The translations under genes and the position numbers were made by a program. A stretch of DNA of 64,000 nucleotides, taken from assembly GCF_010731115.1 (NCBI RefSeq), contig NZ_AP022616.1:1612001-1676000 (forward strand), given 5' to 3'. Shown piece by piece: positions 1 to 64,000 of the stretch. The notes beneath the pieces are model-generated. The model saw only the letters and a list, made by a program, of their open reading frames with translations, was not told where the DNA came from and made no database searches. The stretch's first letter is position 1. Every line of letters begins with the position of its first letter. The DNA is from Mycolicibacterium phocaicum (GTDB lineage Bacteria > Actinomycetota > Actinomycetes > Mycobacteriales > Mycobacteriaceae).

Positions 1-67
1 GCGATTGGACGCGTGGCTTCCGCAGCGCGACCTGGTGTCGTGCTGCCGGGCAGCATGGGGCGCCGAA

Positions 68-1471
68 TCACCCTGCGGTCCTGTCTGTTTCACCCTCGTC
101 GTCTCCACTCTCGGGCGGGTAGAGCGTCGGGTGGTGATACTCATTCGTCCTAGGTTGGCCGACATCGAGCAGTGGTGGTGGGGTCCAGTGGGTTCTGCCG
201 TCGGGGCCCATGGTGGTGCTCCAGCCGCCGGTGTCGACCAGGCGGTTGTCGCGGCCGCAGGCCAGGGTCATGGTGTCGACGTTGGTCAGGCCGTCATCGC
301 GCCAGTTGGTGACGTGATGGGCCTGGCTGCGGGAAGCGGGGGCGGTGCAGTTCGGGCGGGTGCAGCCGTGGTCCCGCCCGAACAACGCCAACCGCTGCGC
401 GGTGCTGGCGGTTCTGGCCGCCCGGCCCAGATAGAGGGGTTGGCCGGTGTGCTCATCGAACACGGCGAGGTAGTTATCCGAGCCCTGAGCGGCCATCCGG
501 ATCAGGTCTTTGATGGGGAGTTTGGTCCCGGTGTGCGTGAGCGCCATCCCGGCACGCTTTTCCAGGTCGGTGACGGTGCAGTTGGCGACCACCGCGACGG
601 GGAACCCGTTGTGCACCCCCGACATCCCGGTGGCGAGCATCATCCGGCCCACGAACGTGAACGCGTCGTACTGGCGCTGCGCCAGGGTGCGGGTATCCGC
701 ATCGATCTGCTCCTGCGTCGGGGTACCCGAGTAGCAGGGGTGTGGGTCGGCGGGGTTGCACATGCCGGGGGCGGCGTACTTGTCGAACAACACCTCCCAG
801 TAGGCCCGCCCTTCAGGGTCGAGTTGGGCGGTCACGTCGGTGCGGCCGTCGGGCCGCTGCTTACCCATGACAAACGAGCGTTGCGGGTCGGGCTCGTCGT
901 CGTTGGGTTCGGGGCCGTCCTGATCCAACTCGTACAAAAGTTTCTGCGCGGCGCGTCGGAGGTCCTCGGGGGTTTTGACCCTCGCATCGGCCACCAGATC
1001 CGCCTCACACTGGGCGACGGTGATCGGGTCGGCCGCCCACAACGGCAGCTTGCCGAAGAACCAGGTGATCACCTGCACGTGCTCGGCATTGATCGCACCG
1101 TCAGCCAGGGTGGCGGCGACCAGCTCCCACACCGGCCCGAGCGGCTCCCCGGTGATGGCCGAGCGCGGACCCAGCTGGTCGCAGTCCCGCACCCGCCGGC
1201 GGGCCTCCTCCCGGCTGACCCGCAACCGCACATGCAACACCTCCGGCCAATCCTTCGCCCCGATCTCCTTGGCCGTCGCCTGCGTCTGTGCCGCGGCCAG
1301 GATCCGGTGATCGACCGCCTCAGCCGCGCACCTCAACGTTTCCCGTCGGGACTGCAACGCCAACAATGTCGGCACATCCAGACCGGTGTAGTCCAGGGCT
1401 GCGAGCCGGGCCTGCGCCGCCTCGTAGGCGGCGTAGGCCTCCTCGATGACGGCCGGATCAGCGAATCCCAT
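68..1471 (-). CDS. DUF222 / HNH endonuclease family protein (13E12 repeat type)
   Basis: 467-aa protein with an N-terminal DUF222 region and a C-terminal HNH nuclease module. The module is seen as Cys pairs (CTRPNC), an AHHVTNW segment and a final CGRDN..LVD segment, consistent with a metal-binding beta-beta-alpha nuclease fold. The family matches the multicopy mycobacterial 13E12 proteins; their exact role is not established, but a DNA nuclease linked to DNA damage or mobility is the usual inference. An ATG 26 codons further upstream is open, but that extension would translate through a perfect SOS box, so the start at 1471 (MGFADPAV) is preferred. The gene stops 67 bases from the window edge and has no operon partner here. 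Confidence 0.85.
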   Translation of the reverse strand: MGFADPAVIEEAYAAYEAAQARLAALDYTGLDVPTLLALQSRRETLRCAAEAVDHRILAAAQTQATAKEIGAKDWPEVLHVRLRVSREEARRRVRDCDQLGPRSAITGEPLGPVWELVAATLADGAINAEHVQVITWFFGKLPLWAADPITVAQCEADLVADARVKTPEDLRRAAQKLLYELDQDGPEPNDDEPDPQRSFVMGKQRPDGRTDVTAQLDPEGRAYWEVLFDKYAAPGMCNPADPHPCYSGTPTQEQIDADTRTLAQRQYDAFTFVGRMMLATGMSGVHNGFPVAVVANCTVTDLEKRAGMALTHTGTKLPIKDLIRMAAQGSDNYLAVFDEHTGQPLYLGRAARTASTAQRLALFGRDHGCTRPNCTAPASRSQAHHVTNWRDDGLTNVDTMTLACGRDNRLVDTGGWSTTMGPDGRTHWTPPPLLDVGQPRTNEYHHPTLYPPESGDDEGETDRTAG

Positions 1472-1474
1472 ACA

Positions 1475-1490
1475 TCGAACACTAGTTCGA
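1475..1490. promoter_or_regulatory. LexA-binding SOS box (perfect palindrome)
   Basis: TCGAAC-ACTA-GTTCGA is an exact match to the mycobacterial SOS box pattern TCGAAC-N4-GTTCGA. It lies 4 bases upstream of the preferred ATG of the DUF222/HNH gene, so LexA bound here would block transcription or early elongation. Several M. tuberculosis 13E12-family genes are known to carry such boxes. The rest of the gap to 1611 shows nothing else recognisable. Confidence 0.9.
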
Positions 1491-1611
1491 ACCACTGACA
1501 AGAAACCGCAGTTTGGGACGCCTGTGCCGAAAGTGACTGATGAGGTCAAACATGTTGCCCAGCAGGATGTTCTGCCCGCCGAGAAACTCCGAAGCTACCG
1601 CCCCGAACTCG

Positions 1612-2937
1612 TCAGTCCTCGCGGAACCCGGGCACCCATTTGTCGACGATATCGGCGTAGTTGATGGTCGCGTCGAGCTGTGCGGCGATGCCGAGCAGAC
1701 CGCCGAGCACCCGGAACATCATCAGGTAGTTGGGCGGCAGGTTCAGTTGGCGGCTGGTCTTGAACGTGGCGGCGAACTGCTCGCTGCGGATGTCTGCCGC
1801 AGTGGCGGCGATGCCCTGCAGCCACTTGCGGCTGAAGTGGAAACTCTTGTGCCGCAACGGTTCGATGTACGGCAGCAGGTAGGCGTTGATCTCCTCGTGC
1901 GACACCGTGGCACCCGGTGGGATGAAGCCTTCCTCCCGGAGGTAGGCCGTCATCTCCTCCCACTTCTCATCGCGCGCGAGCCGCAGGATGGGGCCGGTGG
2001 CGCGCGGCAGGCCGCCCTCGTGGACCGCCACGGCACCGAAGTCCATGACACCGAACCGGCCGTCGTCGAGCAGCATGAAATTGCCGGGATGCGTGTCCAC
2101 ATGCAGCAGCCCGCAGCGATAGGGGGCGCTGATGGTGACCTCGAGCAACAGGTGCGCGCACCGGTTGCGTTCGTCTTCGGTGCCGCCCGCGATGATCTCG
2201 GAGAGCTTGCGGCCCTCCATCCATTCGGTGATGACGACCTTTGGTGACGATGCGACGACCGCCGGCACATAGAACTGCGGATCCCCCGCGAAAGCCTTGG
2301 CGAACGCGCGCTGATAGTCCGCCTCGATGCGGTAGTTCAGCTCTTCCTCGGTGCGCTCGATGAGCTCGTCGATGATGCTCTTGACGTCGGCGCCCGGAAC
2401 CACCTGCTTGAACAGCGTGGTGAGCATGCGCAGCGTCTTGAGGTCGGCGCGCACGGCCTCATCGGCACCCGGGTACTGCACCTTGACCGCGACGCGGCGG
2501 CCGTCGCCCCACACCGCGCTGTGCACCTGCCCGATGCTCGCGGAGGCGACGGGCGTGTCGTCGAAAGACTGGAACCGCTCGCGCCACTTGGTGCCCAGCT
2601 GGGCGTCGAGCACGCGGTGCACCTTGTCGGCGGGCAGTGGCGGGGCGTCGCTCTGAAGTTTGGTCAGGGCTTCGCGGTAGGGCTCGGCATACGCCGGTGG
2701 GATGGCGGCCTCCATGACCGAAAGCGCTTGTCCCAGCTTCATGGCCGCGCCCTTGAGCTCCCCCAGCACCTGGAAGAGCTGCTCGGCGGCCTTCTCGACG
2801 AGCTCGGCGTTGACGTCCTCTTTCGACTTGCCGGCCATGCGCTTGCCGACGCCCAGGACGGCGCGACCTGCGATCCCGGCAGGAAGGGTTGCCAGCTTGG
2901 CGGCACGTCCCGTGCGGCCACGGCGGATTTCAGCCAT
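1612..2937 (-). CDS. ABC1 / AarF (UbiB-like) atypical kinase family protein
   Basis: 441-aa protein of the ABC1 atypical kinase family, resembling mycobacterial Rv3197-type proteins. Visible signatures are the family KxGQ motif within LKGAAMKLGQALS, an Ala-rich nucleotide loop (ASASIGQVH), the VAVKVQYPG lysine strand, and the catalytic segment HVDTHPGNFMLLDDGRFGVMDFGA. Members elsewhere act in quinone or lipid metabolism; the mycobacterial paralogue has been linked to macrolide response, and the substrate here is unknown. An upstream in-frame TTG (2973) is possible. The ATG at 2937 (MAEIRRGR) is chosen because it matches the usual N-terminus of the family. It sits just downstream of pepE on the same strand and is probably co-transcribed with it. 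Confidence 0.85.
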   Translation of the reverse strand: MAEIRRGRTGRAAKLATLPAGIAGRAVLGVGKRMAGKSKEDVNAELVEKAAEQLFQVLGELKGAAMKLGQALSVMEAAIPPAYAEPYREALTKLQSDAPPLPADKVHRVLDAQLGTKWRERFQSFDDTPVASASIGQVHSAVWGDGRRVAVKVQYPGADEAVRADLKTLRMLTTLFKQVVPGADVKSIIDELIERTEEELNYRIEADYQRAFAKAFAGDPQFYVPAVVASSPKVVITEWMEGRKLSEIIAGGTEDERNRCAHLLLEVTISAPYRCGLLHVDTHPGNFMLLDDGRFGVMDFGAVAVHEGGLPRATGPILRLARDEKWEEMTAYLREEGFIPPGATVSHEEINAYLLPYIEPLRHKSFHFSRKWLQGIAATAADIRSEQFAATFKTSRQLNLPPNYLMMFRVLGGLLGIAAQLDATINYADIVDKWVPGFRED

Positions 2938-2979
2938 GGCCTCGATCTTGGCTTTCTTAGCCGATCTTGACAACAGCCG

Positions 2980-4104
2980 CTACGAAACCGGGACAACCAC
3001 CAGCTCGTGCGGCTGGTTGTTCATCGATACGCAGCCGTCGTCGGTGACGACGACGATGTCCTCGATCCGGGCGCCCCACTGCCCCGCGAAGTACACACCG
3101 GGCTCGACGCTGAACGCCATGCCCGGCTCCAGCGTCAAACCGTTGCCCGCCACGATGTACGGCTCCTCGTGGACCGACAGGCCGATGCCGTGACCGGTGC
3201 GGTGCACGAACACCTCGGCCAGCCCCTCGGCGGCCAGCACGTCGCGGGCCGCGGCGTCGATCTGCTCGGCGGTCATCCCGGGCCGGACGGCGGCCACCGC
3301 CGCCGCCTGCGCCCGCTGCAGCACCGAATACTGTTGCGCCACCACGGGATCGGGCTCGCCGATGCTGTAGGTCCTGGTGCAGTCGGAGTTGTAGCCGGGC
3401 TCGACGGGCCCGCCGATGTCGACGACGACGATGTCACCGACCTGCAGTTCGCGGTCGGAGCATTCGTGGTGCGGGTCCGCCCCGTTGGGACCGGAGCCGA
3501 CGATGATGAACGCCACCTCCGAATGACCTTCGGCCACAATAGCTTCCGCGATGTCCGCGGAAACGTCGGCCTCGGTACGTCCCGGCTTCAGGAACTCGGG
3601 CACCCGCGCGTGGACGCGGTCGATGGCCGCGCCGGCCTTAGTCAGGGCGTCGATCTCGCTGGGGTCCTTGATCATTCGCAACTGCCGCAGCACATCGGTG
3701 GCCAGCACCGGCACCGCGCCGAGGACCGACGCCAGCGGCAGCAGGTGCAGGGCCGGCATGGCATCGGTGACCGCGACCGTGCTGCCCGGCAGCGCCGCGG
3801 CCACCAACGCGTAGGGATCGTCCCCGTCGACCCAATCCTCAACCGTCAGGCCCAGTTCCAGGATCGCCGACTCCTTCAGCGACGCCAATTCCAGCCGCGG
3901 CACCACGACCGTCGGCGTCGAACCGTCGGCCGGCACCACGAGTGCCGTCAACCGCTCGAAGGTCTGTGCGCGCGACCCCACCAGGTACCGGAGGTCGTAC
4001 CCCGGAGTGATGACCAGCCCGGCCAGGCCGGCGGCATGGGCAGCCGCGGCGGCCGAGCGCAGACGCGCGGCATAGACGTCGGTGTTGAATCGCGCTGAGC
4101 TCAT
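2980..4104 (-). CDS. pepE: M24-family Xaa-Pro dipeptidase (PepE)
   Basis: 374-aa cytoplasmic metallopeptidase of the M24 (pita-bread) family, expected to hydrolyse Xaa-Pro dipeptides with two metal ions. Metal ligands are visible in order: the two Asp in VVDIGGPVEPGYNSDCTR, the His in HRTGHGIGLSVHEEP, the Glu in SVEPGVY and the Glu in RIEDIVVVTDDG. The N-terminal creatinase-like domain covers about the first 130 residues. It corresponds to Rv2089c by size and position next to the Rv2090-like exonuclease. It starts 52 bases from the divergent exonuclease start, so the two share an intergenic promoter region. Confidence 0.92.
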   Translation of the reverse strand: MSSARFNTDVYAARLRSAAAAAHAAGLAGLVITPGYDLRYLVGSRAQTFERLTALVVPADGSTPTVVVPRLELASLKESAILELGLTVEDWVDGDDPYALVAAALPGSTVAVTDAMPALHLLPLASVLGAVPVLATDVLRQLRMIKDPSEIDALTKAGAAIDRVHARVPEFLKPGRTEADVSADIAEAIVAEGHSEVAFIIVGSGPNGADPHHECSDRELQVGDIVVVDIGGPVEPGYNSDCTRTYSIGEPDPVVAQQYSVLQRAQAAAVAAVRPGMTAEQIDAAARDVLAAEGLAEVFVHRTGHGIGLSVHEEPYIVAGNGLTLEPGMAFSVEPGVYFAGQWGARIEDIVVVTDDGCVSMNNQPHELVVVPVS

Positions 4105-4156
4105 GGCAATAGGCTAGTGCGATGCTGACCGACATCCGTGACAGGCGGGCCCGAGC

Positions 4157-5107
4157 ATGAGCCAGCCGATCCTGCTCCTCGACGGCGCCAGCATGTGGTT
4201 CCGGTCGTACTTCGGGGTGCCGTCCTCGATCACCGCGCCCGACGGCCGCCCCGTCAACGCGGTCCGCGGTTTCATCGACAACATCGCGGCCCTGGTCACC
4301 CAGCACCGTCCCGGCCGCCTGGTGGTGTGCCTCGACCTCGATTGGCGGCCGCAGTGGCGCGTCGACCTGATCCCGTCCTACAAGGCGCACCGGGTTCTCG
4401 AGGAGAACCCCGACGGCGAGCCCGACATCGAGGAAGTGCCCGACGATCTGACACCGCAGGTCGCGATGATCATGGAGCTGCTCGACGCGTTCGGCATCGC
4501 CACGGCGGGCGCCGCGGGTTTCGAGGCGGACGACGTGCTCGGCACGCTGGCGACCCGGGAACAGACCGACCCCGCGATCGTGGTCAGCGGCGACCGCGAC
4601 CTGCTGCAGCTGGCCAGTGATGACGGACCTGGAATCAGGGTGTTCTATATCGGTCGCGGCCTGGCCAAGGCGGTGCTGTACGGGCCGGCCGAGGTCGCCG
4701 AGACCTATGGCGTCCCGCTCGACCGCGCCGGTGCGGCATATGCCGAACTCGCCCTGATGCGCGGCGATGCGTCCGACGGTCTGCCGGGCGTGGCCGGCAT
4801 CGGTGAGAAGACCGCGTCGACGCTGCTGCAGACCTACGGTTCGCTGGCTGCGATCGAGGCGGCCGCGCAGGACCCGACGTCCAAAATGGCTGCGGCGCAA
4901 CGTAAGAAGCTGCTGGCCGCAGCGGACTACATCACGGCCGCGCTGCCCGTCGTCCTCGTCGCGACCGATGCGCCGGTGTCCCTGTCGACAGCGTCCGACG
5001 CGCTGCCGCTCGCCGCGCGCAACCCACAGCGCGTGGCCGACCTGGCCGGCAAATACGGCGTCACAAATTCCATCGCGCGGCTGCAGAAGGCGCTCGACAA
5101 GCTGTAG
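4157..5107 (+). CDS. 5'-3' exonuclease (FEN/Pol I N-terminal family)
   Basis: 316-aa stand-alone 5'-3' exonuclease of the family that forms the N-terminal domain of DNA polymerase I, expected to remove RNA primers or flaps with two metal ions. Acidic clusters typical of the family are visible: LLLDGAS near the N-terminus, [24 protein letters not shown], and the helix-hairpin-helix region [17 protein letters not shown] that binds duplex DNA. It matches Rv2090 by context (pepE on one side, DUF4333 membrane protein on the other). A 15-bp stem-loop just after the stop serves as a terminator. Confidence 0.92.
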
Positions 5108-5117
5108 TCACCAAACG

Positions 5118-5154
5118 CAGAACTGCCCCTTTCCGAGGAAAAGGGGCAGTTCTG
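5118..5154. terminator. Bidirectional hairpin terminator
   Basis: Perfect 15-bp stem (CAGAACTGCCCCTTT pairs with AAAGGGGCAGTTCTG) with a 7-nt loop, placed between the convergent exonuclease and DUF4333 genes. The T-rich and A-rich stem bases make it usable from both sides. Confidence 0.85.
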
Positions 5155-5172
5155 GCGTCACGCGCGGGTGCG

Positions 5173-5916
5173 TTACTTCGGGCGGCCGACCTCGTACGTG
5201 CCCTTGTCGTCCTTGAACGTGACCTTGACGGTGCGCTTGGTGCCGTCGATGTTCACGTCGCAGTCGAACGTCTGCCCGGACTTGACCTCAGGGTCGCTGC
5301 CGTTGTTGCACTTGACGTCCTTGACGTTCTTGGCGCCGTAGCCGTTGGTCTCGTCAGTGAGGATCTTCTGCACGCCCGACTGCGCGGCGTTGATGTCGAG
5401 CTTGGTGGTGACGAAGAAGCCCGGCCACAGGAACCCGAGGACGCCGACGACCGCGACGACGACGGCGGCCACGACGCCACCGATGATCATCAGCGTCTTG
5501 CTGCTGGCCTTCTTGGCGGCCGGGGCGCCGAACTGCTGGTCGAACTGCTGGCCCGCGGCACCGTCACCGAACTGCGGCTGACCGTATTGACCCGGCTGGC
5601 CGTACTGGGGCTGACCGTACTGTCCCGGCTGGCCGTACTGCGGCTGACCGTAGGCGCCCGGCTGCGGGTAGCCCTGCTGCGGGTAGCCCGGGTACTGCTG
5701 CTGGGGGTAGCCCGGAACCTGCTGCGCCCCAGGCTGGGCGGCACCGGGCTGAACGGCCGGGTACTGCTGCTGGTACTGCTCCGGGTTGTAGGCCGGCTGC
5801 TGTCCCCATGCCGGGGCGGCAGTGGTCGGCTGCTCGGCGCCGGACGCCGGCTGACCCCAAGCGGGCTGCTGACCTTGCCACTGCTGTGACGGATCAGTTC
5901 CCTCTGGACCGCTCAT
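5173..5916 (-). CDS. Pro/Gln/Gly/Tyr-rich single-pass membrane protein with C-terminal DUF4333 domain
   Basis: 247-aa protein in three parts. Residues 1 to about 130 are low-complexity and rich in Gln, Pro, Tyr and Gly, including several near-identical [11 protein letters not shown] units. A membrane helix follows ([20 protein letters not shown]), then an extracytoplasmic DUF4333 domain with two Cys ([10 protein letters not shown]...FDCDV) that could form a disulfide. The layout equals Rv2091c. Function is unknown; similar tails occur in mycobacterial cell-envelope proteins. A good ribosome site (GGGAGAG) precedes the ATG at 5916. It is convergent with the exonuclease and divergent from the metallo-hydrolase. 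Confidence 0.88.
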
Positions 5917-6058
5917 CGTCTCTCCCTCGGTGCTCTACTACTCGGACGTCATCCGGGCTGCTGGTCAACCACACTACCGGTGCCGCCGTTCCTGGATGAC
6001 CTGCACGCGGGGCGCGTGTCTGGGCATTACCTGACCCGGCCGGCCTTAGTCTCGCGGT

Positions 6059-6937
6059 ATGACGGACCAAATCCGGCTCGGCAACGCCATCTTGACCCGC
6101 GTCGCGGAAACCCAGGTGCAAATCCCGACCACCCTGTGGCCGTCGACGCCGCCGGAGGCCTGGCACGCCGAGGCCGAACTCCTGGCGCCACGGTTCTGGA
6201 ACCCCGAGACCGACCTGTTCCGGATCGCGATCCAGAGCTGGGTGCTGCAGGTCGACGGGCTGACCATCGTCATCGACACCGGCGCCGGCAACGATCGGCA
6301 CCGGCCGCACATGCTGCCGCTGGATCACCTCAGCACGCCGTTCCTCGACAACATGCGCGCTGCGGGCATCGACCCGGCAGCCGTCGACGTCGTGCTCAAC
6401 ACGCACCTGCACACCGATCACGTCGGCTGGAACACCCAATTGGTCGACGACGCTTGGGCCCCGACGTTCCCCAACGCCCGGTACCTGATGCCCGAGGCCG
6501 ACTACCGATTCTTCGCGCCCGACAACCCCGAGACCACCGACGAGATGCGAACGGTGTTCGAGGACAGCGTCATTCCCGTGGCCGACCAGACCGAGCAGTT
6601 CTCCGGCGACTATCAGCTGAGCGACTCGGTGTGGTTGCGTCCGGCGCCCGGCCACACACCCGGCTCGTCGGTGTTGTGGCTCGATGCCGGTAAGCCGGCG
6701 GTATTCGTCGGCGACCTGACGCACTGCCCCATCCAGATTCCCCGGCCGGATGATCCGTGCGCGTTCGACGTCAACGGGGCCGAAGCGACCGTCACCCGCA
6801 AGCGGGTGTTCACCGAGGCATCCCGGCGGCGGGCGGCGGTGGTGCCGGCGCACTATGCCGGCCACGGCGGCGCAACCATCGTGGCGCGCGGCGACCGGTT
6901 CATGGTCGACGACTGGCTGGATCTGAGTCCGGCCTGA
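6059..6937 (+). CDS. MBL-fold metallo-hydrolase
   Basis: 292-aa metallo-beta-lactamase-fold hydrolase. The zinc motif HxHxDH is clear in NTHLHTDHVGWN, followed by a later metal His in PAPGHTPGSSV and an Asp in VFVGDLTHCP; the last His is probably in VPAHYAGHG. The fold is shared with N-acyl-homoserine lactonases and related ester or lactone hydrolases, and the substrate cannot be told from the sequence. No signal peptide is seen, so it should be cytoplasmic. It is convergent with helY, whose stop lies 12 bases away. Confidence 0.88.
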   Translation: MTDQIRLGNAILTRVAETQVQIPTTLWPSTPPEAWHAEAELLAPRFWNPETDLFRIAIQSWVLQVDGLTIVIDTGAGNDRHRPHMLPLDHLSTPFLDNMRAAGIDPAAVDVVLNTHLHTDHVGWNTQLVDDAWAPTFPNARYLMPEADYRFFAPDNPETTDEMRTVFEDSVIPVADQTEQFSGDYQLSDSVWLRPAPGHTPGSSVLWLDAGKPAVFVGDLTHCPIQIPRPDDPCAFDVNGAEATVTRKRVFTEASRRRAAVVPAHYAGHGGATIVARGDRFMVDDWLDLSPA

Positions 6938-6949
6938 GCCGGCGGCAGC

Positions 6950-9739
6950 TCACATGCTGTCGATGGCGACGACACCGCGACGCACGGCGCCGATGGCCCG
7001 CTTGGCCGTGGCCCGCAGCTGCGGCGACGGCGCGGCGAGCCGCACCTGGTCCAGCAGGTCCAGCACCTGGCGACACCACCGCACGAAATCACCTGCGGGC
7101 AGCGCGTTTCCGTTGCCGTTGTCGGACATCAGCAGCGCCGCGGTCAGATCACCGTAGGTCGCCCAGCTGTACATCGCCGCGGCGAAACCGGCGTCGGGTT
7201 CCCGGCTGAACGGCAGCCGGTGCCGGCGCTCGTCGCCGCGGATGTCGGTCCACAGCCTGCGAGTCTTGGCCAGCGCCCGCCGTACCTCGTCGGTGACCTG
7301 CTCGGAGCCCGGCGGCACCGTCGGGCCGTCACCGCGGGATTCGAACAGCACCGCGGACACGACCGCGGCCAGCTCGGCCGGATTCAGGGTGTCCCACACG
7401 CCGCCGCGCAGGCACTCGGCGACCAGCAGGTCGCTCTCGCTGTAGATGCGGGCCAGGAGCCGTCCGTCGTCGGTGACCGCAGGCTCGCCTTCGGCGCCTT
7501 CGATGAAGCCCCGCTCGCTGAGCAGCGACACGATGCGGTCGAAGGTGCGCGCCAGCGAGTTGGTGGCCGCGGCGACTTTCTGCTGGGTCTGGTCGTTGTC
7601 GCGTTCGATACGCAGGTAACGCTCGGCGGCGCGCACCCTGGCTTCGCGGTCGGGCAGTTGATGCGCGGGGTGCCGGCGCATCTGCTCGCGCAGGCCGGCG
7701 AGCTCCGGATCGATGTCCGGTGTCGCCTCCGTGGCGCCGCGGCTGCGCCGCACCGACGGCACATCGAGGCTGTCGGCCGCCCGCAGCAGCGCCAATGCCA
7801 GATCACGGCGCACCTTCGGCTGCCGGTGCTCCACCCGCTTGGGCAGCGACATGCTGCCCAGACGCTGCGACGTCCCGGCGTAGTCGGCGGCGGAAATCCT
7901 TCCCGCCCAACGATGTTCGGTCAGCACCAGCGGGCGGGGGTCGTCGGCGTCGAACGCCGGCTCCAGCACCACGGCCAGTCCGCTGCGCCGACCCAGGCCG
8001 ATGGCTATGACGTCGCCCCGCTTGAGCCCGGCCAGCGCGTCGTTGATGCCCTTGCGCCGCGTCAGGCGACCGGCCCGGGACTGCGCCCGCTCACGTTCGG
8101 TGATGCTCGCCCGCAGCCGGGCGTACTCGAGCACGGACTCCCAGTCGTCACTCTGCTCGGCTGCAATCTCGGCGAGCATCCGCTCACCGCGCTTGATACC
8201 GCGCACCAGCCCGGTGACCGAGCGGTCCGCCTGGTACTGCGCGAACGACTGCTCGAGCAACCGGTGCGCCGCGGCCGGCGTCATGTGCTGCACCAGGTTG
8301 ATCGTCATGTTGTACGACGGCGCGAAGGAACTGCGCAGCGGGAAGGTTCGGGTCGACGCCAGGCCGGCGACCTGGGCCGGATCGGCCATCTCGTCGGTGG
8401 CATGCCACAGCACTACGGCGTGGCCCTCGACGTCGATGCCGCGGCGGCCGGCGCGACCGGTCAGCTGGGTGTACTCCCCCGGCGTCAACGGGGCGTGCTG
8501 CTCGCCGTTGTACTTGACCAACCGTTCCAGCACGACGGTACGGGCCGGCATGTTGATGCCCAAAGCCAGTGTCTCCGTGGCGAAGACGGCCTTGACCAGG
8601 CCCGCGGTGAACAGCTCCTCGACGGTGTGCCGGAACACCGGCAGCAGCCCGGCGTGGTGGGCGGCCAATCCGCGCAGCAGGCCTTCGCGCCACTCGTGAT
8701 AGTCCAGCACCGCCAGATCGGACTCGGCCAGATCGGCACAGCGCCGGTCGACGATCTCGGCGATCCGGTCGCGCTCGGTCTTGTTGGTCAGCCGCACCGC
8801 CGATCGCAGGCACTGCTTGACCGCGGCGTCACACCCGGCGCGGGAGAACACGAATGTGATGGCCGGCAGCAGCCCGGCCTGGTCGAGTGTGCCGATGACG
8901 TCGGGCCGGCTCGGCGGGCGGTACATGGCGGGCCGGCCCCGATGGCCGTCGCGGCCGCGCCCGCGGGGCTGCCAGTCCATCAACCGGTCCGCCTCGCGGC
9001 GATGCGCGATGTGCCGCAACAACTCCGGGTCGACGCGCGCCTTCCCCTTGCCGGGGGCCGCACCCTTGGACAGGTCGAAGAGATCGAAGAGCCGCTTGCC
9101 CACCAGCATGTGCTGCCACAGCGGCACCGGGCGGTGTTCGTCGACGACGACGGTCGTGTCACCACGGACCGTCTGGATCCAGCCGCCGAACTCCTCGGCG
9201 TTGCTCACCGTCGCCGACAGGCTGACCAGCCGGACCTCGTCGGGCAGGTGCAGGATCACTTCCTCCCACACCGCGCCGCGCATCCGGTCGGCGAGGAAGT
9301 GCACCTCGTCCATCACGACGTACGCCAGGCCGTGCAGCGCAGGCGAATCGGCGTACAGCATGTTGCGCAGCACTTCGGTGGTCATGACCACGATGTCGGC
9401 GTCGCCGTTGATCGCCTGGTCACCGGTGAGCAGGCCGATGCGTTCGGGGCCGTAGCGGGCCACCAGATCGTTGTGCTTCTGGTTGCTCAGTGCCTTGATC
9501 GGGGTGGTGTAGAAGCACTTCCGCCCGGCGGCCAGCGCCAGATGCACCGCGAATTCGCCGACGACGGTCTTGCCGGCGCCGGTCGGGGCACAGACCAGAA
9601 CGCCGCGCCCGTTCTCGAGCGCCACGCAGGCGTTGGTCTGGAACGGGTCCAGGGTGAACGACAGGCCGGCGGCGAAGTCACGCAGTTGCGGCCCCGGCTC
9701 GACCGGGGCCGCCTCCTGCGGGTCAGGTGGCGTCGTCAT
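6950..9739 (-). CDS. helY: Ski2/Mtr4-type superfamily 2 RNA/DNA helicase HelY
   Basis: 929-aa ATP-dependent helicase. Motif I ([13 protein letters not shown]), motif II ([15 protein letters not shown]), motif III ([15 protein letters not shown]) and motif VI ([16 protein letters not shown]) are all visible, followed by the long C-terminal Ski2-like accessory domains. It corresponds to mycobacterial HelY (Rv2092c, about 906 aa). Its first 17 bases overlap the end of tatC, so translation is probably coupled and it is the last gene of the pafA-to-helY run. Family members unwind structured RNA in decay or processing; a direct role for HelY is not established here. Confidence 0.95.
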
Positions 9740-10670
9740 CGATGGTCAGCCGGGTCGGCGTCGGCACGGCAGATGGCGCATCGATGGGTTCTACCGGCCC
9801 GATCGGGGCGGCCTCGTCGTCGGGAACGGTCTCGGCTTCGCGCCGGGCCTTGCGCCGGTCGTGGAGCCGTGCCACCTGGATCGACATCTCCAGCAGCACC
9901 GTCAGCGCGAGCGACAGCGCCAGCATCGAGAACGGGTCCGAGCCGGGCGTCACGAACGCCGCGAACACGAACAGGCCGAAGATCAGCCCGCGACGCCAGG
10001 CCTTGAGCTTCTCGTAGGTGAGCACCCCGACCAGGTTCAGCATGATGATCAGCAGCGGGAACTCGAAGCTGATGCCGAACACGATCAGCAGGTTGATCAG
10101 GAAGCCGAAGTACTGCTCACCGGACAGCGCGGTGATCTGCACATCGCTACCGACGGTCAACAGGAACGACAGCGCCGTCGACAACACGACGTACGCCAGC
10201 ACAGCGCCACCCACGAACAGCACCGCACCGACGCCGACGAACAGCGACGCCAAACGCCTTTCATTCTTGTACAGGCCCGGCGTGATGAACGCCCAGATCT
10301 GATAGAGCCACACCGGGCAGGCCAGGATGATGCCCGCCGCCATGCCGACCTTCAGACGCAGCATGAACTGGTCGAACGGTGCCGTGGCCAACAGCCGGCA
10401 CTCCCCGTCGGGCGCGATCGTCGCACGCGACGACGCCGGCAGCGAGCAGTACGGACCGCGCAGCCAGTCACCGAGGCTGGGGAATCCGAAGAAGCCGTGC
10501 CCGTACCAGAGGAAGCCGACGACGGTCGTCAACAGGACCGCGACGACCGCGATCAGCAACCGTGTCCGGAGCTCCTCGAGATGATCGACGAGCGACATGG
10601 TGCCGTCAGGGTTGACCCGCGACCGTCGGCGGCGCGGGTCGAGCTTTCGGAAGATTCCAGTTACTGGCAC
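9723..10670 (-). CDS. tatC: Twin-arginine translocase subunit TatC
   Basis: 315-aa inner-membrane protein with six hydrophobic segments. The TatC N-terminal signature [15 protein letters not shown] is present, as are the conserved regions [33 protein letters not shown] (read in parts) and [10 protein letters not shown]. TatC is the receptor for folded Tat substrates with an RR motif. The extended N-terminus (about 23 residues before MSLVDHL) and the charged C-terminal tail match the mycobacterial form (Rv2093c). It sits between tatA upstream and helY downstream. A likely Tat substrate, the cupin at 16476, lies in the same window. Confidence 0.97.
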
Positions 10671-10731
10671 GTGAGTGTGAAATAGGCCGACCGCCGCGAG
10701 CGCTGGGCCCGCGGCGGGATCACGGCAAAGG

Positions 10732-10989
10732 TCAGGCCGGGTGCTTGTCCGCGGCGTCCGGCGCTGCCTGCGGTGCAGGCGCCGGGTTCTCGACGCGCTC
10801 GGCAGTGATCGGGCGCGGCGCAGGTTGCTGCTCCGACGAGCCGTCCGACTGCATTTCCTTCAACTCGGACTTGAAGATGCGCATCGACTTACCGAGCGAA
10901 CGCGCGGCGTCCGGCAGCTTCTTCGCGCCGAAGAGCAGCACGAACACCGCGATGACGATCAACCAGTGCCACGGTTGCAAACCGCCCAA
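10732..10989 (-). CDS. tatA: Sec-independent translocase pore subunit TatA
   Basis: 85-aa protein with one N-terminal membrane helix ([20 protein letters not shown]), the conserved FG hinge, an amphipathic helix ([18 protein letters not shown]) and a disordered Pro/Ala-rich tail. This is the full TatA layout; TatA multimers form the transport pore with TatC. It is 61 bases upstream of tatC and 31 bases downstream of pafC on the same strand. Confidence 0.96.
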
Positions 10990-11020
10990 TTTGGGTCACC
11001 TCCAGAAGTTGAGGCCGAGT

Positions 11021-12001
11021 CTACTCGCCAAGGCCGGGTTCATACGCCGCCAGCGCCGCTACCGCGGACTCGCGCACCCGGTCGGCGAGCGCCGGCGGAT
11101 CGAGGACCCGGACCGCCGAACCGAAACCGAGGACGAAACGGGCCATCCACTCGTTCGACGCGTAACTCATGGTGGCTTCCCAGCTGCCGTCGGGAATTTC
11201 GCGCTGCACTGCCAGCGGGTAGTAGTCGAACATCCACGCCGCCGACGCGTCGATCAGCAGCGTCGCCACCGGGAGCGTCGGGTCCGCGGTCTCCGCCGAG
11301 AACAGCGACGTGTCCGGTCCGGCCTGCACCGCGGGTGCCGGCGGCGCGGCCGGTTCGTCCAGGGCGGTGGCGTCGACGACGCGGTCGAAGCGGAACAGCC
11401 GCACGCCCTCGGCGGTGCGGCACCATGCCTCGAGGTAGCTGTGGTCACCGATCAGAGCCACCCGGATCGGGTCGACGACGCGCTGCGAGACGGTGTCGTG
11501 CGAAGCGGAGTAGTACTCGAGGGACAACGCCCGCTTGTCGCGCACCGCGGCCCGCACCGTCGCGGTCGCCTTGTTCTCGACATCGCCGGTGACATCCGGG
11601 GCCGGTGCCGCCGCCGCGGTCGCGCCGGCGGTCCCGGCGGCGGCCTCGATCTTGGCGATCACGCTGCGCGCCACGTCGGGGTCGACGACGCCGGGCACGT
11701 CGACCAGCGCGCGTAGCGCCATCAGCACGCCGGTGGCCTCCGGCGAGGTGAGCCGCAGCGCGCGGTCCATGCCCGCAGAGAAGATCACCTCGATGGTGTC
11801 GCCCTCGAAGTCGAGGTCGATCAGTTCTCCGGGACCTCCGCCGGGCAGTCCGCAGACGAAGAGCTGCCAGAGGTCGGCTTCCAGCTGCTTCCGCGTCACG
11901 CCGAGGTCAGCGGCGGCCTTCGTGTGACTGACCCGTGGATTGGCCTGGAAGTACGGGACCATGTTCAACAGCCGCACGAGGCGGGTGGACACGTTGCTCA
12001 T
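11021..12001 (-). CDS. pafC: WYL-domain transcriptional regulator PafC
   Basis: 326-aa regulator with an N-terminal winged-helix region (TRLVRLLNMVPYFQANPRVS...AAADLGVTRKQLEADL) and a C-terminal WYL/WCX domain. PafC works with PafB as the PafBC activator of the SOS-independent DNA damage response in mycobacteria. The start at 12001 (MSNVSTRL) fits the family N-terminus and has a GGCGGA ribosome site. A GTG at 12046 would give 15 extra residues and a 14-base overlap with pafB. It lies downstream of pafB and upstream of tatA. Confidence 0.93.
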   Translation of the reverse strand: MSNVSTRLVRLLNMVPYFQANPRVSHTKAAADLGVTRKQLEADLWQLFVCGLPGGGPGELIDLDFEGDTIEVIFSAGMDRALRLTSPEATGVLMALRALVDVPGVVDPDVARSVIAKIEAAAGTAGATAAAAPAPDVTGDVENKATATVRAAVRDKRALSLEYYSASHDTVSQRVVDPIRVALIGDHSYLEAWCRTAEGVRLFRFDRVVDATALDEPAAPPAPAVQAGPDTSLFSAETADPTLPVATLLIDASAAWMFDYYPLAVQREIPDGSWEATMSYASNEWMARFVLGFGSAVRVLDPPALADRVRESAVAALAAYEPGLGE

Positions 12002-12032
12002 GCGCGATCCGCCTGCGCCACTCGCTGGATAC

Positions 12033-13034
12033 TCACGATTGGACACTCTCCCCCGCCTGCGCCCGCAACCGACCGATCACGTTGTCCCGCAGAGATTTCG
12101 GCTCCAGAGCCACGGCGTCGGCACCGTAGCCGGCGATCTCCCGGGCCAGCCGGTCGACCATGCCGATGTCGACGACGATCTCGTCGCCGTCGCGTCCCCC
12201 GCGCGCACTGGGTGAGGTGCTGACGGCCTGCCGGCGCAGCGCCGTCGCCCGCCCCTCGGCCACCCAGATCCGCGCCTGCTCGCCGGCCGGCCACTCGGCC
12301 ACCGCGCGGTGCACGATGTCCCGCAGGTTGACACCGTCTGGCCGGGTGACGGCGTGGTCGGGCCCCACCGCGCGCACCTCACCGGCGATGCGCGACACCC
12401 GGAAGGTGCGCGCGTCGTTGCGGTCCCGGTCGTGACCGACGACGTACCACCGGCCGCGGTAGGTGACCACACCCCAGGGCTCCAGGGTGCGGTCGACGTA
12501 GGGCGAGCTCCGGTTGGGGCGATGCGCGAACTGCACGGCGCGGCCGGAGTCGATGGCGGACAACAGGATTCCGAGGGCCTCTTCGGAACCGCGCAGCCCC
12601 TGCGTGGTGCCGGTGGTGATGGCGACGCCCGCGTCGGGCGCGTCGACGTCCACGCCGGCCGCCCGCAACTTGAGCAGCGCGCTCTGCGTCGCGGTGACCA
12701 TCTCCTGCGATTCCCACAGCTGGGTTGCGATCGCGACGACGGCCCGTTCGTCGCCCGTCAGCTCGACCGGCGGCAGCTCATAGGCGGTGCGGTTGATGCG
12801 GTACCCGTCGTTGACGTCCATCATCGAGGCGCGCCCGGTCTCCAGCGGGATGCCGAGGTCGCGCAGCTCGTTCTTGTCGCGCTCGAACATCCGGGAGAAC
12901 GCCTCGTCGGTCGGCGGGTCCTGGTAGCCGGTGACGTTGGCCCGGATCTGCTCCGCGGACAGGTAGCTGCGGGTGGACAGGAGCGCAATGACGAGGTTCA
13001 TCAACCGCTCAACCTTGGACGTCGCCACGCCCAA
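12033..13034 (-). CDS. pafB: WYL-domain transcriptional regulator PafB
   Basis: 333-aa partner of PafC, with the N-terminal DNA-binding region (SKVERLMNLVIALLSTRSYLSAEQIRANV) and a WYL domain (RGRWYVVGHDRDRNDARTF) that is thought to sense a ligand such as single-stranded DNA. PafBC switches on DNA repair genes after damage. It is separated from pafA by 63 bases and is probably in the same operon, matching Rv2096c. Confidence 0.95.
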   Translation of the reverse strand: MGVATSKVERLMNLVIALLSTRSYLSAEQIRANVTGYQDPPTDEAFSRMFERDKNELRDLGIPLETGRASMMDVNDGYRINRTAYELPPVELTGDERAVVAIATQLWESQEMVTATQSALLKLRAAGVDVDAPDAGVAITTGTTQGLRGSEEALGILLSAIDSGRAVQFAHRPNRSSPYVDRTLEPWGVVTYRGRWYVVGHDRDRNDARTFRVSRIAGEVRAVGPDHAVTRPDGVNLRDIVHRAVAEWPAGEQARIWVAEGRATALRRQAVSTSPSARGGRDGDEIVVDIGMVDRLAREIAGYGADAVALEPKSLRDNVIGRLRAQAGESVQS

Positions 13035-13097
13035 CAGACTAAGTGGTTGCTGTGCGCTGCGAGCTGACCGCCGCGCCTACCAACGCGGCGGCACCGC

Positions 13098-14456
13098 TCA
13101 CATGCTGGCGATCAGCCGGTTGACCCGCTCGTCGACCGACCGGAACGGGTCCTTGCAGAGCACCGTGCGCTGCGCCTGGTCGTTGAGCTTGAGGTGCACC
13201 CAGTCGACGGTGAAGTCGCGCCCGGCTTCCTGTGCGGCGGTGATGAATTCACCGCGCAACTTGGCCCGCGTGGTCTGCGGCGGGGTGTTGACCGCCGCGT
13301 CGATCTCCTCGTCGGTGGTGATCCGGGCGGCCAAGCCCTTGCGCTGCAACAGATCGAACACGCCGCGTCCGCGCTTGATGTCGTGGTACGCCAGGTCCAG
13401 TTGCGCGATCTTGGGGTCGGACAGGTCCATGCTGTAGCGATCCTGGTAGCGCTGGAACAACTTCCGCTTGATCACCCAGTCGATCTCGGTGTCCACCTTG
13501 GCGAAGTCCTGGCTCTCGACGGCGTCGAGCTGGCGGCCCCACAGGTCGACGACCTGCTCGAGCTGCACGTTGGGCTCGCGGGTCTGCAGGTAATCCACGG
13601 CACGCGAGTGGTATTCACGCTGGATGTCCAGCGCCGAGGCCTGCCGTCCGCCGGCCAGCCGCACCGCGCGGCGCCCGGTCAGGTCGTGACTGACCTCGCG
13701 GATGGCGCGAATCGGGTTGTCCAGGGAGAAATCCCGGAACGGGACGCCCGCCTCGATCATCTCGAGCACCAGCGAGGCGCTGCCGACCTTGAGCATGGTG
13801 GTCGATTCGCACATGTTGGAGTCGCCGACGATGACGTGCAGCCGGCGGTACTTCTCCGCGTCGGCGTGCGGCTCGTCGCGGGTGTTGATGATGGGCCGCG
13901 ACCGGGTCGTGGCGCTGGAGACGCCCTCCCAGATGTGCTCGGCGCGCTGGCTCAGGCAGAACGTCGCGGCTTTCGGGGTCTGCAGCACCTTGCCGGCACC
14001 GCAGATCAGCTGGCGGGTGACCAGGAACGGCAGCAGGACGTCGGAGATCCGGGAAAACTCGCCGGCCCGCACGATGAGGTAGTTCTCGTGGCAGCCGTAG
14101 GAGTTGCCCGCCGAGTCGGTGTTGTTCTTGAACAGGTAGATGTCGCCGCCGATGCCTTCGTCGGCGAGCCGCTGCTCGGCGTCGACCAGCAGGTCTTCGA
14201 GCACGCGCTCACCGGCGCGGTCGTGCGTGACCAGCTGCGCGAGGTTGTCGCATTCGGCGGTCGCGTACTCGGGGTGGCTGCCCACGTCGAGGTACAGACG
14301 TGCACCGTTTCGCAAGAAGACGTTGGAACTGCGGCCCCACGACACCACTCGCCGGAACAGATACCGCGCCACCTCGTCAGGGCTGAGCCGGCGGTGACCA
14401 TGAAAAGTGCAGGTCACGCCAAACTCGGTCTCGATTCCCATGATCCGTCGCTGCAC
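13098..14456 (-). CDS. pafA: Pup-protein ligase PafA
   Basis: 452-aa ligase that joins the C-terminal glutamate of Pup to lysines of target proteins, marking them for the proteasome. The glutamine-synthetase-like N-terminus is seen as [20 protein letters not shown], whose Glu residues bind metal and ATP. Other conserved regions include [29 protein letters not shown] and the [11 protein letters not shown] strand. It is a paralogue of dop at 43396. It begins the run pafA-pafB-pafC-tatA-tatC-helY. The rest of the proteasome genes lie 27 kb away instead of close by. Confidence 0.97.
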
Positions 14457-14509
14457 ATAATCGAGCTTACGGGTTGGGAATGGGTATTAGGTGGGCAACA
14501 GGCCGGGCA

Positions 14510-15073
14510 TCACCGAGAGATACCGGCGGCCTGCCGGGCGGCCCGGACGAAGGCGGTCTTGGTCGAGTCGATGCCGTCGAGATATCCGCCGACCAGTGCG
14601 GCGTCGCGCAGCAGGACGAGCGATGCCGCGACCTCCTCGGGGTTGTCGCGCCCTTCGGCCGCTGCCTGCAGTGCATCGCGAAACCAGCTGCGGTGCCCGG
14701 CGATGAGTTGCCGTACCGGGCTGTCCGGCGCGGGGTACTCGGCGGCGGCGTTGATGAACGGACAACCGCGGGTGTGGTACCTCGCGATGTCCTCGGCGAT
14801 GCCGTCGATCACCAGCTCCAGCATGTCGTCGTCGGGTCCGGCGGCGGCAGCGGCGTCGCGGAAGTAGCCGCGGATGGTCTCGTCCTCGAGCCCGAGGTAC
14901 GCCTCGACGAGGCCTTCCTTGCCCTTGAAGTGGCGGTACATCGTGGCGCGCGTGACGCCCGCTTCGGCGAGTATCCGGTCGACGCCGACGGCGTGGATTC
15001 CTTCGCGATAGAACAGCTCGGCGGCGACGCGGAGCAGGCGATCGCGAGGTCCGGACGCCGCGGCAGTGGTCAT
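14510..15073 (-). CDS. TetR/AcrR-family repressor
   Basis: 187-aa TetR-type regulator. The helix-turn-helix is in residues about 10-55 (RLLRVAAELFYREGIHAVGVDRILAEAGVTRATMYRHF), with an all-helical ligand domain after it. The start at 15073 (MTTAAASG) is preferred over the open extension to 15187, which would run through two inverted repeats and the divergent promoter. It is divergent from the alpha/beta hydrolase at 15187, the probable target. The inducer is unknown. Confidence 0.85.
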   Translation of the reverse strand: MTTAAASGPRDRLLRVAAELFYREGIHAVGVDRILAEAGVTRATMYRHFKGKEGLVEAYLGLEDETIRGYFRDAAAAAGPDDDMLELVIDGIAEDIARYHTRGCPFINAAAEYPAPDSPVRQLIAGHRSWFRDALQAAAEGRDNPEEVAASLVLLRDAALVGGYLDGIDSTKTAFVRAARQAAGISR

Positions 15074-15096
15074 CTGGCCACGGTACCCCGCGGGGC

Positions 15097-15106
15097 AGAA
15101 CGTTCT
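15097..15106. promoter_or_regulatory. Candidate TetR operator, compact form
   Basis: Perfect 10-bp palindrome AGAACGTTCT inside the longer shared word GCAGAACG...TTCTTTCT, 23 bases upstream of the TetR start at 15073. It shares half-sites with the site at 15153. Confidence 0.5.
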
Positions 15107-15152
15107 TTCTGGTTGCGGGAACAGATCGGCGCAGCCATCGGTTACTTCAGGC

Positions 15153-15166
15153 AGAACGACCGTTCT
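15153..15166. promoter_or_regulatory. Candidate TetR operator, spaced form
   Basis: Inverted repeat AGAACG-AC-CGTTCT, 20 bases upstream of the hydrolase ATG and next to its ribosome site. It has the same half-sites as 15097 but 4 extra central bases. Confidence 0.55.
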
Positions 15167-15186
15167 TTCTACTTGAGGAGACCGCA

Positions 15187-16026
15187 ATGTCCACCATCAC
15201 CGCCCGCGAGCAGGCCGAAATCGACCGCGCGAACGCTTCCACCGCACAACCCGTCGTGTTCGTGCACGGCCTGTGGTTGCTGCCGAACAGCTGGAACGAC
15301 TGGCGCACCTATTTCGAGGAGCAGGGCTTCGTCACGCTGGCGCCGGGGTGGCCGGACGACCCGTCGACCACCGCCGAGGCCCGCCGCGACCCGTCGGTTT
15401 TCGCACGCAAGAGCGTCGGCCAGGTCACCGAGCACTACGCCGACGTCATCCGCGGCCTCGATCGCAAGCCCATCATCATCGGCCACTCGTTCGGCGGATT
15501 GATCACCCAGAAACTCGCCGGCCTCGGCCTGGCCAAAGTGGCGGTCGCGATCGATCCGGCGCCGTTCCGCGGGGTGCTGCCGCTGCCGCTCTCGGCACTG
15601 CGCGCGGCTTTTCCCGTCCTCAAGAACCCGCGCAACCGTGGACGGGCAATCGCCTTGACGCCCAAGCAGTTCCGGTTCGGGTTCGGTAACGCGGTCTCGG
15701 AAGAAGAGTCGAACAGCCTGTATGAGAAGTACTCCGTCGCCGGCCCTGGTGTGCCGCTGTTCCAGGCCGCGCTGGCCAACTTCAATCCGCGCACCGAGGC
15801 CAAGGTCGACACCAAGAACCCCGACCGCGGGCCGCTGCTGATCATCTCCGGCGAGAAGGACAACACTGTTCCCCCGGCAATCGCCAACGCCTCCTACAAG
15901 CAGTACAAGAAGAACCCGAACACCACAGAGATCGTCGAAATCGCCGGTCGCGGCCACTCGCTGGTCGTCGACGGCGGCTGGAAAGAGGTCGCCGACAGCG
16001 CGCTCGATTTCGTCCGGCGGTTCTGA
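15187..16026 (+). CDS. Alpha/beta hydrolase
   Basis: 279-aa serine hydrolase. The oxyanion region VFVHGLWLLPNSW, the nucleophile elbow IIIGHSFGGLITQ, a likely catalytic Asp/Glu region (LLIISGEKDNTVPP) and the final His (IAGRGHSLVVDG) give a complete Ser-acid-His set. No signal peptide is visible. The ribosome site GAGGAG precedes the ATG closely, and two inverted repeats in the promoter suggest control by the divergent TetR gene. The substrate is unknown; the family includes esterases, lipases and epoxide or haloalkane hydrolases. Confidence 0.88.
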   Translation: MSTITAREQAEIDRANASTAQPVVFVHGLWLLPNSWNDWRTYFEEQGFVTLAPGWPDDPSTTAEARRDPSVFARKSVGQVTEHYADVIRGLDRKPIIIGHSFGGLITQKLAGLGLAKVAVAIDPAPFRGVLPLPLSALRAAFPVLKNPRNRGRAIALTPKQFRFGFGNAVSEEESNSLYEKYSVAGPGVPLFQAALANFNPRTEAKVDTKNPDRGPLLIISGEKDNTVPPAIANASYKQYKKNPNTTEIVEIAGRGHSLVVDGGWKEVADSALDFVRRF

Positions 16027-16041
16027 CACCCGACCAGAAAA

Positions 16042-16079
16042 GGCTCCGTCCGCCACCCAAGTGGGTGGCGGACGGAGCC
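16042..16079. terminator. Hairpin terminator
   Basis: Perfect 17-bp stem (16042-16058 pairs with 16063-16079, core CCGCCACCC/GGGTGGCGG) with the 4-nt loop AAGT, lying between the convergent hydrolase and small secreted protein genes. Confidence 0.85.
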
Positions 16080-16096
16080 AGGCCGGCCCGGCCGGA

Positions 16097-16303
16097 TCAG
16101 AACGAGGTGTCGAGGGCGCCCGCACTCTGATTGGCTTCGTCGTGGTTGGAGATGTGCTCACCCAGCACGTACGACGAATGCGGATCGGTGCCGTTGGGGA
16201 TCAGCGGGTCGGTGTCGGCACTGGCGATCGGCGCCAGCAGCAGGGCGCCGGCGACGCCGGCTGCGGCCATTGCGGGGGCGATGAACTTGATCGGGTTCTT
16301 CAT
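16097..16303 (-). CDS. Small secreted protein with Sec signal peptide
   Basis: 68-aa protein. Residues 1-29 form a classical signal peptide (MKNPIKFIAPAMAAAGVAG..., ending APIASA before DTDPL), leaving a mature exported peptide of about 39 residues beginning DTDPLIPNGTDPHSSYVLGEH. The mature part has no Cys and no known domain, and short secreted proteins with this opening occur in mycobacteria. The ATG at 16303 is chosen because it starts the signal peptide; the upstream in-frame ATG at 16348 would hide it. Function unknown. Confidence 0.75.
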   Translation of the reverse strand: MKNPIKFIAPAMAAAGVAGALLLAPIASADTDPLIPNGTDPHSSYVLGEHISNHDEANQSAGALDTSF

Positions 16304-16475
16304 GATCGGCGCTTTCTGTCGAAGGGCTCGTCCATTTCCGGACTGCATTCATCGTCGGCCTCGGACCGGCGAAAGTCGCTACGGCAGGCACCCGTTCCGT
16401 ATTGCAGCTAGCCGGAAGACGCAGTTGGATGCCAGCGCTGACGACAACGGACCGGTCGCCGACGAATCTGTCCGC

Positions 16476-17162
16476 ATGATGATCAATCGACGGACGATGC
16501 TCGGCGGCGCCGGCGCGGTCGGGGTGGCGGCGCTTGCCGGCGCCGGCGCCGACCGCGCCTTCTCATCCCCCTTGTCCCGCAACGAAACTCAGGACGCCAC
16601 CATGACCGACAACGCCGCCCGCTTCGGCGACCCCCGCATCCCTGCCGAACTGAACACAGCGCAGCCGCACATGTTCCACCTCGGCGCCCTGACGCCCACC
16701 CAGTTCGACGGCGGCACGCTGCGCCAGGCCTACGAAGGCAATTGGCCGATACTGACCGGACAGGAAGCCAGCGTGGTGATGGTCACCCTGGAGCCGGGCG
16801 GCATCCGCGAACCGCACTGGCACCCCAGCGCCTGGGAGATCAACGTCATCACCGGCGGTGTGGCGACCTGGACCCTGCTCGATCCGTTGGGGCACGCCGA
16901 GCAGTTCGAGGCCAACGTCGGCGACGTGGTGTTCGCGCCACAGGGCTCACTGCACTACTTCGAGAACAAGGGCACCGAGAATCTGAGCCTGCTGATCGTG
17001 TTCAACGCCAGCACACAGGAGGGCGAAGACGACATCAGCATCGGCGCGTCCATCAGCAAGCTGCCGCCCGACGTGCTGAGCGTCGTGTTCGGTGTCCCTG
17101 CAGAGACTTTTACCAAGTTCAAAAAGATCGACCAGTCGCTGACGATCATCAAACGACGTTGA
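16476..17162 (+). CDS. Tat-exported cupin-domain protein
   Basis: 228-aa protein. The N-terminus has a twin-arginine motif followed by a hydrophobic stretch (NRRTMLGGAGAVGVAALAG), so it should be exported folded by TatABC. The remainder is a cupin with the metal-binding motif EPHWHPSAWEIN (two His and Glu) and a later conserved strand with LHYFENKG. It resembles the oxalate-decarboxylase-like bicupin half; the enzyme activity is not provable from sequence. The start at 16476 puts the RR motif at the N-terminus; earlier in-frame ATGs would bury it. It is convergent with the CsoR-like gene. Confidence 0.85.
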   Translation: MMINRRTMLGGAGAVGVAALAGAGADRAFSSPLSRNETQDATMTDNAARFGDPRIPAELNTAQPHMFHLGALTPTQFDGGTLRQAYEGNWPILTGQEASVVMVTLEPGGIREPHWHPSAWEINVITGGVATWTLLDPLGHAEQFEANVGDVVFAPQGSLHYFENKGTENLSLLIVFNASTQEGEDDISIGASISKLPPDVLSVVFGVPAETFTKFKKIDQSLTIIKRR

Positions 17163-17175
17163 CCCGGGTGCCGGG

Positions 17176-17500
<325 letters not shown>

Positions 17501-17517
17501 CAGCGGAGTGGGCCGGC

Positions 17518-17673
17518 CTACTTCCAGAACTTGAGCCGGGTTGGTCGATCGGCCTTGGGATGACCGTCGCACCACTCACCAGCCGGTACCGCCGCCTTGA
17601 CGGCGTCTACATGCATGCCGCAACCCGACCAGGTGGTCTTGCCACACACCGAACAACGCTTGGGTTGACACAT
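17518..17673 (-). CDS. Small Cys-rich (zinc-ribbon-like) protein
   Basis: 51-aa protein that is easily missed because of its size. It starts MCQPKRCSVCGKTTWSGCG and has Cys at 2, 7, 10, 18 and 35 plus His at 21 and 38, suiting a bound metal or thiol chemistry. Its ribosome site GGAAAGG is 6-7 bases from the ATG. It is upstream of the CsoR-like gene on the same strand, and a perfect 16-bp operator lies 45 bases upstream of its start, so the two are probably co-regulated. Similar short CxxCGKTTWxGCG proteins are, to my knowledge, common hypotheticals in actinobacteria. Function unknown. Confidence 0.78.
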   Translation of the reverse strand: MCQPKRCSVCGKTTWSGCGMHVDAVKAAVPAGEWCDGHPKADRPTRLKFWK

Positions 17674-17717
17674 GTTCGAGCCTTTCCGGAACAGCAAGTC
17701 GCTTGCCTCATTTATAC

Positions 17718-17733
17718 ATACCCCATGGGGTAT
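17718..17733. promoter_or_regulatory. CsoR/CstR-type operator, site b
   Basis: ATACCCCATGGGGTAT, a perfect 16-bp palindrome in the promoter region of the Cys-rich protein gene. Confidence 0.78.
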
Positions 17734-17771
17734 AGGTCAATGATGTCCCGCGCCAGTTGACACCCGCGCGA

Positions 17772-17787
17772 ATACCCTAGGGGGTAT
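17772..17787. promoter_or_regulatory. CsoR/CstR-type operator, site c
   Basis: ATACCCTAGGGGGTAT, same pattern, 111 bases upstream of the mmpS ATG. Confidence 0.75.
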
Positions 17788-17809
17788 GGTACGTTGACCC
17801 CGAGACGGA

Positions 17810-17825
17810 ATACCCGTCGGGGTAT
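17810..17825. promoter_or_regulatory. CsoR/CstR-type operator, site d
   Basis: ATACCCGTCGGGGTAT, same pattern, 38 bases after site c and 73 bases upstream of the mmpS ATG. Paired sites suggest cooperative repression of mmpS-mmpL. Confidence 0.75.
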
Positions 17826-17898
17826 ATACGCAGACCGCACCGCGGTGGATCCGTGCCGTCCGAGCGACAACCCGCACATCTGTGAAGGGAGACAAACG

Positions 17899-18330
17899 AT
17901 GCCGACAGTCCTGGCCAGAATCTGGGTGCCGGCGGTCACCGTGGTGGCCGTCGCGCTGGGCGCGGCGGCGGTCACGCAACTGCGGGGCGCATTCGGCTCC
18001 GAACCCATCTTCACCGCAACCGGCAGCAGTGCCGAGCCACTCGAGCCCACGCACGTCAAGCGCGTCGTCTACGAGGTCTTCGGCCCCAGCGGCACCGCGG
18101 GCAGCGTCAACTACCTCGACCAGAACGCCCAGCCGGTGCAGACAAGTTTCCGCAGCCTGCCGTGGACCGTCGAGATCAGCACAACCGCATCGGCAACCAT
18201 CGCCAGCGTGGTGGCGCAGGGCGACGGCGACCGGCTCGGGTGTCGCATCACCGTGGACGGTGCGGCCCGCCAGGAGCACTCCTCGACCGGACGTGATGCC
18301 CAAACGTCGTGTCTGGTCAAGAACGCATGA
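17899..18330 (+). CDS. MmpS-family membrane protein
   Basis: 143-aa accessory protein of the MmpS family: a short cytoplasmic N-terminus, one membrane helix (WVPAVTVVAVALGAAAVTQL) and a periplasmic beta domain of about 110 residues with two Cys. MmpS proteins partner MmpL exporters in lipid or siderophore transport. The ATG at 17899 (MPTVLARIW) follows a GAAGGGAG ribosome site; an ATG at 17794 is open but would read through operator site d. The stop overlaps the mmpL start as ATGA, indicating translational coupling. Confidence 0.9.
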   Translation: MPTVLARIWVPAVTVVAVALGAAAVTQLRGAFGSEPIFTATGSSAEPLEPTHVKRVVYEVFGPSGTAGSVNYLDQNAQPVQTSFRSLPWTVEISTTASATIASVVAQGDGDRLGCRITVDGAARQEHSSTGRDAQTSCLVKNA

Positions 18331-21176
18331 GCGGCAACATCGGCGCGGGCGAAACCCGCCCGGCGTACATGCGGTTCATCCGGCGATTCGCCTGGCCGAT
18401 CATCATCGGCTGGCTGCTGCTGACCGTCGCATTGAATGTGCTTGTGCCGCAGATCGAATCGGTGGCGCGTGAGCACGCGGTGACGATGTCGCCGCAGGAT
18501 GCCCCGGCGTTGATCGCCGCCAAGAAGATCGGTGCGACGTACCACGAGTCGGATTCCGACAGCATCGCGATGATCGTTCTCGAGGGCGCGGAGAAACTCG
18601 GCTCCGAGGCGCACCGCTATTACGACGGCCTGGTGCGGGCGCTGCGATCGGATCCCGCGCACGTGCAACACGTCCAGGACGTCTGGGGCGACCCACTGAC
18701 CTCGGCGGGCGTGCAGAGCCGTGACGGCAAGGCGGCCTACGTGCAGCTGAATCTCGCCGGCGACCAGGGCAGCACGCTGGGCAATGAATCGGTCGATCGG
18801 GTTCGGGAGATCGTCGAGCGGCAGCCGCCTCCCCCGGGCCTGAAGGTGTATGTCACCGGGCCCGCGCCGCTGACCACCGACATGAACGAGGCCGCCGACA
18901 AGAGCATGCTCACGATGATGGGCGTGACGGGCGTCGTCATCATCATCATGCTGGCCGTGGCCTATCGCTCCGCCGCCACCGTGGTGCTGGTGCTGGTCAT
19001 GGTCGGGTTCGAGATGGGCACCGCCAGAGGCCTGATCGCACTGCTCGGAGACCATGGCCTGCTGAGCTTCTCGACGTTCGTGGTCGCCATGCTGTCGTCG
19101 CTCGCGATCGCCGCGGGCACCGACTATGCAATCTTTCTCGTGGGCCGCTACCACGAGGCCCGCCAGGCCGGTCAGGACCCGGAAACGGCCTACTACACCA
19201 TGTTTCGCGGCACCGCCCACATCATCCTGGGTTCGGGACTGACCATCGCCGGCGCGACGCTGTGCCTGCACCTGGCGCGGCTGTTGTACTTCAAGGCGCT
19301 GGGTATTCCATCAGCACTGGGGCTCGTCGTGGTCGTCGCCGGCGCGCTGACCGCCGCGCCGGCCGTGGTTGCGGTCGCCACCCGCCGGGGCCTGCTCGAA
19401 CCGAAACGGACTACCAAGACCAAGGGCTGGCGGCGCATCGGCACGGCCACGGTCCGGTGGCCGGCGCCGATCTTCGTGGCGTCCCTGCTGGTCGCCCTCG
19501 TCGGGATCATGTTCATGCCCAGCATGAAACTGAGCTTCGACGACCGCTTCTACATCCCTCGCGAACTGCCGTCGAACGCCGGATACGACGCTGCTGGGCG
19601 CCATTTCAGCGCCGCCACGATGAATCCCGACATCCTGATGGTCGAGGCCGACCACGACATGCGCAACAGCGGCGACATGATCATCCTGGACAAGCTGGCC
19701 AAGGACATCTTCAAGTTGCCGGGAATTGCGATGGTGCAGAGCATCACTCGGCCGTTCGGCGGCCCGACCGAACACACGTCGATCCCGTTCCAGATCAGTG
19801 CCCAATCGATTCCGATCCAGCAGAACCTTCAGATCATGAAGGACCGGATGGGCGACATCCTGAAGATGAGTGACGATCTCGGCGGCCTGATCGGACCGAT
19901 GAAGCGGTTGCAGACCCTCGTCGACCAGATGAGCGGATCGACGCAGCACCTGGCCGGCGATGTCCACCAGATGCACACGACCCTGAACGAACTACGGGAC
20001 CATCTGGCCGACTTCGACGATTTCGCCCGGCCGCTGCGCAACTACTTCTACTGGGAGCAGCACTGCACCGACATTCCGGTCTGCGCCGCAACCAGATCCG
20101 TCTTCGACGCGATCGACAACGTCGACACGTTCAGTTCGGACATGACCACGCTGGGCACCGACATGGACCGCACCGTGGCGCTGCTGCCGCAGATGAAGGC
20201 ACAGTTCCCGGCCATGATCGCGACGGTGGAGTCGATGCGCGGCACGTTGCTCACCTTGCACAGCAGCTTCTCCGGGCTGATCACCCAGATGTCCGCCATG
20301 ACCGACACCGCCGGAGCCATGGGCCAGGCGTTCGACGCGTCCCGCAGCGGGGACTTCTTCTACCTGCCGCCAGAAGCCTTCACCAATGCGGACTTTCAGC
20401 GCGGCCTGGAGCTGTTCCTGTCCCCCGACGGTAAGGCGGCGCGCTTGATCATCACGCACGCCGAAGACCCGGCCACGCCGGACGGCATCGCCGCGGTGCT
20501 GCCGACGCTCGAGACCGCGCATCAATCGGTGAAGGGATCGTCTCTCACCGGCGCCAAGTTCTACCTTGCCGGCACCGCCGCGATCTATCGGGACATCCAG
20601 TCGGGCTCGCAATACGACCTGCTGATCGTCGGCACTGCCGCGCTGACCTTGATCTTCGTCGTCATGCTGCTGATCACGCGGGCTCTCGTCGCGTCGCTGG
20701 TGATCGTCGGCACCGTGCTGCTGTCACTCGGCGCGGCGTTCGGACTCTCGGTTCTGGTGTGGCAGAACCTCCTGGGTCTCGAATTGAACTGGATCGCGCC
20801 GGTTTTCGGCCTGATCATCCTGCTGGCGGTCGGCTCCGACTACAACCTGCTGCTGGTCTCCCGGTTCCAGGAGGAAATCGGCGCGGGGCTGAAAACCGGC
20901 ATCATCCGCTCGATGGGCGAGACCGGCAGTGTCGTCACCACCGCCGGTTTGGTGTTCGCCTTCACCATGATGTCGATGGCGGCCAGCGATCTGAGCTCCA
21001 TCGGTCAGGCCGGGACGACCATCGGCCTCGGGTTGTTGTTCGACACCTTGATCGTCCGGTCGTTGATGACGCCGTCGATCGCGGCGCTCCTGGGCCGATG
21101 GTTCTGGTGGCCGCTGCGGCCCACGCGCCGGACGGCGGCGTCACCCGCACAGCACTCCCCCGCACCGGTGGGCTGA
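18327..21176 (+). CDS. MmpL-family RND transporter
   Basis: 949-aa inner-membrane exporter. It shows the MmpL layout: a first membrane helix (FAWPIIIGWLLLTVALNVLVP), a large periplasmic loop, a block of five helices with the conserved GTDYAIFLVGRYHE segment, a second long periplasmic domain with helical coiled-coil-like stretches (MKDRMGDILKMSDDLGG onward), and a final helix block with SDYNLLLVSRFQEE. The Asp-Tyr pairs in both membrane halves are the proton-relay residues of the family. The start at 18327 gives an ATGA overlap with mmpS; a GTG at 18309 is an alternative. The substrate is unknown. Control by the neighbouring CsoR/CstR-like repressor is inferred from operators c and d. Confidence 0.94.
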   Translation: MSGNIGAGETRPAYMRFIRRFAWPIIIGWLLLTVALNVLVPQIESVAREHAVTMSPQDAPALIAAKKIGATYHESDSDSIAMIVLEGAEKLGSEAHRYYDGLVRALRSDPAHVQHVQDVWGDPLTSAGVQSRDGKAAYVQLNLAGDQGSTLGNESVDRVREIVERQPPPPGLKVYVTGPAPLTTDMNEAADKSMLTMMGVTGVVIIIMLAVAYRSAATVVLVLVMVGFEMGTARGLIALLGDHGLLSFSTFVVAMLSSLAIAAGTDYAIFLVGRYHEARQAGQDPETAYYTMFRGTAHIILGSGLTIAGATLCLHLARLLYFKALGIPSALGLVVVVAGALTAAPAVVAVATRRGLLEPKRTTKTKGWRRIGTATVRWPAPIFVASLLVALVGIMFMPSMKLSFDDRFYIPRELPSNAGYDAAGRHFSAATMNPDILMVEADHDMRNSGDMIILDKLAKDIFKLPGIAMVQSITRPFGGPTEHTSIPFQISAQSIPIQQNLQIMKDRMGDILKMSDDLGGLIGPMKRLQTLVDQMSGSTQHLAGDVHQMHTTLNELRDHLADFDDFARPLRNYFYWEQHCTDIPVCAATRSVFDAIDNVDTFSSDMTTLGTDMDRTVALLPQMKAQFPAMIATVESMRGTLLTLHSSFSGLITQMSAMTDTAGAMGQAFDASRSGDFFYLPPEAFTNADFQRGLELFLSPDGKAARLIITHAEDPATPDGIAAVLPTLETAHQSVKGSSLTGAKFYLAGTAAIYRDIQSGSQYDLLIVGTAALTLIFVVMLLITRALVASLVIVGTVLLSLGAAFGLSVLVWQNLLGLELNWIAPVFGLIILLAVGSDYNLLLVSRFQEEIGAGLKTGIIRSMGETGSVVTTAGLVFAFTMMSMAASDLSSIGQAGTTIGLGLLFDTLIVRSLMTPSIAALLGRWFWWPLRPTRRTAASPAQHSPAPVG

Positions 21177-22730
21177 TCAGTCGCCCGGTGTCCGCGCCAG
21201 GATCGCCAGCAGCAACTCGGCGCGGACCCGGGCGATGGCCAGATCGCAACCGAGCAGCGCCTCGGCGGTCTCGATGCGCTTGCGCATCGTGTGGCGGTGC
21301 ACGCCGACGGCCGCGGCCGCAGATTCCCAGTGCCCGTTGGCTTCCAGGAAAGCCCGCAGCGACGTGAGCAATCCCGTGCCGAACTCCGCGTCGTGGTCGA
21401 GGACCGGAGTCAGGACGGCCGCCCCGAGCGCAACCAGCACGTCCCGACTCTCCCCGAACGCCAGCAGTGCGCTGCCGGCCAGCGCGGAGAACTCGATCGG
21501 CGGCCGGCCGCATTCCGCGACGGAGGCCGCCAGCCGGGCGTTGTCGACGGCCTCTCCCAATTTGGCCAGCGGCTGAATTCCGCTGAGGCCCAGACGGATG
21601 GTTCGGCGCAACGATGCATCAATCCGGTTCACCAACGCGGCGGCGATCTCCTCGGCCTCCGCTCCGGGTAACAGCACCGCCAGCCATTTGTCGGCGCCGT
21701 GCACGAACGCCGGCTGGCCGGCCTGGTCCAGCTCATCGAGGATCGCGGCGGTCACCTTCTTCAGCAGATTCGCGGTGTCGGCTTCAGCGTTCGTATCCGA
21801 ATCCGCCTGGACGACAAGCACCCTGATCCGGCCCCGGTGATCGGCCGCCTGAGCCAGCTGCGCCCAGGCCGGCTCCAGGTTGGCTTCACCGGTGAGAATG
21901 AGGCCGAACGCCTGTTCGTTGAGCCGCTGCTGCGCCTCCTTCAAGCGCACGGGTTTCTCGAAATCCAAGGCGAGCAACGAGTTTGCGTGGCCCAACAGCA
22001 CCTGATCGACCGGGCTCAATGCCGTTTCACTGACCACGGCGAGCACCCCGTGCGAACGGCCACCGACGCGGATGGACTGCTGCGCGACGGTGACGCCCTC
22101 GGCCAGCACCGCGACGGCCGACGCGGCCCCGGGCTCGATGGCATCGCGCACCAGGTTGACGGTGGTGACGTTGAGATTGCGCGGATGCGACGCGATCACC
22201 GTGCCGGACGGATCCAGCACCACCACACTGGCCCGCAGCGCCCGCCCCAGTTCGGCGGCAACCTCCTGCGGGCCACCGCTGACGACAGCCCGGGTGATCC
22301 GTGGCTGCGCCCGGGACGCCCGCAGCACCGCGTCGTACTGCAGCGCCGCGATGCGTGAACTGACCCGCTGCACGACGGCCGCGAACGGCGTCCGCAACGG
22401 AATCTCCAACAGCGGCAGCCCCAGCTCCTCGGCGGCTGTCACCAGTTCTTCGGGCACGTCGTCGAAGGTGAGCCCGGTACCGAATCCGACTCCGGCGACG
22501 CCGCTTTCGTGAAGGCGCCGGAGATACTGCCGCCGGTCCGCAGCAGCCGGCGGCAGACTGATGCCCGTGGTCAGCACCAGCTCACCACCGGACAGCCATT
22601 TGGCCGGGTCAGCCAACTCGGTTGTCAGGACCAAACTGATCTCGCCGCCGACGCCGGCGGCACCGCCGCGCAGCCGGATTCGCAGATCAGCTTGGTCCAG
22701 CACCCATCGCACCGGAACCGTCACCGGCAT
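21177..22730 (-). CDS. PucR-family transcriptional regulator
   Basis: 517-aa regulator. The N-terminal PucR domain (about residues 1-125) is seen as LTTELADPAKWLSGGELVLTTG and the C-terminal PucR-type helix-turn-helix as HWESAAAAVGVHRHTMRKRIETAEALLG, with a sensory/GGDEF-like region between them. PucR regulators often sit next to and activate nitrogen or amine catabolic genes. The start at 22730 (MPVTVPVRW) is chosen because the open frame upstream runs antisense into the divergent aldehyde dehydrogenase gene. It is divergent from that amine catabolic operon, its most likely target. Confidence 0.88.
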   Translation of the reverse strand: MPVTVPVRWVLDQADLRIRLRGGAAGVGGEISLVLTTELADPAKWLSGGELVLTTGISLPPAAADRRQYLRRLHESGVAGVGFGTGLTFDDVPEELVTAAEELGLPLLEIPLRTPFAAVVQRVSSRIAALQYDAVLRASRAQPRITRAVVSGGPQEVAAELGRALRASVVVLDPSGTVIASHPRNLNVTTVNLVRDAIEPGAASAVAVLAEGVTVAQQSIRVGGRSHGVLAVVSETALSPVDQVLLGHANSLLALDFEKPVRLKEAQQRLNEQAFGLILTGEANLEPAWAQLAQAADHRGRIRVLVVQADSDTNAEADTANLLKKVTAAILDELDQAGQPAFVHGADKWLAVLLPGAEAEEIAAALVNRIDASLRRTIRLGLSGIQPLAKLGEAVDNARLAASVAECGRPPIEFSALAGSALLAFGESRDVLVALGAAVLTPVLDHDAEFGTGLLTSLRAFLEANGHWESAAAAVGVHRHTMRKRIETAEALLGCDLAIARVRAELLLAILARTPGD

Positions 22731-22788
22731 GAATGTACAGAATGTCGAAAAACTCCACCGAAAATCCCGTAATTGTCCGATGCTGAAG

Positions 22789-22808
22789 AGTGTGTGCTGG
22801 CGCACACT
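22789..22808. promoter_or_regulatory. Imperfect palindrome, candidate PucR site
   Basis: AGTGTGTGCTGGCGCACACT has 6-bp outer arms AGTGTG/CACACT and lies in the 129-bp gap between the divergent PucR and aldehyde dehydrogenase genes. Binding is inference only. Confidence 0.4.
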
Positions 22809-22859
22809 AAGGCCGCCAGAGACGTGACGGCCTTCCCAGCAAGAGAGCGACGGTACGAG

Positions 22860-24290
22860 ATGCCCGACGGACTTCTTCAGAACTACATCGACGGAAAATT
22901 CGTCGATTCGTCGTCGTCGGAGGTCATCGACCTGATCAGCCCGGTGGACGGCTCCGTGGTCGGACAGTCCCCCGTGTCCAACCGCACCGATGTCGATGCC
23001 GCGGTGGCCGCCGCCGAGCGCGCGTTCCTCACCTGGGGCAAGACCACGCCCAGCGTGCGGCAACAGGCGCTCCTCAAGCTCGCTGACGCGATCGAGGCCC
23101 ACAGCGACGAGATCGTCGAGGCGCAGTGCCGCAACACCGGCCAGCTCAAGGCCATGATCGCGGCCGAGGAAGTCGCTGTGAGCGCCGATCAGGTCCGCTT
23201 CTTCGCCGGGGCCGCCCGCATGGTCGAAGGCTTGTCCGCCGGTGAGTACATGGAGGGCTTCACCTCCTATGTGCGGCGCGAGCCGATCGGCGTCGTCGGC
23301 CAGGTGACCCCGTGGAACTACCCGTTCATGATGGCGATCTGGAAGATCTGCCCGGCCCTGGCCACCGGCAACACCGTCGTCCTCAAGCCCAGCGACACCA
23401 CCCCCGAGAGCACGCTGGTGCTGGCCCGGATCAGCCAGGGCATCCTGCCCAACGGCGTGTTCAACGTCGTTCTCGGCACCGGCGCCACCGGCGCCGAGCT
23501 GGTCGACCACCCGGCGCTCGGCCTGGTGTCCATCACGGGTTCTGTCCGTGCCGGTGTCGCCGTGGCCTCGGCAGCCGCCCAGCAGCTCAAGCGCAGCCAC
23601 CTCGAACTCGGCGGCAAGGCGCCCGCCGTGGTGTTCGGCGACGTCGACATCACCAAGGCCGCAACCGGTATCGCGCAGGCCGCGTTCTTCAACGCCGGCC
23701 AGGACTGCACCGCGGCCACGCGCGTCATCGTGCACGAGTCGATCCACGACCAGTTCGTCGACGCCCTCGTCGAGGCGGCACAGACCTTGCGGCCCGGCCT
23801 CCCCGACGACGCCGACGCGTTCTACGGGCCGCTCAACAACGTCAACCACTTCACCACGGTCAGCCAGAAGATCTCCGCGCTACCGGAGCACGCCACCATC
23901 GTCACCGGCGGAAAACAACTGGGCGACAAAGGCTTCTACTTCGAGCCGACCGTCATCACCGGCGTCCGCCAGGATGACGCCATCGTGCAGGACGAGACGT
24001 TCGGTCCCATCCTGACGGTGCAGCCGTTCAGCTCCGACGACCAGGCCATCGAACTCGCCAACGGCGTCCGGTACGCCCTGGCCTCGAGCGTCTGGACGAA
24101 AGACCACGCGACCGCCGAGAAGTTCAGCCGTGCACTCGATTTCGGCGCGGTGTGGGTGAACTGCCACATCCCGCTGGTTGCCGAGATGCCCCACGGCGGA
24201 TTCAAGTACTCCGGCTACGGCAAGGACCTGTCGATCTATGGCGTCGAGGACTACACCCGGATCAAGCACGTCATGAGTGCCCACGACTGA
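22860..24290 (+). CDS. NAD-dependent (amino)aldehyde dehydrogenase
   Basis: 476-aa aldehyde dehydrogenase. The NAD-binding region GQVTPWNYPFMMAIWK, the catalytic Glu in LELGGKAPAVVFG and the catalytic Cys in FFNAGQDCTAATR are all present. The GQDCTAATR form and its place before an amine oxidase favour gamma-aminobutyraldehyde or a related amino/aryl aldehyde. The ATG at 22860 (MPDGLLQNYIDG) is taken because it begins the standard ALDH N-terminus; an upstream ATG at 22773 would read through the palindrome at 22789. First gene of the operon with the copper amine oxidase, Usp and permease. Confidence 0.9.
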   Translation: MPDGLLQNYIDGKFVDSSSSEVIDLISPVDGSVVGQSPVSNRTDVDAAVAAAERAFLTWGKTTPSVRQQALLKLADAIEAHSDEIVEAQCRNTGQLKAMIAAEEVAVSADQVRFFAGAARMVEGLSAGEYMEGFTSYVRREPIGVVGQVTPWNYPFMMAIWKICPALATGNTVVLKPSDTTPESTLVLARISQGILPNGVFNVVLGTGATGAELVDHPALGLVSITGSVRAGVAVASAAAQQLKRSHLELGGKAPAVVFGDVDITKAATGIAQAAFFNAGQDCTAATRVIVHESIHDQFVDALVEAAQTLRPGLPDDADAFYGPLNNVNHFTTVSQKISALPEHATIVTGGKQLGDKGFYFEPTVITGVRQDDAIVQDETFGPILTVQPFSSDDQAIELANGVRYALASSVWTKDHATAEKFSRALDFGAVWVNCHIPLVAEMPHGGFKYSGYGKDLSIYGVEDYTRIKHVMSAHD

Positions 24291-24364
24291 TCCGACCGTC
24301 GCTTTTCTCCCCCGCGAGTTCTCGCCTCGCGACCCGAATCCACCTGCCGACAGGAGCCTCCTCG

Positions 24365-26308
24365 ATGTCCGACACCTTCCACCCCCTCGACCCGCTGACC
24401 GCACCCGAATTCGCCAAGGTCGCCGAGATTCTCGCGGCCGCGCACGGTGTCGGTGAGGGTTGGCGATACACCTCCATCGAGATGATCGAACCGCCCAAGG
24501 CCGAGGTCGCCGCGTTCGACGCGACCGGCACGGTGCCGGACCGGCGGGCACTGGCGACGCTGCTCGACACGTCGAACAACCGCACGTACAAGAGCGTCGT
24601 GTCGCTGACGGCCAGGGCGGTGCTGTCGTGGGACCACATCCCGGGCGTGCAGCCCAACTTCACCGTCGATGAGTGGGAAGAGGCCGACGAGGTGCTGCGC
24701 AAGCACCCGGACGTCATTGCGGCCCTGGCCAAACGCGGGTTCACCGACATGGACCTGGTGTTCATGGACACCTGGACCTACGGCGACGTCGTGATGCCCG
24801 AGAAGTACAAGGACCGCCGCCTGGGCTGGACCGACACCTGGGTACGGGCCGCCGACGGCGCCAACCCCTACGCCGGTCCGGTCAACGGCTTCCACTGTGT
24901 CATCGACATGAACACCATGGAGCTGCTGGAGATCGAGGACACCTTCACGGTCGACCGGCCGGACATGATGGGCGAATATGTGCCACAGCACATTCCCGAG
25001 CGCATTCGCAATGTCGGCACCCGGGAGCCGCTGCAGCCGCTGAACATCACGCAGCCCGACGGGGTTTCCTTCACGCTCGAGGGCAACCTGCTGAAGTGGC
25101 AGAACTGGTCGCTGCGCGTCGGGTTCAACTACCGCGAGGGCATGACGCTGCACGCGGTGAGCTACAACGACAACGGCAACGTGCGGTCGGTGGCCAACCG
25201 GATGTCGTTCGCCGAGATGATGGTTCCCTACCGCGACCACTGCGAAGACCATTACCGCCGAACGGCTTTCGACATCGGCGAGTGGGGCATCGGCTTCATG
25301 ACCACCTCGCTGGAGCTGGGCTGTGACTGTCTCGGCGAGATCCGCTACCTGGACGCCGTGCTGCACAACAGCAAGGGCGAGCCGTACACCATCAAGAACG
25401 CCATCTGCATCCACGAAGAAGACAACGCGGTGCTGTGGAAGCACGTCGACCACCACCACGGCGCCGAGGTGCGGCGGATGCGCCGGCTCACGGTGTCGTT
25501 CCACGTCACCGTCGCCAACTACGAGTACCTCACCTACTGGCGCTTCTACCAGGACGGCAACATCGAATGTGAGGTCCGCGCAACGGGAATCATGGTGGTG
25601 AGCAACTTCCCGGAGGGTCAGGCCCACCCGCACGGCACGCTGGTCGACCACCGTACCTACGCGCCCTACCACCAGCACTTCCTCGTCGCCCGGCTCGACC
25701 TCGACGTCGACGGCACCGAGAACACCGTGTACGCCAGCGAGACCGAGATCGAACCGATGGGACCGGACAACCCCTACGGACTGTCGCTGCGCCAGCGCAA
25801 CACCCCGCTGCGCACCGAGGCCGAGGGCAAGCAGGACATGAACTTCCAGACCCAGCGGGCATGGAAGGTCGTCAACGACAACGTCCGCAACGGCATCGGC
25901 ACCCCGCCGGCCTACAAGCTGGTGCCCGGCGGCGCCTTCCCGGCCATGTTCGATCCGAACTCCCCCGTCCTGGCGCGCTGCCGCGCTATCGAGCACACCG
26001 TGTGGGTCACCCCCAACTCTCCCGACGAGCGCTGGCCCGCAGGTGAATTCGTCACGCAGAGCAAGGAAGACACCGGTCTGCCGATGTGGACCGAGGCCAA
26101 CCGCTCGATCGAGAACACCGACGTCGTGTTGTGGTACGTCTTCGGCATCCACCACATCACCCGCCCGGAAGACTGGCCGATCATGCCGGCGGACACCGTC
26201 AGCTTCTGGCTCAAGCCGGTCGGCTTCTTCGATCGCAACCCGTCGATCGACGTCGCGCCGACACCGCCGAAGGCGTGCCACATGTCCTCCAACTGTGAAG
26301 AAGGCTAG
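24365..26308 (+). CDS. Copper-containing primary amine oxidase
   Basis: 647-aa copper amine oxidase that oxidises primary amines to aldehydes with release of ammonia and H2O2. The tyrosine that self-converts to topaquinone is Tyr386 in VANYEYLTYW (motif N-Y-E-Y). Copper ligands are the HQH pair in APYHQHFLVARLDLD and a later His in FGIHHITRPEDW. The catalytic Asp region YLDAVL precedes them, and the N2/N3 domains fill the first 250 residues. No signal peptide is seen. The next enzyme, the aldehyde dehydrogenase, is encoded 74 bases upstream. Putrescine, tyramine and phenylethylamine are all possible substrates. Confidence 0.93.
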   Translation: MSDTFHPLDPLTAPEFAKVAEILAAAHGVGEGWRYTSIEMIEPPKAEVAAFDATGTVPDRRALATLLDTSNNRTYKSVVSLTARAVLSWDHIPGVQPNFTVDEWEEADEVLRKHPDVIAALAKRGFTDMDLVFMDTWTYGDVVMPEKYKDRRLGWTDTWVRAADGANPYAGPVNGFHCVIDMNTMELLEIEDTFTVDRPDMMGEYVPQHIPERIRNVGTREPLQPLNITQPDGVSFTLEGNLLKWQNWSLRVGFNYREGMTLHAVSYNDNGNVRSVANRMSFAEMMVPYRDHCEDHYRRTAFDIGEWGIGFMTTSLELGCDCLGEIRYLDAVLHNSKGEPYTIKNAICIHEEDNAVLWKHVDHHHGAEVRRMRRLTVSFHVTVANYEYLTYWRFYQDGNIECEVRATGIMVVSNFPEGQAHPHGTLVDHRTYAPYHQHFLVARLDLDVDGTENTVYASETEIEPMGPDNPYGLSLRQRNTPLRTEAEGKQDMNFQTQRAWKVVNDNVRNGIGTPPAYKLVPGGAFPAMFDPNSPVLARCRAIEHTVWVTPNSPDERWPAGEFVTQSKEDTGLPMWTEANRSIENTDVVLWYVFGIHHITRPEDWPIMPADTVSFWLKPVGFFDRNPSIDVAPTPPKACHMSSNCEEG

Positions 26309-26311
26309 CCC

Positions 26312-27163
26312 GTGAGCAATCCACGAATCGCCGTCGCGTATCTCGCCACACCCGGCGGTGACGACGCCGTCGCCGTCGGCGAGCAGATCGCCCGCACCCT
26401 CGGCGCCGAGATCGATCTGTGCATGGTGCTGCCGCGCGACCGGTCGGCCCTCGCCACCACGCCCGGCGGCATTCTGCAGCGCGAAGCCGAAAGCTGGCTC
26501 GCCGCAGCCGCGGCCGGGGTCCCCAGCGACCTCAAGGTGACGACCCATCTGAGCTTCGACGAGTCCAGCACGGCGGGCCTGATCGCCGCGGCAGAGGCCG
26601 CCGGGGCCGAGGCCCTCGTGGTCGGCGGCGCCGGCGGTGGTATCGCCGGCTCGTTGTCCCTCGGGTCGGTGGTCAACGATCTGGTGCACGCCTCACCGAT
26701 TCCGGTGGTCATCGCACCGCGCGGCGCCCGCCTGAAGCGCGACGAACGGATCCGGGAAGTCACCTGCGCCGTCGGCACCCGACCGGGCGCCAAGCTGCTG
26801 TTGGACGCCGCGCTGCGGCTCTGCCGGGACACCGGGACACCGCTGCGCCTGGTGTCGCTGGTCGCCGTCGACGACGCCGACGACCTGGAACTGGCCCAGC
26901 AGCACGCCCAGAACGCCCTCGACCAGGCGAAAGCATTTCTGCCGGAAGACATTCCGGTCACGTCACGCGTCGCCACCGGCGCGGGTGTCGAGGACGCCGT
27001 CAACAAACTCGGCTGGCACGACGGCGACGTGATCATGGTCGGGTCCAGCCGGCTCGCACAGCCCCGCCGGCTCTTCCTGGGATCGACCGCCGCCAAGATG
27101 CTGCGCGTCCTGCAGGTGCCCATGATCGTGGTTCCGAAAGATGAAGGGGCTGATAATGACTGA
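26312..27163 (+). CDS. Universal stress protein (tandem UspA domains)
   Basis: 283-aa protein with two UspA-like halves, each starting with a beta strand (RIAVAYLATPGGDDAVAVG and REVTCAVGTRPGAKLL). The C-terminal half carries a nucleotide-loop-like run (VGSSRLAQPRRLFLGSTAAKML) similar to the ATP-binding G-x2-G-x9-G-S/T pattern. It starts with GTG 3 bases after the amine oxidase stop and overlaps the permease start by 8 bases, so it is translated as part of the amine operon. It may tune the permease by energy state, as seen for other Usp-transporter pairs; that is inference. Confidence 0.85.
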   Translation: MSNPRIAVAYLATPGGDDAVAVGEQIARTLGAEIDLCMVLPRDRSALATTPGGILQREAESWLAAAAAGVPSDLKVTTHLSFDESSTAGLIAAAEAAGAEALVVGGAGGGIAGSLSLGSVVNDLVHASPIPVVIAPRGARLKRDERIREVTCAVGTRPGAKLLLDAALRLCRDTGTPLRLVSLVAVDDADDLELAQQHAQNALDQAKAFLPEDIPVTSRVATGAGVEDAVNKLGWHDGDVIMVGSSRLAQPRRLFLGSTAAKMLRVLQVPMIVVPKDEGADND

Positions 27164-28697
27164 ACAACTGGCCGATTCCGACCTCGCTCGCGTAGAGCGG
27201 GAAGAAGGCCTCGTCGCCAAGGGCCTCGCCGCAGGCAGAATCGGCACCATCACCGGGGCAATCCTCGGTATCTCGACCGTGGCGCCGGGCTACACGCTCA
27301 CGGCCAGCATCGGGCTGATCGTCGCGGCGGTCGGGCTGAAGATGCCGGCCATCCTGATCGCCGGCTTCATCCCCATGTTCCTGACCGCCTACGCGTACCG
27401 CGAACTGAACTCACGGGCCCCCGACTGCGGTGCGTCGTTCACCTGGTCCACCAAGGCTTTCGGCCCGTATGTCGGCTGGATGTGCGGCTGGGGCATGGTG
27501 ATCGCGACCATCATCGTGCTGTCCAATCTCGCCTCGATCGGCGTCCAGTTCGGCTACGAATTCCTGGGCAAGGTGCTTCACAACGAGAAACTCGCCACGC
27601 TCTCGGCCGACAATGTCTGGGTCAACATCGGGTCCACCGTCGCGCTGCTGGCCATCGCCACCTACATCTCCTGCCGTGGCATCACGACCAGCGAGAAGGT
27701 GCAGTACGTCCTGGTCGGCTTCCAGATGATCGTGCTCATCACGTTCTCGATCGTCGCGATCGTGCGGTCGGGCGGCGTCGAGGGACACCTGAACTTCGAC
27801 ATCGACTGGTTCGACCCGTTCACCGGATTGACCATGAGCGCCTTCGTGATCGGGCTCATCGGCTCCATCTTCGCGTTCTGGGGCTGGGACACCTGTCTGA
27901 CCCTCGGCGAGGAATGCAAGGACCCCACCAAGGTCCCCGGCCGCGCCGGATTGCTCTGCGTCCTGTCGATTCTGCTGACGTACCTCCTGGTCGCGGTCGC
28001 GGTGATGATGTACGCCGGGATCGGTGACACCGGCCTGGGACTGGGCAACAAGGACAACGCGGCCAACGTCTTCGGCGCGCTGGCCTATCCGGTCCTCGGC
28101 GATTGGGGTGGCCCGTTGCTGCTGCTGGCGGTGTTCGCCTCGTCGATCGCCAGCCTGCAGACCACCGTGCTGCCGGCGGCCCGCACCATGCTGGCGATGG
28201 GTACCTACGGCGCCTTCCCCAAGCGGTTCGCCAGCGTCAGCCCCCGCACGCTGTCGCCCGTGTTCAGCACCGTGATCGCGGGCGTCGTCACCGCCGCGTT
28301 CTACACCATCGTGACGCTGCTGTCCGAGCGCACCTTGCTGGATACCATTGCCGCCCTTGGCATCATGATCTGCTGGTACTACGGCATCACGGCGTTCGCC
28401 TGCGTGTGGTTCTTCCGCAAGGAACTGTTCCTCAATGCGCACAACGTCATCTACAAGCTGGTGTTCCCGCTACTCGGTGGCATCATGCTGCTTTCCGTGT
28501 TCGTCAAATCGGTGCTCGTCAGCATGGATCCGACGGCCAGCGGCAGCGGCGCCGAGATCGGCGGCATCGGGCTGGTGTTCTATCTGGGCTTCGGCATCCT
28601 GATCTTCGGCGCGGTGCTCATGCTCGGCATGCGCGCCACCCAGCCGGCGTTCTTCCGGGGCGAGACCCTGACCATGGACACTCCTCCGCTGCCCTGA
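27156..28697 (+). CDS. APC-superfamily amino acid/amine permease
   Basis: 513-aa transporter with about 12 membrane helices. The first conserved helix region is GAILGISTVAPGYTLTASIGL, and the APC-type block SFTWSTKAFGPYVGWMCGWG is present. It probably imports the amine or amino acid used by the operon. The ATG at 27156 (MTEQLADSD) has the ribosome site GAAGGGG and overlaps the Usp gene as ATGACTGA; the upstream ATG at 27141 adds only five residues. A UUCG-loop terminator follows the stop by 12 bases. Confidence 0.92.
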   Translation: MTEQLADSDLARVEREEGLVAKGLAAGRIGTITGAILGISTVAPGYTLTASIGLIVAAVGLKMPAILIAGFIPMFLTAYAYRELNSRAPDCGASFTWSTKAFGPYVGWMCGWGMVIATIIVLSNLASIGVQFGYEFLGKVLHNEKLATLSADNVWVNIGSTVALLAIATYISCRGITTSEKVQYVLVGFQMIVLITFSIVAIVRSGGVEGHLNFDIDWFDPFTGLTMSAFVIGLIGSIFAFWGWDTCLTLGEECKDPTKVPGRAGLLCVLSILLTYLLVAVAVMMYAGIGDTGLGLGNKDNAANVFGALAYPVLGDWGGPLLLLAVFASSIASLQTTVLPAARTMLAMGTYGAFPKRFASVSPRTLSPVFSTVIAGVVTAAFYTIVTLLSERTLLDTIAALGIMICWYYGITAFACVWFFRKELFLNAHNVIYKLVFPLLGGIMLLSVFVKSVLVSMDPTASGSGAEIGGIGLVFYLGFGILIFGAVLMLGMRATQPAFFRGETLTMDTPPLP

Positions 28698-28709
28698 GTG
28701 AACTCGGAC

Positions 28710-28741
28710 GCGCCCCGTCATGCTTCGGCATGACGGGGCGC
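28710..28741 (+). terminator. Rho-independent terminator with UUCG loop
   Basis: Perfect 14-bp GC-rich stem (GCGCCCCGTCATGC paired with GCATGACGGGGCGC), loop TTCG, then TTCTCTTT. It ends the amine catabolic operon. Confidence 0.9.
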
Positions 28742-29009
28742 TTCTCTTTGACCGGCCAATTGCCTTGTGCCTGTTGACTGTGCAGCCTGGGCGGGAAATG
28801 TTGAGTAACCATGTGCCTGGACGCAGGATCAACGGCGGGGCCAAGCGAAATCTGCCAGACAAGGACCTCGCTTCAATCACGATGCACTGCAGGACATCAT
28901 GATTGAAGCGAGGTATCTTTTTCGACGGCTGGACGTCCCTGACTTCAATAACCAGCGGCAGATCGCCACGACGATTGAGCTCAGGGCGCCACACCGCGCG
29001 GGGCCGCCG
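28742..29009. other. Non-coding gap with a second strong hairpin
   Basis: With the preceding terminator this gap covers 312 bases between the permease and desaturase stops. No credible reading frame is seen. It holds a TTGACT -35-like word near 28775 and the hairpin at 28865, so a short untranslated RNA is possible but unproven. Confidence 0.4.
28865..28914. terminator. Long stem-loop followed by T-run
   Basis: Perfect 15-bp stem (ACCTCGCTTCAATCA with TGATTGAAGCGAGGT), one mismatch, then 4 more pairs around a 10-nt loop. On the plus strand it is followed by ATCTTTTTC, the form of an intrinsic terminator. Since the operon terminator already lies 124 bases upstream, it may serve another transcript or stop reading into the antisense of the desaturase. 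Confidence 0.7.
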
Positions 29010-31031
29010 TCAGGCGTCGTAGTCGACCGACACCGTGGGGCTGGTCGGATGCGACTGGCAGGTGAGGATGTAACCGGCGTCGAGGTCGGTGCGCCCGAGC
29101 GCGAAATTCTGGTCCATCTCGACCGTGCCGCCAAGCAGTTTGGCCCGGCAGGTGCCACACGCACCACCCATGCACGAGTAGGGCGCGCCAATTCCCGCCT
29201 GCAGTGCGCTTTCCAGAATCGTGTCCCCGCCGGCGAGACCGAAAGTCTGCCGCTTGCCGGACAATTGGACCGTGACGGTGGCCGACTGGTGGTCGCGAGC
29301 GGGCGAGTCGCCGCGGTCGAAGCCGGTGAACAATTCCAGATGGATCCGCTCCGGGTCGACGCCACCCTGGATCAGCGTCTCGCGCGCACCGGTGGACATC
29401 GCAGCGGGGCCGCACAGGAACCACTCGTCCACGCTGCCGGGATGAAGGTCGCCCGTGAGCGAGCGGGTCAGGCGTTCCGTATCGATGCGGCCGGACAGCT
29501 CCGGGGTATGCCGCGGCTCGGCCGACAACACGTGCCGGATTTCGAGGCGGTCGGCATAACGGGATTCGAGACGGTCGAGTTCGGCGCGGAACATCGTCGA
29601 CTCTTTGGTGCGGTTGCCGTAGATGAGGGTGAAGCGGCTCTCGGTTTCGAGCTCCATGACGGTTGCCAGGATCGACAGCACCGGGGTGATGCCGCTGCCG
29701 GCCACCAGCCCGACGTAGTGCTTGCGGTGCAGCGGATGCAGGGCGGAACTGAAGCTGCCGGCCGGGGTCATCACCTCCAGGACGTCGCCGGCCCTGAGGT
29801 GCTCGGTCACAAATCCCGAGAATGTCCCTCCCGGAATGTGTTTCACCGCGATCCGCAACTGGGCTCGCGTGGCGGGCGCGCAGATCGAGTAGCTGCGGCG
29901 TACGCCCTCTCCGCCCAGGTCGGTGCGCACCGAGACGTGCTGGCCGGGTTCGAATCGGAACTGGTCCTGCAGTGCCTCGGGAACGGCGAAGGTCACCAAT
30001 GTGCTGTCTGCGGTGATCGGATCGACCGCGGCCACCGGGATCCGGTGGAACACCGCGTGCGGTGAACTCGAGCGCGCCGGCATCCGCACCGGCAGCAGCC
30101 GGCCGAGCTTGCCGTTCAGTTGCTTCCACTCCCGGAATTCGCCGGCGTCGAGACCTTGCCCGAACACCGTGGAGATCGCGGCGTTCCGGTCCAGGTAGGC
30201 CTCCTCGTTGCGGCGCCAGGTCTTGGTATAGCGGTAGAACGGCACCGACGGGTGCAGGTGGTGCACCAGGTGGTAGTTCTGCGACAGCATCAAAGGGGTG
30301 TAGAGCCACTCCATCCCGACGCGGGTTCTGGTCGCCCGGTAGCGGTCACTGCGCTGAGTGTCCTCCAACCCGTGGTGCGGCATCCAGTCGAACCACCACG
30401 CCAAGACGACCACCGCGATGCGCTGCGGAATGATGAAGACGACGGCCAGCGTCCAGAAGTGGCCCGACATGATCGCGACGATCAACCCGGCCACCGAAAC
30501 GGCCACGCATACCAGGGTTTCAGCGACCTCGGCCTTGGGACGACCGCGAATCTTGCGGATCAGATAAGTGCCGTAGAAAACGTCGAGTACGGCCCAGCGG
30601 AACGGCAGCTGCCACACCGGCCCGTGGGAGGCGAAGGTATCCGGATCGTTCTCGTCATCATTCGAATGCCGGTGGTGCTCAATGTGAATGAACCCGAACG
30701 AGGGGAACGAGATCAGCGGCTGGACGAACGGCACAGCCAACCGTCCGAACAAGCCGTTGACCCAGCGCGTCGAACTGATCGCATAGTGCACGGCGTCGTG
30801 GACGACGGTGAACATCGTGAAGGTCACCACCGCGTTGACCACGATGGGCACCCACACCGGAGCGACGCCACCCAGATAGGCGACGGTCGACGCCACGAAG
30901 GCCGCGGCTCCCGCGAGAAACAGCGCGACAGTCGGCCATGCCAACTTCGGAACCTGCTCGCCCGGATCGGGCAACGCCGTTCGCGCGGCGGGTTGGCTTT
31001 CTGCCCGATCGGCCACTTCGACTGACGACAT
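29010..31031 (-). CDS. Fatty-acid desaturase fused to ferredoxin reductase and 2Fe-2S ferredoxin
   Basis: 673-aa three-part enzyme. Residues about 30-290 are a membrane-bound desaturase/hydroxylase with the three His boxes: HDAVH (78-82), HIEHHRH (116-122) and NYHLVHHLHP. Residues about 325-570 are an FNR-like FAD/NAD reductase (RRSYSICAP, GLVAGSGITPVLSIL, EWFLCGPAAM). The last 90 residues are a plant-type [2Fe-2S] ferredoxin with Cys in SCMGGACGTC and ILTCQS. All electron-transfer parts are thus in one chain; mycobacterial DesA3 uses a separate reductase (Rv3230c). The ATG at 31031 (MSSVEVADR) is the first that gives a normal N-terminus. It is divergent from the AraC-family gene. The lipid or alkyl substrate is unknown. 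Confidence 0.92.
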   Translation of the reverse strand: MSSVEVADRAESQPAARTALPDPGEQVPKLAWPTVALFLAGAAAFVASTVAYLGGVAPVWVPIVVNAVVTFTMFTVVHDAVHYAISSTRWVNGLFGRLAVPFVQPLISFPSFGFIHIEHHRHSNDDENDPDTFASHGPVWQLPFRWAVLDVFYGTYLIRKIRGRPKAEVAETLVCVAVSVAGLIVAIMSGHFWTLAVVFIIPQRIAVVVLAWWFDWMPHHGLEDTQRSDRYRATRTRVGMEWLYTPLMLSQNYHLVHHLHPSVPFYRYTKTWRRNEEAYLDRNAAISTVFGQGLDAGEFREWKQLNGKLGRLLPVRMPARSSSPHAVFHRIPVAAVDPITADSTLVTFAVPEALQDQFRFEPGQHVSVRTDLGGEGVRRSYSICAPATRAQLRIAVKHIPGGTFSGFVTEHLRAGDVLEVMTPAGSFSSALHPLHRKHYVGLVAGSGITPVLSILATVMELETESRFTLIYGNRTKESTMFRAELDRLESRYADRLEIRHVLSAEPRHTPELSGRIDTERLTRSLTGDLHPGSVDEWFLCGPAAMSTGARETLIQGGVDPERIHLELFTGFDRGDSPARDHQSATVTVQLSGKRQTFGLAGGDTILESALQAGIGAPYSCMGGACGTCRAKLLGGTVEMDQNFALGRTDLDAGYILTCQSHPTSPTVSVDYDA

Positions 31032-31145
31032 TCGACACTCCGTCTTTCGGGCAACCCTCGTTGGCTGCGTCTGCCGAAAAACGCTACGGACGGGGCCGAC
31101 GCGACTGAATGTTCCAACGGGACGTCGATTTGGTATTTTCGGACA

Positions 31146-32165
31146 GTGGGAATGGCCCCGGTCTGGGCGGTGCCGCGGGGCACCGAAGGCGTCCGCATCA
31201 TGGTGCAGGGCGGCATCGCGCATGGGATGACAGCCGCCGAATGTCTGGCAGGTAGCGGACTGACCGAAGCCGACCTTGACGACGAGAACGCCGAAATCTG
31301 GGCGCACCAGGAATTCGACGTCATCCGCAATCTCATTGCGGGACTTGGCGACAGACCGGGTGTCGGCATCGAGGTGGGCGTGCACTCCACCCTGGGACGG
31401 GCCGGCTTGCTCGGCTTCCTGATCCTGGCTAGCCCCAATCTGCGGCAGGGGGTGGAACTGATCCTGCCTTATCTCGCGCTGTCCCCCACACACCTGCGGT
31501 TCTCGGTGGAGACCGACGACCAGTACGGATACCTCGTCGCCGACGACAGTGAATTACCCACGGACGTCAGGTCGTTCATCGTCGAGCGGGACCTGGCCGG
31601 ATTCGTCGCCGCGACGCAGGGCGCAAATTTGGCGCTGACACCGGCATGGGCGGAGACGACACTCGACGCCGCTCGCGCCGAGAAGCTCGCCGAACTGTGG
31701 GGGCTTCCGGTATCGGACGTGCGTTCCGGCCAGCGCACCAACCGAATCGCCGCCACACACGAAGTACTGGAGATGCCGTCGCCGCTCGCCGACGGCAATA
31801 CGGCACGCAAGATCGAGCAGCAATGCCGGGACCTGCTCGAGCGCAGGCTGTCTCGCGTCGGCGTGGCAGGCCAGGTCCGCAGCCGGCTGCTGCACAACCC
31901 CGGCGAACTGCCGTCGATGCCGACCATCGCCGACGAATTGCACATCGATCAGCGCACCCTGCGCCGTCGGCTCGCCGCCGAGGGCACCTCCTACCGCGCG
32001 TTGCTCGACGAGGTCCGGCGCCATTTGGCCCTCGAGCTGCTCCAGCAGGACCTTTCTGTCGAGGAGATCTCGCGGCACCTCGGGTACGCCGAAACAGCCA
32101 ATTTCACCCACGCTTTCAAGCGCTGGGAAGGCACTGCGCCGAGCTACTTCCGCAGGCCGCGTTAG
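31146..32165 (+). CDS. AraC-family transcriptional regulator
   Basis: 339-aa regulator with an N-terminal arabinose-binding-like domain of the OruR/ArgR-type AraC subgroup (GMTAAECLAGSGLTEADLDD...) and a C-terminal AraC double helix-turn-helix (MPTIADELHIDQRTLRRRLAAEGTSYRALLDEVR and LSVEEISRHLGYAETANFTHAFKRWEG). Starts at GTG 31146 or ATG 31152. It is divergent from the desaturase fusion and 162 bases upstream of gabT, so either may be its target. Confidence 0.88.
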   Translation: MGMAPVWAVPRGTEGVRIMVQGGIAHGMTAAECLAGSGLTEADLDDENAEIWAHQEFDVIRNLIAGLGDRPGVGIEVGVHSTLGRAGLLGFLILASPNLRQGVELILPYLALSPTHLRFSVETDDQYGYLVADDSELPTDVRSFIVERDLAGFVAATQGANLALTPAWAETTLDAARAEKLAELWGLPVSDVRSGQRTNRIAATHEVLEMPSPLADGNTARKIEQQCRDLLERRLSRVGVAGQVRSRLLHNPGELPSMPTIADELHIDQRTLRRRLAAEGTSYRALLDEVRRHLALELLQQDLSVEEISRHLGYAETANFTHAFKRWEGTAPSYFRRPR

Positions 32166-32327
32166 CCGGCTTTCGCCGGCCGCGTCAGCCAGTTCCGCGA
32201 GTGCTCCACCCGCATGACAAAACGGAGTGGACGGCACCCTTCAAATCGACAAAGTGGACATAGTTATCCGCGCCACAACCGAAGAGAATCAGCAGTACAC
32301 AAGCCGTTCGATCACCAGGAGCAACCG

Positions 32328-33668
32328 ATGACCGACATCACCTATCGACTGGCGCAGAAGCGCAACATCGTCACCGCGCTGCCCGGTCCGCGATCGGCCG
32401 AGATGTCGGCGCGCCGCCAGGCCGCGGTGGCGGGTGGCGTCAGCTCGTCGGCACCGGTTTACGCCGCGGACGCCGACGGCGGCGTCATCGTCGACATCGA
32501 CGGCAACTCGCTCATCGACCTGGGTTCGGGTATCGCTGTCACCAGCGTCGGCGCATCGCATCCGGGTGTCGCCGCTGCCGTGGCTCAGCAGGCAGCCCGC
32601 TTCACCCACACCTGTTTCATGATCACCCCGTACGAGGGCTACGTGGAACTCGCCGAGCGCCTCAACGCCATGACCCCCGGCGATCACGAGAAGCGCACCG
32701 CATTCTTCAACTCGGGCTCCGAGGCCGTCGAGAACGCGGTCAAGGTCGCGCGGTTGGCCACGGGCCGGCAGGCCGTCGTCGCCTTCGACCACGCCTACCA
32801 CGGCCGCACCAACATGACGATGGCCCTGACCGCCAAGGCCATGCCCTACAAGACGCAGTTCGGCCCGTTCGCGCCGGAGATCTACCGGATGCCCGCGTCG
32901 TACCCGTACCGCGACGGGCTGACCGGCGAGGCCGCCGCCAAGGCCGCCATCAGCCGCATCGAGACCCAGATCGGCGCCGCATCGCTCGCCGCGGTGATCA
33001 TCGAGCCCATCCAGGGCGAGGGCGGCTTCATCGTGCCCGCACCGGGATTCCTTGCCACCATTGTTGATTGGTGCAAGGCCAACGGTGTCGTGTTCATCGC
33101 CGACGAGGTGCAGACCGGCTTCGCCCGTACCGGATCCTGGTTCGCCTCCGACCACGAGGGCATCGTCCCCGACATCGTCACCATGGCCAAGGGCATCGCC
33201 GGCGGCATGCCGCTGGCCGCCATCACCGGTCGGGCCGACCTGCTCGACGCCGTGCACCCCGGCGGCCTGGGTGGCACCTACGGCGGTAACCCCGTCGCCT
33301 GCGCCGCGGCGCTCGCCACGCTCGACGCCATGGCCGAGATGGACCTGCCTGCCCGCGCCCGCGCCATCGAAACCGCGGTGGTGCCCAAGCTGCAGGCCCT
33401 GACCGACACCGGAGTGATCGGTGACGTCCGCGGCCGCGGCGCCATGCTGGCCATCGAGATCGTCAAACCGGGTACCGATGAACCGGATCCGGTACTGACG
33501 AAAGCCATTGCGGCAGAGGCGTTCAAACGCGGTGTCATCCTGCTGACCTGCGGCTCGTACGGCAACATCATCCGCCTGCTCCCGCCGCTCGTGATCAGCG
33601 ACGAGCTGCTCGACGAGGGCATCGCCGTCCTGGCCGACATCGTGCGCGAAATGGCGGCAGCCCGATGA
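32328..33668 (+). CDS. gabT: 4-aminobutyrate--2-oxoglutarate transaminase GabT
   Basis: 446-aa class-III PLP aminotransferase converting GABA and 2-oxoglutarate to succinate semialdehyde and glutamate. Visible family regions are NSGSEAVENAVKVAR (PLP phosphate site), the DHAYHGRTNMTMALT segment, the IADEVQTGFARTG Asp that holds the pyridine nitrogen, and the PLP lysine in TMAKGIAGGMPLAA. The ATG at 32328 follows AGGAG and starts the family N-terminus (MTDITYRLAQKRNIVTALPGP). Its stop overlaps gabD as ATGA. Confidence 0.94.
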   Translation: MTDITYRLAQKRNIVTALPGPRSAEMSARRQAAVAGGVSSSAPVYAADADGGVIVDIDGNSLIDLGSGIAVTSVGASHPGVAAAVAQQAARFTHTCFMITPYEGYVELAERLNAMTPGDHEKRTAFFNSGSEAVENAVKVARLATGRQAVVAFDHAYHGRTNMTMALTAKAMPYKTQFGPFAPEIYRMPASYPYRDGLTGEAAAKAAISRIETQIGAASLAAVIIEPIQGEGGFIVPAPGFLATIVDWCKANGVVFIADEVQTGFARTGSWFASDHEGIVPDIVTMAKGIAGGMPLAAITGRADLLDAVHPGGLGGTYGGNPVACAAALATLDAMAEMDLPARARAIETAVVPKLQALTDTGVIGDVRGRGAMLAIEIVKPGTDEPDPVLTKAIAAEAFKRGVILLTCGSYGNIIRLLPPLVISDELLDEGIAVLADIVREMAAAR

Positions 33669-35119
33669 TCGACCGCACCACGCTGCTGGAGTCCATGCCC
33701 ACGGAGCTGTGGCTCGGCGGCCTACAGGTACCGGCGTCCACCGGAGCCCGGTTCGCCGTGCACGACCCGGCCACGGACGCCGTGCTCATCGAGGTCGCCG
33801 ACGCCTCACCCGCCGACGGTGCCCGCGCCCTCGACGACGCGGTCGCCGCGCAGGCTTCGTGGGCCGCCACCCCGGCCCGCGAACGCGCCGAAATCCTGCG
33901 GCGCGCTTGGGAACTGGTCATGGAGCGCCGCGACGACTTCGCCCTGACCATGACCCTCGAGATGGGAAAGCCTCTGGCCGAGAGCCAGGGCGAGGTCAAC
34001 TACGGCGGCGAGTTCCTGCGCTGGTTCGCCGAAGAAGCGGTGCGGATCAACGGCCGCTACACGCAGTCGCCCACCGGCACCGGCCGCATCCTCGTGACCA
34101 AGCAGCCCGTCGGCCCCACCTTGGCCATCACTCCGTGGAACTTCCCGCTCGCCATGGGCACCCGCAAGATCGGGCCCGCGCTGGCGGCCGGCTGCACCAT
34201 GATCGTCAAGCCCGCGGCCGAAACCCCGCTGACCATGCTGCTGCTGGGCCAGGTGTTCGCCGACGCCGGCCTGCCCGCCGGCGTGCTGTCGATCCTGCCG
34301 ACCACCGATGCCGCCGGTCTGACCGGCCCGCTGCTGGCGGACCCGCGGCTGCGCAAGCTGACGTTCACCGGCTCCACCGGAGTGGGACGAAAGCTGTTGG
34401 CACAGTCCGCTGATCGGGTGCTGCGCACCTCGATGGAACTCGGCGGCAACGCCCCGTTCGTGGTGTTCGACGACGCCGATCTGGACGCCGCGGTCGACGG
34501 TGCGATGGCCGCCAAGATGCGCAACATGGGTGAGGCATGTACCGCCGCCAACCGCATCCACGTCGACAACGCAGTCCGCGCCGAGTTCACCGAAAAGCTC
34601 GCCGCCCGGATGGCGGCACTGGCGACCGGCCCGGGCGACCAGGCCGGCAGCCAGGTCGGTCCGCTGATCACCGCCAAGCAGCGGGCAACGGTCGACGAGC
34701 TGGTGCAGGACGCCGTCAGCAAGGGCGCCACGGTGGCCACCGGCGGTAAACCCGTTGAAGGCGAAGGCTTCTTCTACCCGCCCACGGTGCTCGCCGACGT
34801 GTCGACCGACGCCCGCCTCCTGCGTGAGGAGATCTTCGGACCGGTCGCCGCCATCATCGGATTCGACGGCGAGCAGGCCGGCATCGATGCCGCCAACGAC
34901 ACCGAGTATGGCCTGGCCGCCTACGTCTACACGCAGGGCCTGGACCGCGCACTGCGGGTCGCCGAGGCAGTCGAGGCCGGCATGGTGGGCGTCAACCGCG
35001 GCGTCATCTCCGACGTGGCCGCGCCGTTCGGCGGCATCAAGGAATCCGGCATCGGCCGGGAAGCCGGCAGCGAAGGCATCGAGGAATACCTCGAGACCAA
35101 GTACATCGCCCTTCAGTAG
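33665..35119 (+). CDS. gabD: Succinate-semialdehyde dehydrogenase GabD
   Basis: 484-aa aldehyde dehydrogenase expected to oxidise succinate semialdehyde to succinate. It has the NAD region AITPWNFPLAMGTRKIGPA, catalytic Glu in MELGGNAPFVVFDDAD and catalytic Cys in MGEACTAANRI, plus the SSADH-like motif FTGSTGVGRKL. The start codon overlaps the gabT stop by 4 bases, so the two are co-translated and together complete GABA use to the TCA cycle. Confidence 0.93.
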   Translation: MIDRTTLLESMPTELWLGGLQVPASTGARFAVHDPATDAVLIEVADASPADGARALDDAVAAQASWAATPARERAEILRRAWELVMERRDDFALTMTLEMGKPLAESQGEVNYGGEFLRWFAEEAVRINGRYTQSPTGTGRILVTKQPVGPTLAITPWNFPLAMGTRKIGPALAAGCTMIVKPAAETPLTMLLLGQVFADAGLPAGVLSILPTTDAAGLTGPLLADPRLRKLTFTGSTGVGRKLLAQSADRVLRTSMELGGNAPFVVFDDADLDAAVDGAMAAKMRNMGEACTAANRIHVDNAVRAEFTEKLAARMAALATGPGDQAGSQVGPLITAKQRATVDELVQDAVSKGATVATGGKPVEGEGFFYPPTVLADVSTDARLLREEIFGPVAAIIGFDGEQAGIDAANDTEYGLAAYVYTQGLDRALRVAEAVEAGMVGVNRGVISDVAAPFGGIKESGIGREAGSEGIEEYLETKYIALQ

Positions 35120-35192
35120 TTGCGCTGCAACAACTTTCCCCTCTTTCTCCCCACACAGACATCCAAGTAAATAGACCGGAGTAGTCCTCCCC

Positions 35193-37760
35193 ATGCAGAA
35201 TTCCGCTGCCCGGGTGTCTTTCGACGCCGACGGGCTGAACAACCACGCCCAAATTCAGTGGCCCGGGCATCCGCCGTTCCTGGCCGACGTCTGCGCGATG
35301 TTCGAGTCCTTCGGCCTGCGCGTCGCCTCCTACCACCACTCCGACGACGCCGGACACTGCTACGAGTTCGGCGACCTCTCGCTGTCCGAGGCGACACGCG
35401 ACCTGGTCGCGCAGGCCTGCGAGGCCGCCATCGCGGGGCGCTGGAGCGTCGACCGGTACGCGATGCTCATCGCGGCGGCCGGCATCGACTGGCGCCGCGC
35501 GGTGCTGATCCGCGCCGCATGCCGGTTCCTCCGGCAGACGGGCCTGGGATTCTCCGAGGACTACATCATCGAATCCCTCGTAGCTGCGCCCGAATTCGTG
35601 AACGCACTGCTGGCGCTGTTCGACGCCCGGTTCAACCCGGACGCCGCCGCCGACATCGAGCAGGCGGATCGCGAGGTCGCCGGTCTCGTGGATGCCGCCA
35701 CCTCGCTCGACGACGACCGGATCCGGCGGGCACTGCACGCCTTCGTCGCGGCGACGTTGCGCACCAACTGGTTCCAGGTCGGCGCCGACGGCGGGCCCAA
35801 GGATTACGTGTCGTTCAAGATCGACTCGGCGCGCCTGTCGATCACGGGACCCGTTGTCCCCTACCGCGAGATCTTCGTGCACTCCGACACCGTCGAGGGC
35901 GTGCACCTGCGTAGCGGTGCGATCGCCCGCGGCGGCCTGCGCTGGTCCAACCGTGCCGAGGACTTCCGTACCGAGGTGCTGGGCCTGATGAAGACGCAGG
36001 CCGTGAAGAACGCCCCGATCGTGCCGACCGGCGCCAAGGGTGCCTTCGTCTTGCGTTCTGCCACTGTCGATCCCGCCGACGGCTACCGCACCTTCATCCG
36101 CGGCCTGCTCGATGTCACCGACAACATCGTCGACGGAAAGATCGTGCATCCCGACCGCACCGTGTGCCCCGATGGCGACGACGCCTACCTCGTCGTGGCC
36201 GCCGACAAGGGCACCGCCACCTTTTCCGATCTGGCCAACTCCATTGCCACCGAATACGACTTCTGGCTGGGCGACGCCTTCGCCTCGGGCGGGTCGGCCG
36301 GGTACGACCACAAGGCCATGGGCATCACCGCCCGCGGCGCATGGCTGTCGGTACGCCGGCACTTCGCCGAGGCCGGCCATGACATCGACGTCGAACCGTT
36401 CACCGTGGCCGGCATCGGCGACATGTCGGGTGATGTGTTCGGCAACGGAATGCTGTTGTCGCGCAACATCAAGCTCATCGCGGCATTCGACCACCGGCAC
36501 ATCTTCCTCGATCCGGATCCGGACCCCGCCGTCTCATATCAGGAGCGTGAGCGCCTCTTCGCCCTCCCCCGGTCCAGCTGGCTGGACTACAACCCGGCAC
36601 TCATCTCGTCGGGCGGCGGCGTGTGGTCACGCACCGCGAAGTCGATTCCGCTGTCCGATCAGGTCCGGGCCCGCCTGGGCGTCGCGGCTACCGAATGCAC
36701 GCCCGACGAGCTGATCAGCGCGGCGCTGCGGGCACCTGTCGACCTGCTGTGGAACGGTGGCGTCGGCACCTATGTCCGTGCCGATGACGAGACCGACGCC
36801 GACGCACATGACAAGGCGAACGACCGCGTGCGCGTCACCGCTTCGCAGTTGCGCTGCAAGGTGATCGGTGAGGGCGGCAACCTCGGCCTGACGCAGCAGG
36901 CCCGGATCGCGTTCGCGCTGAACGGCGGCCGGGTCAACGCCGACTTCATCGACAACGCCGCCGGGGTTGCCACCTCCGACCTCGAGGTCAATCTCAAGAT
37001 CGCGCTGGACTCCGGCACTATCGCCATCGCACAACGCAATGAGCTGCTCGCCGGTGCCACCGACGACGTCGCCGCCCGGGTGCTGGCGGACAACGCCGAC
37101 CAGATCCTCGCGATCAGCATGGCGGCCGCCGAGGCCGGCTCGTTGTTGGAGCGGCACGTCCGGCTCATCGGCAACCTGCAGGACGTGGCCGGCGTCGACC
37201 CCGACGTTGAGGGGCTGCCGTCGAAGCAGGAACTGGATCGCCGCCGTCTCGTCGGGCTCGGACTCACCCGGCCCGAAATCGCCGTGCTGCTGGCGCAATC
37301 CAAGAACCTGGTGTCACAGGAGCTGTTGGCCTCCGGCGTGCCGGATCACGAGATGTTCGTCGGCCGCCTGGAGCAGTACTTCCCGGCCACCATCGCCGCG
37401 CATGCGCGCGCCGAGATCGCGAACCATCCACTCCGCCGCGAGATCGTCGCGACCTCGGTCGCCGGTGAGCTCATCAACCGCGTCGGTCCTGGCACCATCT
37501 ACCGCATGCAGGAACGCCTGTCGGTGAGCACGTCGGATGTGGCGATGGCATATGCGACGGTGCGCGACATCCTCGATCTGGACACCCTGTGGTCCGAGGT
37601 GCTGACCGGCAAGACCGACGAAAGCGAACGCATTCAGGCGCTGCTGGAGATCCGCGAGCTGCTCGAGCACCTGACGTCGTGGGTGGTGCGCAACGGCGCG
37701 GGCAACCGCGACCGGGTGAGCGCGGCCGTCAGCCGCTTGATGGCCGTCAGCTCTTCTTGA
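35193..37760 (+). CDS. Short NAD-specific glutamate dehydrogenase (large-GDH family, half length)
   Basis: 855-aa protein with the catalytic core of the large bacterial NAD-glutamate dehydrogenases (PF05088 type). Family hallmarks are SGAIARGGLRWSNRAEDFRTE, MKTQAVKNAPIVPTGAKGAF, AGIGDMSGDVFGNGMLLS and LLWNGGVGTYV. The usual mycobacterial enzyme (Rv2476c type) is about 1,600 aa; this one lacks most of the N-terminal ACT-like regulatory half and the far C-terminal part. It would deaminate glutamate to 2-oxoglutarate. It lies 73 bases after gabD, so it could regenerate the 2-oxoglutarate that GabT uses. Its stop overlaps the convergent VOC pseudogene by 14 bases. Confidence 0.88.
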   Translation: MQNSAARVSFDADGLNNHAQIQWPGHPPFLADVCAMFESFGLRVASYHHSDDAGHCYEFGDLSLSEATRDLVAQACEAAIAGRWSVDRYAMLIAAAGIDWRRAVLIRAACRFLRQTGLGFSEDYIIESLVAAPEFVNALLALFDARFNPDAAADIEQADREVAGLVDAATSLDDDRIRRALHAFVAATLRTNWFQVGADGGPKDYVSFKIDSARLSITGPVVPYREIFVHSDTVEGVHLRSGAIARGGLRWSNRAEDFRTEVLGLMKTQAVKNAPIVPTGAKGAFVLRSATVDPADGYRTFIRGLLDVTDNIVDGKIVHPDRTVCPDGDDAYLVVAADKGTATFSDLANSIATEYDFWLGDAFASGGSAGYDHKAMGITARGAWLSVRRHFAEAGHDIDVEPFTVAGIGDMSGDVFGNGMLLSRNIKLIAAFDHRHIFLDPDPDPAVSYQERERLFALPRSSWLDYNPALISSGGGVWSRTAKSIPLSDQVRARLGVAATECTPDELISAALRAPVDLLWNGGVGTYVRADDETDADAHDKANDRVRVTASQLRCKVIGEGGNLGLTQQARIAFALNGGRVNADFIDNAAGVATSDLEVNLKIALDSGTIAIAQRNELLAGATDDVAARVLADNADQILAISMAAAEAGSLLERHVRLIGNLQDVAGVDPDVEGLPSKQELDRRRLVGLGLTRPEIAVLLAQSKNLVSQELLASGVPDHEMFVGRLEQYFPATIAAHARAEIANHPLRREIVATSVAGELINRVGPGTIYRMQERLSVSTSDVAMAYATVRDILDLDTLWSEVLTGKTDESERIQALLEIRELLEHLTSWVVRNGAGNRDRVSAAVSRLMAVSSS

Positions 37761-38184
37761 GCTCCTCGGCGAACATCACGATGACGCCGCTGGGGCCACG
37801 GACGTACGTCAGCTTGTAGACGTCCTCGTAGGTCGCCACGCCACGGAGTGGGTGACACCCGTGGCGGGCGGCGATCTCGAGGGCCGCGTCGATGTCGTCG
37901 ACCGAGAACGCGACGCGGTGCATCCCAATATCGTTGGGACGGGTGGGTTCCGACTCGTTCGCCTCGGGATGGATTTACTCGAACAGCTCGATGCGGCCGT
38001 GACCGTCCGGTGTTTCGAGCATCGCGATGTTGGCGTGGTTGCCGTCGAGGCCGACGGCAGTCTCGGTCCACTCGCCGCTGACGGTGGCCCGGCCGACGAG
38101 CGTCAGGCCGAGGTCGGTGAAGAACGCGATGGTGGCGTCGAGGTCGCGCACTGCGATGCCGACGTTCTCGAGTTTTATGGCCAT
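37747..38184 (-). pseudogene. VOC-superfamily (glyoxalase-like) protein with in-frame stop
   Basis: The frame from ATG 38184 (MAIKLENVGIAVRDLDATI) runs 69 codons to a TAA at 37975-37977 and then continues in the same frame for 75 codons to TGA at 37747. The downstream part (IHPEANESEPTRPNDIGMHRVAFSV, read in parts, to AEELKKS) is the normal second half of a VOC domain. Intact length would be about 145 aa, normal for the family, so one substitution (probably Tyr codon to TAA after ELFE) breaks it. A sequencing error cannot be excluded. VOC proteins bind a metal and act on glyoxals, epimerise acyl-CoAs or bind drugs; the activity is not assigned. Confidence 0.8.
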
Positions 38185-38225
38185 GAGTCGGATGCTACCC
38201 AGCACGTGAGCAGCTTCCCGATTGG

Positions 38226-38732
38226 TCAGCCCTTGACCCTGCCCTCGCAGGCACCGTCGTGCCAGTTCTGCCAGAGCACGTTGGCGATTTTCGGCGGACC
38301 AGCCATGTAACTCATGATGATGTACTCATCGGTTCCCGGCTTGATCCACGAGTAGGGGCCTCCGGTGTGGATGGTGCACTGCTGCCAGCCTTGGCGTAGC
38401 AGACCCGAATCGGCCATCGCGAAGATCGTGTTCCGGATCGGGATGTCTTTTCTCGAGTCCAGGCGGTCGCCTTTGTAGCCCCATGCTTCACGCGACGAGG
38501 TACCGCTGTAGCTGCTCTGTACCAACCAGGTCCCCGTCGGCATGTCGACCCCGAGCAACTTTGACTTGTTGGCCCGGGCAGCGCTGGTCGACGGCATCGA
38601 AGACGCCGACCGTCGTTCCTCTAGTTTTTCATTGATTGTTTCAGTGGCGATCCGGTCAGTGTCCACAACGCAGCCGGCCAAGACGACCGGTCCGACAAAG
38701 GCGTATGCGAGCGCGGCAAATATGTTCTTAAT
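38226..38732 (-). CDS. Putative lipoprotein, possible AUU start
   Basis: 168-aa predicted lipoprotein: a short signal peptide (KNIFAALAYAFVGPVVLAGC) ending in the lipobox LAGC, then a soluble domain with two further Cys and a WxxNWHDGACEG end. No ATG, GTG or TTG exists at a suitable point. The codon ATT at 38732 has a strong GGGGGAG ribosome site 5-6 bases upstream and would give an ideal signal peptide, so AUU initiation is proposed. The alternatives, ATG at 38801 or 38780, add 23 or 16 polar residues ahead of the hydrophobic core. Function unknown; a similar secreted protein type in actinobacteria reports on stress, but I do not recognise this one. Confidence 0.65.
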   Translation of the reverse strand: MKNIFAALAYAFVGPVVLAGCVVDTDRIATETINEKLEERRSASSMPSTSAARANKSKLLGVDMPTGTWLVQSSYSGTSSREAWGYKGDRLDSRKDIPIRNTIFAMADSGLLRQGWQQCTIHTGGPYSWIKPGTDEYIIMSYMAGPPKIANVLWQNWHDGACEGRVKG

Positions 38733-38813
38733 GGCTCCCCCTGACGTAGTTGCACGAATCCTCAGGCTGGGAGCGAACATTACCGGCGAAAAGGGGCACA
38801 CGGACCGGATCTG

Positions 38814-39845
38814 CTACTCGACTATCACCGACGGCTGGTGCTGCGTGATGCAGTGGATGCCGCCGCCTCGTTCGAACAGCGGCCGCGCGTCGACGCTGAC
38901 CACCCGGCGGCCCGGGTACTGCTCGGCAAGGATCGCCGCGGCGTCGGCATCGCGGGGATCGCCGAAGGCACAGGCGATGACGCCGCCGTTGACCACGAGG
39001 TGGTTGATGTAGCTGTAGTCGACGTAGCCCTCGGCGTCGGTCAACAGGTACGGTGCGGGTAGTTCGATGATTTCCCACGGCTGGCCCGCGGCGTCACAGG
39101 TCTCGGCGAGTGCTTCGCGAATCTCCTTGCATACCAAGTGGTCCGGATGTGCGTCGGAGCGCTGCGCGTGCAACAGCAGGCGCCCCGGTGACGTGATGGC
39201 CGCGACGATGTCGACGTGCCCGCGGGTGCCGAAGCGCTCCGAGTCTCGGGTCAGGCCCCGCGGCAACCACACGGCGTGCGTGGCGCCGAGGGTGCGGGCC
39301 AGCTCGGCCTCGATGTCGGCTTTGGTGGCGCCGGGATTGCGGCCGGGGTCGAGCTGGACGGTCTCGGTGACCAGCACCGTGCCCTGCCCGTCGACCTGGA
39401 TGCCACCGCCTTCGTTGACCAGCGTCGAGCCGACGACCGGAACACCGGCCCAACCGGCAACGGCGGCACCGATTTTCGCATCGCGATCCCAGCGCGCCCA
39501 GTCCTGGCCGCCCCAGCCGTTGAACACCCAGTCCACGGCGGCCACCGAACCGTCGGCGGCGTGCACGAAGGTCGGGCCGATGTCGCGCATCCAGGCGTCG
39601 TTCAACGGCGCCTCGACGATGTCGACCTCGCCGGACAGATACCGCCGGGCGGCAGCTGTTTCCGCGGGGTCCACCACCACGGTCACCGGCTCGAACTCAA
39701 GCACCGCATGGGCCACGGCAGCCCATGTCGAGCGGGCCTCGTGATGCTCGGTTGCGTTGTCCCCCAAGGAATATCCTTCAGATGGGAACGCCATCCACAC
39801 CCGATCCTGGGGCGCGCTCTCCGCAGGCATCACATAGTTCGTCAT
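38814..39845 (-). CDS. aguA: Agmatine deiminase
   Basis: 343-aa enzyme of the peptidyl-arginine/agmatine deiminase family, converting agmatine to N-carbamoylputrescine and ammonia. Seen are the substrate-binding region AWMRDIGPTFV (read as DAWMRDIGPT), the catalytic Asp/His region NEGGGIQVDGQG and RGHVDIVAAI, and the catalytic Cys332 in GGGIHCITQHQP near the C-terminus. Its start overlaps the aguB stop by 4 bases, so the next pathway enzyme is co-translated. Confidence 0.93.
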   Translation of the reverse strand: MTNYVMPAESAPQDRVWMAFPSEGYSLGDNATEHHEARSTWAAVAHAVLEFEPVTVVVDPAETAAARRYLSGEVDIVEAPLNDAWMRDIGPTFVHAADGSVAAVDWVFNGWGGQDWARWDRDAKIGAAVAGWAGVPVVGSTLVNEGGGIQVDGQGTVLVTETVQLDPGRNPGATKADIEAELARTLGATHAVWLPRGLTRDSERFGTRGHVDIVAAITSPGRLLLHAQRSDAHPDHLVCKEIREALAETCDAAGQPWEIIELPAPYLLTDAEGYVDYSYINHLVVNGGVIACAFGDPRDADAAAILAEQYPGRRVVSVDARPLFERGGGIHCITQHQPSVIVE

Positions 39846-40825
39846 TTCACCACCGCGGTGGCCTCGTGGCCGGCGCCGTACGGACGCTGCGCGTCAACCG
39901 GTGCGGTCAGCGCGCCGTAGCTCTCGGGCCGGCGGGTCAGCAGGAACGGGAACAGCTCCAGCCAGTCGCGGCGCTGATCGAGATCCAAATCGGCGACCAG
40001 CACCGCCTCCTCGCCGCGCGGCGCCTGCACCAGCACCCGGCCGTACGGGTCGGAGATGAACGACGAGCCGTAGAACGTGACGGTACCCTCGCCGCCAATC
40101 CGGTTGGGCACCACCATGAACAGGCCGCTGTTGATGCCGTTGGCGACGATGACCTGCTGCCACAGCGGCTGCGTGTCGAACGCCGGGAAGACCGGCTCAG
40201 ACCCGATGGCCGTCGGGTAGACGACGATCTCGGCACCGCCGAGCGAGTAGTTGCGGGCCACCTCGGGAAACCACTCGTCCCAGCACGTCGGCATGCCCAG
40301 CTTGGCGCCGAGGCCCTTCGGTTCGTAGACCGGGTAGGGGTTGCCCTCAGCGGGACCGGCGCGGAAGTAGGTGTCCTCGTAGTAGCCCGCCGAGATCGGG
40401 ATGTGCATCTTGCGGGTCCGGCCGACGAGCTCGCCCGACGGCGAGACCAGGATCGCGGTGTTGAAACCCAAACCGTCTGCCGCCGGTGCCTTTTCGTAGA
40501 GCGACGCGTGCACGAAGATGCCGTTGGCGCGGGCCGCCTCGGCGGCCAGCGCGAACGTCGGGCCGTCGAGGAGATCCTCCGCGGCGTCGCCCGGGTTCGG
40601 CCCGGCCGGGGTGTCGGCGGGGTACCGCAGCAGCGTGATCTCCGGCAGACACACCAGCGCGGCACCTTCTCCCGCGGCCCGGTCGATACCGTCGCGCAGC
40701 ACCTTGGTGAGCTCGTCGGCGTCGGGACGCCAGCGGTGCTGCACCAGGCCGACCCGCACCGGCGGTCGCGTCGACTCGGTGCTGCGAGACAGCGATTCGG
40801 GCGCGGTGGCGGTCAGGGTGATCAT
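39842..40825 (-). CDS. aguB: N-carbamoylputrescine amidase (nitrilase superfamily)
   Basis: 327-aa carbon-nitrogen hydrolase expected to release putrescine, CO2 and ammonia from N-carbamoylputrescine. The Glu-Lys-Cys triad is in CLPEITLLRYP, RTRKMHIP and GMPTCWDEWFPE. Other nitrilases are possible, but coupling with aguA fixes the likely substrate. The ATG at 40825 (MITLTATAPE) has an AGGAG ribosome site about 8 bases upstream; the longer open frame to 40963 would pass through the operator at 40838. It is first in the aguB-aguA operon. Confidence 0.9.
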   Translation of the reverse strand: MITLTATAPESLSRSTESTRPPVRVGLVQHRWRPDADELTKVLRDGIDRAAGEGAALVCLPEITLLRYPADTPAGPNPGDAAEDLLDGPTFALAAEAARANGIFVHASLYEKAPAADGLGFNTAILVSPSGELVGRTRKMHIPISAGYYEDTYFRAGPAEGNPYPVYEPKGLGAKLGMPTCWDEWFPEVARNYSLGGAEIVVYPTAIGSEPVFPAFDTQPLWQQVIVANGINSGLFMVVPNRIGGEGTVTFYGSSFISDPYGRVLVQAPRGEEAVLVADLDLDQRRDWLELFPFLLTRRPESYGALTAPVDAQRPYGAGHEATAVVK

Positions 40826-40837
40826 CAGCTGGACTCC

Positions 40838-40860
40838 TAAAACGAATTTGATTCGTTTTA
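40838..40860. promoter_or_regulatory. Perfect 23-bp operator palindrome
   Basis: Arms TAAAACGAAT and ATTCGTTTTA (10 bp, exact) around the centre TTG. It lies 12 bases upstream of the aguB ATG in the aguB/TetR divergent gap and is the obvious binding site for the TetR gene at 40909. Confidence 0.85.
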
Positions 40861-40908
40861 TTGTGACCCCACCTACCCGCACTTGTAAAGAGGTAGTAGA
40901 CATATGCC

Positions 40909-41523
40909 ATGGGCCGCCCCTCCAAACCGCTGCTATCCACCGATCGCATCGCCGGCGCAGCAATGGATTTGGTCAACAAGACCGGCGGTTTCACCGTCCC
41001 GGAACTGGCGCGGGCCCTCAAGGTCAGCCCGTCATCCCTGTACAACCACATCGCCGGACGTGAACAGATCGTCGAACTCCTGCGCGAACGCGCCATGTCT
41101 GACGTCGCGCTCCCGGCCGACGACCCGCACCGCCCGTGGACCGACGTCGTCGCCGACATCATGCGGTCGTACCGGCAGAGCTACGCCCGCTACCCGCGGC
41201 TCATCCCGCTGCTGACGTCGCACGCGGTGAACAGCGATCACGCCCTCACGATGTACAACGTGCTGGCCGTCGCATTCGACCGGGCCGGGTTCAACCCCGC
41301 GGATACGTTGCGTGCCATCACGCTGATCGATTCGTTCGTGCTGGGCTCGGCGCTCGATGTGGCCGCGCCCGACGAACCCTGGCAGACCAGCGCCGATGTG
41401 GGTCCGGAGTTCGCGGCCGCGCTTGCCACCGGCAGCACCAAGCCCGAACGCGCCGATGATGCCTTCGAATTCGGCATCGCGGTGCTGCTTCGCGGACTGG
41501 CCGCGGTCCCGTCGACCGGGTGA
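40909..41523 (+). CDS. TetR-family regulator, AguR-like by position
   Basis: 204-aa TetR-type repressor with an N-terminal HTH (STDRIAGAAMDLVNKTGGFTVPELARALKVSPSSLYNHI) and a C-terminal ligand domain of the TetR_C type. It is divergent from aguB with a perfect palindrome between them, the same arrangement as the agu locus of Pseudomonas, where a TetR-type AguR represses aguBA and is relieved by agmatine or carbamoylputrescine. That role is inferred here by analogy. It ends directly against the prcA stop (convergent). Confidence 0.88.
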   Translation: MGRPSKPLLSTDRIAGAAMDLVNKTGGFTVPELARALKVSPSSLYNHIAGREQIVELLRERAMSDVALPADDPHRPWTDVVADIMRSYRQSYARYPRLIPLLTSHAVNSDHALTMYNVLAVAFDRAGFNPADTLRAITLIDSFVLGSALDVAAPDEPWQTSADVGPEFAAALATGSTKPERADDAFEFGIAVLLRGLAAVPSTG

Positions 41524-42288
41524 CTACTCGGTCGCGTCGCCTTCGGGCTTGCTCTCGCCGTCGGCGGCCTTGTCGCCGTCCGTGGTTTCCGCCTCGACTT
41601 TCGGCAGGACGGCGTCGAGCGCCGCACCGGTGATCCGGCGGAACGCGCGGCGTGGCTTCTTGGCGTCGAGGATCGCGACCTCGAGTGTCGCGGCCCCCAG
41701 CACGCGGTCGCCGGCCCCGGCATGCAGCGCGTCGACGGCGACCTTCACCGCGTCGTCCAGGCTCGCGTTCTCCTGGTAGGAGTCGTTGAGCGCGGCGATG
41801 ATCGGTTCGGTCGTGCCGCCCATGACGACGAAATGCGGCTCGTCGGCGATCGACCCGTCGTAGGTGATCCGATACAGCTCAGGGGCTTTCGTCTCGCCGT
41901 GGTGCGCCACCTCGGCGACGCACAGTTCGACTTCGTAAGGCTTGGCTTGCTCGGTGAAGATGGTGCCGAGGGTCTGGGCGTAGACGTTGGCCAACTGACG
42001 GCCGGTGACGTCCCGCCGGTCATAGGCGTAGCCCCGGGTGTCGGCGAACTGGATGCCGCCGCGACGCAGGTTGTCGAACTCGTTGAACCGGCCGACCGCG
42101 GCGAAACCGACGCGGTCGTACAGCTCGCTGACCTTCTGGAGCGAGCGCGACGGGTTCTCCGCCACGAACAGCACGCCCCCGTCGTAGGCCAGGACGACCA
42201 CGCTGCGGCCCCGCGAAATGCCTTTGCGCGCAAGCTCGGAACGTTCCCGCATCGCCTGTTCGGGCGAGATGAAATACGGAAAGCTCAT
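41524..42288 (-). CDS. prcA: Proteasome alpha subunit PrcA
   Basis: 254-aa structural subunit that forms the outer rings and gate of the 20S core. It has the alpha-type N-terminus ([40 protein letters not shown]) and a long acidic C-terminal tail ([23 protein letters not shown]) as in other mycobacteria. Its first base is shared with the last base of prcB, showing tight coupling. Confidence 0.97.
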
Positions 42289-43130
42289 CAGGCATTACCT
42301 CTCGCGCGGGTGCGGTTGGCGATGACTTCCCGGGCCAGCGCGGCGATGCGCTCCTCGGTGACCTCTTCGGCGCCTTCGGCACCGATGAGCACCGCGGTCG
42401 GATAGATGCCACGTGTCAGATCCGGTCCGCCGGTGGCCGAATCGTCGTCGGCGGCGTCGTACAGCGACTCGATGGCGACCTTGAGCGCCGAATCGGCGTC
42501 GGTCACATGCGAATACAGCTTCTTGATCGATGACTTGGCGAACAGCGAGCCCGAGCCCACCGACTGGTAGCCCTCTTCCTCGATGTTCCAGCCGCCGGCG
42601 GCGTCGAACGAGACGATGCGACCGGCGTTGCCCGGGTCGGTGTCGTCCAGGTCGTAACCCACCAGCAGCGGCAGCGCCACGAAGCCCTGCAGGGCCGCGC
42701 CGAGATTGCCGCGGACCATGATGGCCAGCCGGTTGACCTTGCCGCGGAACGTCAGCGGCACGCCTTCGAGCTTCTCGTAGTGCTCGAGTTCGACGGCATA
42801 CAGCCGCGCGAACTCCACCGCGATGGCCGCGGTGCCGGCGATGCCGGTTGCGGTGTAGTCGTCGGCGATGTGCACCTTCTGCACGTCACGGCTGGCGATC
42901 ATGTTGCCTTGGGTGGCGCGCCGGTCACCCGCGATCAGCACGCCGCCGGGGTACTTGATCGCGACGATGGTCGTGCCGTGGGGCAGGTCGGCACCGCTGG
43001 TCACAGCATCCCCTGGCACCGGCAGCAGGTGGGGCGCCTGCCGGCTGAGAAAGTCCGAAAACGAGGACAGGTTCAGGTGGGGTGAGGTGACATCCAGTCG
43101 ATCAGAGAAAGGCCCGAACGCTGGCGTCAC
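42288..43130 (-). CDS. prcB: Proteasome beta subunit PrcB
   Basis: 280-aa catalytic subunit. A 52-residue propeptide ends at HG, and autocleavage exposes Thr53 ([11 protein letters not shown]) as the N-terminal nucleophile; the supporting Asp ([11 protein letters not shown]) and Lys are in place. Its start overlaps the end of pup by 4 bases. Confidence 0.97.
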
Positions 43131-43321
43131 TGGCCGCCCTTTTGGACGTACGCGCGCACGAAGTCCTCAGCGTTCTCTTCCAGCACGTCGTCGATCTCAT
43201 CGAGCAGATCGTCGGTGTCCTCAGCGAGCTTCTCGCGACGTTCCTGACCTGCGGCAGACGGGCCGGAGACGTCGTCGTCCTCGCCGCCGCCGCCACCGCG
43301 CTTGGTCTGTTCCTGAGCCAT
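43127..43321 (-). CDS. pup: Prokaryotic ubiquitin-like protein Pup
   Basis: 64-aa disordered modifier, rich in Gly and acidic residues, with the Mpa-binding helix region ([26 protein letters not shown]) and the C-terminal GGQ. The final Gln must be deamidated to Glu by Dop before PafA can ligate it. It is directly upstream of and overlapping prcB, 74 bases downstream of dop. Confidence 0.98.
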
Positions 43322-43395
43322 CGCCGCCTCCTGATTGCTCGATATCTAACTTCACACTACCGGTCCGGGCCCGGGTTCCCCGGGAACACAAGCGT

Positions 43396-44904
43396 TTACG
43401 TGGTGAGCTGTTCCACCAACTCGACCGCGCTGTCCACCGAATCGAGCAACGCACCGACATGGGCCTTGCTTCCACGCAGCGGTTCCAGCGTCGGAATCCG
43501 CACCAGCGACTCGCCGCCGAGGTCGAATATCACCGAGTCCCAGCTGGCCGCGGCGATGTCCGCACCGAACCGGCGCAGGCACTCACCACGGAAGTAGGCG
43601 CGGGTGTCGGTGGGCGGATTCTCCACCGCATCCAGCACCTGCTGCTCGGTGACGAGCCGCTTCATCGAGCCGCGCGCGACCAGGCGGTTGTACAGGCCCT
43701 TGTCCAGTCGCACATCGGAATACTGCAGGTCCACCAGGTGCAGGCGCGGCGCGTTCCAGCCCAGGTTCTCCCGCTGCCGGAAGCCCTCCAGCAGGCGCAG
43801 CTTGGCCGGCCAGTCCAGGATTTCGGCGCATTCCATCGGATCGCGCTCGAGCAGATCCAGCACGTGCGCCCAGGTCTCGAGGACGTGGTCGGCACGCGAA
43901 TCGGGATCGCGCCGTTCCTGCAGCTTGGCCACCCGGTCCAGGTAGATGCGTTGCAGCGCAAGGGCGGTCAGCTCGCGACCGTCGGCCAGCGCCACGGTCG
44001 CGCGCAACGACGGGTCGCGGCTGATCACATGCACCGCGTGCACGGGGCGGGCCAACGCCAGATCGGACAGGTCGATGCCCTCGGCCGGTCCGAACTCGAT
44101 CAGGTCGAGCACCAACGACGTGGTGCCGACCTTGAGGTACGTCGACGTCTCGGCCAGGTTGGCGTCACCGATGATGACGTGCAGCCGGCGGTACTTGTCG
44201 GCGTCGGCGTGCGGCTCGTCGCGGGTGTTGATGATGCCGCGCTTGAGCGTCGTCTCGAGCCCGACCTCGACCTCGATGTAGTCGGCGCGCTGGGTCAGCT
44301 GGAAGCCCGGCTCGTCCCCCGACTGTCCGATGCCGACCCGGCCGGAACCCGTCACGACCTGGCGGGACACGAAGAACGGCGTCAGGCCGGCGATCACCGA
44401 GTTGAACGGCGTCTGCCGGCTCATCAGGTAGTTCTCATGCGTGCCGTACGACGCGCCCTTGCCGTCGACGTTGTTCTTGTACAGCTGCAGCCGGGCCGCG
44501 CCCGGGACGCTGGCCACGTGGCGCGCGGCGGCCTCCATGACGCGTTCGCCGGCCTTGTCCCAGATGACCGCGTCCATCGGGTCGGTGACCTCGGGAGCGG
44601 AGTACTCCGGGTGGGCGTGGTCGACGTACAGCCGGGCGCCGTTGGTGAGGATCATGTTGGCCGCGCCGATCTCGTCAGCGTCGACGATCGGGGCCGGGCC
44701 CGTGGAGCGGCTGAGGTCGAAGCCACGCGCGTCGCGCAGCGGGGACTCCACCTCGTAGTCCCACCGGGTGCGCTTGGCCCGCTGGATGCCGCTGGCCGCC
44801 GCGTACGCCAGCACCGCCTGGGTGGACGTGAGGATCGGGTTCGCGGTCGGATCGGACGGCGACGAAATGCCGTATTCGACCTCAGTTCCGATGATCCGTT
44901 GCAT
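43396..44904 (-). CDS. dop: Pup deamidase/depupylase Dop
   Basis: 502-aa homologue of PafA that deamidates the Pup C-terminal Gln and also removes Pup from targets. The N-terminal metal/ATP motif is [19 protein letters not shown], and conserved [12 protein letters not shown] and [17 protein letters not shown] regions follow. The start at 44904 is fixed by the catalytic N-terminus and matches the family's usual 500 aa; the open frame upstream is antisense to the divergent membrane protein gene. Confidence 0.96.
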
Positions 44905-44947
44905 GCCGCCAAGACTAGACGGCTGTCGATACGCGACGATTAGCCGC

Positions 44948-46132
44948 ATGACCACATCTGGGCGAGCGCAGCGACGGGAAAAGCCCTCACGTGCCGACCG
45001 AGTCGCCGCCGAGACCTGGTTTCTGCGCCGTGGACTGCCCGCGGTGCTGCGCCCGGGAGCGCTGGTACGACGGCTGTGGCAGCGCTCCGCTCCCGCGCTG
45101 GCCGGGTTCGCGGTGTTCATGGCCAACTCGATCCTCGTCACCGCGGTCACCGGCAGGCACACCATCAACATCGAGGGCCAGCCCACCCGGACCGAGTGGT
45201 TCGTCCTCGCCGTCCTCCTGTTGGTGGCGCCGGTGGCGGCCCTGGTGGGCTGGCTGGTGTCCCGCATCGCGTCGTGGCGGCGTCGCGCCGCGGCGGCCGC
45301 AGTGTCGGTGGCGGTGTGCCTGGTCGGCGCGGTGTTCGGTGGCCCTGGTGCCTACGTCGGCGGCAACGTGATCTACGTCGGTGTGATCGTCGCCGTCGTC
45401 CTGGTCTGTACCGCGACCGGAATCGGCTCGATCCTGGGCTGGGCCCTGGACACCACGGCGCACAACGTCACCCTCGTGGGCAGCCTCTTCGTGCGGGCCC
45501 TGCCGATCATGCTGTTGACGGTGCTGGTGTTCTTCAACACCTATGTCTGGCTGATGGCGGCCATCGTCAGCCGGGCCCGGCTGTGGTCCGCGCTGGGCTT
45601 CCTGGCGCTGATCGCCGTGGCGTTCGTCATCGCGACCACCATCGACCGGGTCCGGCCGATCCTGACGGCGTCGGCGCCCGACGCGCCCGAGACCCAGAAC
45701 GCGGTGCTGGCCGACACGCCATTCGTGCACCTGCCCGCGCCCGAGCACCGAATCCCGTTGTCCCGCATCGAACGTGTCAACGTGGTGTTCGTCCTGGCCA
45801 TGTCGCAGGTACTGCAGCTGCTGATCGTCGCGCTGGTCACCGCATTCATATTTCTGGTGCTCGGCCTGATCCTGATCAGCCCCAAGCTGCTGGCGGAATG
45901 GACCCGCAACAACGGCTCGCCGGACGGCTCCATCTTCGGCATGACACTGCCCATTCCGGAGTCGCTGATCCAGACGACGCTCTTCCTGGGCGCCCTGACC
46001 TTCATGTACATCACCGCGCGCACCACGACCGATGCCGAGTACCGCGCCGAGTTCGTCGACCCACAGATCGACAGCCTGCGCCGCCGGCTCGACGCGCGGG
46101 ACCGCTACCTCGCCGACCTCAGACAAGCGTGA
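44948..46132 (+). CDS. Multi-pass integral membrane protein (Rv2113-like)
   Basis: 394-aa membrane protein with about eight hydrophobic helices (for example [21 protein letters not shown] and [19 protein letters not shown]). The N-terminus is basic, and the C-terminus ends in a charged helix. It corresponds by position to Rv2113, between dop and mpa. No enzyme motif is recognised. The constant place inside the proteasome gene cluster hints at a linked role, but none is proven. Starts at ATG 44948, 43 bases from the divergent dop start. Confidence 0.88.
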
Positions 46133-46189
46133 GGGCCGGGTACGCAATTCCGGAAAATCGCGTACCCGGCCCGCACACCGGTCGTGCTG

Positions 46190-48037
46190 TTACAGGTACT
46201 GCCCCAGGTTGGACTCGGTGTCGATGGCGCGGCTGGCCGACGAACTCTTGCCGGTGACCAGCGTGCGGATGTAGACGATCCGCTCGCCCTTCTTGCCCGA
46301 AATCCGCGCCCAGTCATCGGGATTGGTGGTGTTGGGCAGGTCCTCGTTCTCGGCGAACTCGTCGACGATGGAGTCCAGCAGATGCTGCACGCGCAGGCCG
46401 CGCTGCTGCGTTTCCAGCACCGACTTGATGGCGTACTTCTTGGCCCGGTCCACGACGTTCTGGATCATGGCGCCGGAGTTGAAGTCCTTGAAGTACATGA
46501 CCTCCTTGTCGCCGTTGGCGTAGGTGACCTCGAGGAAGCGGTTGTCGTCGATCTCGGCGTACATCCGGTCCACGATCTTCTCGATCATGGCCTTGATGGT
46601 CAGCGCGCGATCACCGTTGAACTCGGCCAGGTCGTCGGCGTGCACCGGCAGTTCCTCGGTGAGGTACTTGCTGAAGATGTCCTGCGCCGCTTCGGCGTCC
46701 GGCCGCTCGATCTTGATCTTCACGTCCAGACGGCCGGGCCGCAGGATGGCCGGGTCGATCATGTCCTCGCGGTTCGAGGCACCGATGACGATGACGTTCT
46801 CCAGGCCTTCGACACCGTCGATCTCGCTGAGAAGCTGTGGCACCACGGTGGTTTCGACGTCGGAGCTGACGCCGGTGCCACGGGTACGGAAGATCGAGTC
46901 CATCTCATCGAAGAACACGATCACCGGGGTGCCCTCGGAAGCCTTCTCGCGAGCCCGCTGGAAGATCAGGCGGATGTGCCGCTCGGTCTCGCCGACGAAC
47001 TTGTTGAGCAGCTCGGGGCCCTTGATGTTCAGGAAGTAGCTCTTCGCCTCCCGGGCGTCGTCGCCGCGCAGCTCGGCCATCTTCTTCGCCAGCGAGTTGG
47101 CGACGGCCTTCGCGATGAGCGTCTTGCCGCAACCCGGAGGGCCGTACAGCAGCACACCCTTCGGCGGCCGCAGCGCGTACTCCCGGTACAGGTCCTTGTG
47201 CAGGAAGGGCAGCTCGACAGCGTCGCGGATCAACTCGATCTGCCGCGTCAGGCCACCGATGTCGCTGTAGGCGACGTCGGGCACCTCTTCGAGGACCAGA
47301 TCCTCGACCTCGGCCTTGGGGATGCGCTCGAAGGCGTACCCGGCCTTGCTGTCGACCAGCAGCGAGTCGCCCGGGCGGAGCTTGCGCGCCCGCTCGTCGG
47401 CCAGGTCGTCGACGCCCTCGAGCACCTCGGCGACCTCGGGGTCCAGGTACTCGAGCGCGATCAGCGGCTCGGCGAGCCAGACGATGCGCTCCTCGTCGGC
47501 ATGGCCGACGACGAGGGCACGCTTCCCGTCGTTCAGGATTTCGCGCAGGGTGCTGATCTCGCCGACCGCCTCGAACGAGCCGGCCTCGACCACCGTCAAC
47601 GCCTCGTTGAGACGGACGGTCTGGCCCTGCTTGAGTTCGGACACCTCGATGTTCGGCGACACCGACAGCCGCATCTTGCGACCAGAGGTGAAGACGTCGA
47701 CGGTGTCGTCGTCGTGGGTGAGCAGCAAGACGCCGTAACCGCTGGGCGGCTGCCCCAGCCGATCGACCTCTTCGCGAAGCGCCAGCAACTGCTGCCGCGC
47801 CTCTTTGAGGGTGTCCATCAACTTGCCGTTGCGGGTCGTCAGCGAATCGATGCGGGCTTCGAGCTGCTGCACGTCCCGTGGTCCGCGATGCGTCGCGGCC
47901 GCGTTGGTGAGCTGCTCGCGCAGCGCCGCCGTCTCGCTACGAAGACGCGCCAATTCGGCGGCATCGGTGCTGGACATGGGGTTCTGACGCGGTATGCCCG
48001 GGTTGCCGAAGGCGTCCGGGCGATCCATTTCAGACAT
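46190..48037 (-). CDS. mpa: Proteasome-associated AAA ATPase Mpa (ARC)
   Basis: 615-aa hexameric unfoldase that recruits Pup-tagged proteins and feeds them to the proteasome. An N-terminal coiled coil ([17 protein letters not shown] and the following heptads) binds Pup. Two OB domains follow, then the AAA domain with Walker [16 protein letters not shown] and Walker [13 protein letters not shown]. The C-terminal LGQYL is the GQYL tail that docks on the 20S core. The ATG at 48037 (MSEMDRPD) has a good AAGGAG site. An IS110 copy now sits 145 bases upstream. Confidence 0.97.
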
Positions 48038-48208
48038 CTTGCGCTCCTTTCCCACACCGGAAGTTGGTGCGGCGGATACCTCAACGCTACCGGCGATCTG
48101 CCGATCATGGGCGTCGAAGGAATTGCGACACACGGGTGTCCCTCTGACCGCGCTGTTAATCTCATACGCGAGTCGGGCTCATCGAAAGACATCTCACGAA
48201 GTTAAAAG

Positions 48209-49436
48209 TCAAGCCGCGGCCGGGAGTGGAGGTGGAAACGCTTGATGTTCGTTGTAGAGCTGGCCGGTGTGCAGGCAGTGATGCAGTTGGCCGAGGAATT
48301 TGTTGAACAGGTGCCGTTGGGCTTGGTGGTTCCAGTCTCCGGCGGCGCGGCGGGCGTCGAAGTGCCGGCGGGCTCCTGGGGAGGCGCGCAGCGAGGCCAG
48401 GGCCCAGATCGGCCCGACGGCGTTGAGTCGCCGGTTTTTGATATGACGGTGCAGGACAACGGTTTTCTTGCCGCTGGCTCGTGTGATCGGCGCCGATCCG
48501 GCGAACGCTTTCAAGCCGCGGGCGTCGGGGAACCGGGTGCGGTCATCACCGATCTCGGCGAGCACCCGGGCACCGGCGAGCATCCCCAGCCCGGGAAGCT
48601 GGTGATGATCGCGGCGTCCGGGTGCTGATCAAAATGGGCGGTCGCCGCCTCGGTCAACGCATCGGTCGCGGCGCAGGCCGCGTCGAACTGGCCCAGCAGC
48701 GCCGTCAGGTGAATGCCCATCGCGTTTTCCACCACCGCCGGCTGGTGCAGGTAGGTGTCGCCGAACACCTCACGCAGGCGTGTCACGTCGCGGTCGAGGT
48801 AGCGCTGGCGGCCAGCTTTGATCAGCAGCCGGCGCAACCTGGCGGGGGTCAGCTTGGCGGCCTGGGCCGGGGTCGGCGCCGCGGTCAGGATGGCCCGGGC
48901 ATCGGGGCGGGCCAGCCCGCCGTCGAGGCCGTCGAACGCCACCAGCGCGGCGGGGTAGAACTCTTTGAGCAGATCACGGATCTGGTTGCCGACCTGCCCG
49001 CGGGCCCACACCGCGTCCTGCTGGGCGCGGGCCAGGACCCGGATCGCTTGGGCCAGTTCGGTATCGGCCGGCAACGCGCGATGCGCGGTGGGATCGGTGC
49101 GGATGATGTTGGCCAGCAGCACCGCGTCGGTGGCATCGGATTTGGCGCCCGACACCGAGTACCGGGCCCGGTAGCGGGACGCGGCCAGCGGGTTGATCGG
49201 GTAGATCACCCGGCCGGTTTCCGCAGCGCTGCCACGAACAGGCCGCGGTCGGTTTCGATACCGACCGGGATCGGATGCTCAGCGCTGTCACCGACCTCGG
49301 CCAGCAGGGCCAGCAGGGCGGTGAACCCGGCGGCGTCGTTGTTGACCCGGCCGCGGGCCACCACCTTGCCCTCATCGTTGATCACCGCGACATCGTGATG
49401 GGCTGTGGCCCAATCGATTCCGCAATACAAACCCAA
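48209..49436 (-). pseudogene. IS110 transposase, two frameshifts as read
   Basis: DEDD/Ser transposase (N-terminal RuvC-like GIDWATAHHDVAVI, C-terminal Transposase_20 with the AGSAPITRASGKK serine region). Compared with copy 2, this copy has lost one base at 49221-49222 (GGG to GG in gene sense) and one at about 48594 (CCCC to CCC in gene sense), splitting it into three pieces. Start TTG 49436 follows GAAGGAG. Full length without the shifts would be about 409 aa. Confidence 0.85.
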
Positions 49437-49490
49437 TGTTGTCTCACTCCTTCGATCTGTGGTCGTGCCGTTACCGGTGGACTCACGCGG

Positions 49491-49776
49491 CGCCCTAATC
49501 GTGGGACTCAAAGGTCCGTCATCTCACTAGCCGTCCGTGACTCCAGCGCACCGCAGGACTTCGTTCTATCGAAGAGCTCAAAGCTCGGGAACCATCATCG
49601 GGAAGTCAACCCTGCGGCAGGCTCGGGCAACGGAATCCCACCACCACCGAACAGGGTCTGCTGCCAGGCGCGCCGTTCTTTCGTAAGTCGTCGAACGACG
49701 GGACACATCAGGCATCACCTGGCAACAGACCCCGTCAGGAACAAACCCCGGTCATCAGGACCGGTAATCCATCCCT
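49491..49776 (-). ncRNA. Putative IS110 bridge RNA region, copy 1
   Basis: Mirror of the structured left-end region of copy 2 (56790-57075). Same stem-loops, including the 15-bp stem GGGTCTGTTGCCAGG with CCTGGCAGCAGACCC. See copy 2 for details. Exact ends are not determined. Confidence 0.5.
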
Positions 49777-49796
49777 ACTAAACGATTAGGACCGCA

Positions 49797-50300
49797 GTGA
49801 TCGTCAAATCCCTCGTCACCGGCATCGCAGCCACCGCCCTCGTCGGCGCCGCAGCCGCCGGTACGACCGTGGCTTCGCAGACGGCCATCCCGACCACCGG
49901 AACGCCGACGGTCGCGCCGGTCGTCCGCCAGGTGCCGCTGCCCCAGGCGCCCGCGCCGGGCCTGCAGACGTCGCTGGTGTCGACCCTCAACGGGCTCACG
50001 GCCGCCGGGAGCTTCGCCGGGTCCAAGGGCAGCTACATCCAGGGTGGCGTCGGGCGACTCGAGGCCATCACCGCCGACCGGGCCTACAGCAACGCCGTGA
50101 AGCAGGGCGTGTTCCCCATGAGCTTCGCTGTTGCCGACATCGATGACCTCGGAGACGGCACCGCGACGGCCAACGTCACCGCCACCGCTGCCACCGGCGC
50201 CACCGCGGCCCAGCCGCTGACGTTCGTCGCCGGCCCCAGCCCCACCGGCTGGCAACTGTCCAAGGGCTCGGCCATGGCCCTGCTGTCGTCGGTGAAGTAG
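49797..50300 (+). CDS. Secreted MTB12/CFP2-like protein
   Basis: 167-aa protein: signal peptide (MIVKSLVTGIAATALVGAAAAGTTVAS), a Pro/Ala-rich linker and a single small domain (LVSTLNGLTAAGSF...TFVAGPSPTGWQLSKGSAMALLSSVK) like the mycobacterial low-molecular-weight antigen MTB12/CFP2 family. The GTG at 49797 has its only ribosome-site candidate, TTAGGAC, inside the end of IS copy 1, so the insertion sits exactly between regulatory DNA and gene. Function unknown; exported. It is 17 bases upstream of the second family member. Confidence 0.8.
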   Translation: MIVKSLVTGIAATALVGAAAAGTTVASQTAIPTTGTPTVAPVVRQVPLPQAPAPGLQTSLVSTLNGLTAAGSFAGSKGSYIQGGVGRLEAITADRAYSNAVKQGVFPMSFAVADIDDLGDGTATANVTATAATGATAAQPLTFVAGPSPTGWQLSKGSAMALLSSVK

Positions 50301-50317
50301 GCGCCAGGACCAGCCCG

Positions 50318-50854
50318 GTGAATACGACCCGAGGGACCTTGATCGCCGTCGTCGCGGCGGCGATCGGGTTGGCCGGGTGCAGTGAACACGTCGAGCCGCC
50401 GGCCGACCCGATGCCCCGTTCACTGCTGACGACCGACGCCAAGGCGCCCGAGGCGGCGCCGCTGCCATCGCCCGATGCGATCACCGCGGTGCTGTACAGG
50501 ATCGCGGACCCTGCGGTGCCGTCGGCACAAAAGATCGGGCTGATCCAATACGGCACCGCCGAGGATCAGGCCGGGCTGGACAACTTCACCAGAGCACTGC
50601 GCGACAACGGCTTCAATCCGATGAACGTGACGGCGACCGACCTGCTGTGGTCGGCCGGGCAACCGGGCGACATCATCGCCACGATCACCATCAGTTCGGT
50701 CGCCGCGCCGGACAACAAGTTCACGTTCCCCATGGAGTTCAGCCCCATCCGGGACGCCTGGCAGTTGAACCGGCAAACCGCCAACCTACTGCTCAAGCTG
50801 GGGCAACCCGGCGGCCCGGGCGCTTCGGGCGCGGCGCCGACGCCTGGTCGCTGA
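50318..50854 (+). CDS. lppK: MTB12-like lipoprotein, LppK by position
   Basis: 178-aa lipoprotein with signal peptide and lipobox (LIAVVAAAIGLAGCSEH) and an MTB12-like domain (AITAVLYRIADPAVPSAQKIGLIQYG...FSPIRDAWQLNRQTANLLLKLG). It starts GTG 17 bases after its paralogue. The position before the Rv2117-like gene equals Rv2116 (LppK) in M. tuberculosis. Role unknown. Confidence 0.8.
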   Translation: MNTTRGTLIAVVAAAIGLAGCSEHVEPPADPMPRSLLTTDAKAPEAAPLPSPDAITAVLYRIADPAVPSAQKIGLIQYGTAEDQAGLDNFTRALRDNGFNPMNVTATDLLWSAGQPGDIIATITISSVAAPDNKFTFPMEFSPIRDAWQLNRQTANLLLKLGQPGGPGASGAAPTPGR

Positions 50855-50862
50855 GCTGTCGA

Positions 50863-52049
<1,187 letters not shown>

Positions 52050-52062
52050 TTAAGCTGCTGGC

Positions 52063-52899
52063 ATGACCACCCCCACTGCGCCCACCCGGCGGCCGGCGCT
52101 GTCGCCGTCGCGGGCCGGTGACTTCAAACAGTGTCCGCTGCTGTACCGGTTCCGGGCCATCGACCGGCTGCCCGAGCCACCGTCGACCGCGCAGCTGCGG
52201 GGCTCGGTGGTGCACGCCGCCTTGGAGCAGCTGTATGCGCTGCCGGCCACTGATCGTGTGCCGGAGACCGCGCTGTCCCTGGTGACACCGGCGTGGGACG
52301 CCGTGGTGGCGGAGAAGCCCGAGTTGGCCGAGGAGATCGCGCCCGAACTGCGGGAGACGCTGCTCAAAGAGGCGCGGGCCCTGCTGTCGGGCTACTACCG
52401 GCTCGAGGATCCGACACGCTTCGATCCGCAGAGCTGCGAACAACGCGTCGAGGTCGAGTTGTCCGACGGCACCCTGCTGCGCGGTTTCGTCGACCGGATC
52501 GACGTCGCGCCGACCGGTGAGCTCCGCGTGGTCGACTACAAGACCGGGAAGGCCCCGCCCGAAGCGCGGGCGCTGGCCGAGTTCAAGGCCATGTTCCAGA
52601 TGAAGTTCTACGCGGTGGCGCTGCTCCGGCTGCGGGGCGTGGTACCCGCGCGGCTGCGGCTGCTGTACCTCGCCGACAGTCAGGTGCTGGACTACAGCCC
52701 TGATCTGGCCGAGTTGGAAAGGTTCGAGAAGACCCTGATGGCCATCTGGCACGCCATCCAGAAGTCGGGCGAGACCGGTGATTTCCGGCCCAACCCGTCC
52801 AAGCTGTGTTCGTGGTGCACGCACCAGGATCTGTGCCCCGCCTTCGGCGGCACTCCCCCGCCGTACCCCGGCTGGCCCGAGAACTTCGGGGCCGCATGA
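52063..52899 (+). CDS. RecB-family nuclease (PD-(D/E)XK), Rv2119-like
   Basis: 278-aa nuclease with Fe-S-type Cys. The N-terminal LSPSRAGDFKQCPLLYRFR and a C-terminal SWCTHQDLCPAFGG set supply four Cys in the spacing of AddB/RecB-like Fe-S nucleases. The catalytic motif is the Asp in GFVDRID and the DYKTGK segment. It probably acts on DNA ends in repair. The stop overlaps the thioesterase start as ATGA. Confidence 0.9.
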   Translation: MTTPTAPTRRPALSPSRAGDFKQCPLLYRFRAIDRLPEPPSTAQLRGSVVHAALEQLYALPATDRVPETALSLVTPAWDAVVAEKPELAEEIAPELRETLLKEARALLSGYYRLEDPTRFDPQSCEQRVEVELSDGTLLRGFVDRIDVAPTGELRVVDYKTGKAPPEARALAEFKAMFQMKFYAVALLRLRGVVPARLRLLYLADSQVLDYSPDLAELERFEKTLMAIWHAIQKSGETGDFRPNPSKLCSWCTHQDLCPAFGGTPPPYPGWPENFGAA

Positions 52900-53687
52900 T
52901 CGACTGTTACTACCGTCGGCTGGACGCCGACGGCGACCTGCAGCGCTTCGAATCGACCGAAGGCACCGGCAGCAACTGGGATGAGAGCATCCAGCACGGG
53001 TCGCCGCCGCTGGCATTGCTGACCAAGGCCATCGAAGAGCTGGCCGCCGGTAGCGGTATGCAGGTGGGCCGGCTGACCCTCGACATCCTCGGCGCCATTC
53101 CTGTTGCGCCCGTTGCGGTTCGGGCCTGGGTGTCGCGGCCCGGCTCGCGCATCTGCATGATGACCGCGGAGATGACGGCCGCGCAGCGCGACGGTTCCGA
53201 ACGCGCGGTGGCCCGGATGTCGGCGTGGCTTCTTGCGGTGACCGACACGCGCGACGCGGTCCTCGATCGGTACCCGCCGATGCCCCGGTTGCCCGACACC
53301 GGTTTCCGGCATCACTGGCAGGGCCGGCCCGGCTATCTGGAGACCGTCACCTGGGTGCCGCAGCCCGACGACGCCAACGCGTCGGTGGTGTGGATGCGGC
53401 CGCTGATATCGCTGGTCGATGACGAGAAGACGACTGACCTGCAGCAGCTGGCGATGGTCGTCGATTCCGCGAATGGCGTTGGCGCGGCGCTGGATCCGAA
53501 CGAATTCATGTTCATGAACACCGACACCACGGTGCACCTGCACCGCGCCCCCGTCTGCCCGGAGTTCTGTCTCCGGGCCCGCGGCTCGATCGGCCCCGAC
53601 GGCCTCGGCTCGACGACGGCCGAGCTGTTCGACGAACAGGGCTTCTTCGGGACGTCAGCGCAGACGCTGTTGGTCCAGCGGCGCTGA
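52896..53687 (+). CDS. TesB-like acyl-CoA thioesterase family protein
   Basis: 263-aa protein with the double hot-dog architecture of TesB-like thioesterases: N-terminal half with HGSPPLALLTKAIEE and a DILGAIPVAPV strand, C-terminal half with MVVDSANGVGAALDP and FMFMNTDTTVHLHRAP. It would hydrolyse acyl-CoAs; chain preference is unknown. The start codon overlaps the nuclease stop by 4 bases. Confidence 0.85.
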   Translation: MIDCYYRRLDADGDLQRFESTEGTGSNWDESIQHGSPPLALLTKAIEELAAGSGMQVGRLTLDILGAIPVAPVAVRAWVSRPGSRICMMTAEMTAAQRDGSERAVARMSAWLLAVTDTRDAVLDRYPPMPRLPDTGFRHHWQGRPGYLETVTWVPQPDDANASVVWMRPLISLVDDEKTTDLQQLAMVVDSANGVGAALDPNEFMFMNTDTTVHLHRAPVCPEFCLRARGSIGPDGLGSTTAELFDEQGFFGTSAQTLLVQRR

Positions 53688-53697
53688 CGTCCCGCGA

Positions 53698-54354
53698 TCA
53701 CTTCGCGACGTCGACGGCGGACGTGGGCGCCTCGAAGAAGACGCGCAACGCCGCGAGGTCGCCGGTGATGTCGACGAGCGGGGCGACGTCGTCAAGGGCG
53801 AGCAAGCCTGCCGCGAGCCCGAGAACGATCTGCGCCTCGGCCGTCAGCACGGCGTCGAGCTTGCGCCCGTCGGGCCAGCCCACGTCGATGCCGGCCTCGG
53901 CCGCGCTCAGTTGGACGGTCACACCGTCCACGACGATTCCCACCGTGGTCGGCCGATCACCGGGCACACGCGCGGACAACAAGGCCGGCAGCGCCAGCAG
54001 CAGCCCGTCGGCGCGGAAGGAATCGCCCTCCGGACCGCGGATCATCAACGGCGTCGACCAGCGGATCATGGCGTAGATCGGCTCCCGTAATTGGGCGCCC
54101 CAGTCAGTGAGGGCGTACGTGATCGCGTTGGCCTCGTCGGACAGGCGCCGTGCCACCACACCAGCCGATTCGAGATCGCGGAGCCGGTCGGTCAGCAGGT
54201 TCGTCGCGATCCCCGGCAGCCCCTCACGTAGCTCACCGAAGCGCGCCGGCCCGATCAGGAGCTGGCGGACGATCAGCAGGTTCCACCTGTCACCCACCAC
54301 GTCCAATGCCCTGGCGAGTCCGCAGTACTGGCCGTAATCTTTACTCATCATCAC
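53698..54354 (-). CDS. HxlR-family transcriptional regulator
   Basis: 218-aa regulator. Residues about 5-100 are the winged-helix HxlR domain (YCGLARALDVVGDRWNLLIVRQLLIGPARFGELREGLPGIATNLLTDRL, a near-complete family signature). The remaining 110 residues form an SCP2-like C-terminal region found in long HxlR proteins. HxlR members often sense electrophiles or quinones through a Cys; Cys10 here could serve. The start is among three adjacent Met codons (54354-54348). It is divergent from the MFS exporter at 54410 with an AT-rich 55-bp gap, the likely operator. Confidence 0.86.
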   Translation of the reverse strand: MMMSKDYGQYCGLARALDVVGDRWNLLIVRQLLIGPARFGELREGLPGIATNLLTDRLRDLESAGVVARRLSDEANAITYALTDWGAQLREPIYAMIRWSTPLMIRGPEGDSFRADGLLLALPALLSARVPGDRPTTVGIVVDGVTVQLSAAEAGIDVGWPDGRKLDAVLTAEAQIVLGLAAGLLALDDVAPLVDITGDLAALRVFFEAPTSAVDVAK

Positions 54355-54409
54355 TCACTTGATTTTTTAAAGTACACCTGATTATATCAACTACCGAGCG
54401 GAGGTTGCC

Positions 54410-55981
54410 ATGACAATCCCAGACCGACAAAACGACCCGCGCCGCAAGGCGGGCATTCTGACTGCCGTCTACGTAGCAGTCCTGGCCATCAATCTCGATG
54501 TGACGATCGTCAACGTCGCCTTGCCCAGCATCGCGACCCAACTGCACGCCGATACCCGCGGCCTGCAATGGGTCGTCGACGGCTACACCCTGACCTTCGC
54601 GGCCCTCGTCTTGGCAGCAGGCAGCTTGTCGGACCGCTACGGTCGCCGGCCGGCGCTGCTGATCGGCCTGCTCGGATTCGCTGTCACCAGTGGGATGGGC
54701 GCACTGGCCACCAGCACCGGGTCCCTCGTCGCGGCGCGGTTCGGCATGGGAGTTTTCGCCGCGCTGATCTTCCCCACCACCCTGTCGATCATCACCAACA
54801 CCTTCTCTGACCGACGCCAACGTGCCGCGGCACTGGGCGGCTGGGGCGCGGTGGTCGGCGTCGGTGTCGCCGCCGGCCCGGTCACGGGAGGCCTTCTGCT
54901 CGAACACTTCTCGTGGAGCAGCGTCTTCTGGGCACTCATCCCGTTGGCCCTGCTGGCAGTGGTTCTCGGGTTTTTCCTCGTCCCGGAATCACGCGACCCG
55001 GGCGTGCCACCGCTCGACATCCGGGGCTTAGTCACCTCGACCGCATTGCTCGGAGTGCTCGTCTACACCATCATCGAAGCCCCTGCCCGAGGCTGGCACA
55101 ACCCCGCGACACTGTTCGGCTTCGTCGCCGCGGCAGCGCTGACGCTGGCTTTCGTGACGATCGAGCAGTCAGCAGAGCACCCCATGCTCGATGTCCGGTT
55201 GTTCACCGACCGCAGATTCAGCGCCGCCAGCGCGTCGGTGGCCGTCACCTTCTTCGCGTTGTCCGGCTTCATCTTTCTGATCACGCAGTACTTTCAGGTG
55301 CTGCGCGGGTTCAGCCCTTTCTCGACCGGCGCCCGCATCCTGCCCGTCGCCGGCTCCATCGCGATCGGTTCCATCGCCGGCGGCTTGCTCGCCCCACGCG
55401 TCGGCACCCGCGCCGTGGCGGTCAGCGGACTGGCGTCCTTCGGCACTGCGATGGCCTGGATTGCCGGGAGCATCGACACCGACACCCTCTATTGGGCCAC
55501 CATCGTTGCGCAGATGGTGCTCATGGGCCTGGGCATCGGCCTGGTCTCCACTCCCGCAACAGAATCCATCATGCTCGTGCTGCCGCCGGCCCGGGCCGGT
55601 ATCGGTTCGGCGGTCAACGACGCCACGCGCGAGCTGGGTGCCACACTCGGCGTGGCCATCGTCGGCTCACTCTTTTCCTCGATCTTCAGTGCCCGCCTCG
55701 CCGACAGCGCATTCGCCGCAACCGGAAAGGCCAGCGAGGCCGGCGACTCCGTACCGACCGCGTTCGGCATCGCCGCCGCGCACCCCGAACTCCTTGTCGC
55801 CGTGCAACATTCGTTCCTCAGCGGCATCACCACGGCGTGCACGGTCGTCGCGGCACTGTGCTACGCGGCGGCTGCCGCCGGTGTCATTGCGCTACCCGGC
55901 CGACGGTTTCAGCCGCCGGCCGTCGCGACGGGCACCGCACACGAGCCGGATTCACGCGCTCCGGTGGCACAGCAGGCATAG
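54410..55981 (+). CDS. MFS drug exporter, DHA2 (14-helix) family
   Basis: 523-aa transporter with 14 hydrophobic helices. The DHA2 motifs are visible: LDVTIVNVALPSI in helix 1, the GSLSDRYGRRPALLIG loop (motif A) and GWGAVVGVGVAAGPVTGG (motif C-like). Ribosome site GGAGG precedes the ATG. It probably exports a toxic compound under control of the divergent HxlR regulator. Confidence 0.9.
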   Translation: MTIPDRQNDPRRKAGILTAVYVAVLAINLDVTIVNVALPSIATQLHADTRGLQWVVDGYTLTFAALVLAAGSLSDRYGRRPALLIGLLGFAVTSGMGALATSTGSLVAARFGMGVFAALIFPTTLSIITNTFSDRRQRAAALGGWGAVVGVGVAAGPVTGGLLLEHFSWSSVFWALIPLALLAVVLGFFLVPESRDPGVPPLDIRGLVTSTALLGVLVYTIIEAPARGWHNPATLFGFVAAAALTLAFVTIEQSAEHPMLDVRLFTDRRFSAASASVAVTFFALSGFIFLITQYFQVLRGFSPFSTGARILPVAGSIAIGSIAGGLLAPRVGTRAVAVSGLASFGTAMAWIAGSIDTDTLYWATIVAQMVLMGLGIGLVSTPATESIMLVLPPARAGIGSAVNDATRELGATLGVAIVGSLFSSIFSARLADSAFAATGKASEAGDSVPTAFGIAAAHPELLVAVQHSFLSGITTACTVVAALCYAAAAAGVIALPGRRFQPPAVATGTAHEPDSRAPVAQQA

Positions 55982-56010
55982 GTTGCCGATCTCCTTTCCA
56001 CCGCCCGGGT

Positions 56011-56769
56011 CTAGCAGTGGCGAACGGAGTTCGCGGCGAGCCAGTCGGCGAAGCGTGTCGTGCAGATGGTGGCATTGCCGCCTGGCGCGAGCGAGAGATC
56101 ATCGATCACTGCCCCGAAGTACGGCGCGCGGGCGTCGGTCACGATCCGGCGAGGATCGCCGGCCGCCGCGAGACCCGTGCGGACAAAGTCGTCCATCCCA
56201 ATCGCTTCCGGACCGACAACCTCCACCACCCCGTTGGTGGGGCTGCCAACAGCGGCACCGGCCACGGCGGCCGCCACATCGTCGGCGGCGATCGGGCGAA
56301 ACGCGGCGTGCGGCAAGGTCACAACGTCCCCATCGGTGGCCGAGTCGGCCAGGCCGCCCACGAATTCGTAGAACGGCGTAGCGCGAACGATCGAGTACGG
56401 CTGGCCGGAATCCTGGATCCGGTTTTCCTGGGCTCCTTTGGCAGTGTTGTAGCCGCTATCGGGCGTCGTGTGCGCTCCGACGACCGACAGGGCCACGTGG
56501 TGCCCAACACCGACTTCACGTTCGGCGGCCAGGAGATTCGTGGTCGTTGTGGTGAAGTAATGCATCACCGCCTCGTCTTCGAACAACGGTGAGTCGGAGA
56601 CATCGACGACGACGTCCGCGCCCGCCAGCGCACCGGTGAGACCCTCTCCGGTGAGTGCGTCGACACCCGACCGGCGGGACGCGGCAACCACATCGTGCCC
56701 CTGCGCGGTGAGGATGGTCGATACCTTGGCGCCGATGAGCCCACGGCCGCCGATGACAACAATTTTCAT
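56011..56769 (-). CDS. NmrA-like atypical SDR oxidoreductase
   Basis: 252-aa NAD(P)-binding protein. The N-terminal Rossmann motif is MKIVVIGGRGLIGAKVS, followed by the VVVDVSDSP strand. The usual Tyr-x3-Lys pair seems reduced to YNTAKGAQEN, so it may be catalytic or a redox-sensing NmrA type. The ATG at 56769 has its only ribosome site, TTAGGAC, inside IS copy 2; the element ends 4 bases before the start codon. The gene is convergent with the MFS exporter. Confidence 0.85.
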   Translation of the reverse strand: MKIVVIGGRGLIGAKVSTILTAQGHDVVAASRRSGVDALTGEGLTGALAGADVVVDVSDSPLFEDEAVMHYFTTTTTNLLAAEREVGVGHHVALSVVGAHTTPDSGYNTAKGAQENRIQDSGQPYSIVRATPFYEFVGGLADSATDGDVVTLPHAAFRPIAADDVAAAVAGAAVGSPTNGVVEVVGPEAIGMDDFVRTGLAAAGDPRRIVTDARAPYFGAVIDDLSLAPGGNATICTTRFADWLAANSVRHC

Positions 56770-56789
56770 GATCGTCCTAATCGTTTAGT

Positions 56790-57075
56790 AGGGATGGATT
56801 ACCGGTCCTGATGACCGGGGTTTGTTCCTGACGGGGTCTGTTGCCAGGTGATGCCTGATGTGTCCCGTCGTTCGACGACTTACGAAAGAACGGCGCGCCT
56901 GGCAGCAGACCCTGTTCGGTGGTGGTGGGATTCCGTTGCCCGAGCCTGCCGCAGGGTTGACTTCCCGATGATGGTTCCCGAGCTTTGAGCTCTTCGATAG
57001 AACGAAGTCCTGCGGTGCGCTGGAGTCACGGACGGCTAGTGAGATGACGGACCTTTGAGTCCCACGATTAGGGCG
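56790..57075 (+). ncRNA. Putative IS110 bridge RNA region, copy 2
   Basis: Part of the 356-bp non-coding left end. It folds well on paper: hairpin 56802-56818 (CCGGTC/GACCGG), a long stem 56834-56848 with 56898-56912 (GGGTCTGTTGCCAGG against CCTGGCAGCAGACCC, one G-U), hairpin 56980-56992 (GAGC/GCTC) and hairpin 56992-57007 (CTTCG/CGAAG). CGATTAGG at 57065-57072 is complementary to the element's own left end CCTAATCG. TCGATAGA at 56994 differs by one base from the complement of the right end TCTTTCGA. IS110 elements of the IS621 type encode their target-choosing bridge RNA upstream of the transposase. Ends, loop assignments and expression are inferred. Confidence 0.55.
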
Positions 57076-57129
57076 CCGCGTGAGTCCACCGGTAACGGCA
57101 CGACCACAGATCGAAGGAGTGAGACAACA

Positions 57130-58358
57130 TTGGGTTTGTATTGCGGAATCGATTGGGCCACAGCCCATCACGATGTCGCGGTGATCAACGATGAGGGCAA
57201 GGTGGTGGCCCGCGGCCGGGTCAACAACGACGCCGCCGGGTTCACCGCCCTGCTGGCCCTGCTGGCCGAGGTCGGTGACAGCGCTGAGCATCCGATCCCG
57301 GTCGGTATCGAAACCGACCGCGGCCTGTTCGTGGCAGCGCTGCGGGAAACCGGCCGGGTGATCTACCCGATCAACCCGCTGGCCGCGTCCCGCTACCGGG
57401 CCCGGTACTCGGTGTCGGGCGCCAAATCCGATGCCACCGACGCGGTGCTGCTGGCCAACATCATCCGCACCGATCCCACCGCGCATCGCGCGTTGCCGGC
57501 CGATACCGAACTGGCCCAAGCGATCCGGGTCCTGGCCCGCGCCCAGCAGGACGCGGTGTGGGCCCGCGGGCAGGTCGGCAACCAGATCCGTGATCTGCTC
57601 AAAGAGTTCTACCCCGCCGCGCTGGTGGCGTTCGACGGCCTCGACGGCGGGCTGGCCCGCCCCGATGCCCGGGCCATCCTGACCGCGGCGCCGACCCGGC
57701 CCAGGCCGCCAAGCTGACCCCCGCCAGGTTGCGCCGGCTGCTGATCAAAGCTGGCCGCCAGCGCTACCTCGACCGCGACGTGACACGCCTGCGTGAGGTG
57801 TTCGGCGACACCTACCTGCACCAGCCGGCGGTGGTGGAAAACGCGATGGGCATTCACCTGACGGCGCTGCTGGGCCAGTTCGACGCGGCCTGCGCCGCGA
57901 CCGATGCGTTGACCGAGGCGGCGACCGCCCATTTTGATCAGCACCCGGACGCCGCGATCATCACCAGCTTCCCCGGGCTGGGGATGCTCGCCGGTGCCCG
58001 GGTGCTCGCCGAGATCGGTGATGACCGCACCCGGTTCCCCGACGCCCGCGGCTTGAAAGCGTTCGCCGGATCGGCGCCGATCACACGAGCCAGCGGCAAG
58101 AAAACCGTTGTCCTGCACCGTCATATCAAAAACCGGCGACTCAACGCCGTCGGGCCGATCTGGGCCCTGGCCTCGCTGCGCGCCTCCCCAGGAGCCCGCC
58201 GGCACTTCGACGCCCGCCGCGCCGCCGGAGACTGGAACCACCAAGCCCAACGGCACCTGTTCAACAAATTCCTCGGCCAACTGCATCACTGCCTGCACAC
58301 CGGCCAGCTCTACAACGAACATCAAGCGTTTCCACCTCCACTCCCGGCCGCGGCTTGA
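57130..58358 (+). pseudogene. IS110 transposase, one frameshift as read
   Basis: Same transposase as copy 1. The first 196 codons are intact from TTG 57130 (ribosome site GAAGGAG, 10 bases upstream; LGLYCGIDWATAHHD). One base is missing at 57695-57697 (CCC where copy 1 has four), which shifts the frame before the C-terminal half (57729 onward). Restoring it gives about 409 aa with both the RuvC-like and serine domains. It may be a true mutation or a reading error in a repeat. Confidence 0.85.
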
Positions 58359-58455
58359 CTTTTAACTTCGTGAGATGTCTTTCGAATTGCGTTGTTTTGT
58401 GACATTTTTCGAGTCCTTGAGCCGGCGTCGCGGGACCGGCGGGCCGCCGTCCATC

Positions 58456-58890
58456 TCAGTTCATGGCGGCATCGTCGGTGCTGAGGGGACCGTCTCCCGT
58501 ATCGACCAGGAACACCGCGAGAAGTTCGGCAGGCTCTGTGGCACTGGCATTTTCACTGATGATGTGATGGGCACCGGGAGTCTCACGCCATGCTTCACCG
58601 GCGTGGTAGACCCGTGCCGGTTCGCCTTCGACCTGGCTACGAATCGCGCCGGAAATCACGTACGCCATGATGAATGCCGATCTGGCGTGGTGATGGGCGG
58701 CGCTCTTGCCGCCCGGCGGGTAACTGACGGTCACCGCCTGCATCGATTTGCCGTCGGCGTTTGTCGGCTCGTTGAAAACAGCACGCACGACAGGCTCCTG
58801 CGCCGAATTCGATGGCGCCGGCTGCGCATTGGATACGGGTACGAGCGTCGCAGCTGCGAGCAAGGTGGCGAGCAGTGTCTTCACGGCCAT
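58456..58890 (-). CDS. Exported cupin-domain protein
   Basis: 144-aa protein with signal peptide (VKTLLATLLAAATLVPVSNA) and a single small cupin (PGGKSAAHHHARSAFIMAYVISG, two or three His plus later HH). The metal-binding His cluster is intact. Start ATG 58890 or the GTG two codons later. It lies 14 bases after the DUF417 gene on the same strand and is probably in its operon. DUF417-cupin pairs recur in oxidant-stress loci; exact activity unknown. Confidence 0.82.
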   Translation of the reverse strand: MAVKTLLATLLAAATLVPVSNAQPAPSNSAQEPVVRAVFNEPTNADGKSMQAVTVSYPPGGKSAAHHHARSAFIMAYVISGAIRSQVEGEPARVYHAGEAWRETPGAHHIISENASATEPAELLAVFLVDTGDGPLSTDDAAMN

Positions 58891-58904
58891 TCTGGCTGAC
58901 CCCC

Positions 58905-59417
58905 TCACTCGGCCGAACGCGCGGTGCCATGGACGACCGCGCCGATGGAATCGGCCAGCGTCAAGACCGAAACACCGATCAGCACAACGTCTTTGATGAG
59001 GAACTGGCCGGTCATCGACAGCAGCGGAAATCCGCCCTCTGACGACTCACCCACACCGGGAGTCGTGAACAGGAAAGACAGGGTACTTGCGAAGAGCAGC
59101 ACCGCCACCGCACTTCCGAACGCAGAGAGTGCGGGGAACCAGGGCTTGGCAATGATCAGCAGTGCCGTGGCGATCTCCAGCACTCCCAACATCGTCGAGA
59201 ACGTCTCCACGCTGAACACGGTGTAGAGCCAGCCCATGAACGGGCTGTTGGCCACGAGCGGTTCGATGTTGTGCGCCTCATAGGGGTAGAACTTGCAGAT
59301 TCCGATCCAGCCGATGACCAGCGCAAGCCCGTAGCGGGCCAATATCCAACCGGTCGATTTCACCGCCGGCTCAGCGTTCCGCAGTACGGCTGGGAGGGTG
59401 TTCGCTTTGACCGTCAT
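58905..59417 (-). CDS. DUF417 (YkgB/RclC-like) membrane protein
   Basis: 170-aa membrane protein with four helices and the DUF417 core (RYGLALVIGWIGICKFYPYEAHNIEPLVANSPFMGWLY), which is close to the family consensus. E. coli RclC of the same family belongs to the reactive-chlorine resistance operon. The ATG at 59417 (MTVKANTLP) has AGGA 3-6 bases upstream; an ATG at 59468 is also open. A perfect 14-bp palindrome 62 bases upstream links it to the TetR regulon described below. Confidence 0.88.
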   Translation of the reverse strand: MTVKANTLPAVLRNAEPAVKSTGWILARYGLALVIGWIGICKFYPYEAHNIEPLVANSPFMGWLYTVFSVETFSTMLGVLEIATALLIIAKPWFPALSAFGSAVAVLLFASTLSFLFTTPGVGESSEGGFPLLSMTGQFLIKDVVLIGVSVLTLADSIGAVVHGTARSAE

Positions 59418-59478
59418 GTTCCTGGCTGCCTTCCGTAGTGATCCTGTGCTGCGCGAGTTGTGCAACACCAGCAGTAAC

Positions 59479-59492
59479 GGACTATATAGTCC
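59479..59492. promoter_or_regulatory. TetR-type operator GGACTATATAGTCC, site 1
   Basis: Perfect 14-bp palindrome in the promoter region of the DUF417-cupin operon. Its flanks (TAAC before, TTT after) are repeated in reverse at site 2. Confidence 0.82.
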
Positions 59493-59667
59493 TTTCTATT
59501 CCTGTGGTCGCACTTCTCTCACCTCGACACAGACCGCCTGCTTCAACGACGTCCCGCACCCGAAGCGGAACCTCTTACGGTTTTAGCCACGTTGTTCAAC
59601 TCGCAACGGCACACCAGCCCGCCATGCGATGTTGCCAAGAAATCGCCTCGCGATTTGAGGCATAAAA

Positions 59668-59681
59668 GGACTATATAGTCC
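59668..59681. promoter_or_regulatory. TetR-type operator GGACTATATAGTCC, site 2
   Basis: Same palindrome, 67 bases upstream of the nitroreductase start. TATAGT within it could be the -10 box, which would give direct repression. Confidence 0.82.
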
Positions 59682-59748
59682 GTTATTCTCACTGCATGGG
59701 CGCGCTGCGCCGCGACAACCATCCACCCCTCGCCGGTAAGGAATCACC

Positions 59749-60384
59749 GTGACCAATGACCTGACCATGACCAATGCCGTGATCGAGAGCCTCGTGAGCC
59801 GCAGTACCACCAGCCACTACGATCCGGGATTCACCTTGACCGACGACCAGATCGCCAACCTGGTACGGATCGCGACCACGGCGCCGACGTCGTTCCACCT
59901 GCAGAACTGGCGTTTCATCGCCGTACGAACGCCGGAGGCCAAGGCCCGGCTGCGGCCCATCGCGTGGGACCAGCCCAAGATCACCGCTGCGGCCGTCACC
60001 TTCATCATCTGCGGTCAGTTGCCCGATCACGCGACGGTGCCCGAGCGCCTGGCCCCCGTTGTGGAAGCAGGCATCATGCCCGCCGAGGCTGTGCCGCAGT
60101 GGGAGGAATCGGCGCGTGGCTTGTACGCCGGCCATCCGCAGCGTCAGCGTGACGAAGCGGTGCGCACAGGCTCGATCGGCGCAACCGCCTTGATCTATGC
60201 GGCCAACGCACTGAGCCTGGGTTCGACGCCGATCATCGGGTTCGACGCGGAGGCAGTCACGCGCGAATTCGCGTTGGCCGCGGACGAGGTGCCGGTCATG
60301 TTGGTCGCGGTCGGGGCGAAGCAACCCCAGAACTGGCCGCAGAAGCCACGACGTGCGGTCAGCGATCTCTTGACATTCGTTTAG
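59749..60384 (+). CDS. Nitroreductase-family FMN oxidoreductase
   Basis: 211-aa protein with the nitroreductase fold: early segment LTDDQIANLVRIATTAPTSFHLQNWRFIAV (FMN-binding, Ser/Asn-rich), a middle RTGSIGATALIYAANALSLGSTPIIGFD helix and the final FMN-contact helix. Relatives reduce quinones, nitro compounds or act on flavins. The GTG start follows AAGGAA. It is divergent from DUF417-cupin, with a palindrome on each side of the gap. It is followed by an AhpD-like gene after 174 bases. Confidence 0.87.
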   Translation: MTNDLTMTNAVIESLVSRSTTSHYDPGFTLTDDQIANLVRIATTAPTSFHLQNWRFIAVRTPEAKARLRPIAWDQPKITAAAVTFIICGQLPDHATVPERLAPVVEAGIMPAEAVPQWEESARGLYAGHPQRQRDEAVRTGSIGATALIYAANALSLGSTPIIGFDAEAVTREFALAADEVPVMLVAVGAKQPQNWPQKPRRAVSDLLTFV

Positions 60385-60558
60385 CGACTGCGATCAGGCG
60401 CGCGGAGTCGCCGACCATCCCGCCGAAGGCACCCATACAAAACCGTTGGCGCCGAACACTTCCCGTGCCACTGACGCTCAGGAGGCCAGCACAGTCGACC
60501 ACCACAGTTATTGCACCACCCCAACCAACCCGTTCCCCCATGTCCGAAAGGAACCACG

Positions 60559-61095
60559 ATGACTCACTTCACCCCCATCGAACCCGAGGCAGCTTCCGGC
60601 AAGACCGCCGAACTCCTGACCCAGGTGCAGAAATCGCTGGGCGCGACCCCCAACATGACGAAAGCCATGGCACACAGCCCGACGCTCCTCAAGAGCTACC
60701 TCGCGCTGTTTTCCGCGGTGGGCACCGGCACGTTGTCCGCGGCCGTTCGCGCCCGTCTGGCAATCGCCACCGCGCAGCTCAACGGATGCGAATACTGCCT
60801 GTCATCGCACACTTACATCGGCGCCAGCGTCACCAAGGTCGACGCGGCCGAGCTCGAGAGCGCCCGGAAAGGACAATCCGCGGACCCGCATGTGGACGCA
60901 TTGCTCAAACTGTCGAACAGCATCGCCGAGAACGCCGGTGATATCGACGAAGCCGACATCACCGCAGCCCTCGAGGCTGGCGTGACCGAGTCGGAAATCG
61001 GCGAACTGGTGGCCAACCTCGCGCTGAACACGATGACGAACTACTTCAACGTCATGGCGCGCGTCGACAACGATTGGCCGGTCGTGGCGCTCTGA
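60559..61095 (+). CDS. Carboxymuconolactone decarboxylase / AhpD-like protein
   Basis: 178-aa helical protein with the AhpD-type active site CEYCLSSHT (CxxC then His), which supports disulfide-based peroxide or alkylhydroperoxide chemistry rather than decarboxylation. The ATG at 60559 follows AAAGGAA. It is the same strand as nitroreductase and probably in its operon, so both may detoxify oxidants. Confidence 0.88.
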   Translation: MTHFTPIEPEAASGKTAELLTQVQKSLGATPNMTKAMAHSPTLLKSYLALFSAVGTGTLSAAVRARLAIATAQLNGCEYCLSSHTYIGASVTKVDAAELESARKGQSADPHVDALLKLSNSIAENAGDIDEADITAALEAGVTESEIGELVANLALNTMTNYFNVMARVDNDWPVVAL

Positions 61096-61200
61096 CCCGA
61101 CAGCACTCGACCCGCAGATGAGCCGCAGGGCCTGCCGCCAGTCGGTGGCGGGCCCTGCGTCTGGCCGCGATGGAGCGCTTCGGTTTTCAGTGTCGGCGAC

Positions 61201-61959
61201 TCAGCCCCTGGCCGCGGCAGTACCGCCCGATCCAGATGTGCGCACCCGGCGGGCCGCCGTCGATTTGTGCGACTTGGCTGACGAGTCGGACGCCTCACGC
61301 GCAGCCCCACGTCCGGCCGGCCGGTCTGCGGCAGCTTCGGTCAGACTTTCGATGTGGGCCAGCGCCATGTCGAGCGCGGTGGCCATCGGAGCCACGTCAT
61401 GCTCGGCTTGAGCCAGCAGATACCCACCCTGCAGTGCCGCCATCAGCCCCGTGGCCAACGCGTCGGGGTCAGCATCGGACGGCAGGACGCCGTCCTCGAT
61501 CATGCGCCGAAAACCGTTCGCCAGCAGTCCTTCCCAATTCGCGAAGTGTTGCGACAGCGACGTTCTGGCCTGGTCGTCTTGATCCGCAACTTCGATGACC
61601 AGGTTGCCCAGGGCACAGCCATAGGCACCGTCTTGCAGAGCGGCGCCCTGAATGAGGGCGTCGCGCCATCGCCGCAGGCCACTCATCGATTTCAATCGCG
61701 CCAAGCGTTGTCCTTCACGCTCCAGGACCTGCTCGCCGCGCAGCGCGACCACTGCGCGCACCAATTCCGGCTTACCGCCCGGAAAATGCTTGTACAGCTG
61801 AGACTTACTGGTGCCCGTCGCCGCCCGCACGTCGTCGAGAGTGACGGCGTTGACGCCGCGGACGTACATGAGTTCTGCGGCGGACGCGATCATCCGTGCG
61901 CGGGTCGCCTCTCCGCGGGCAGTTGTCCGCCGCGGCGTCTGCTGCTCACCGCTGGTCAT
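61201..61959 (-). CDS. TetR/AcrR-family regulator (LmrA/YxaF-like C-terminus)
   Basis: 252-aa repressor. The HTH is in residues about 20-65 (ARMIASAAELMYVRGVNAVTLDDVRAATGTSKSQLYKHF). The C-terminal domain has ALGNLVIEVADQD and ALATGLMAALQGGYLLAQAE, typical of the YxaF/LmrA subgroup, followed by a basic Ala/Arg-rich tail. It is convergent with the AhpD-like gene. The candidate operator repeats lie upstream of DUF417, nitroreductase and 314 bases upstream of this gene, so it is the natural candidate to bind them. Confidence 0.86.
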   Translation of the reverse strand: MTSGEQQTPRRTTARGEATRARMIASAAELMYVRGVNAVTLDDVRAATGTSKSQLYKHFPGGKPELVRAVVALRGEQVLEREGQRLARLKSMSGLRRWRDALIQGAALQDGAYGCALGNLVIEVADQDDQARTSLSQHFANWEGLLANGFRRMIEDGVLPSDADPDALATGLMAALQGGYLLAQAEHDVAPMATALDMALAHIESLTEAAADRPAGRGAAREASDSSAKSHKSTAARRVRTSGSGGTAAARG

Positions 61960-62405
61960 CGGCGAAAGACTACCGGCTCAACTGACGACGTCGGCGCAGC
62001 TGGTCGGCACCTCGCAGACGTGTCTCGAGAACACGATCCCAGCCGCGTCATGCTCTTCACCGTCACCACAGCTCCTGCCCTAGCCACGAGACCGGCGTAA
62101 CTGCGACCTGTGCGGTATGCGCTCACGACTTGCCGGCTTCCTACCAGAGTAGCTCCGTCGGATGGACGGTGAGGTCCGCAAGAAGAATACCGTTCCGCTC
62201 AAGGCGTCACTTTTTCGACAGGCGACATAGCAGTTGTCGACGGTGGTGTCGCAGCACCGATCCACACATAAGGGACTATATAGTCCTTTTATGAGAGCGA
62301 TCACTTGCCCGGGCGCTGCGCGCCGGTCCCACGTCACGAGGACATGGACGAAACCGCGAAGTCGGGAACACTACGGCATAGAAGTTTGAAACCAGCTGTT
62401 CGCCA
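61960..62405. other. 446-bp intergenic region with third operator
   Basis: No convincing gene. It contains the third GGACTATATAGTCC site at 62273. An 85-codon minus-strand frame spans that site but has no ribosome site or recognisable protein. The sequence is less GC-rich in places and may hold promoters for the TetR gene on the left and the TetR-like fragment on the right. Confidence 0.5.
62273..62286. promoter_or_regulatory. TetR-type operator GGACTATATAGTCC, site 3
   Basis: Same palindrome with the tail TTTTATG, shared with the reverse of site 2. By orientation (tail points away from the controlled gene at sites 1 and 2) the gene served would be the TetR gene at 61201-61959. Confidence 0.8.
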
Positions 62406-62864
62406 GTGCATTTCACCATGGACGACTCTGCGGCGCCAGACCCGAATGACCTGGTCCGAGCATTACTGAGTGCTCAGAGCCGGCAATTATCTGTGGTCAC
62501 CAGCGTCTCGTGCTTCGACGTGTGGCGCGACAGCCTGGTCGAAGGGAGCAGACAATCGGGCGACCCACCCGGCGGGGCATTGGGGGTGTTGATCGCACTG
62601 CTGGCCGATCGGAACGAGAGCATCCGCACAGCGGCCACAAGCTACTTCTCCGGATGGCGCCGACTACTCGCCACGACGATGCGACGGCTGCAGGAACGTG
62701 GCCGGCTACGCGCTGACGCCGACCCCGAAGCCCTCGCCACCGGTCTCGTCGCGGGAGTCCAGGGCGGCTACCTCCGGGTAAAAGCGAGCGGCGATCCCCA
62801 TCACCTGGTCATGGCAATCGAGATGGCCCTGGAGCGCATCCGATCCTTCGCCGACCAGGGGTGA
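62406..62864 (+). CDS. TetR-like ligand-binding domain without DNA-binding domain
   Basis: 152-aa protein, homologous along its length to residues about 65-215 of the TetR gene at 61201: compare DPEALATGLVAGVQGGYLRVKAS here with DPDALATGLMAALQGGYLLAQAE there, and DLVRALLSAQ with ELVRAVVALR. The HTH is missing precisely; no HTH remnant is readable upstream. It could be a decayed duplicate or a protein that forms mixed dimers and modulates the repressor. Start ATG 62406 or 62418. Confidence 0.7.
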   Translation: MHFTMDDSAAPDPNDLVRALLSAQSRQLSVVTSVSCFDVWRDSLVEGSRQSGDPPGGALGVLIALLADRNESIRTAATSYFSGWRRLLATTMRRLQERGRLRADADPEALATGLVAGVQGGYLRVKASGDPHHLVMAIEMALERIRSFADQG

Positions 62865-63068
62865 CCCCGCGCCGGGGCATTCCTGGAGCGTTGCATCGGA
62901 CCTGCCCTCGCCGGTTTCAAGTTCCGACGGCCGCCGCGCCCGATCGATCCTGTGCGCTAGATCACCGACGGACGGCATTCGGTTTCGGGGCCGGCTCCCG
63001 ACTACACCTGCAGAACGTGTCCGACATTGCCGACGGATATCAGAACTGGTGTATTCAGGGGAATCGTC

Positions 63069-63830
63069 GTGGTGAACTTCGTACCGGGTGAACGGTCGTG
63101 GTGGCGTCGTAGCCGTTGGTGGCGGGTACCGGTGGCGTTGATGGTCACCATCGTGCTTTCCCTCTGCGGGATACTGTGGCTGGCCGGCATCGATCGCCCA
63201 CGTTCAGAGCAACACGCAGGTGCGCCGCGCGCGCAGCAATTCGCCGACAGCCCGGCAGCGGTCATGGCTGCCGAGTCACTGACAACCCCACTGACACAGC
63301 ATGTTCCGTGCGCGGGCCAATCCTTCGGCCCGGACACGCTGGTCCTGATGGCCAATGGCACCAAACGCCCCATCGCGGAACTCAAGGTCGGCGATCGGGT
63401 GTGGTCAGTCGACCCGGAAACCGGTCGCACCAGCGGTCAGCCGGTGGAGGCGGTCCTGGTCAACCACGACACCGACCTGCTCGACCTCACGATCACCAAC
63501 GCCGCCGATGTCACTTCGGTGGTACACACCACCGCCAAGCATCCCTTCTACAGCGCGGCCCGGGCGCAGACAGAGCCGTCCGAGGTCTCCGAGCTGGCCG
63601 CCACCACTGGCGGAGCCATTCGGCCGGGAGCCGAATGGATTGACGCGAAAGACCTGCGTCCCGGTGATCGGTTGACCACCCCGTTCCGGGACAGCGTCGC
63701 GCAGGTCGCAGGTAGCACTTCGGTATTCGGCACGGCCGACATGTGGGATCTGACGGTCGCGAACACCCACGTCTTCTTCGTCGCGACCGTGACCGCGGCG
63801 GTTCTGGTCCACAACTGCACCACGCAGTAG
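63069..63830 (+). CDS. Membrane-anchored stand-alone Hint (intein-like) protein
   Basis: 253-aa protein. Residues about 22-41 form a single membrane helix (VALMVTIVLSLCGILWLAG) after an Arg/Trp-rich N-terminus. A Hint domain then begins with Cys81 (PCAGQSFGPDTLVLMANGTKRPIAELKVGDRVW, block A), continues with TAKHPFYS (block B TxxH) and ends HVFFVATVTAAVLVHNC (blocks F/G, His248-Asn249-Cys250) with only three residues after. All residues for auto-cleavage are present. Pretoxin-Hint modules normally release a C-terminal toxin, but none follows here. Starts at GTG 63069 or 63072 after AGGGGAA. The 204 bases before it show no gene. Confidence 0.8.
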   Translation: MVNFVPGERSWWRRSRWWRVPVALMVTIVLSLCGILWLAGIDRPRSEQHAGAPRAQQFADSPAAVMAAESLTTPLTQHVPCAGQSFGPDTLVLMANGTKRPIAELKVGDRVWSVDPETGRTSGQPVEAVLVNHDTDLLDLTITNAADVTSVVHTTAKHPFYSAARAQTEPSEVSELAATTGGAIRPGAEWIDAKDLRPGDRLTTPFRDSVAQVAGSTSVFGTADMWDLTVANTHVFFVATVTAAVLVHNCTTQ

Positions 63831-63866
63831 GCACGATGAATTCGGTTGCTGCCGTGGATATCAACT

Positions 63867-63887
63867 GATCCCGTAAGTAATGGGATC
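63867..63887. terminator. Weak hairpin
   Basis: GATCCC / GGGATC 6-bp stem with 9-nt loop, 36 bases after the Hint gene stop; no T-run. May be a terminator of modest strength. Confidence 0.35.
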
Positions 63888-63979
63888 GGCGCGGGGTCAT
63901 CGCGTCAGGGAGCCCGCCGTTGACCGGGGCGCATTCGACAACCGATACGCTGGGGTTGATTCGGCATAGGGAGCGGCCC

Positions 63980-64000
63980 GTGGTCACGTTGGACCGCCTA
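63980..64000 (+). CDS. Possible start of a further gene (truncated by window end)
   Basis: GTG at 63980 has the ribosome site AGGGAG 6-7 bases upstream, and the first codons read VVTLDRL. This opening fits the N-terminus of some actinobacterial regulators, but seven codons are too few to assign anything. Confidence 0.3.

Follow-up and report, generated by a model that had tools for sequence, protein, structure and literature searches.

Several elements of the IS110 family are known to carry guide RNAs, and the closest described system is IS621. The texts on IS621 (PMC11208160 and PMC11208158) place the RNA in the left end of the element, where one target loop and one donor loop follow a 5' stem-loop. 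The 5' arms of the loops read the bottom strand and the 3' arms the top strand, the core is CT, handshake bases come after the core-pairing AG, and a promoter is rebuilt at the junction of the right end (RE) and left end (LE). The ISEc21 seekRNA (PMC11187229) similarly belongs to an IS110-type upstream leader, with a bottom-strand match located 5' of a top-strand match. Mycobacteria have an IS110-family element in IS900 (PMC8141618; family according to PMC7823733). TIGR-Tas systems (PMC12045711) have a related RNA-binding (Nop) fold and two-guide units, several in a row, but as described there they contain no transposase. The text of that paper describes the bridge RNA of IS110 elements as one unit with two stems.

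We analyzed a stretch of 64,000 nucleotides from Mycolicibacterium phocaicum (here called the window). An IS110-group element in it has a noncoding left end that very probably encodes a bridge RNA, which reads the element's own ends and the complement of the Shine-Dalgarno (SD) sequence and leads to insertion at a CT core. An earlier note, made from the window alone, had suggested a candidate bridge RNA here, and the covariation of its loops with both donor ends and targets bears this out. The features listed above for IS621 recur in the sequence of this element, except that a third loop unit separates the target loop from the donor loop. The right target guide is also stronger here (positions 10 to 14), whereas the left guide gives a signal only at positions 4 and 5. 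The target is an SD sequence and not a REP sequence, which we take to be the target of IS621. As to ISEc21, its seekRNA is 74 nt long, and the passages describing it (PMC11187229) mention no third unit.

The element, its copies and its boundaries

The element and its parts are as follows (strand in parentheses):

56777..58380 (+): IS110-group element, copy 1, from left CT core to right CT core (six copies compared; empty paralogous site)
56775..56776 (+): left target bases TC, outside the element (empty site; T6 in 43/44 and C7 in 44/44 sites)
56777..56778 (+): left core dinucleotide CT (empty site)
56779..56784 (+): right-donor sequence AATCGT of the left end, with AATCG read by the 3' arm of the donor loop (pairing and donor covariation)
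57130..57717 (+): N-terminal DEDD part of the transposase, start TTG at 57130 (PF01548; frame interrupted in this copy, open in another genomic copy)
57729..58358 (+): C-terminal part of the transposase (PF02371)
58370..58378 (+): right end, or left-donor sequence, GTGAGATGT (copy comparison; donor covariation)
58379..58380 (+): right core CT (empty site)
58381..58384 (+): right target TTCG, in the flank (empty site; target covariation)
48187..49789 (-): copy 2 of the element (target unit at 49648-49737, match to the third unit at 49538-49629; donor loop at 49488-49533 placed by offset from copy 1)

The leader (56774-57129) is present in six copies in the genome, with identity over 355 to 356 bases. 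Two of these copies lie in the window (56777-58380 on the plus strand and 48187-49789 on the minus strand), and both carry the leader, as the earlier note had seen. Within the element, the only differences among the six copies are indels of one base in the transposase gene; there are no substitutions. The indels are likely assembly errors; we left the interrupted transposase frame as sequenced and mended none of them. Of 198 genomes in the genus, 14 (the M. phocaicum genome among them) contain relatives of the leader. Relatives also occur in eight plasmid records (e.g., NZ_AP022607.1 from Mycobacterium branderi and NZ_CP122996.1), six of which cover at least 80% of the element (two mycobacterial records at 84 to 85% identity and four from Rhodococcus at 74%). 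The element may therefore spread by plasmid.

To place the boundaries, we relied on an insertion (L005) in repeated sequence, of which an uninterrupted copy (L101; 99% identical) exists elsewhere in the genome. The empty site reads GGGTC-CT-TTCG; in the insertion, the left junction is GGGTC-CT-AATCG and the right junction GAGATGT-CT-TTCG. By this comparison, the CT core is the only doubled sequence, and TTCG is target. Such an own-genome empty site was available for one of the six insertions. CCTTTCG also stands in the orthologous uninterrupted sites of L004 (four loci) and L006 (one locus); among six further loci for L005, two have it and four differ. A clean uninterrupted site was also sought for L001, L002, and L003, and none was found. 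The empty site rules out TC as the core and, together with sites that have other words (L042 and L050), a right end that reaches TCTTTCG. Both ends proposed in the earlier note consequently move. The left end had been set at 56774 (a T in one of the six copies), and the element starts at the CT core at 56777-56778. The proposed right end, TCTTTCGA, is mostly target sequence (TTCGA is target DNA), the true end being GTGAGATGT at 58370-58378 plus the CT at 58379-58380.

The two transposase pieces match the IS110 family domains PF01548 (3.9e-36) and PF02371 (1.4e-14), and the DEDD residues D8, E61, D101, and D104 are invariant in 20 of 20 relatives. Each piece also matches NCBIfam NF033542, under the cut-off for the whole protein. 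A profile of the N-terminal part (20 relatives) found IS621 in the PDB at 5.3e-05, and ISCro4 as well; single transposase sequences searched against the PDB gave no match. The C-terminal piece weakly matches a TIGR-Tas endonuclease model (6.1e-06, below the model cut-off). The long noncoding left end (about 350 nt) and a short right end, 20 nt past the stop codon, are traits of the IS110 group, as opposed to IS1111. The frame is interrupted in copy 1 and open in L005, and the gene of the second window copy (48209-49375, minus strand) is likewise split into several frames. In L005, the copy with the open transposase frame, an open frame of 513 codons runs antisense across almost the whole element (L005:1512-3053, minus strand); the antisense open frame in the window spans 56785-57519 (minus strand). 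It recalls the hed frame that the text on IS900 reports (PMC8141618) and may be only a by-product of high GC content.

Donor and target loops of the probable leader RNA

The leader folds strongly (z = -4.06; 0 of 100 shuffles fold as well), in agreement with the earlier description of a structured, gene-less leader before an IS110 transposase. The four stem-loops noted then are present, including a long stem at 56833-56913. The covariance-model search proposed at that time, run here against the families of Rfam, which may include no bridge-RNA model, returned 0 matches; the earlier note had listed a lack of such matches among its refuting outcomes. The 5' part of the leader and its two assigned loops are as follows:

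56789..56830 (+): 5' stem-loop (fold z = -3.34)
56829..56918 (+): target-binding loop unit, H1 (stem covariation; guide-target covariation)
56856..56866 (+): 5' arm of H1, TGATGTGTCCC, left target guide with G5 T6 C7 C8 at 56862-56865 (position 5 has the same letter in 33/44)
56880..56891 (+): 3' arm of H1, TTACGAAAGAAC, right target guide with CGAAAG at 56883-56888 pairing with CT-TTCG, then the handshake A (positions 10, 13, and 14)
57033..57078 (+): donor-binding loop, H3 (stem covariation; donor covariation)
57039..57046 (+): left donor guide GTGAGATG, equal to right end 58370-58377 (231/232 positions, 29 loci)
57065..57072 (+): right donor guide CGATTAG plus the handshake G (37/37 loci at two variable bases)

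We lined up relatives with a model (R1) of the third unit, H2, plus the donor loop, made from 26 sequences. Folded by itself, the donor hairpin does not exceed its shuffles in stability (z = 0.48). H2 and the donor loop together have 22 double-change cells in their stems against a shuffle mean of 5.0. A CTAAT lies 100 to 300 bases upstream of 37 of the 39 R1 matches (L051 and L062 had none in range), and several of the 37 are near-identical copies. The two bases after CTAAT vary in six combinations (CG, CA, TG, TC, CC, and GG) and complement the 3' arm of the donor loop in all 37 loci (0 of 20000 shuffles). In 29 loci, the 5' arm and the right end agree at 231 of 232 positions, and bases that vary change in both; none of 20000 shuffles did as well. 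This 8-nt count omits the base adjoining the core and the outermost base, and it leaves out one of 30 loci (L052) as doubtful. The guide base adjoining the core mismatches the right end in 27 of 29 loci. Two donor guides depart from their left ends, by two mismatches in L051 and by one in L054.

R1 also found H2 and the donor loop in relatives outside the model, and eight of the nine new loci lie beside a homologous transposase. These loci (L146 to L154) allowed a partial held-out check of the donor pairing. At the left end, the three loci with a single CTAAT (L146, L148, and L149) all match, L147 has two CTAATs, one of them matching, and five loci have none in range. The right-end check covered six of the nine loci, L146 to L151: L146 and L150 are exact, L147, L148, and L151 have one mismatch each, and L149 does not match. 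In L149, the bridge-RNA match (L149:1501-1666) scores 58 bits, and tblastn of 1.5 kb on either side found no homologous transposase; it is possibly an orphan RNA or a remnant. Another side observation concerns Streptomyces locus L067, in which two left-end-like words, CTAATGGGAAGCGA, stand 32 bases apart, 217 and 249 bases upstream of H2. They may mark a partial tandem insertion or a former end.

The earlier note had already paired CGATTAGG (57065) with the left end CCTAATCG, and this pairing is exact. Its donor loop, drawn at 56990-57075, overlaps the one found here, but the word that it used at 56994 belongs to another hairpin, H2. That word, TCGATAGA, is present; the sequence that it nearly pairs with is flank, and at position 10 none of 37 sites shows pairing between its unit and the target. 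The target loop, by contrast, had been placed correctly (56849-56897), with both guide arms inside it.

In H1, an apical hairpin of 13 bases separates the 5' arm from a 3' arm that ends in AG and two bases. Its stem (18 sequences, 26 named pairs) is 95.5% paired, with 31 double-change cells against 10.5 in shuffles. Over 48 insertion sites with 24 guide types, the arms follow the target (0 of 20000 shuffles). The 48 were taken from 61 sites, 13 having no recognized unit, and the first unit was used where there were two; we had seen the arm-target pattern by eye beforehand, so the test was not blind. Restricting the test to a single site for each guide gives 51 of 63 pairs (shuffle mean, 28.4; 0 of 20000 shuffles). 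On the right side (39 sites with a right flank), the 3' arm pairs at position 10 in 38 sites (shuffle mean, 30.8), at position 11 in 38, at position 12 in 39 (35.2), at position 13 in 35 (13.2), and at position 14 in 23 (10.8). Positions 10, 13, and 14 pooled give 96 of 117 pairs (shuffle mean, 54.9), and there was no signal past position 14 in these sites. On the left (44 sites; L050, L054, L056, and L061 omitted by hand), the 5' arm follows position 5 in 33 sites (shuffle mean, 14.8) and, weakly, position 4 in 20 (14.1; P = 0.018). T6 and C7 hardly vary. Positions 1 to 3 showed no significant pairing in the 44 sites, and left recognition is therefore short.

The relation also extends to distant relatives, of which 11 of 12 have in the leader 6 to 8 nt complementary to their own right target (cross-pairs, 8 of 116; 0 of 3001 shuffles). 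The match in L047 is 5 nt only, and L054 and L056 are counted both here and among the 48 sites. Several of these relatives have quite different targets (e.g., CTTCGTCG, CTTGTCA, and CTTTGAG). The earlier note would have been refuted had loops and insertion sites been unrelated across further copies; such a relation was found. One could suppose that the transposase protein itself reads TCCTTTC and the ends, the leader being a structured mRNA leader or a regulator. The core, T6-C7, and T11 hardly vary and could be read by a protein. However, where the target varies (positions 5, 10, 13, and 14), its bases track the RNA arms of that copy. The arm likewise fits the target in distant relatives whose targets differ, and donor bases follow the RNA too, so that a protein reading is extremely unlikely.

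Under the guided mechanism that we propose, the ends, core, target, covariation of loops and of stems, and junction are read from the DNA, and transcription, RNA-protein binding, a circle, and strand exchange would proceed by analogy with IS621. The left end would give a bridge RNA with a structured part of about 290 nt. Its 3'-most hairpin, the donor loop, would pair with the joined ends, the 5' arm copying right end GTGAGATG and the 3' arm pairing with CT-AATCG. The larger hairpin, the target loop, would pair with G-TC-CT-TTCG, its 5' arm equal to the left side and CGAAAG in its 3' arm pairing with CT-TTCG. The third, target-like unit lies between the two. The transposase with its RNA would then exchange strands at the shared CT core. 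Handshake bases follow the core-pairing AG in both loops (G in the donor loop and A in the target loop). Pairing of such bases after strand exchange is described in the text on IS621 (PMC11208158), and here their partners would be target C7 and donor T7; since these bases hardly vary, this is consistency and not covariation.

The data set thus offers natural guide-target pairs from Mycobacterium to Streptomyces. Both loops are rewritten in step with the DNA, making the reading rules of bridge RNAs testable outside IS621.

A third guide-like unit

Compared with IS621, the leader contains at least one more guide-like unit:

56933..57031 (+): third, target-loop-like unit, H2, with no assigned role (stem covariation; model R1; arm likeness to H1)

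We describe H2 as a new guide-like unit that is kept across the clade and matches no insertion examined. Across genera, compensating changes preserve its stems (four of the five pairs with double changes in H2 and the donor loop lie in H2). Its fold alone gives a z of only -1.74. The 3' arm of H2 is the best or tied best match to the 3' arm of H1 among 277 positions in 22 of 23 elements. A second model, R2, scores 27.9 bits on H2 in the window and at most 32.5 elsewhere, hardly more than on reverse-strand H1 (26.7 in the window and at most 28.0 elsewhere); the homology of the units therefore rests on the arm match and not on the model.

H2 was our initial working assignment for the target loop, with 56829-56918 as a mere 5' stem-loop. 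That would give the IS621 layout (5' stem, target loop, and donor loop), and the H2 arms TTCCC and CGAYAG partly pair with the target. In the covariation test of this assignment, mainly one left-target position stood out. The position-10 control, with pairing in 0 of 37 sites, spoke against the assignment; at positions 13 and 14, the H2 letter is invariant, whereas H1 follows the target. We give this arrangement practically no chance of being right, and H1 is the target loop in what follows.

Some relatives have more units still. In Streptomyces loci L054 and L056, a tandem pair of target-type units precedes H2; the first of the pair matches the target, and the second, with arm CTGTCAAG, does not. 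The same tandem pair occurs in L059 (L059:93-276), about 2 kb upstream of H2 and the donor loop (L059:2299-2461). The L059 leader is probably interrupted by a second insertion, and no target was available for comparison with its tandem pair. Arthrobacter locus L062 has two weak matches (27.5 and 23.0 bits) standing apart, the second of which matches the target; the first may be outside the element, as the left end was not found.

Thus, the layout of one target loop and one donor loop after a 5' stem-loop does not hold here, due to H2 and to the tandem unit in L054 and L056. H2 could be a spare or former target loop that retains its fold and has lost its function. This is quite plausible, though we would not put it at even chances: none of 37 insertions match it at position 10, and a search for its predicted site in its own genome found nothing closer than two mismatches. 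Against a loss of function, the fold is kept by compensating changes across genera, and H2 is part of the R1 model, which finds relatives at 44 to 58% transposase identity. More tentatively, and with real doubt, the bridge RNA of this actinobacterial IS110 clade might be a small array (one or two target-type units, the conserved third unit with guide arms of its own, and the donor loop) whose extra units are working guides for other DNA. If so, these units would guide to a second target class or to the element's own junctions at excision, one RNA would offer the transposase several destinations, and the clade would be intermediate between two-unit bridge RNAs and TIGR arrays. The extra units raise the question of whether one bridge RNA can serve more than one target, as TIGR arrays do. 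Titles and abstract beginnings in the open-licence literature yielded nothing on bridge RNAs of mycobacteria, on SD targeting, or on RNAs with more than one target loop. The texts consulted gave no account of extra units in a bridge RNA; figures, including the ISAar29 structure of PMC11208160, were outside their scope, and a third unit may already have been published.

Insertion at probable Shine-Dalgarno sequences and the end junction

The target TCCTTTC is the complement of GAAAGGA and hence, with what we take to be the 3' end of the 16S rRNA, an SD complement. We looked for start codons at 41 of 49 sites (left flank of at least 200 nt). An ATG or GTG located 3 to 11 bases away opens a frame of at least 60 codons in 28 of the 41 sites, compared to 313 of 2320 shifted positions (13.5%). 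The other 13 sites have no start codon in range. The element would thus enter between the SD sequence and the start codon, with the transposase and the host gene pointing apart.

Location at SD sequences could also reflect survival only, with wide insertion and persistence before start codons, and the 13 sites that are not before a start codon fit this. Yet the target word is the same at sites that lack a start codon (e.g., L005 and L030), and it varies with the RNA guide. We therefore regard survival alone as very unlikely and favor guided insertion.

The flanks in the window, joined at the core, read GAAAGGA-CGATC-ATG and with the element in place ATTAGGA-CGATC-ATG. The host gene would retain AGGA at its spacing because TC-CT stays to the left of the element, as the mechanism predicts, and we infer that it would still be translated from there. 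The guide offers a sequence-level mechanism for the insertion of mycobacterial IS110 elements at translation starts, which presumably are the sites of IS900 as well. The published IS900 target motif, CATGNNNNNNTCTCCTT (PMC8141618), can be read as an SD sequence and start codon backwards, a likeness drawn from the motif alone. It is a different word with fixed spacing, and the passages on it mention no RNA guide. Contrary to our SD reading, the text of PMC7823733 names AGCTGG as the SD motif in genomes of M. avium.

Finally, we joined the right end to the left end in 30 elements. In 29 of them, the junction contains a promoter-like TTGAC(N) and TCTAAT separated by 17 or 18 bases, the -10 box spanning the core; the exception is L052, with its doubtful right end. 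Excision of the element would thereby rebuild a predicted promoter across the junction (here TTGACT-17-TCTAAT), from which the bridge RNA and the transposase may be expressed.
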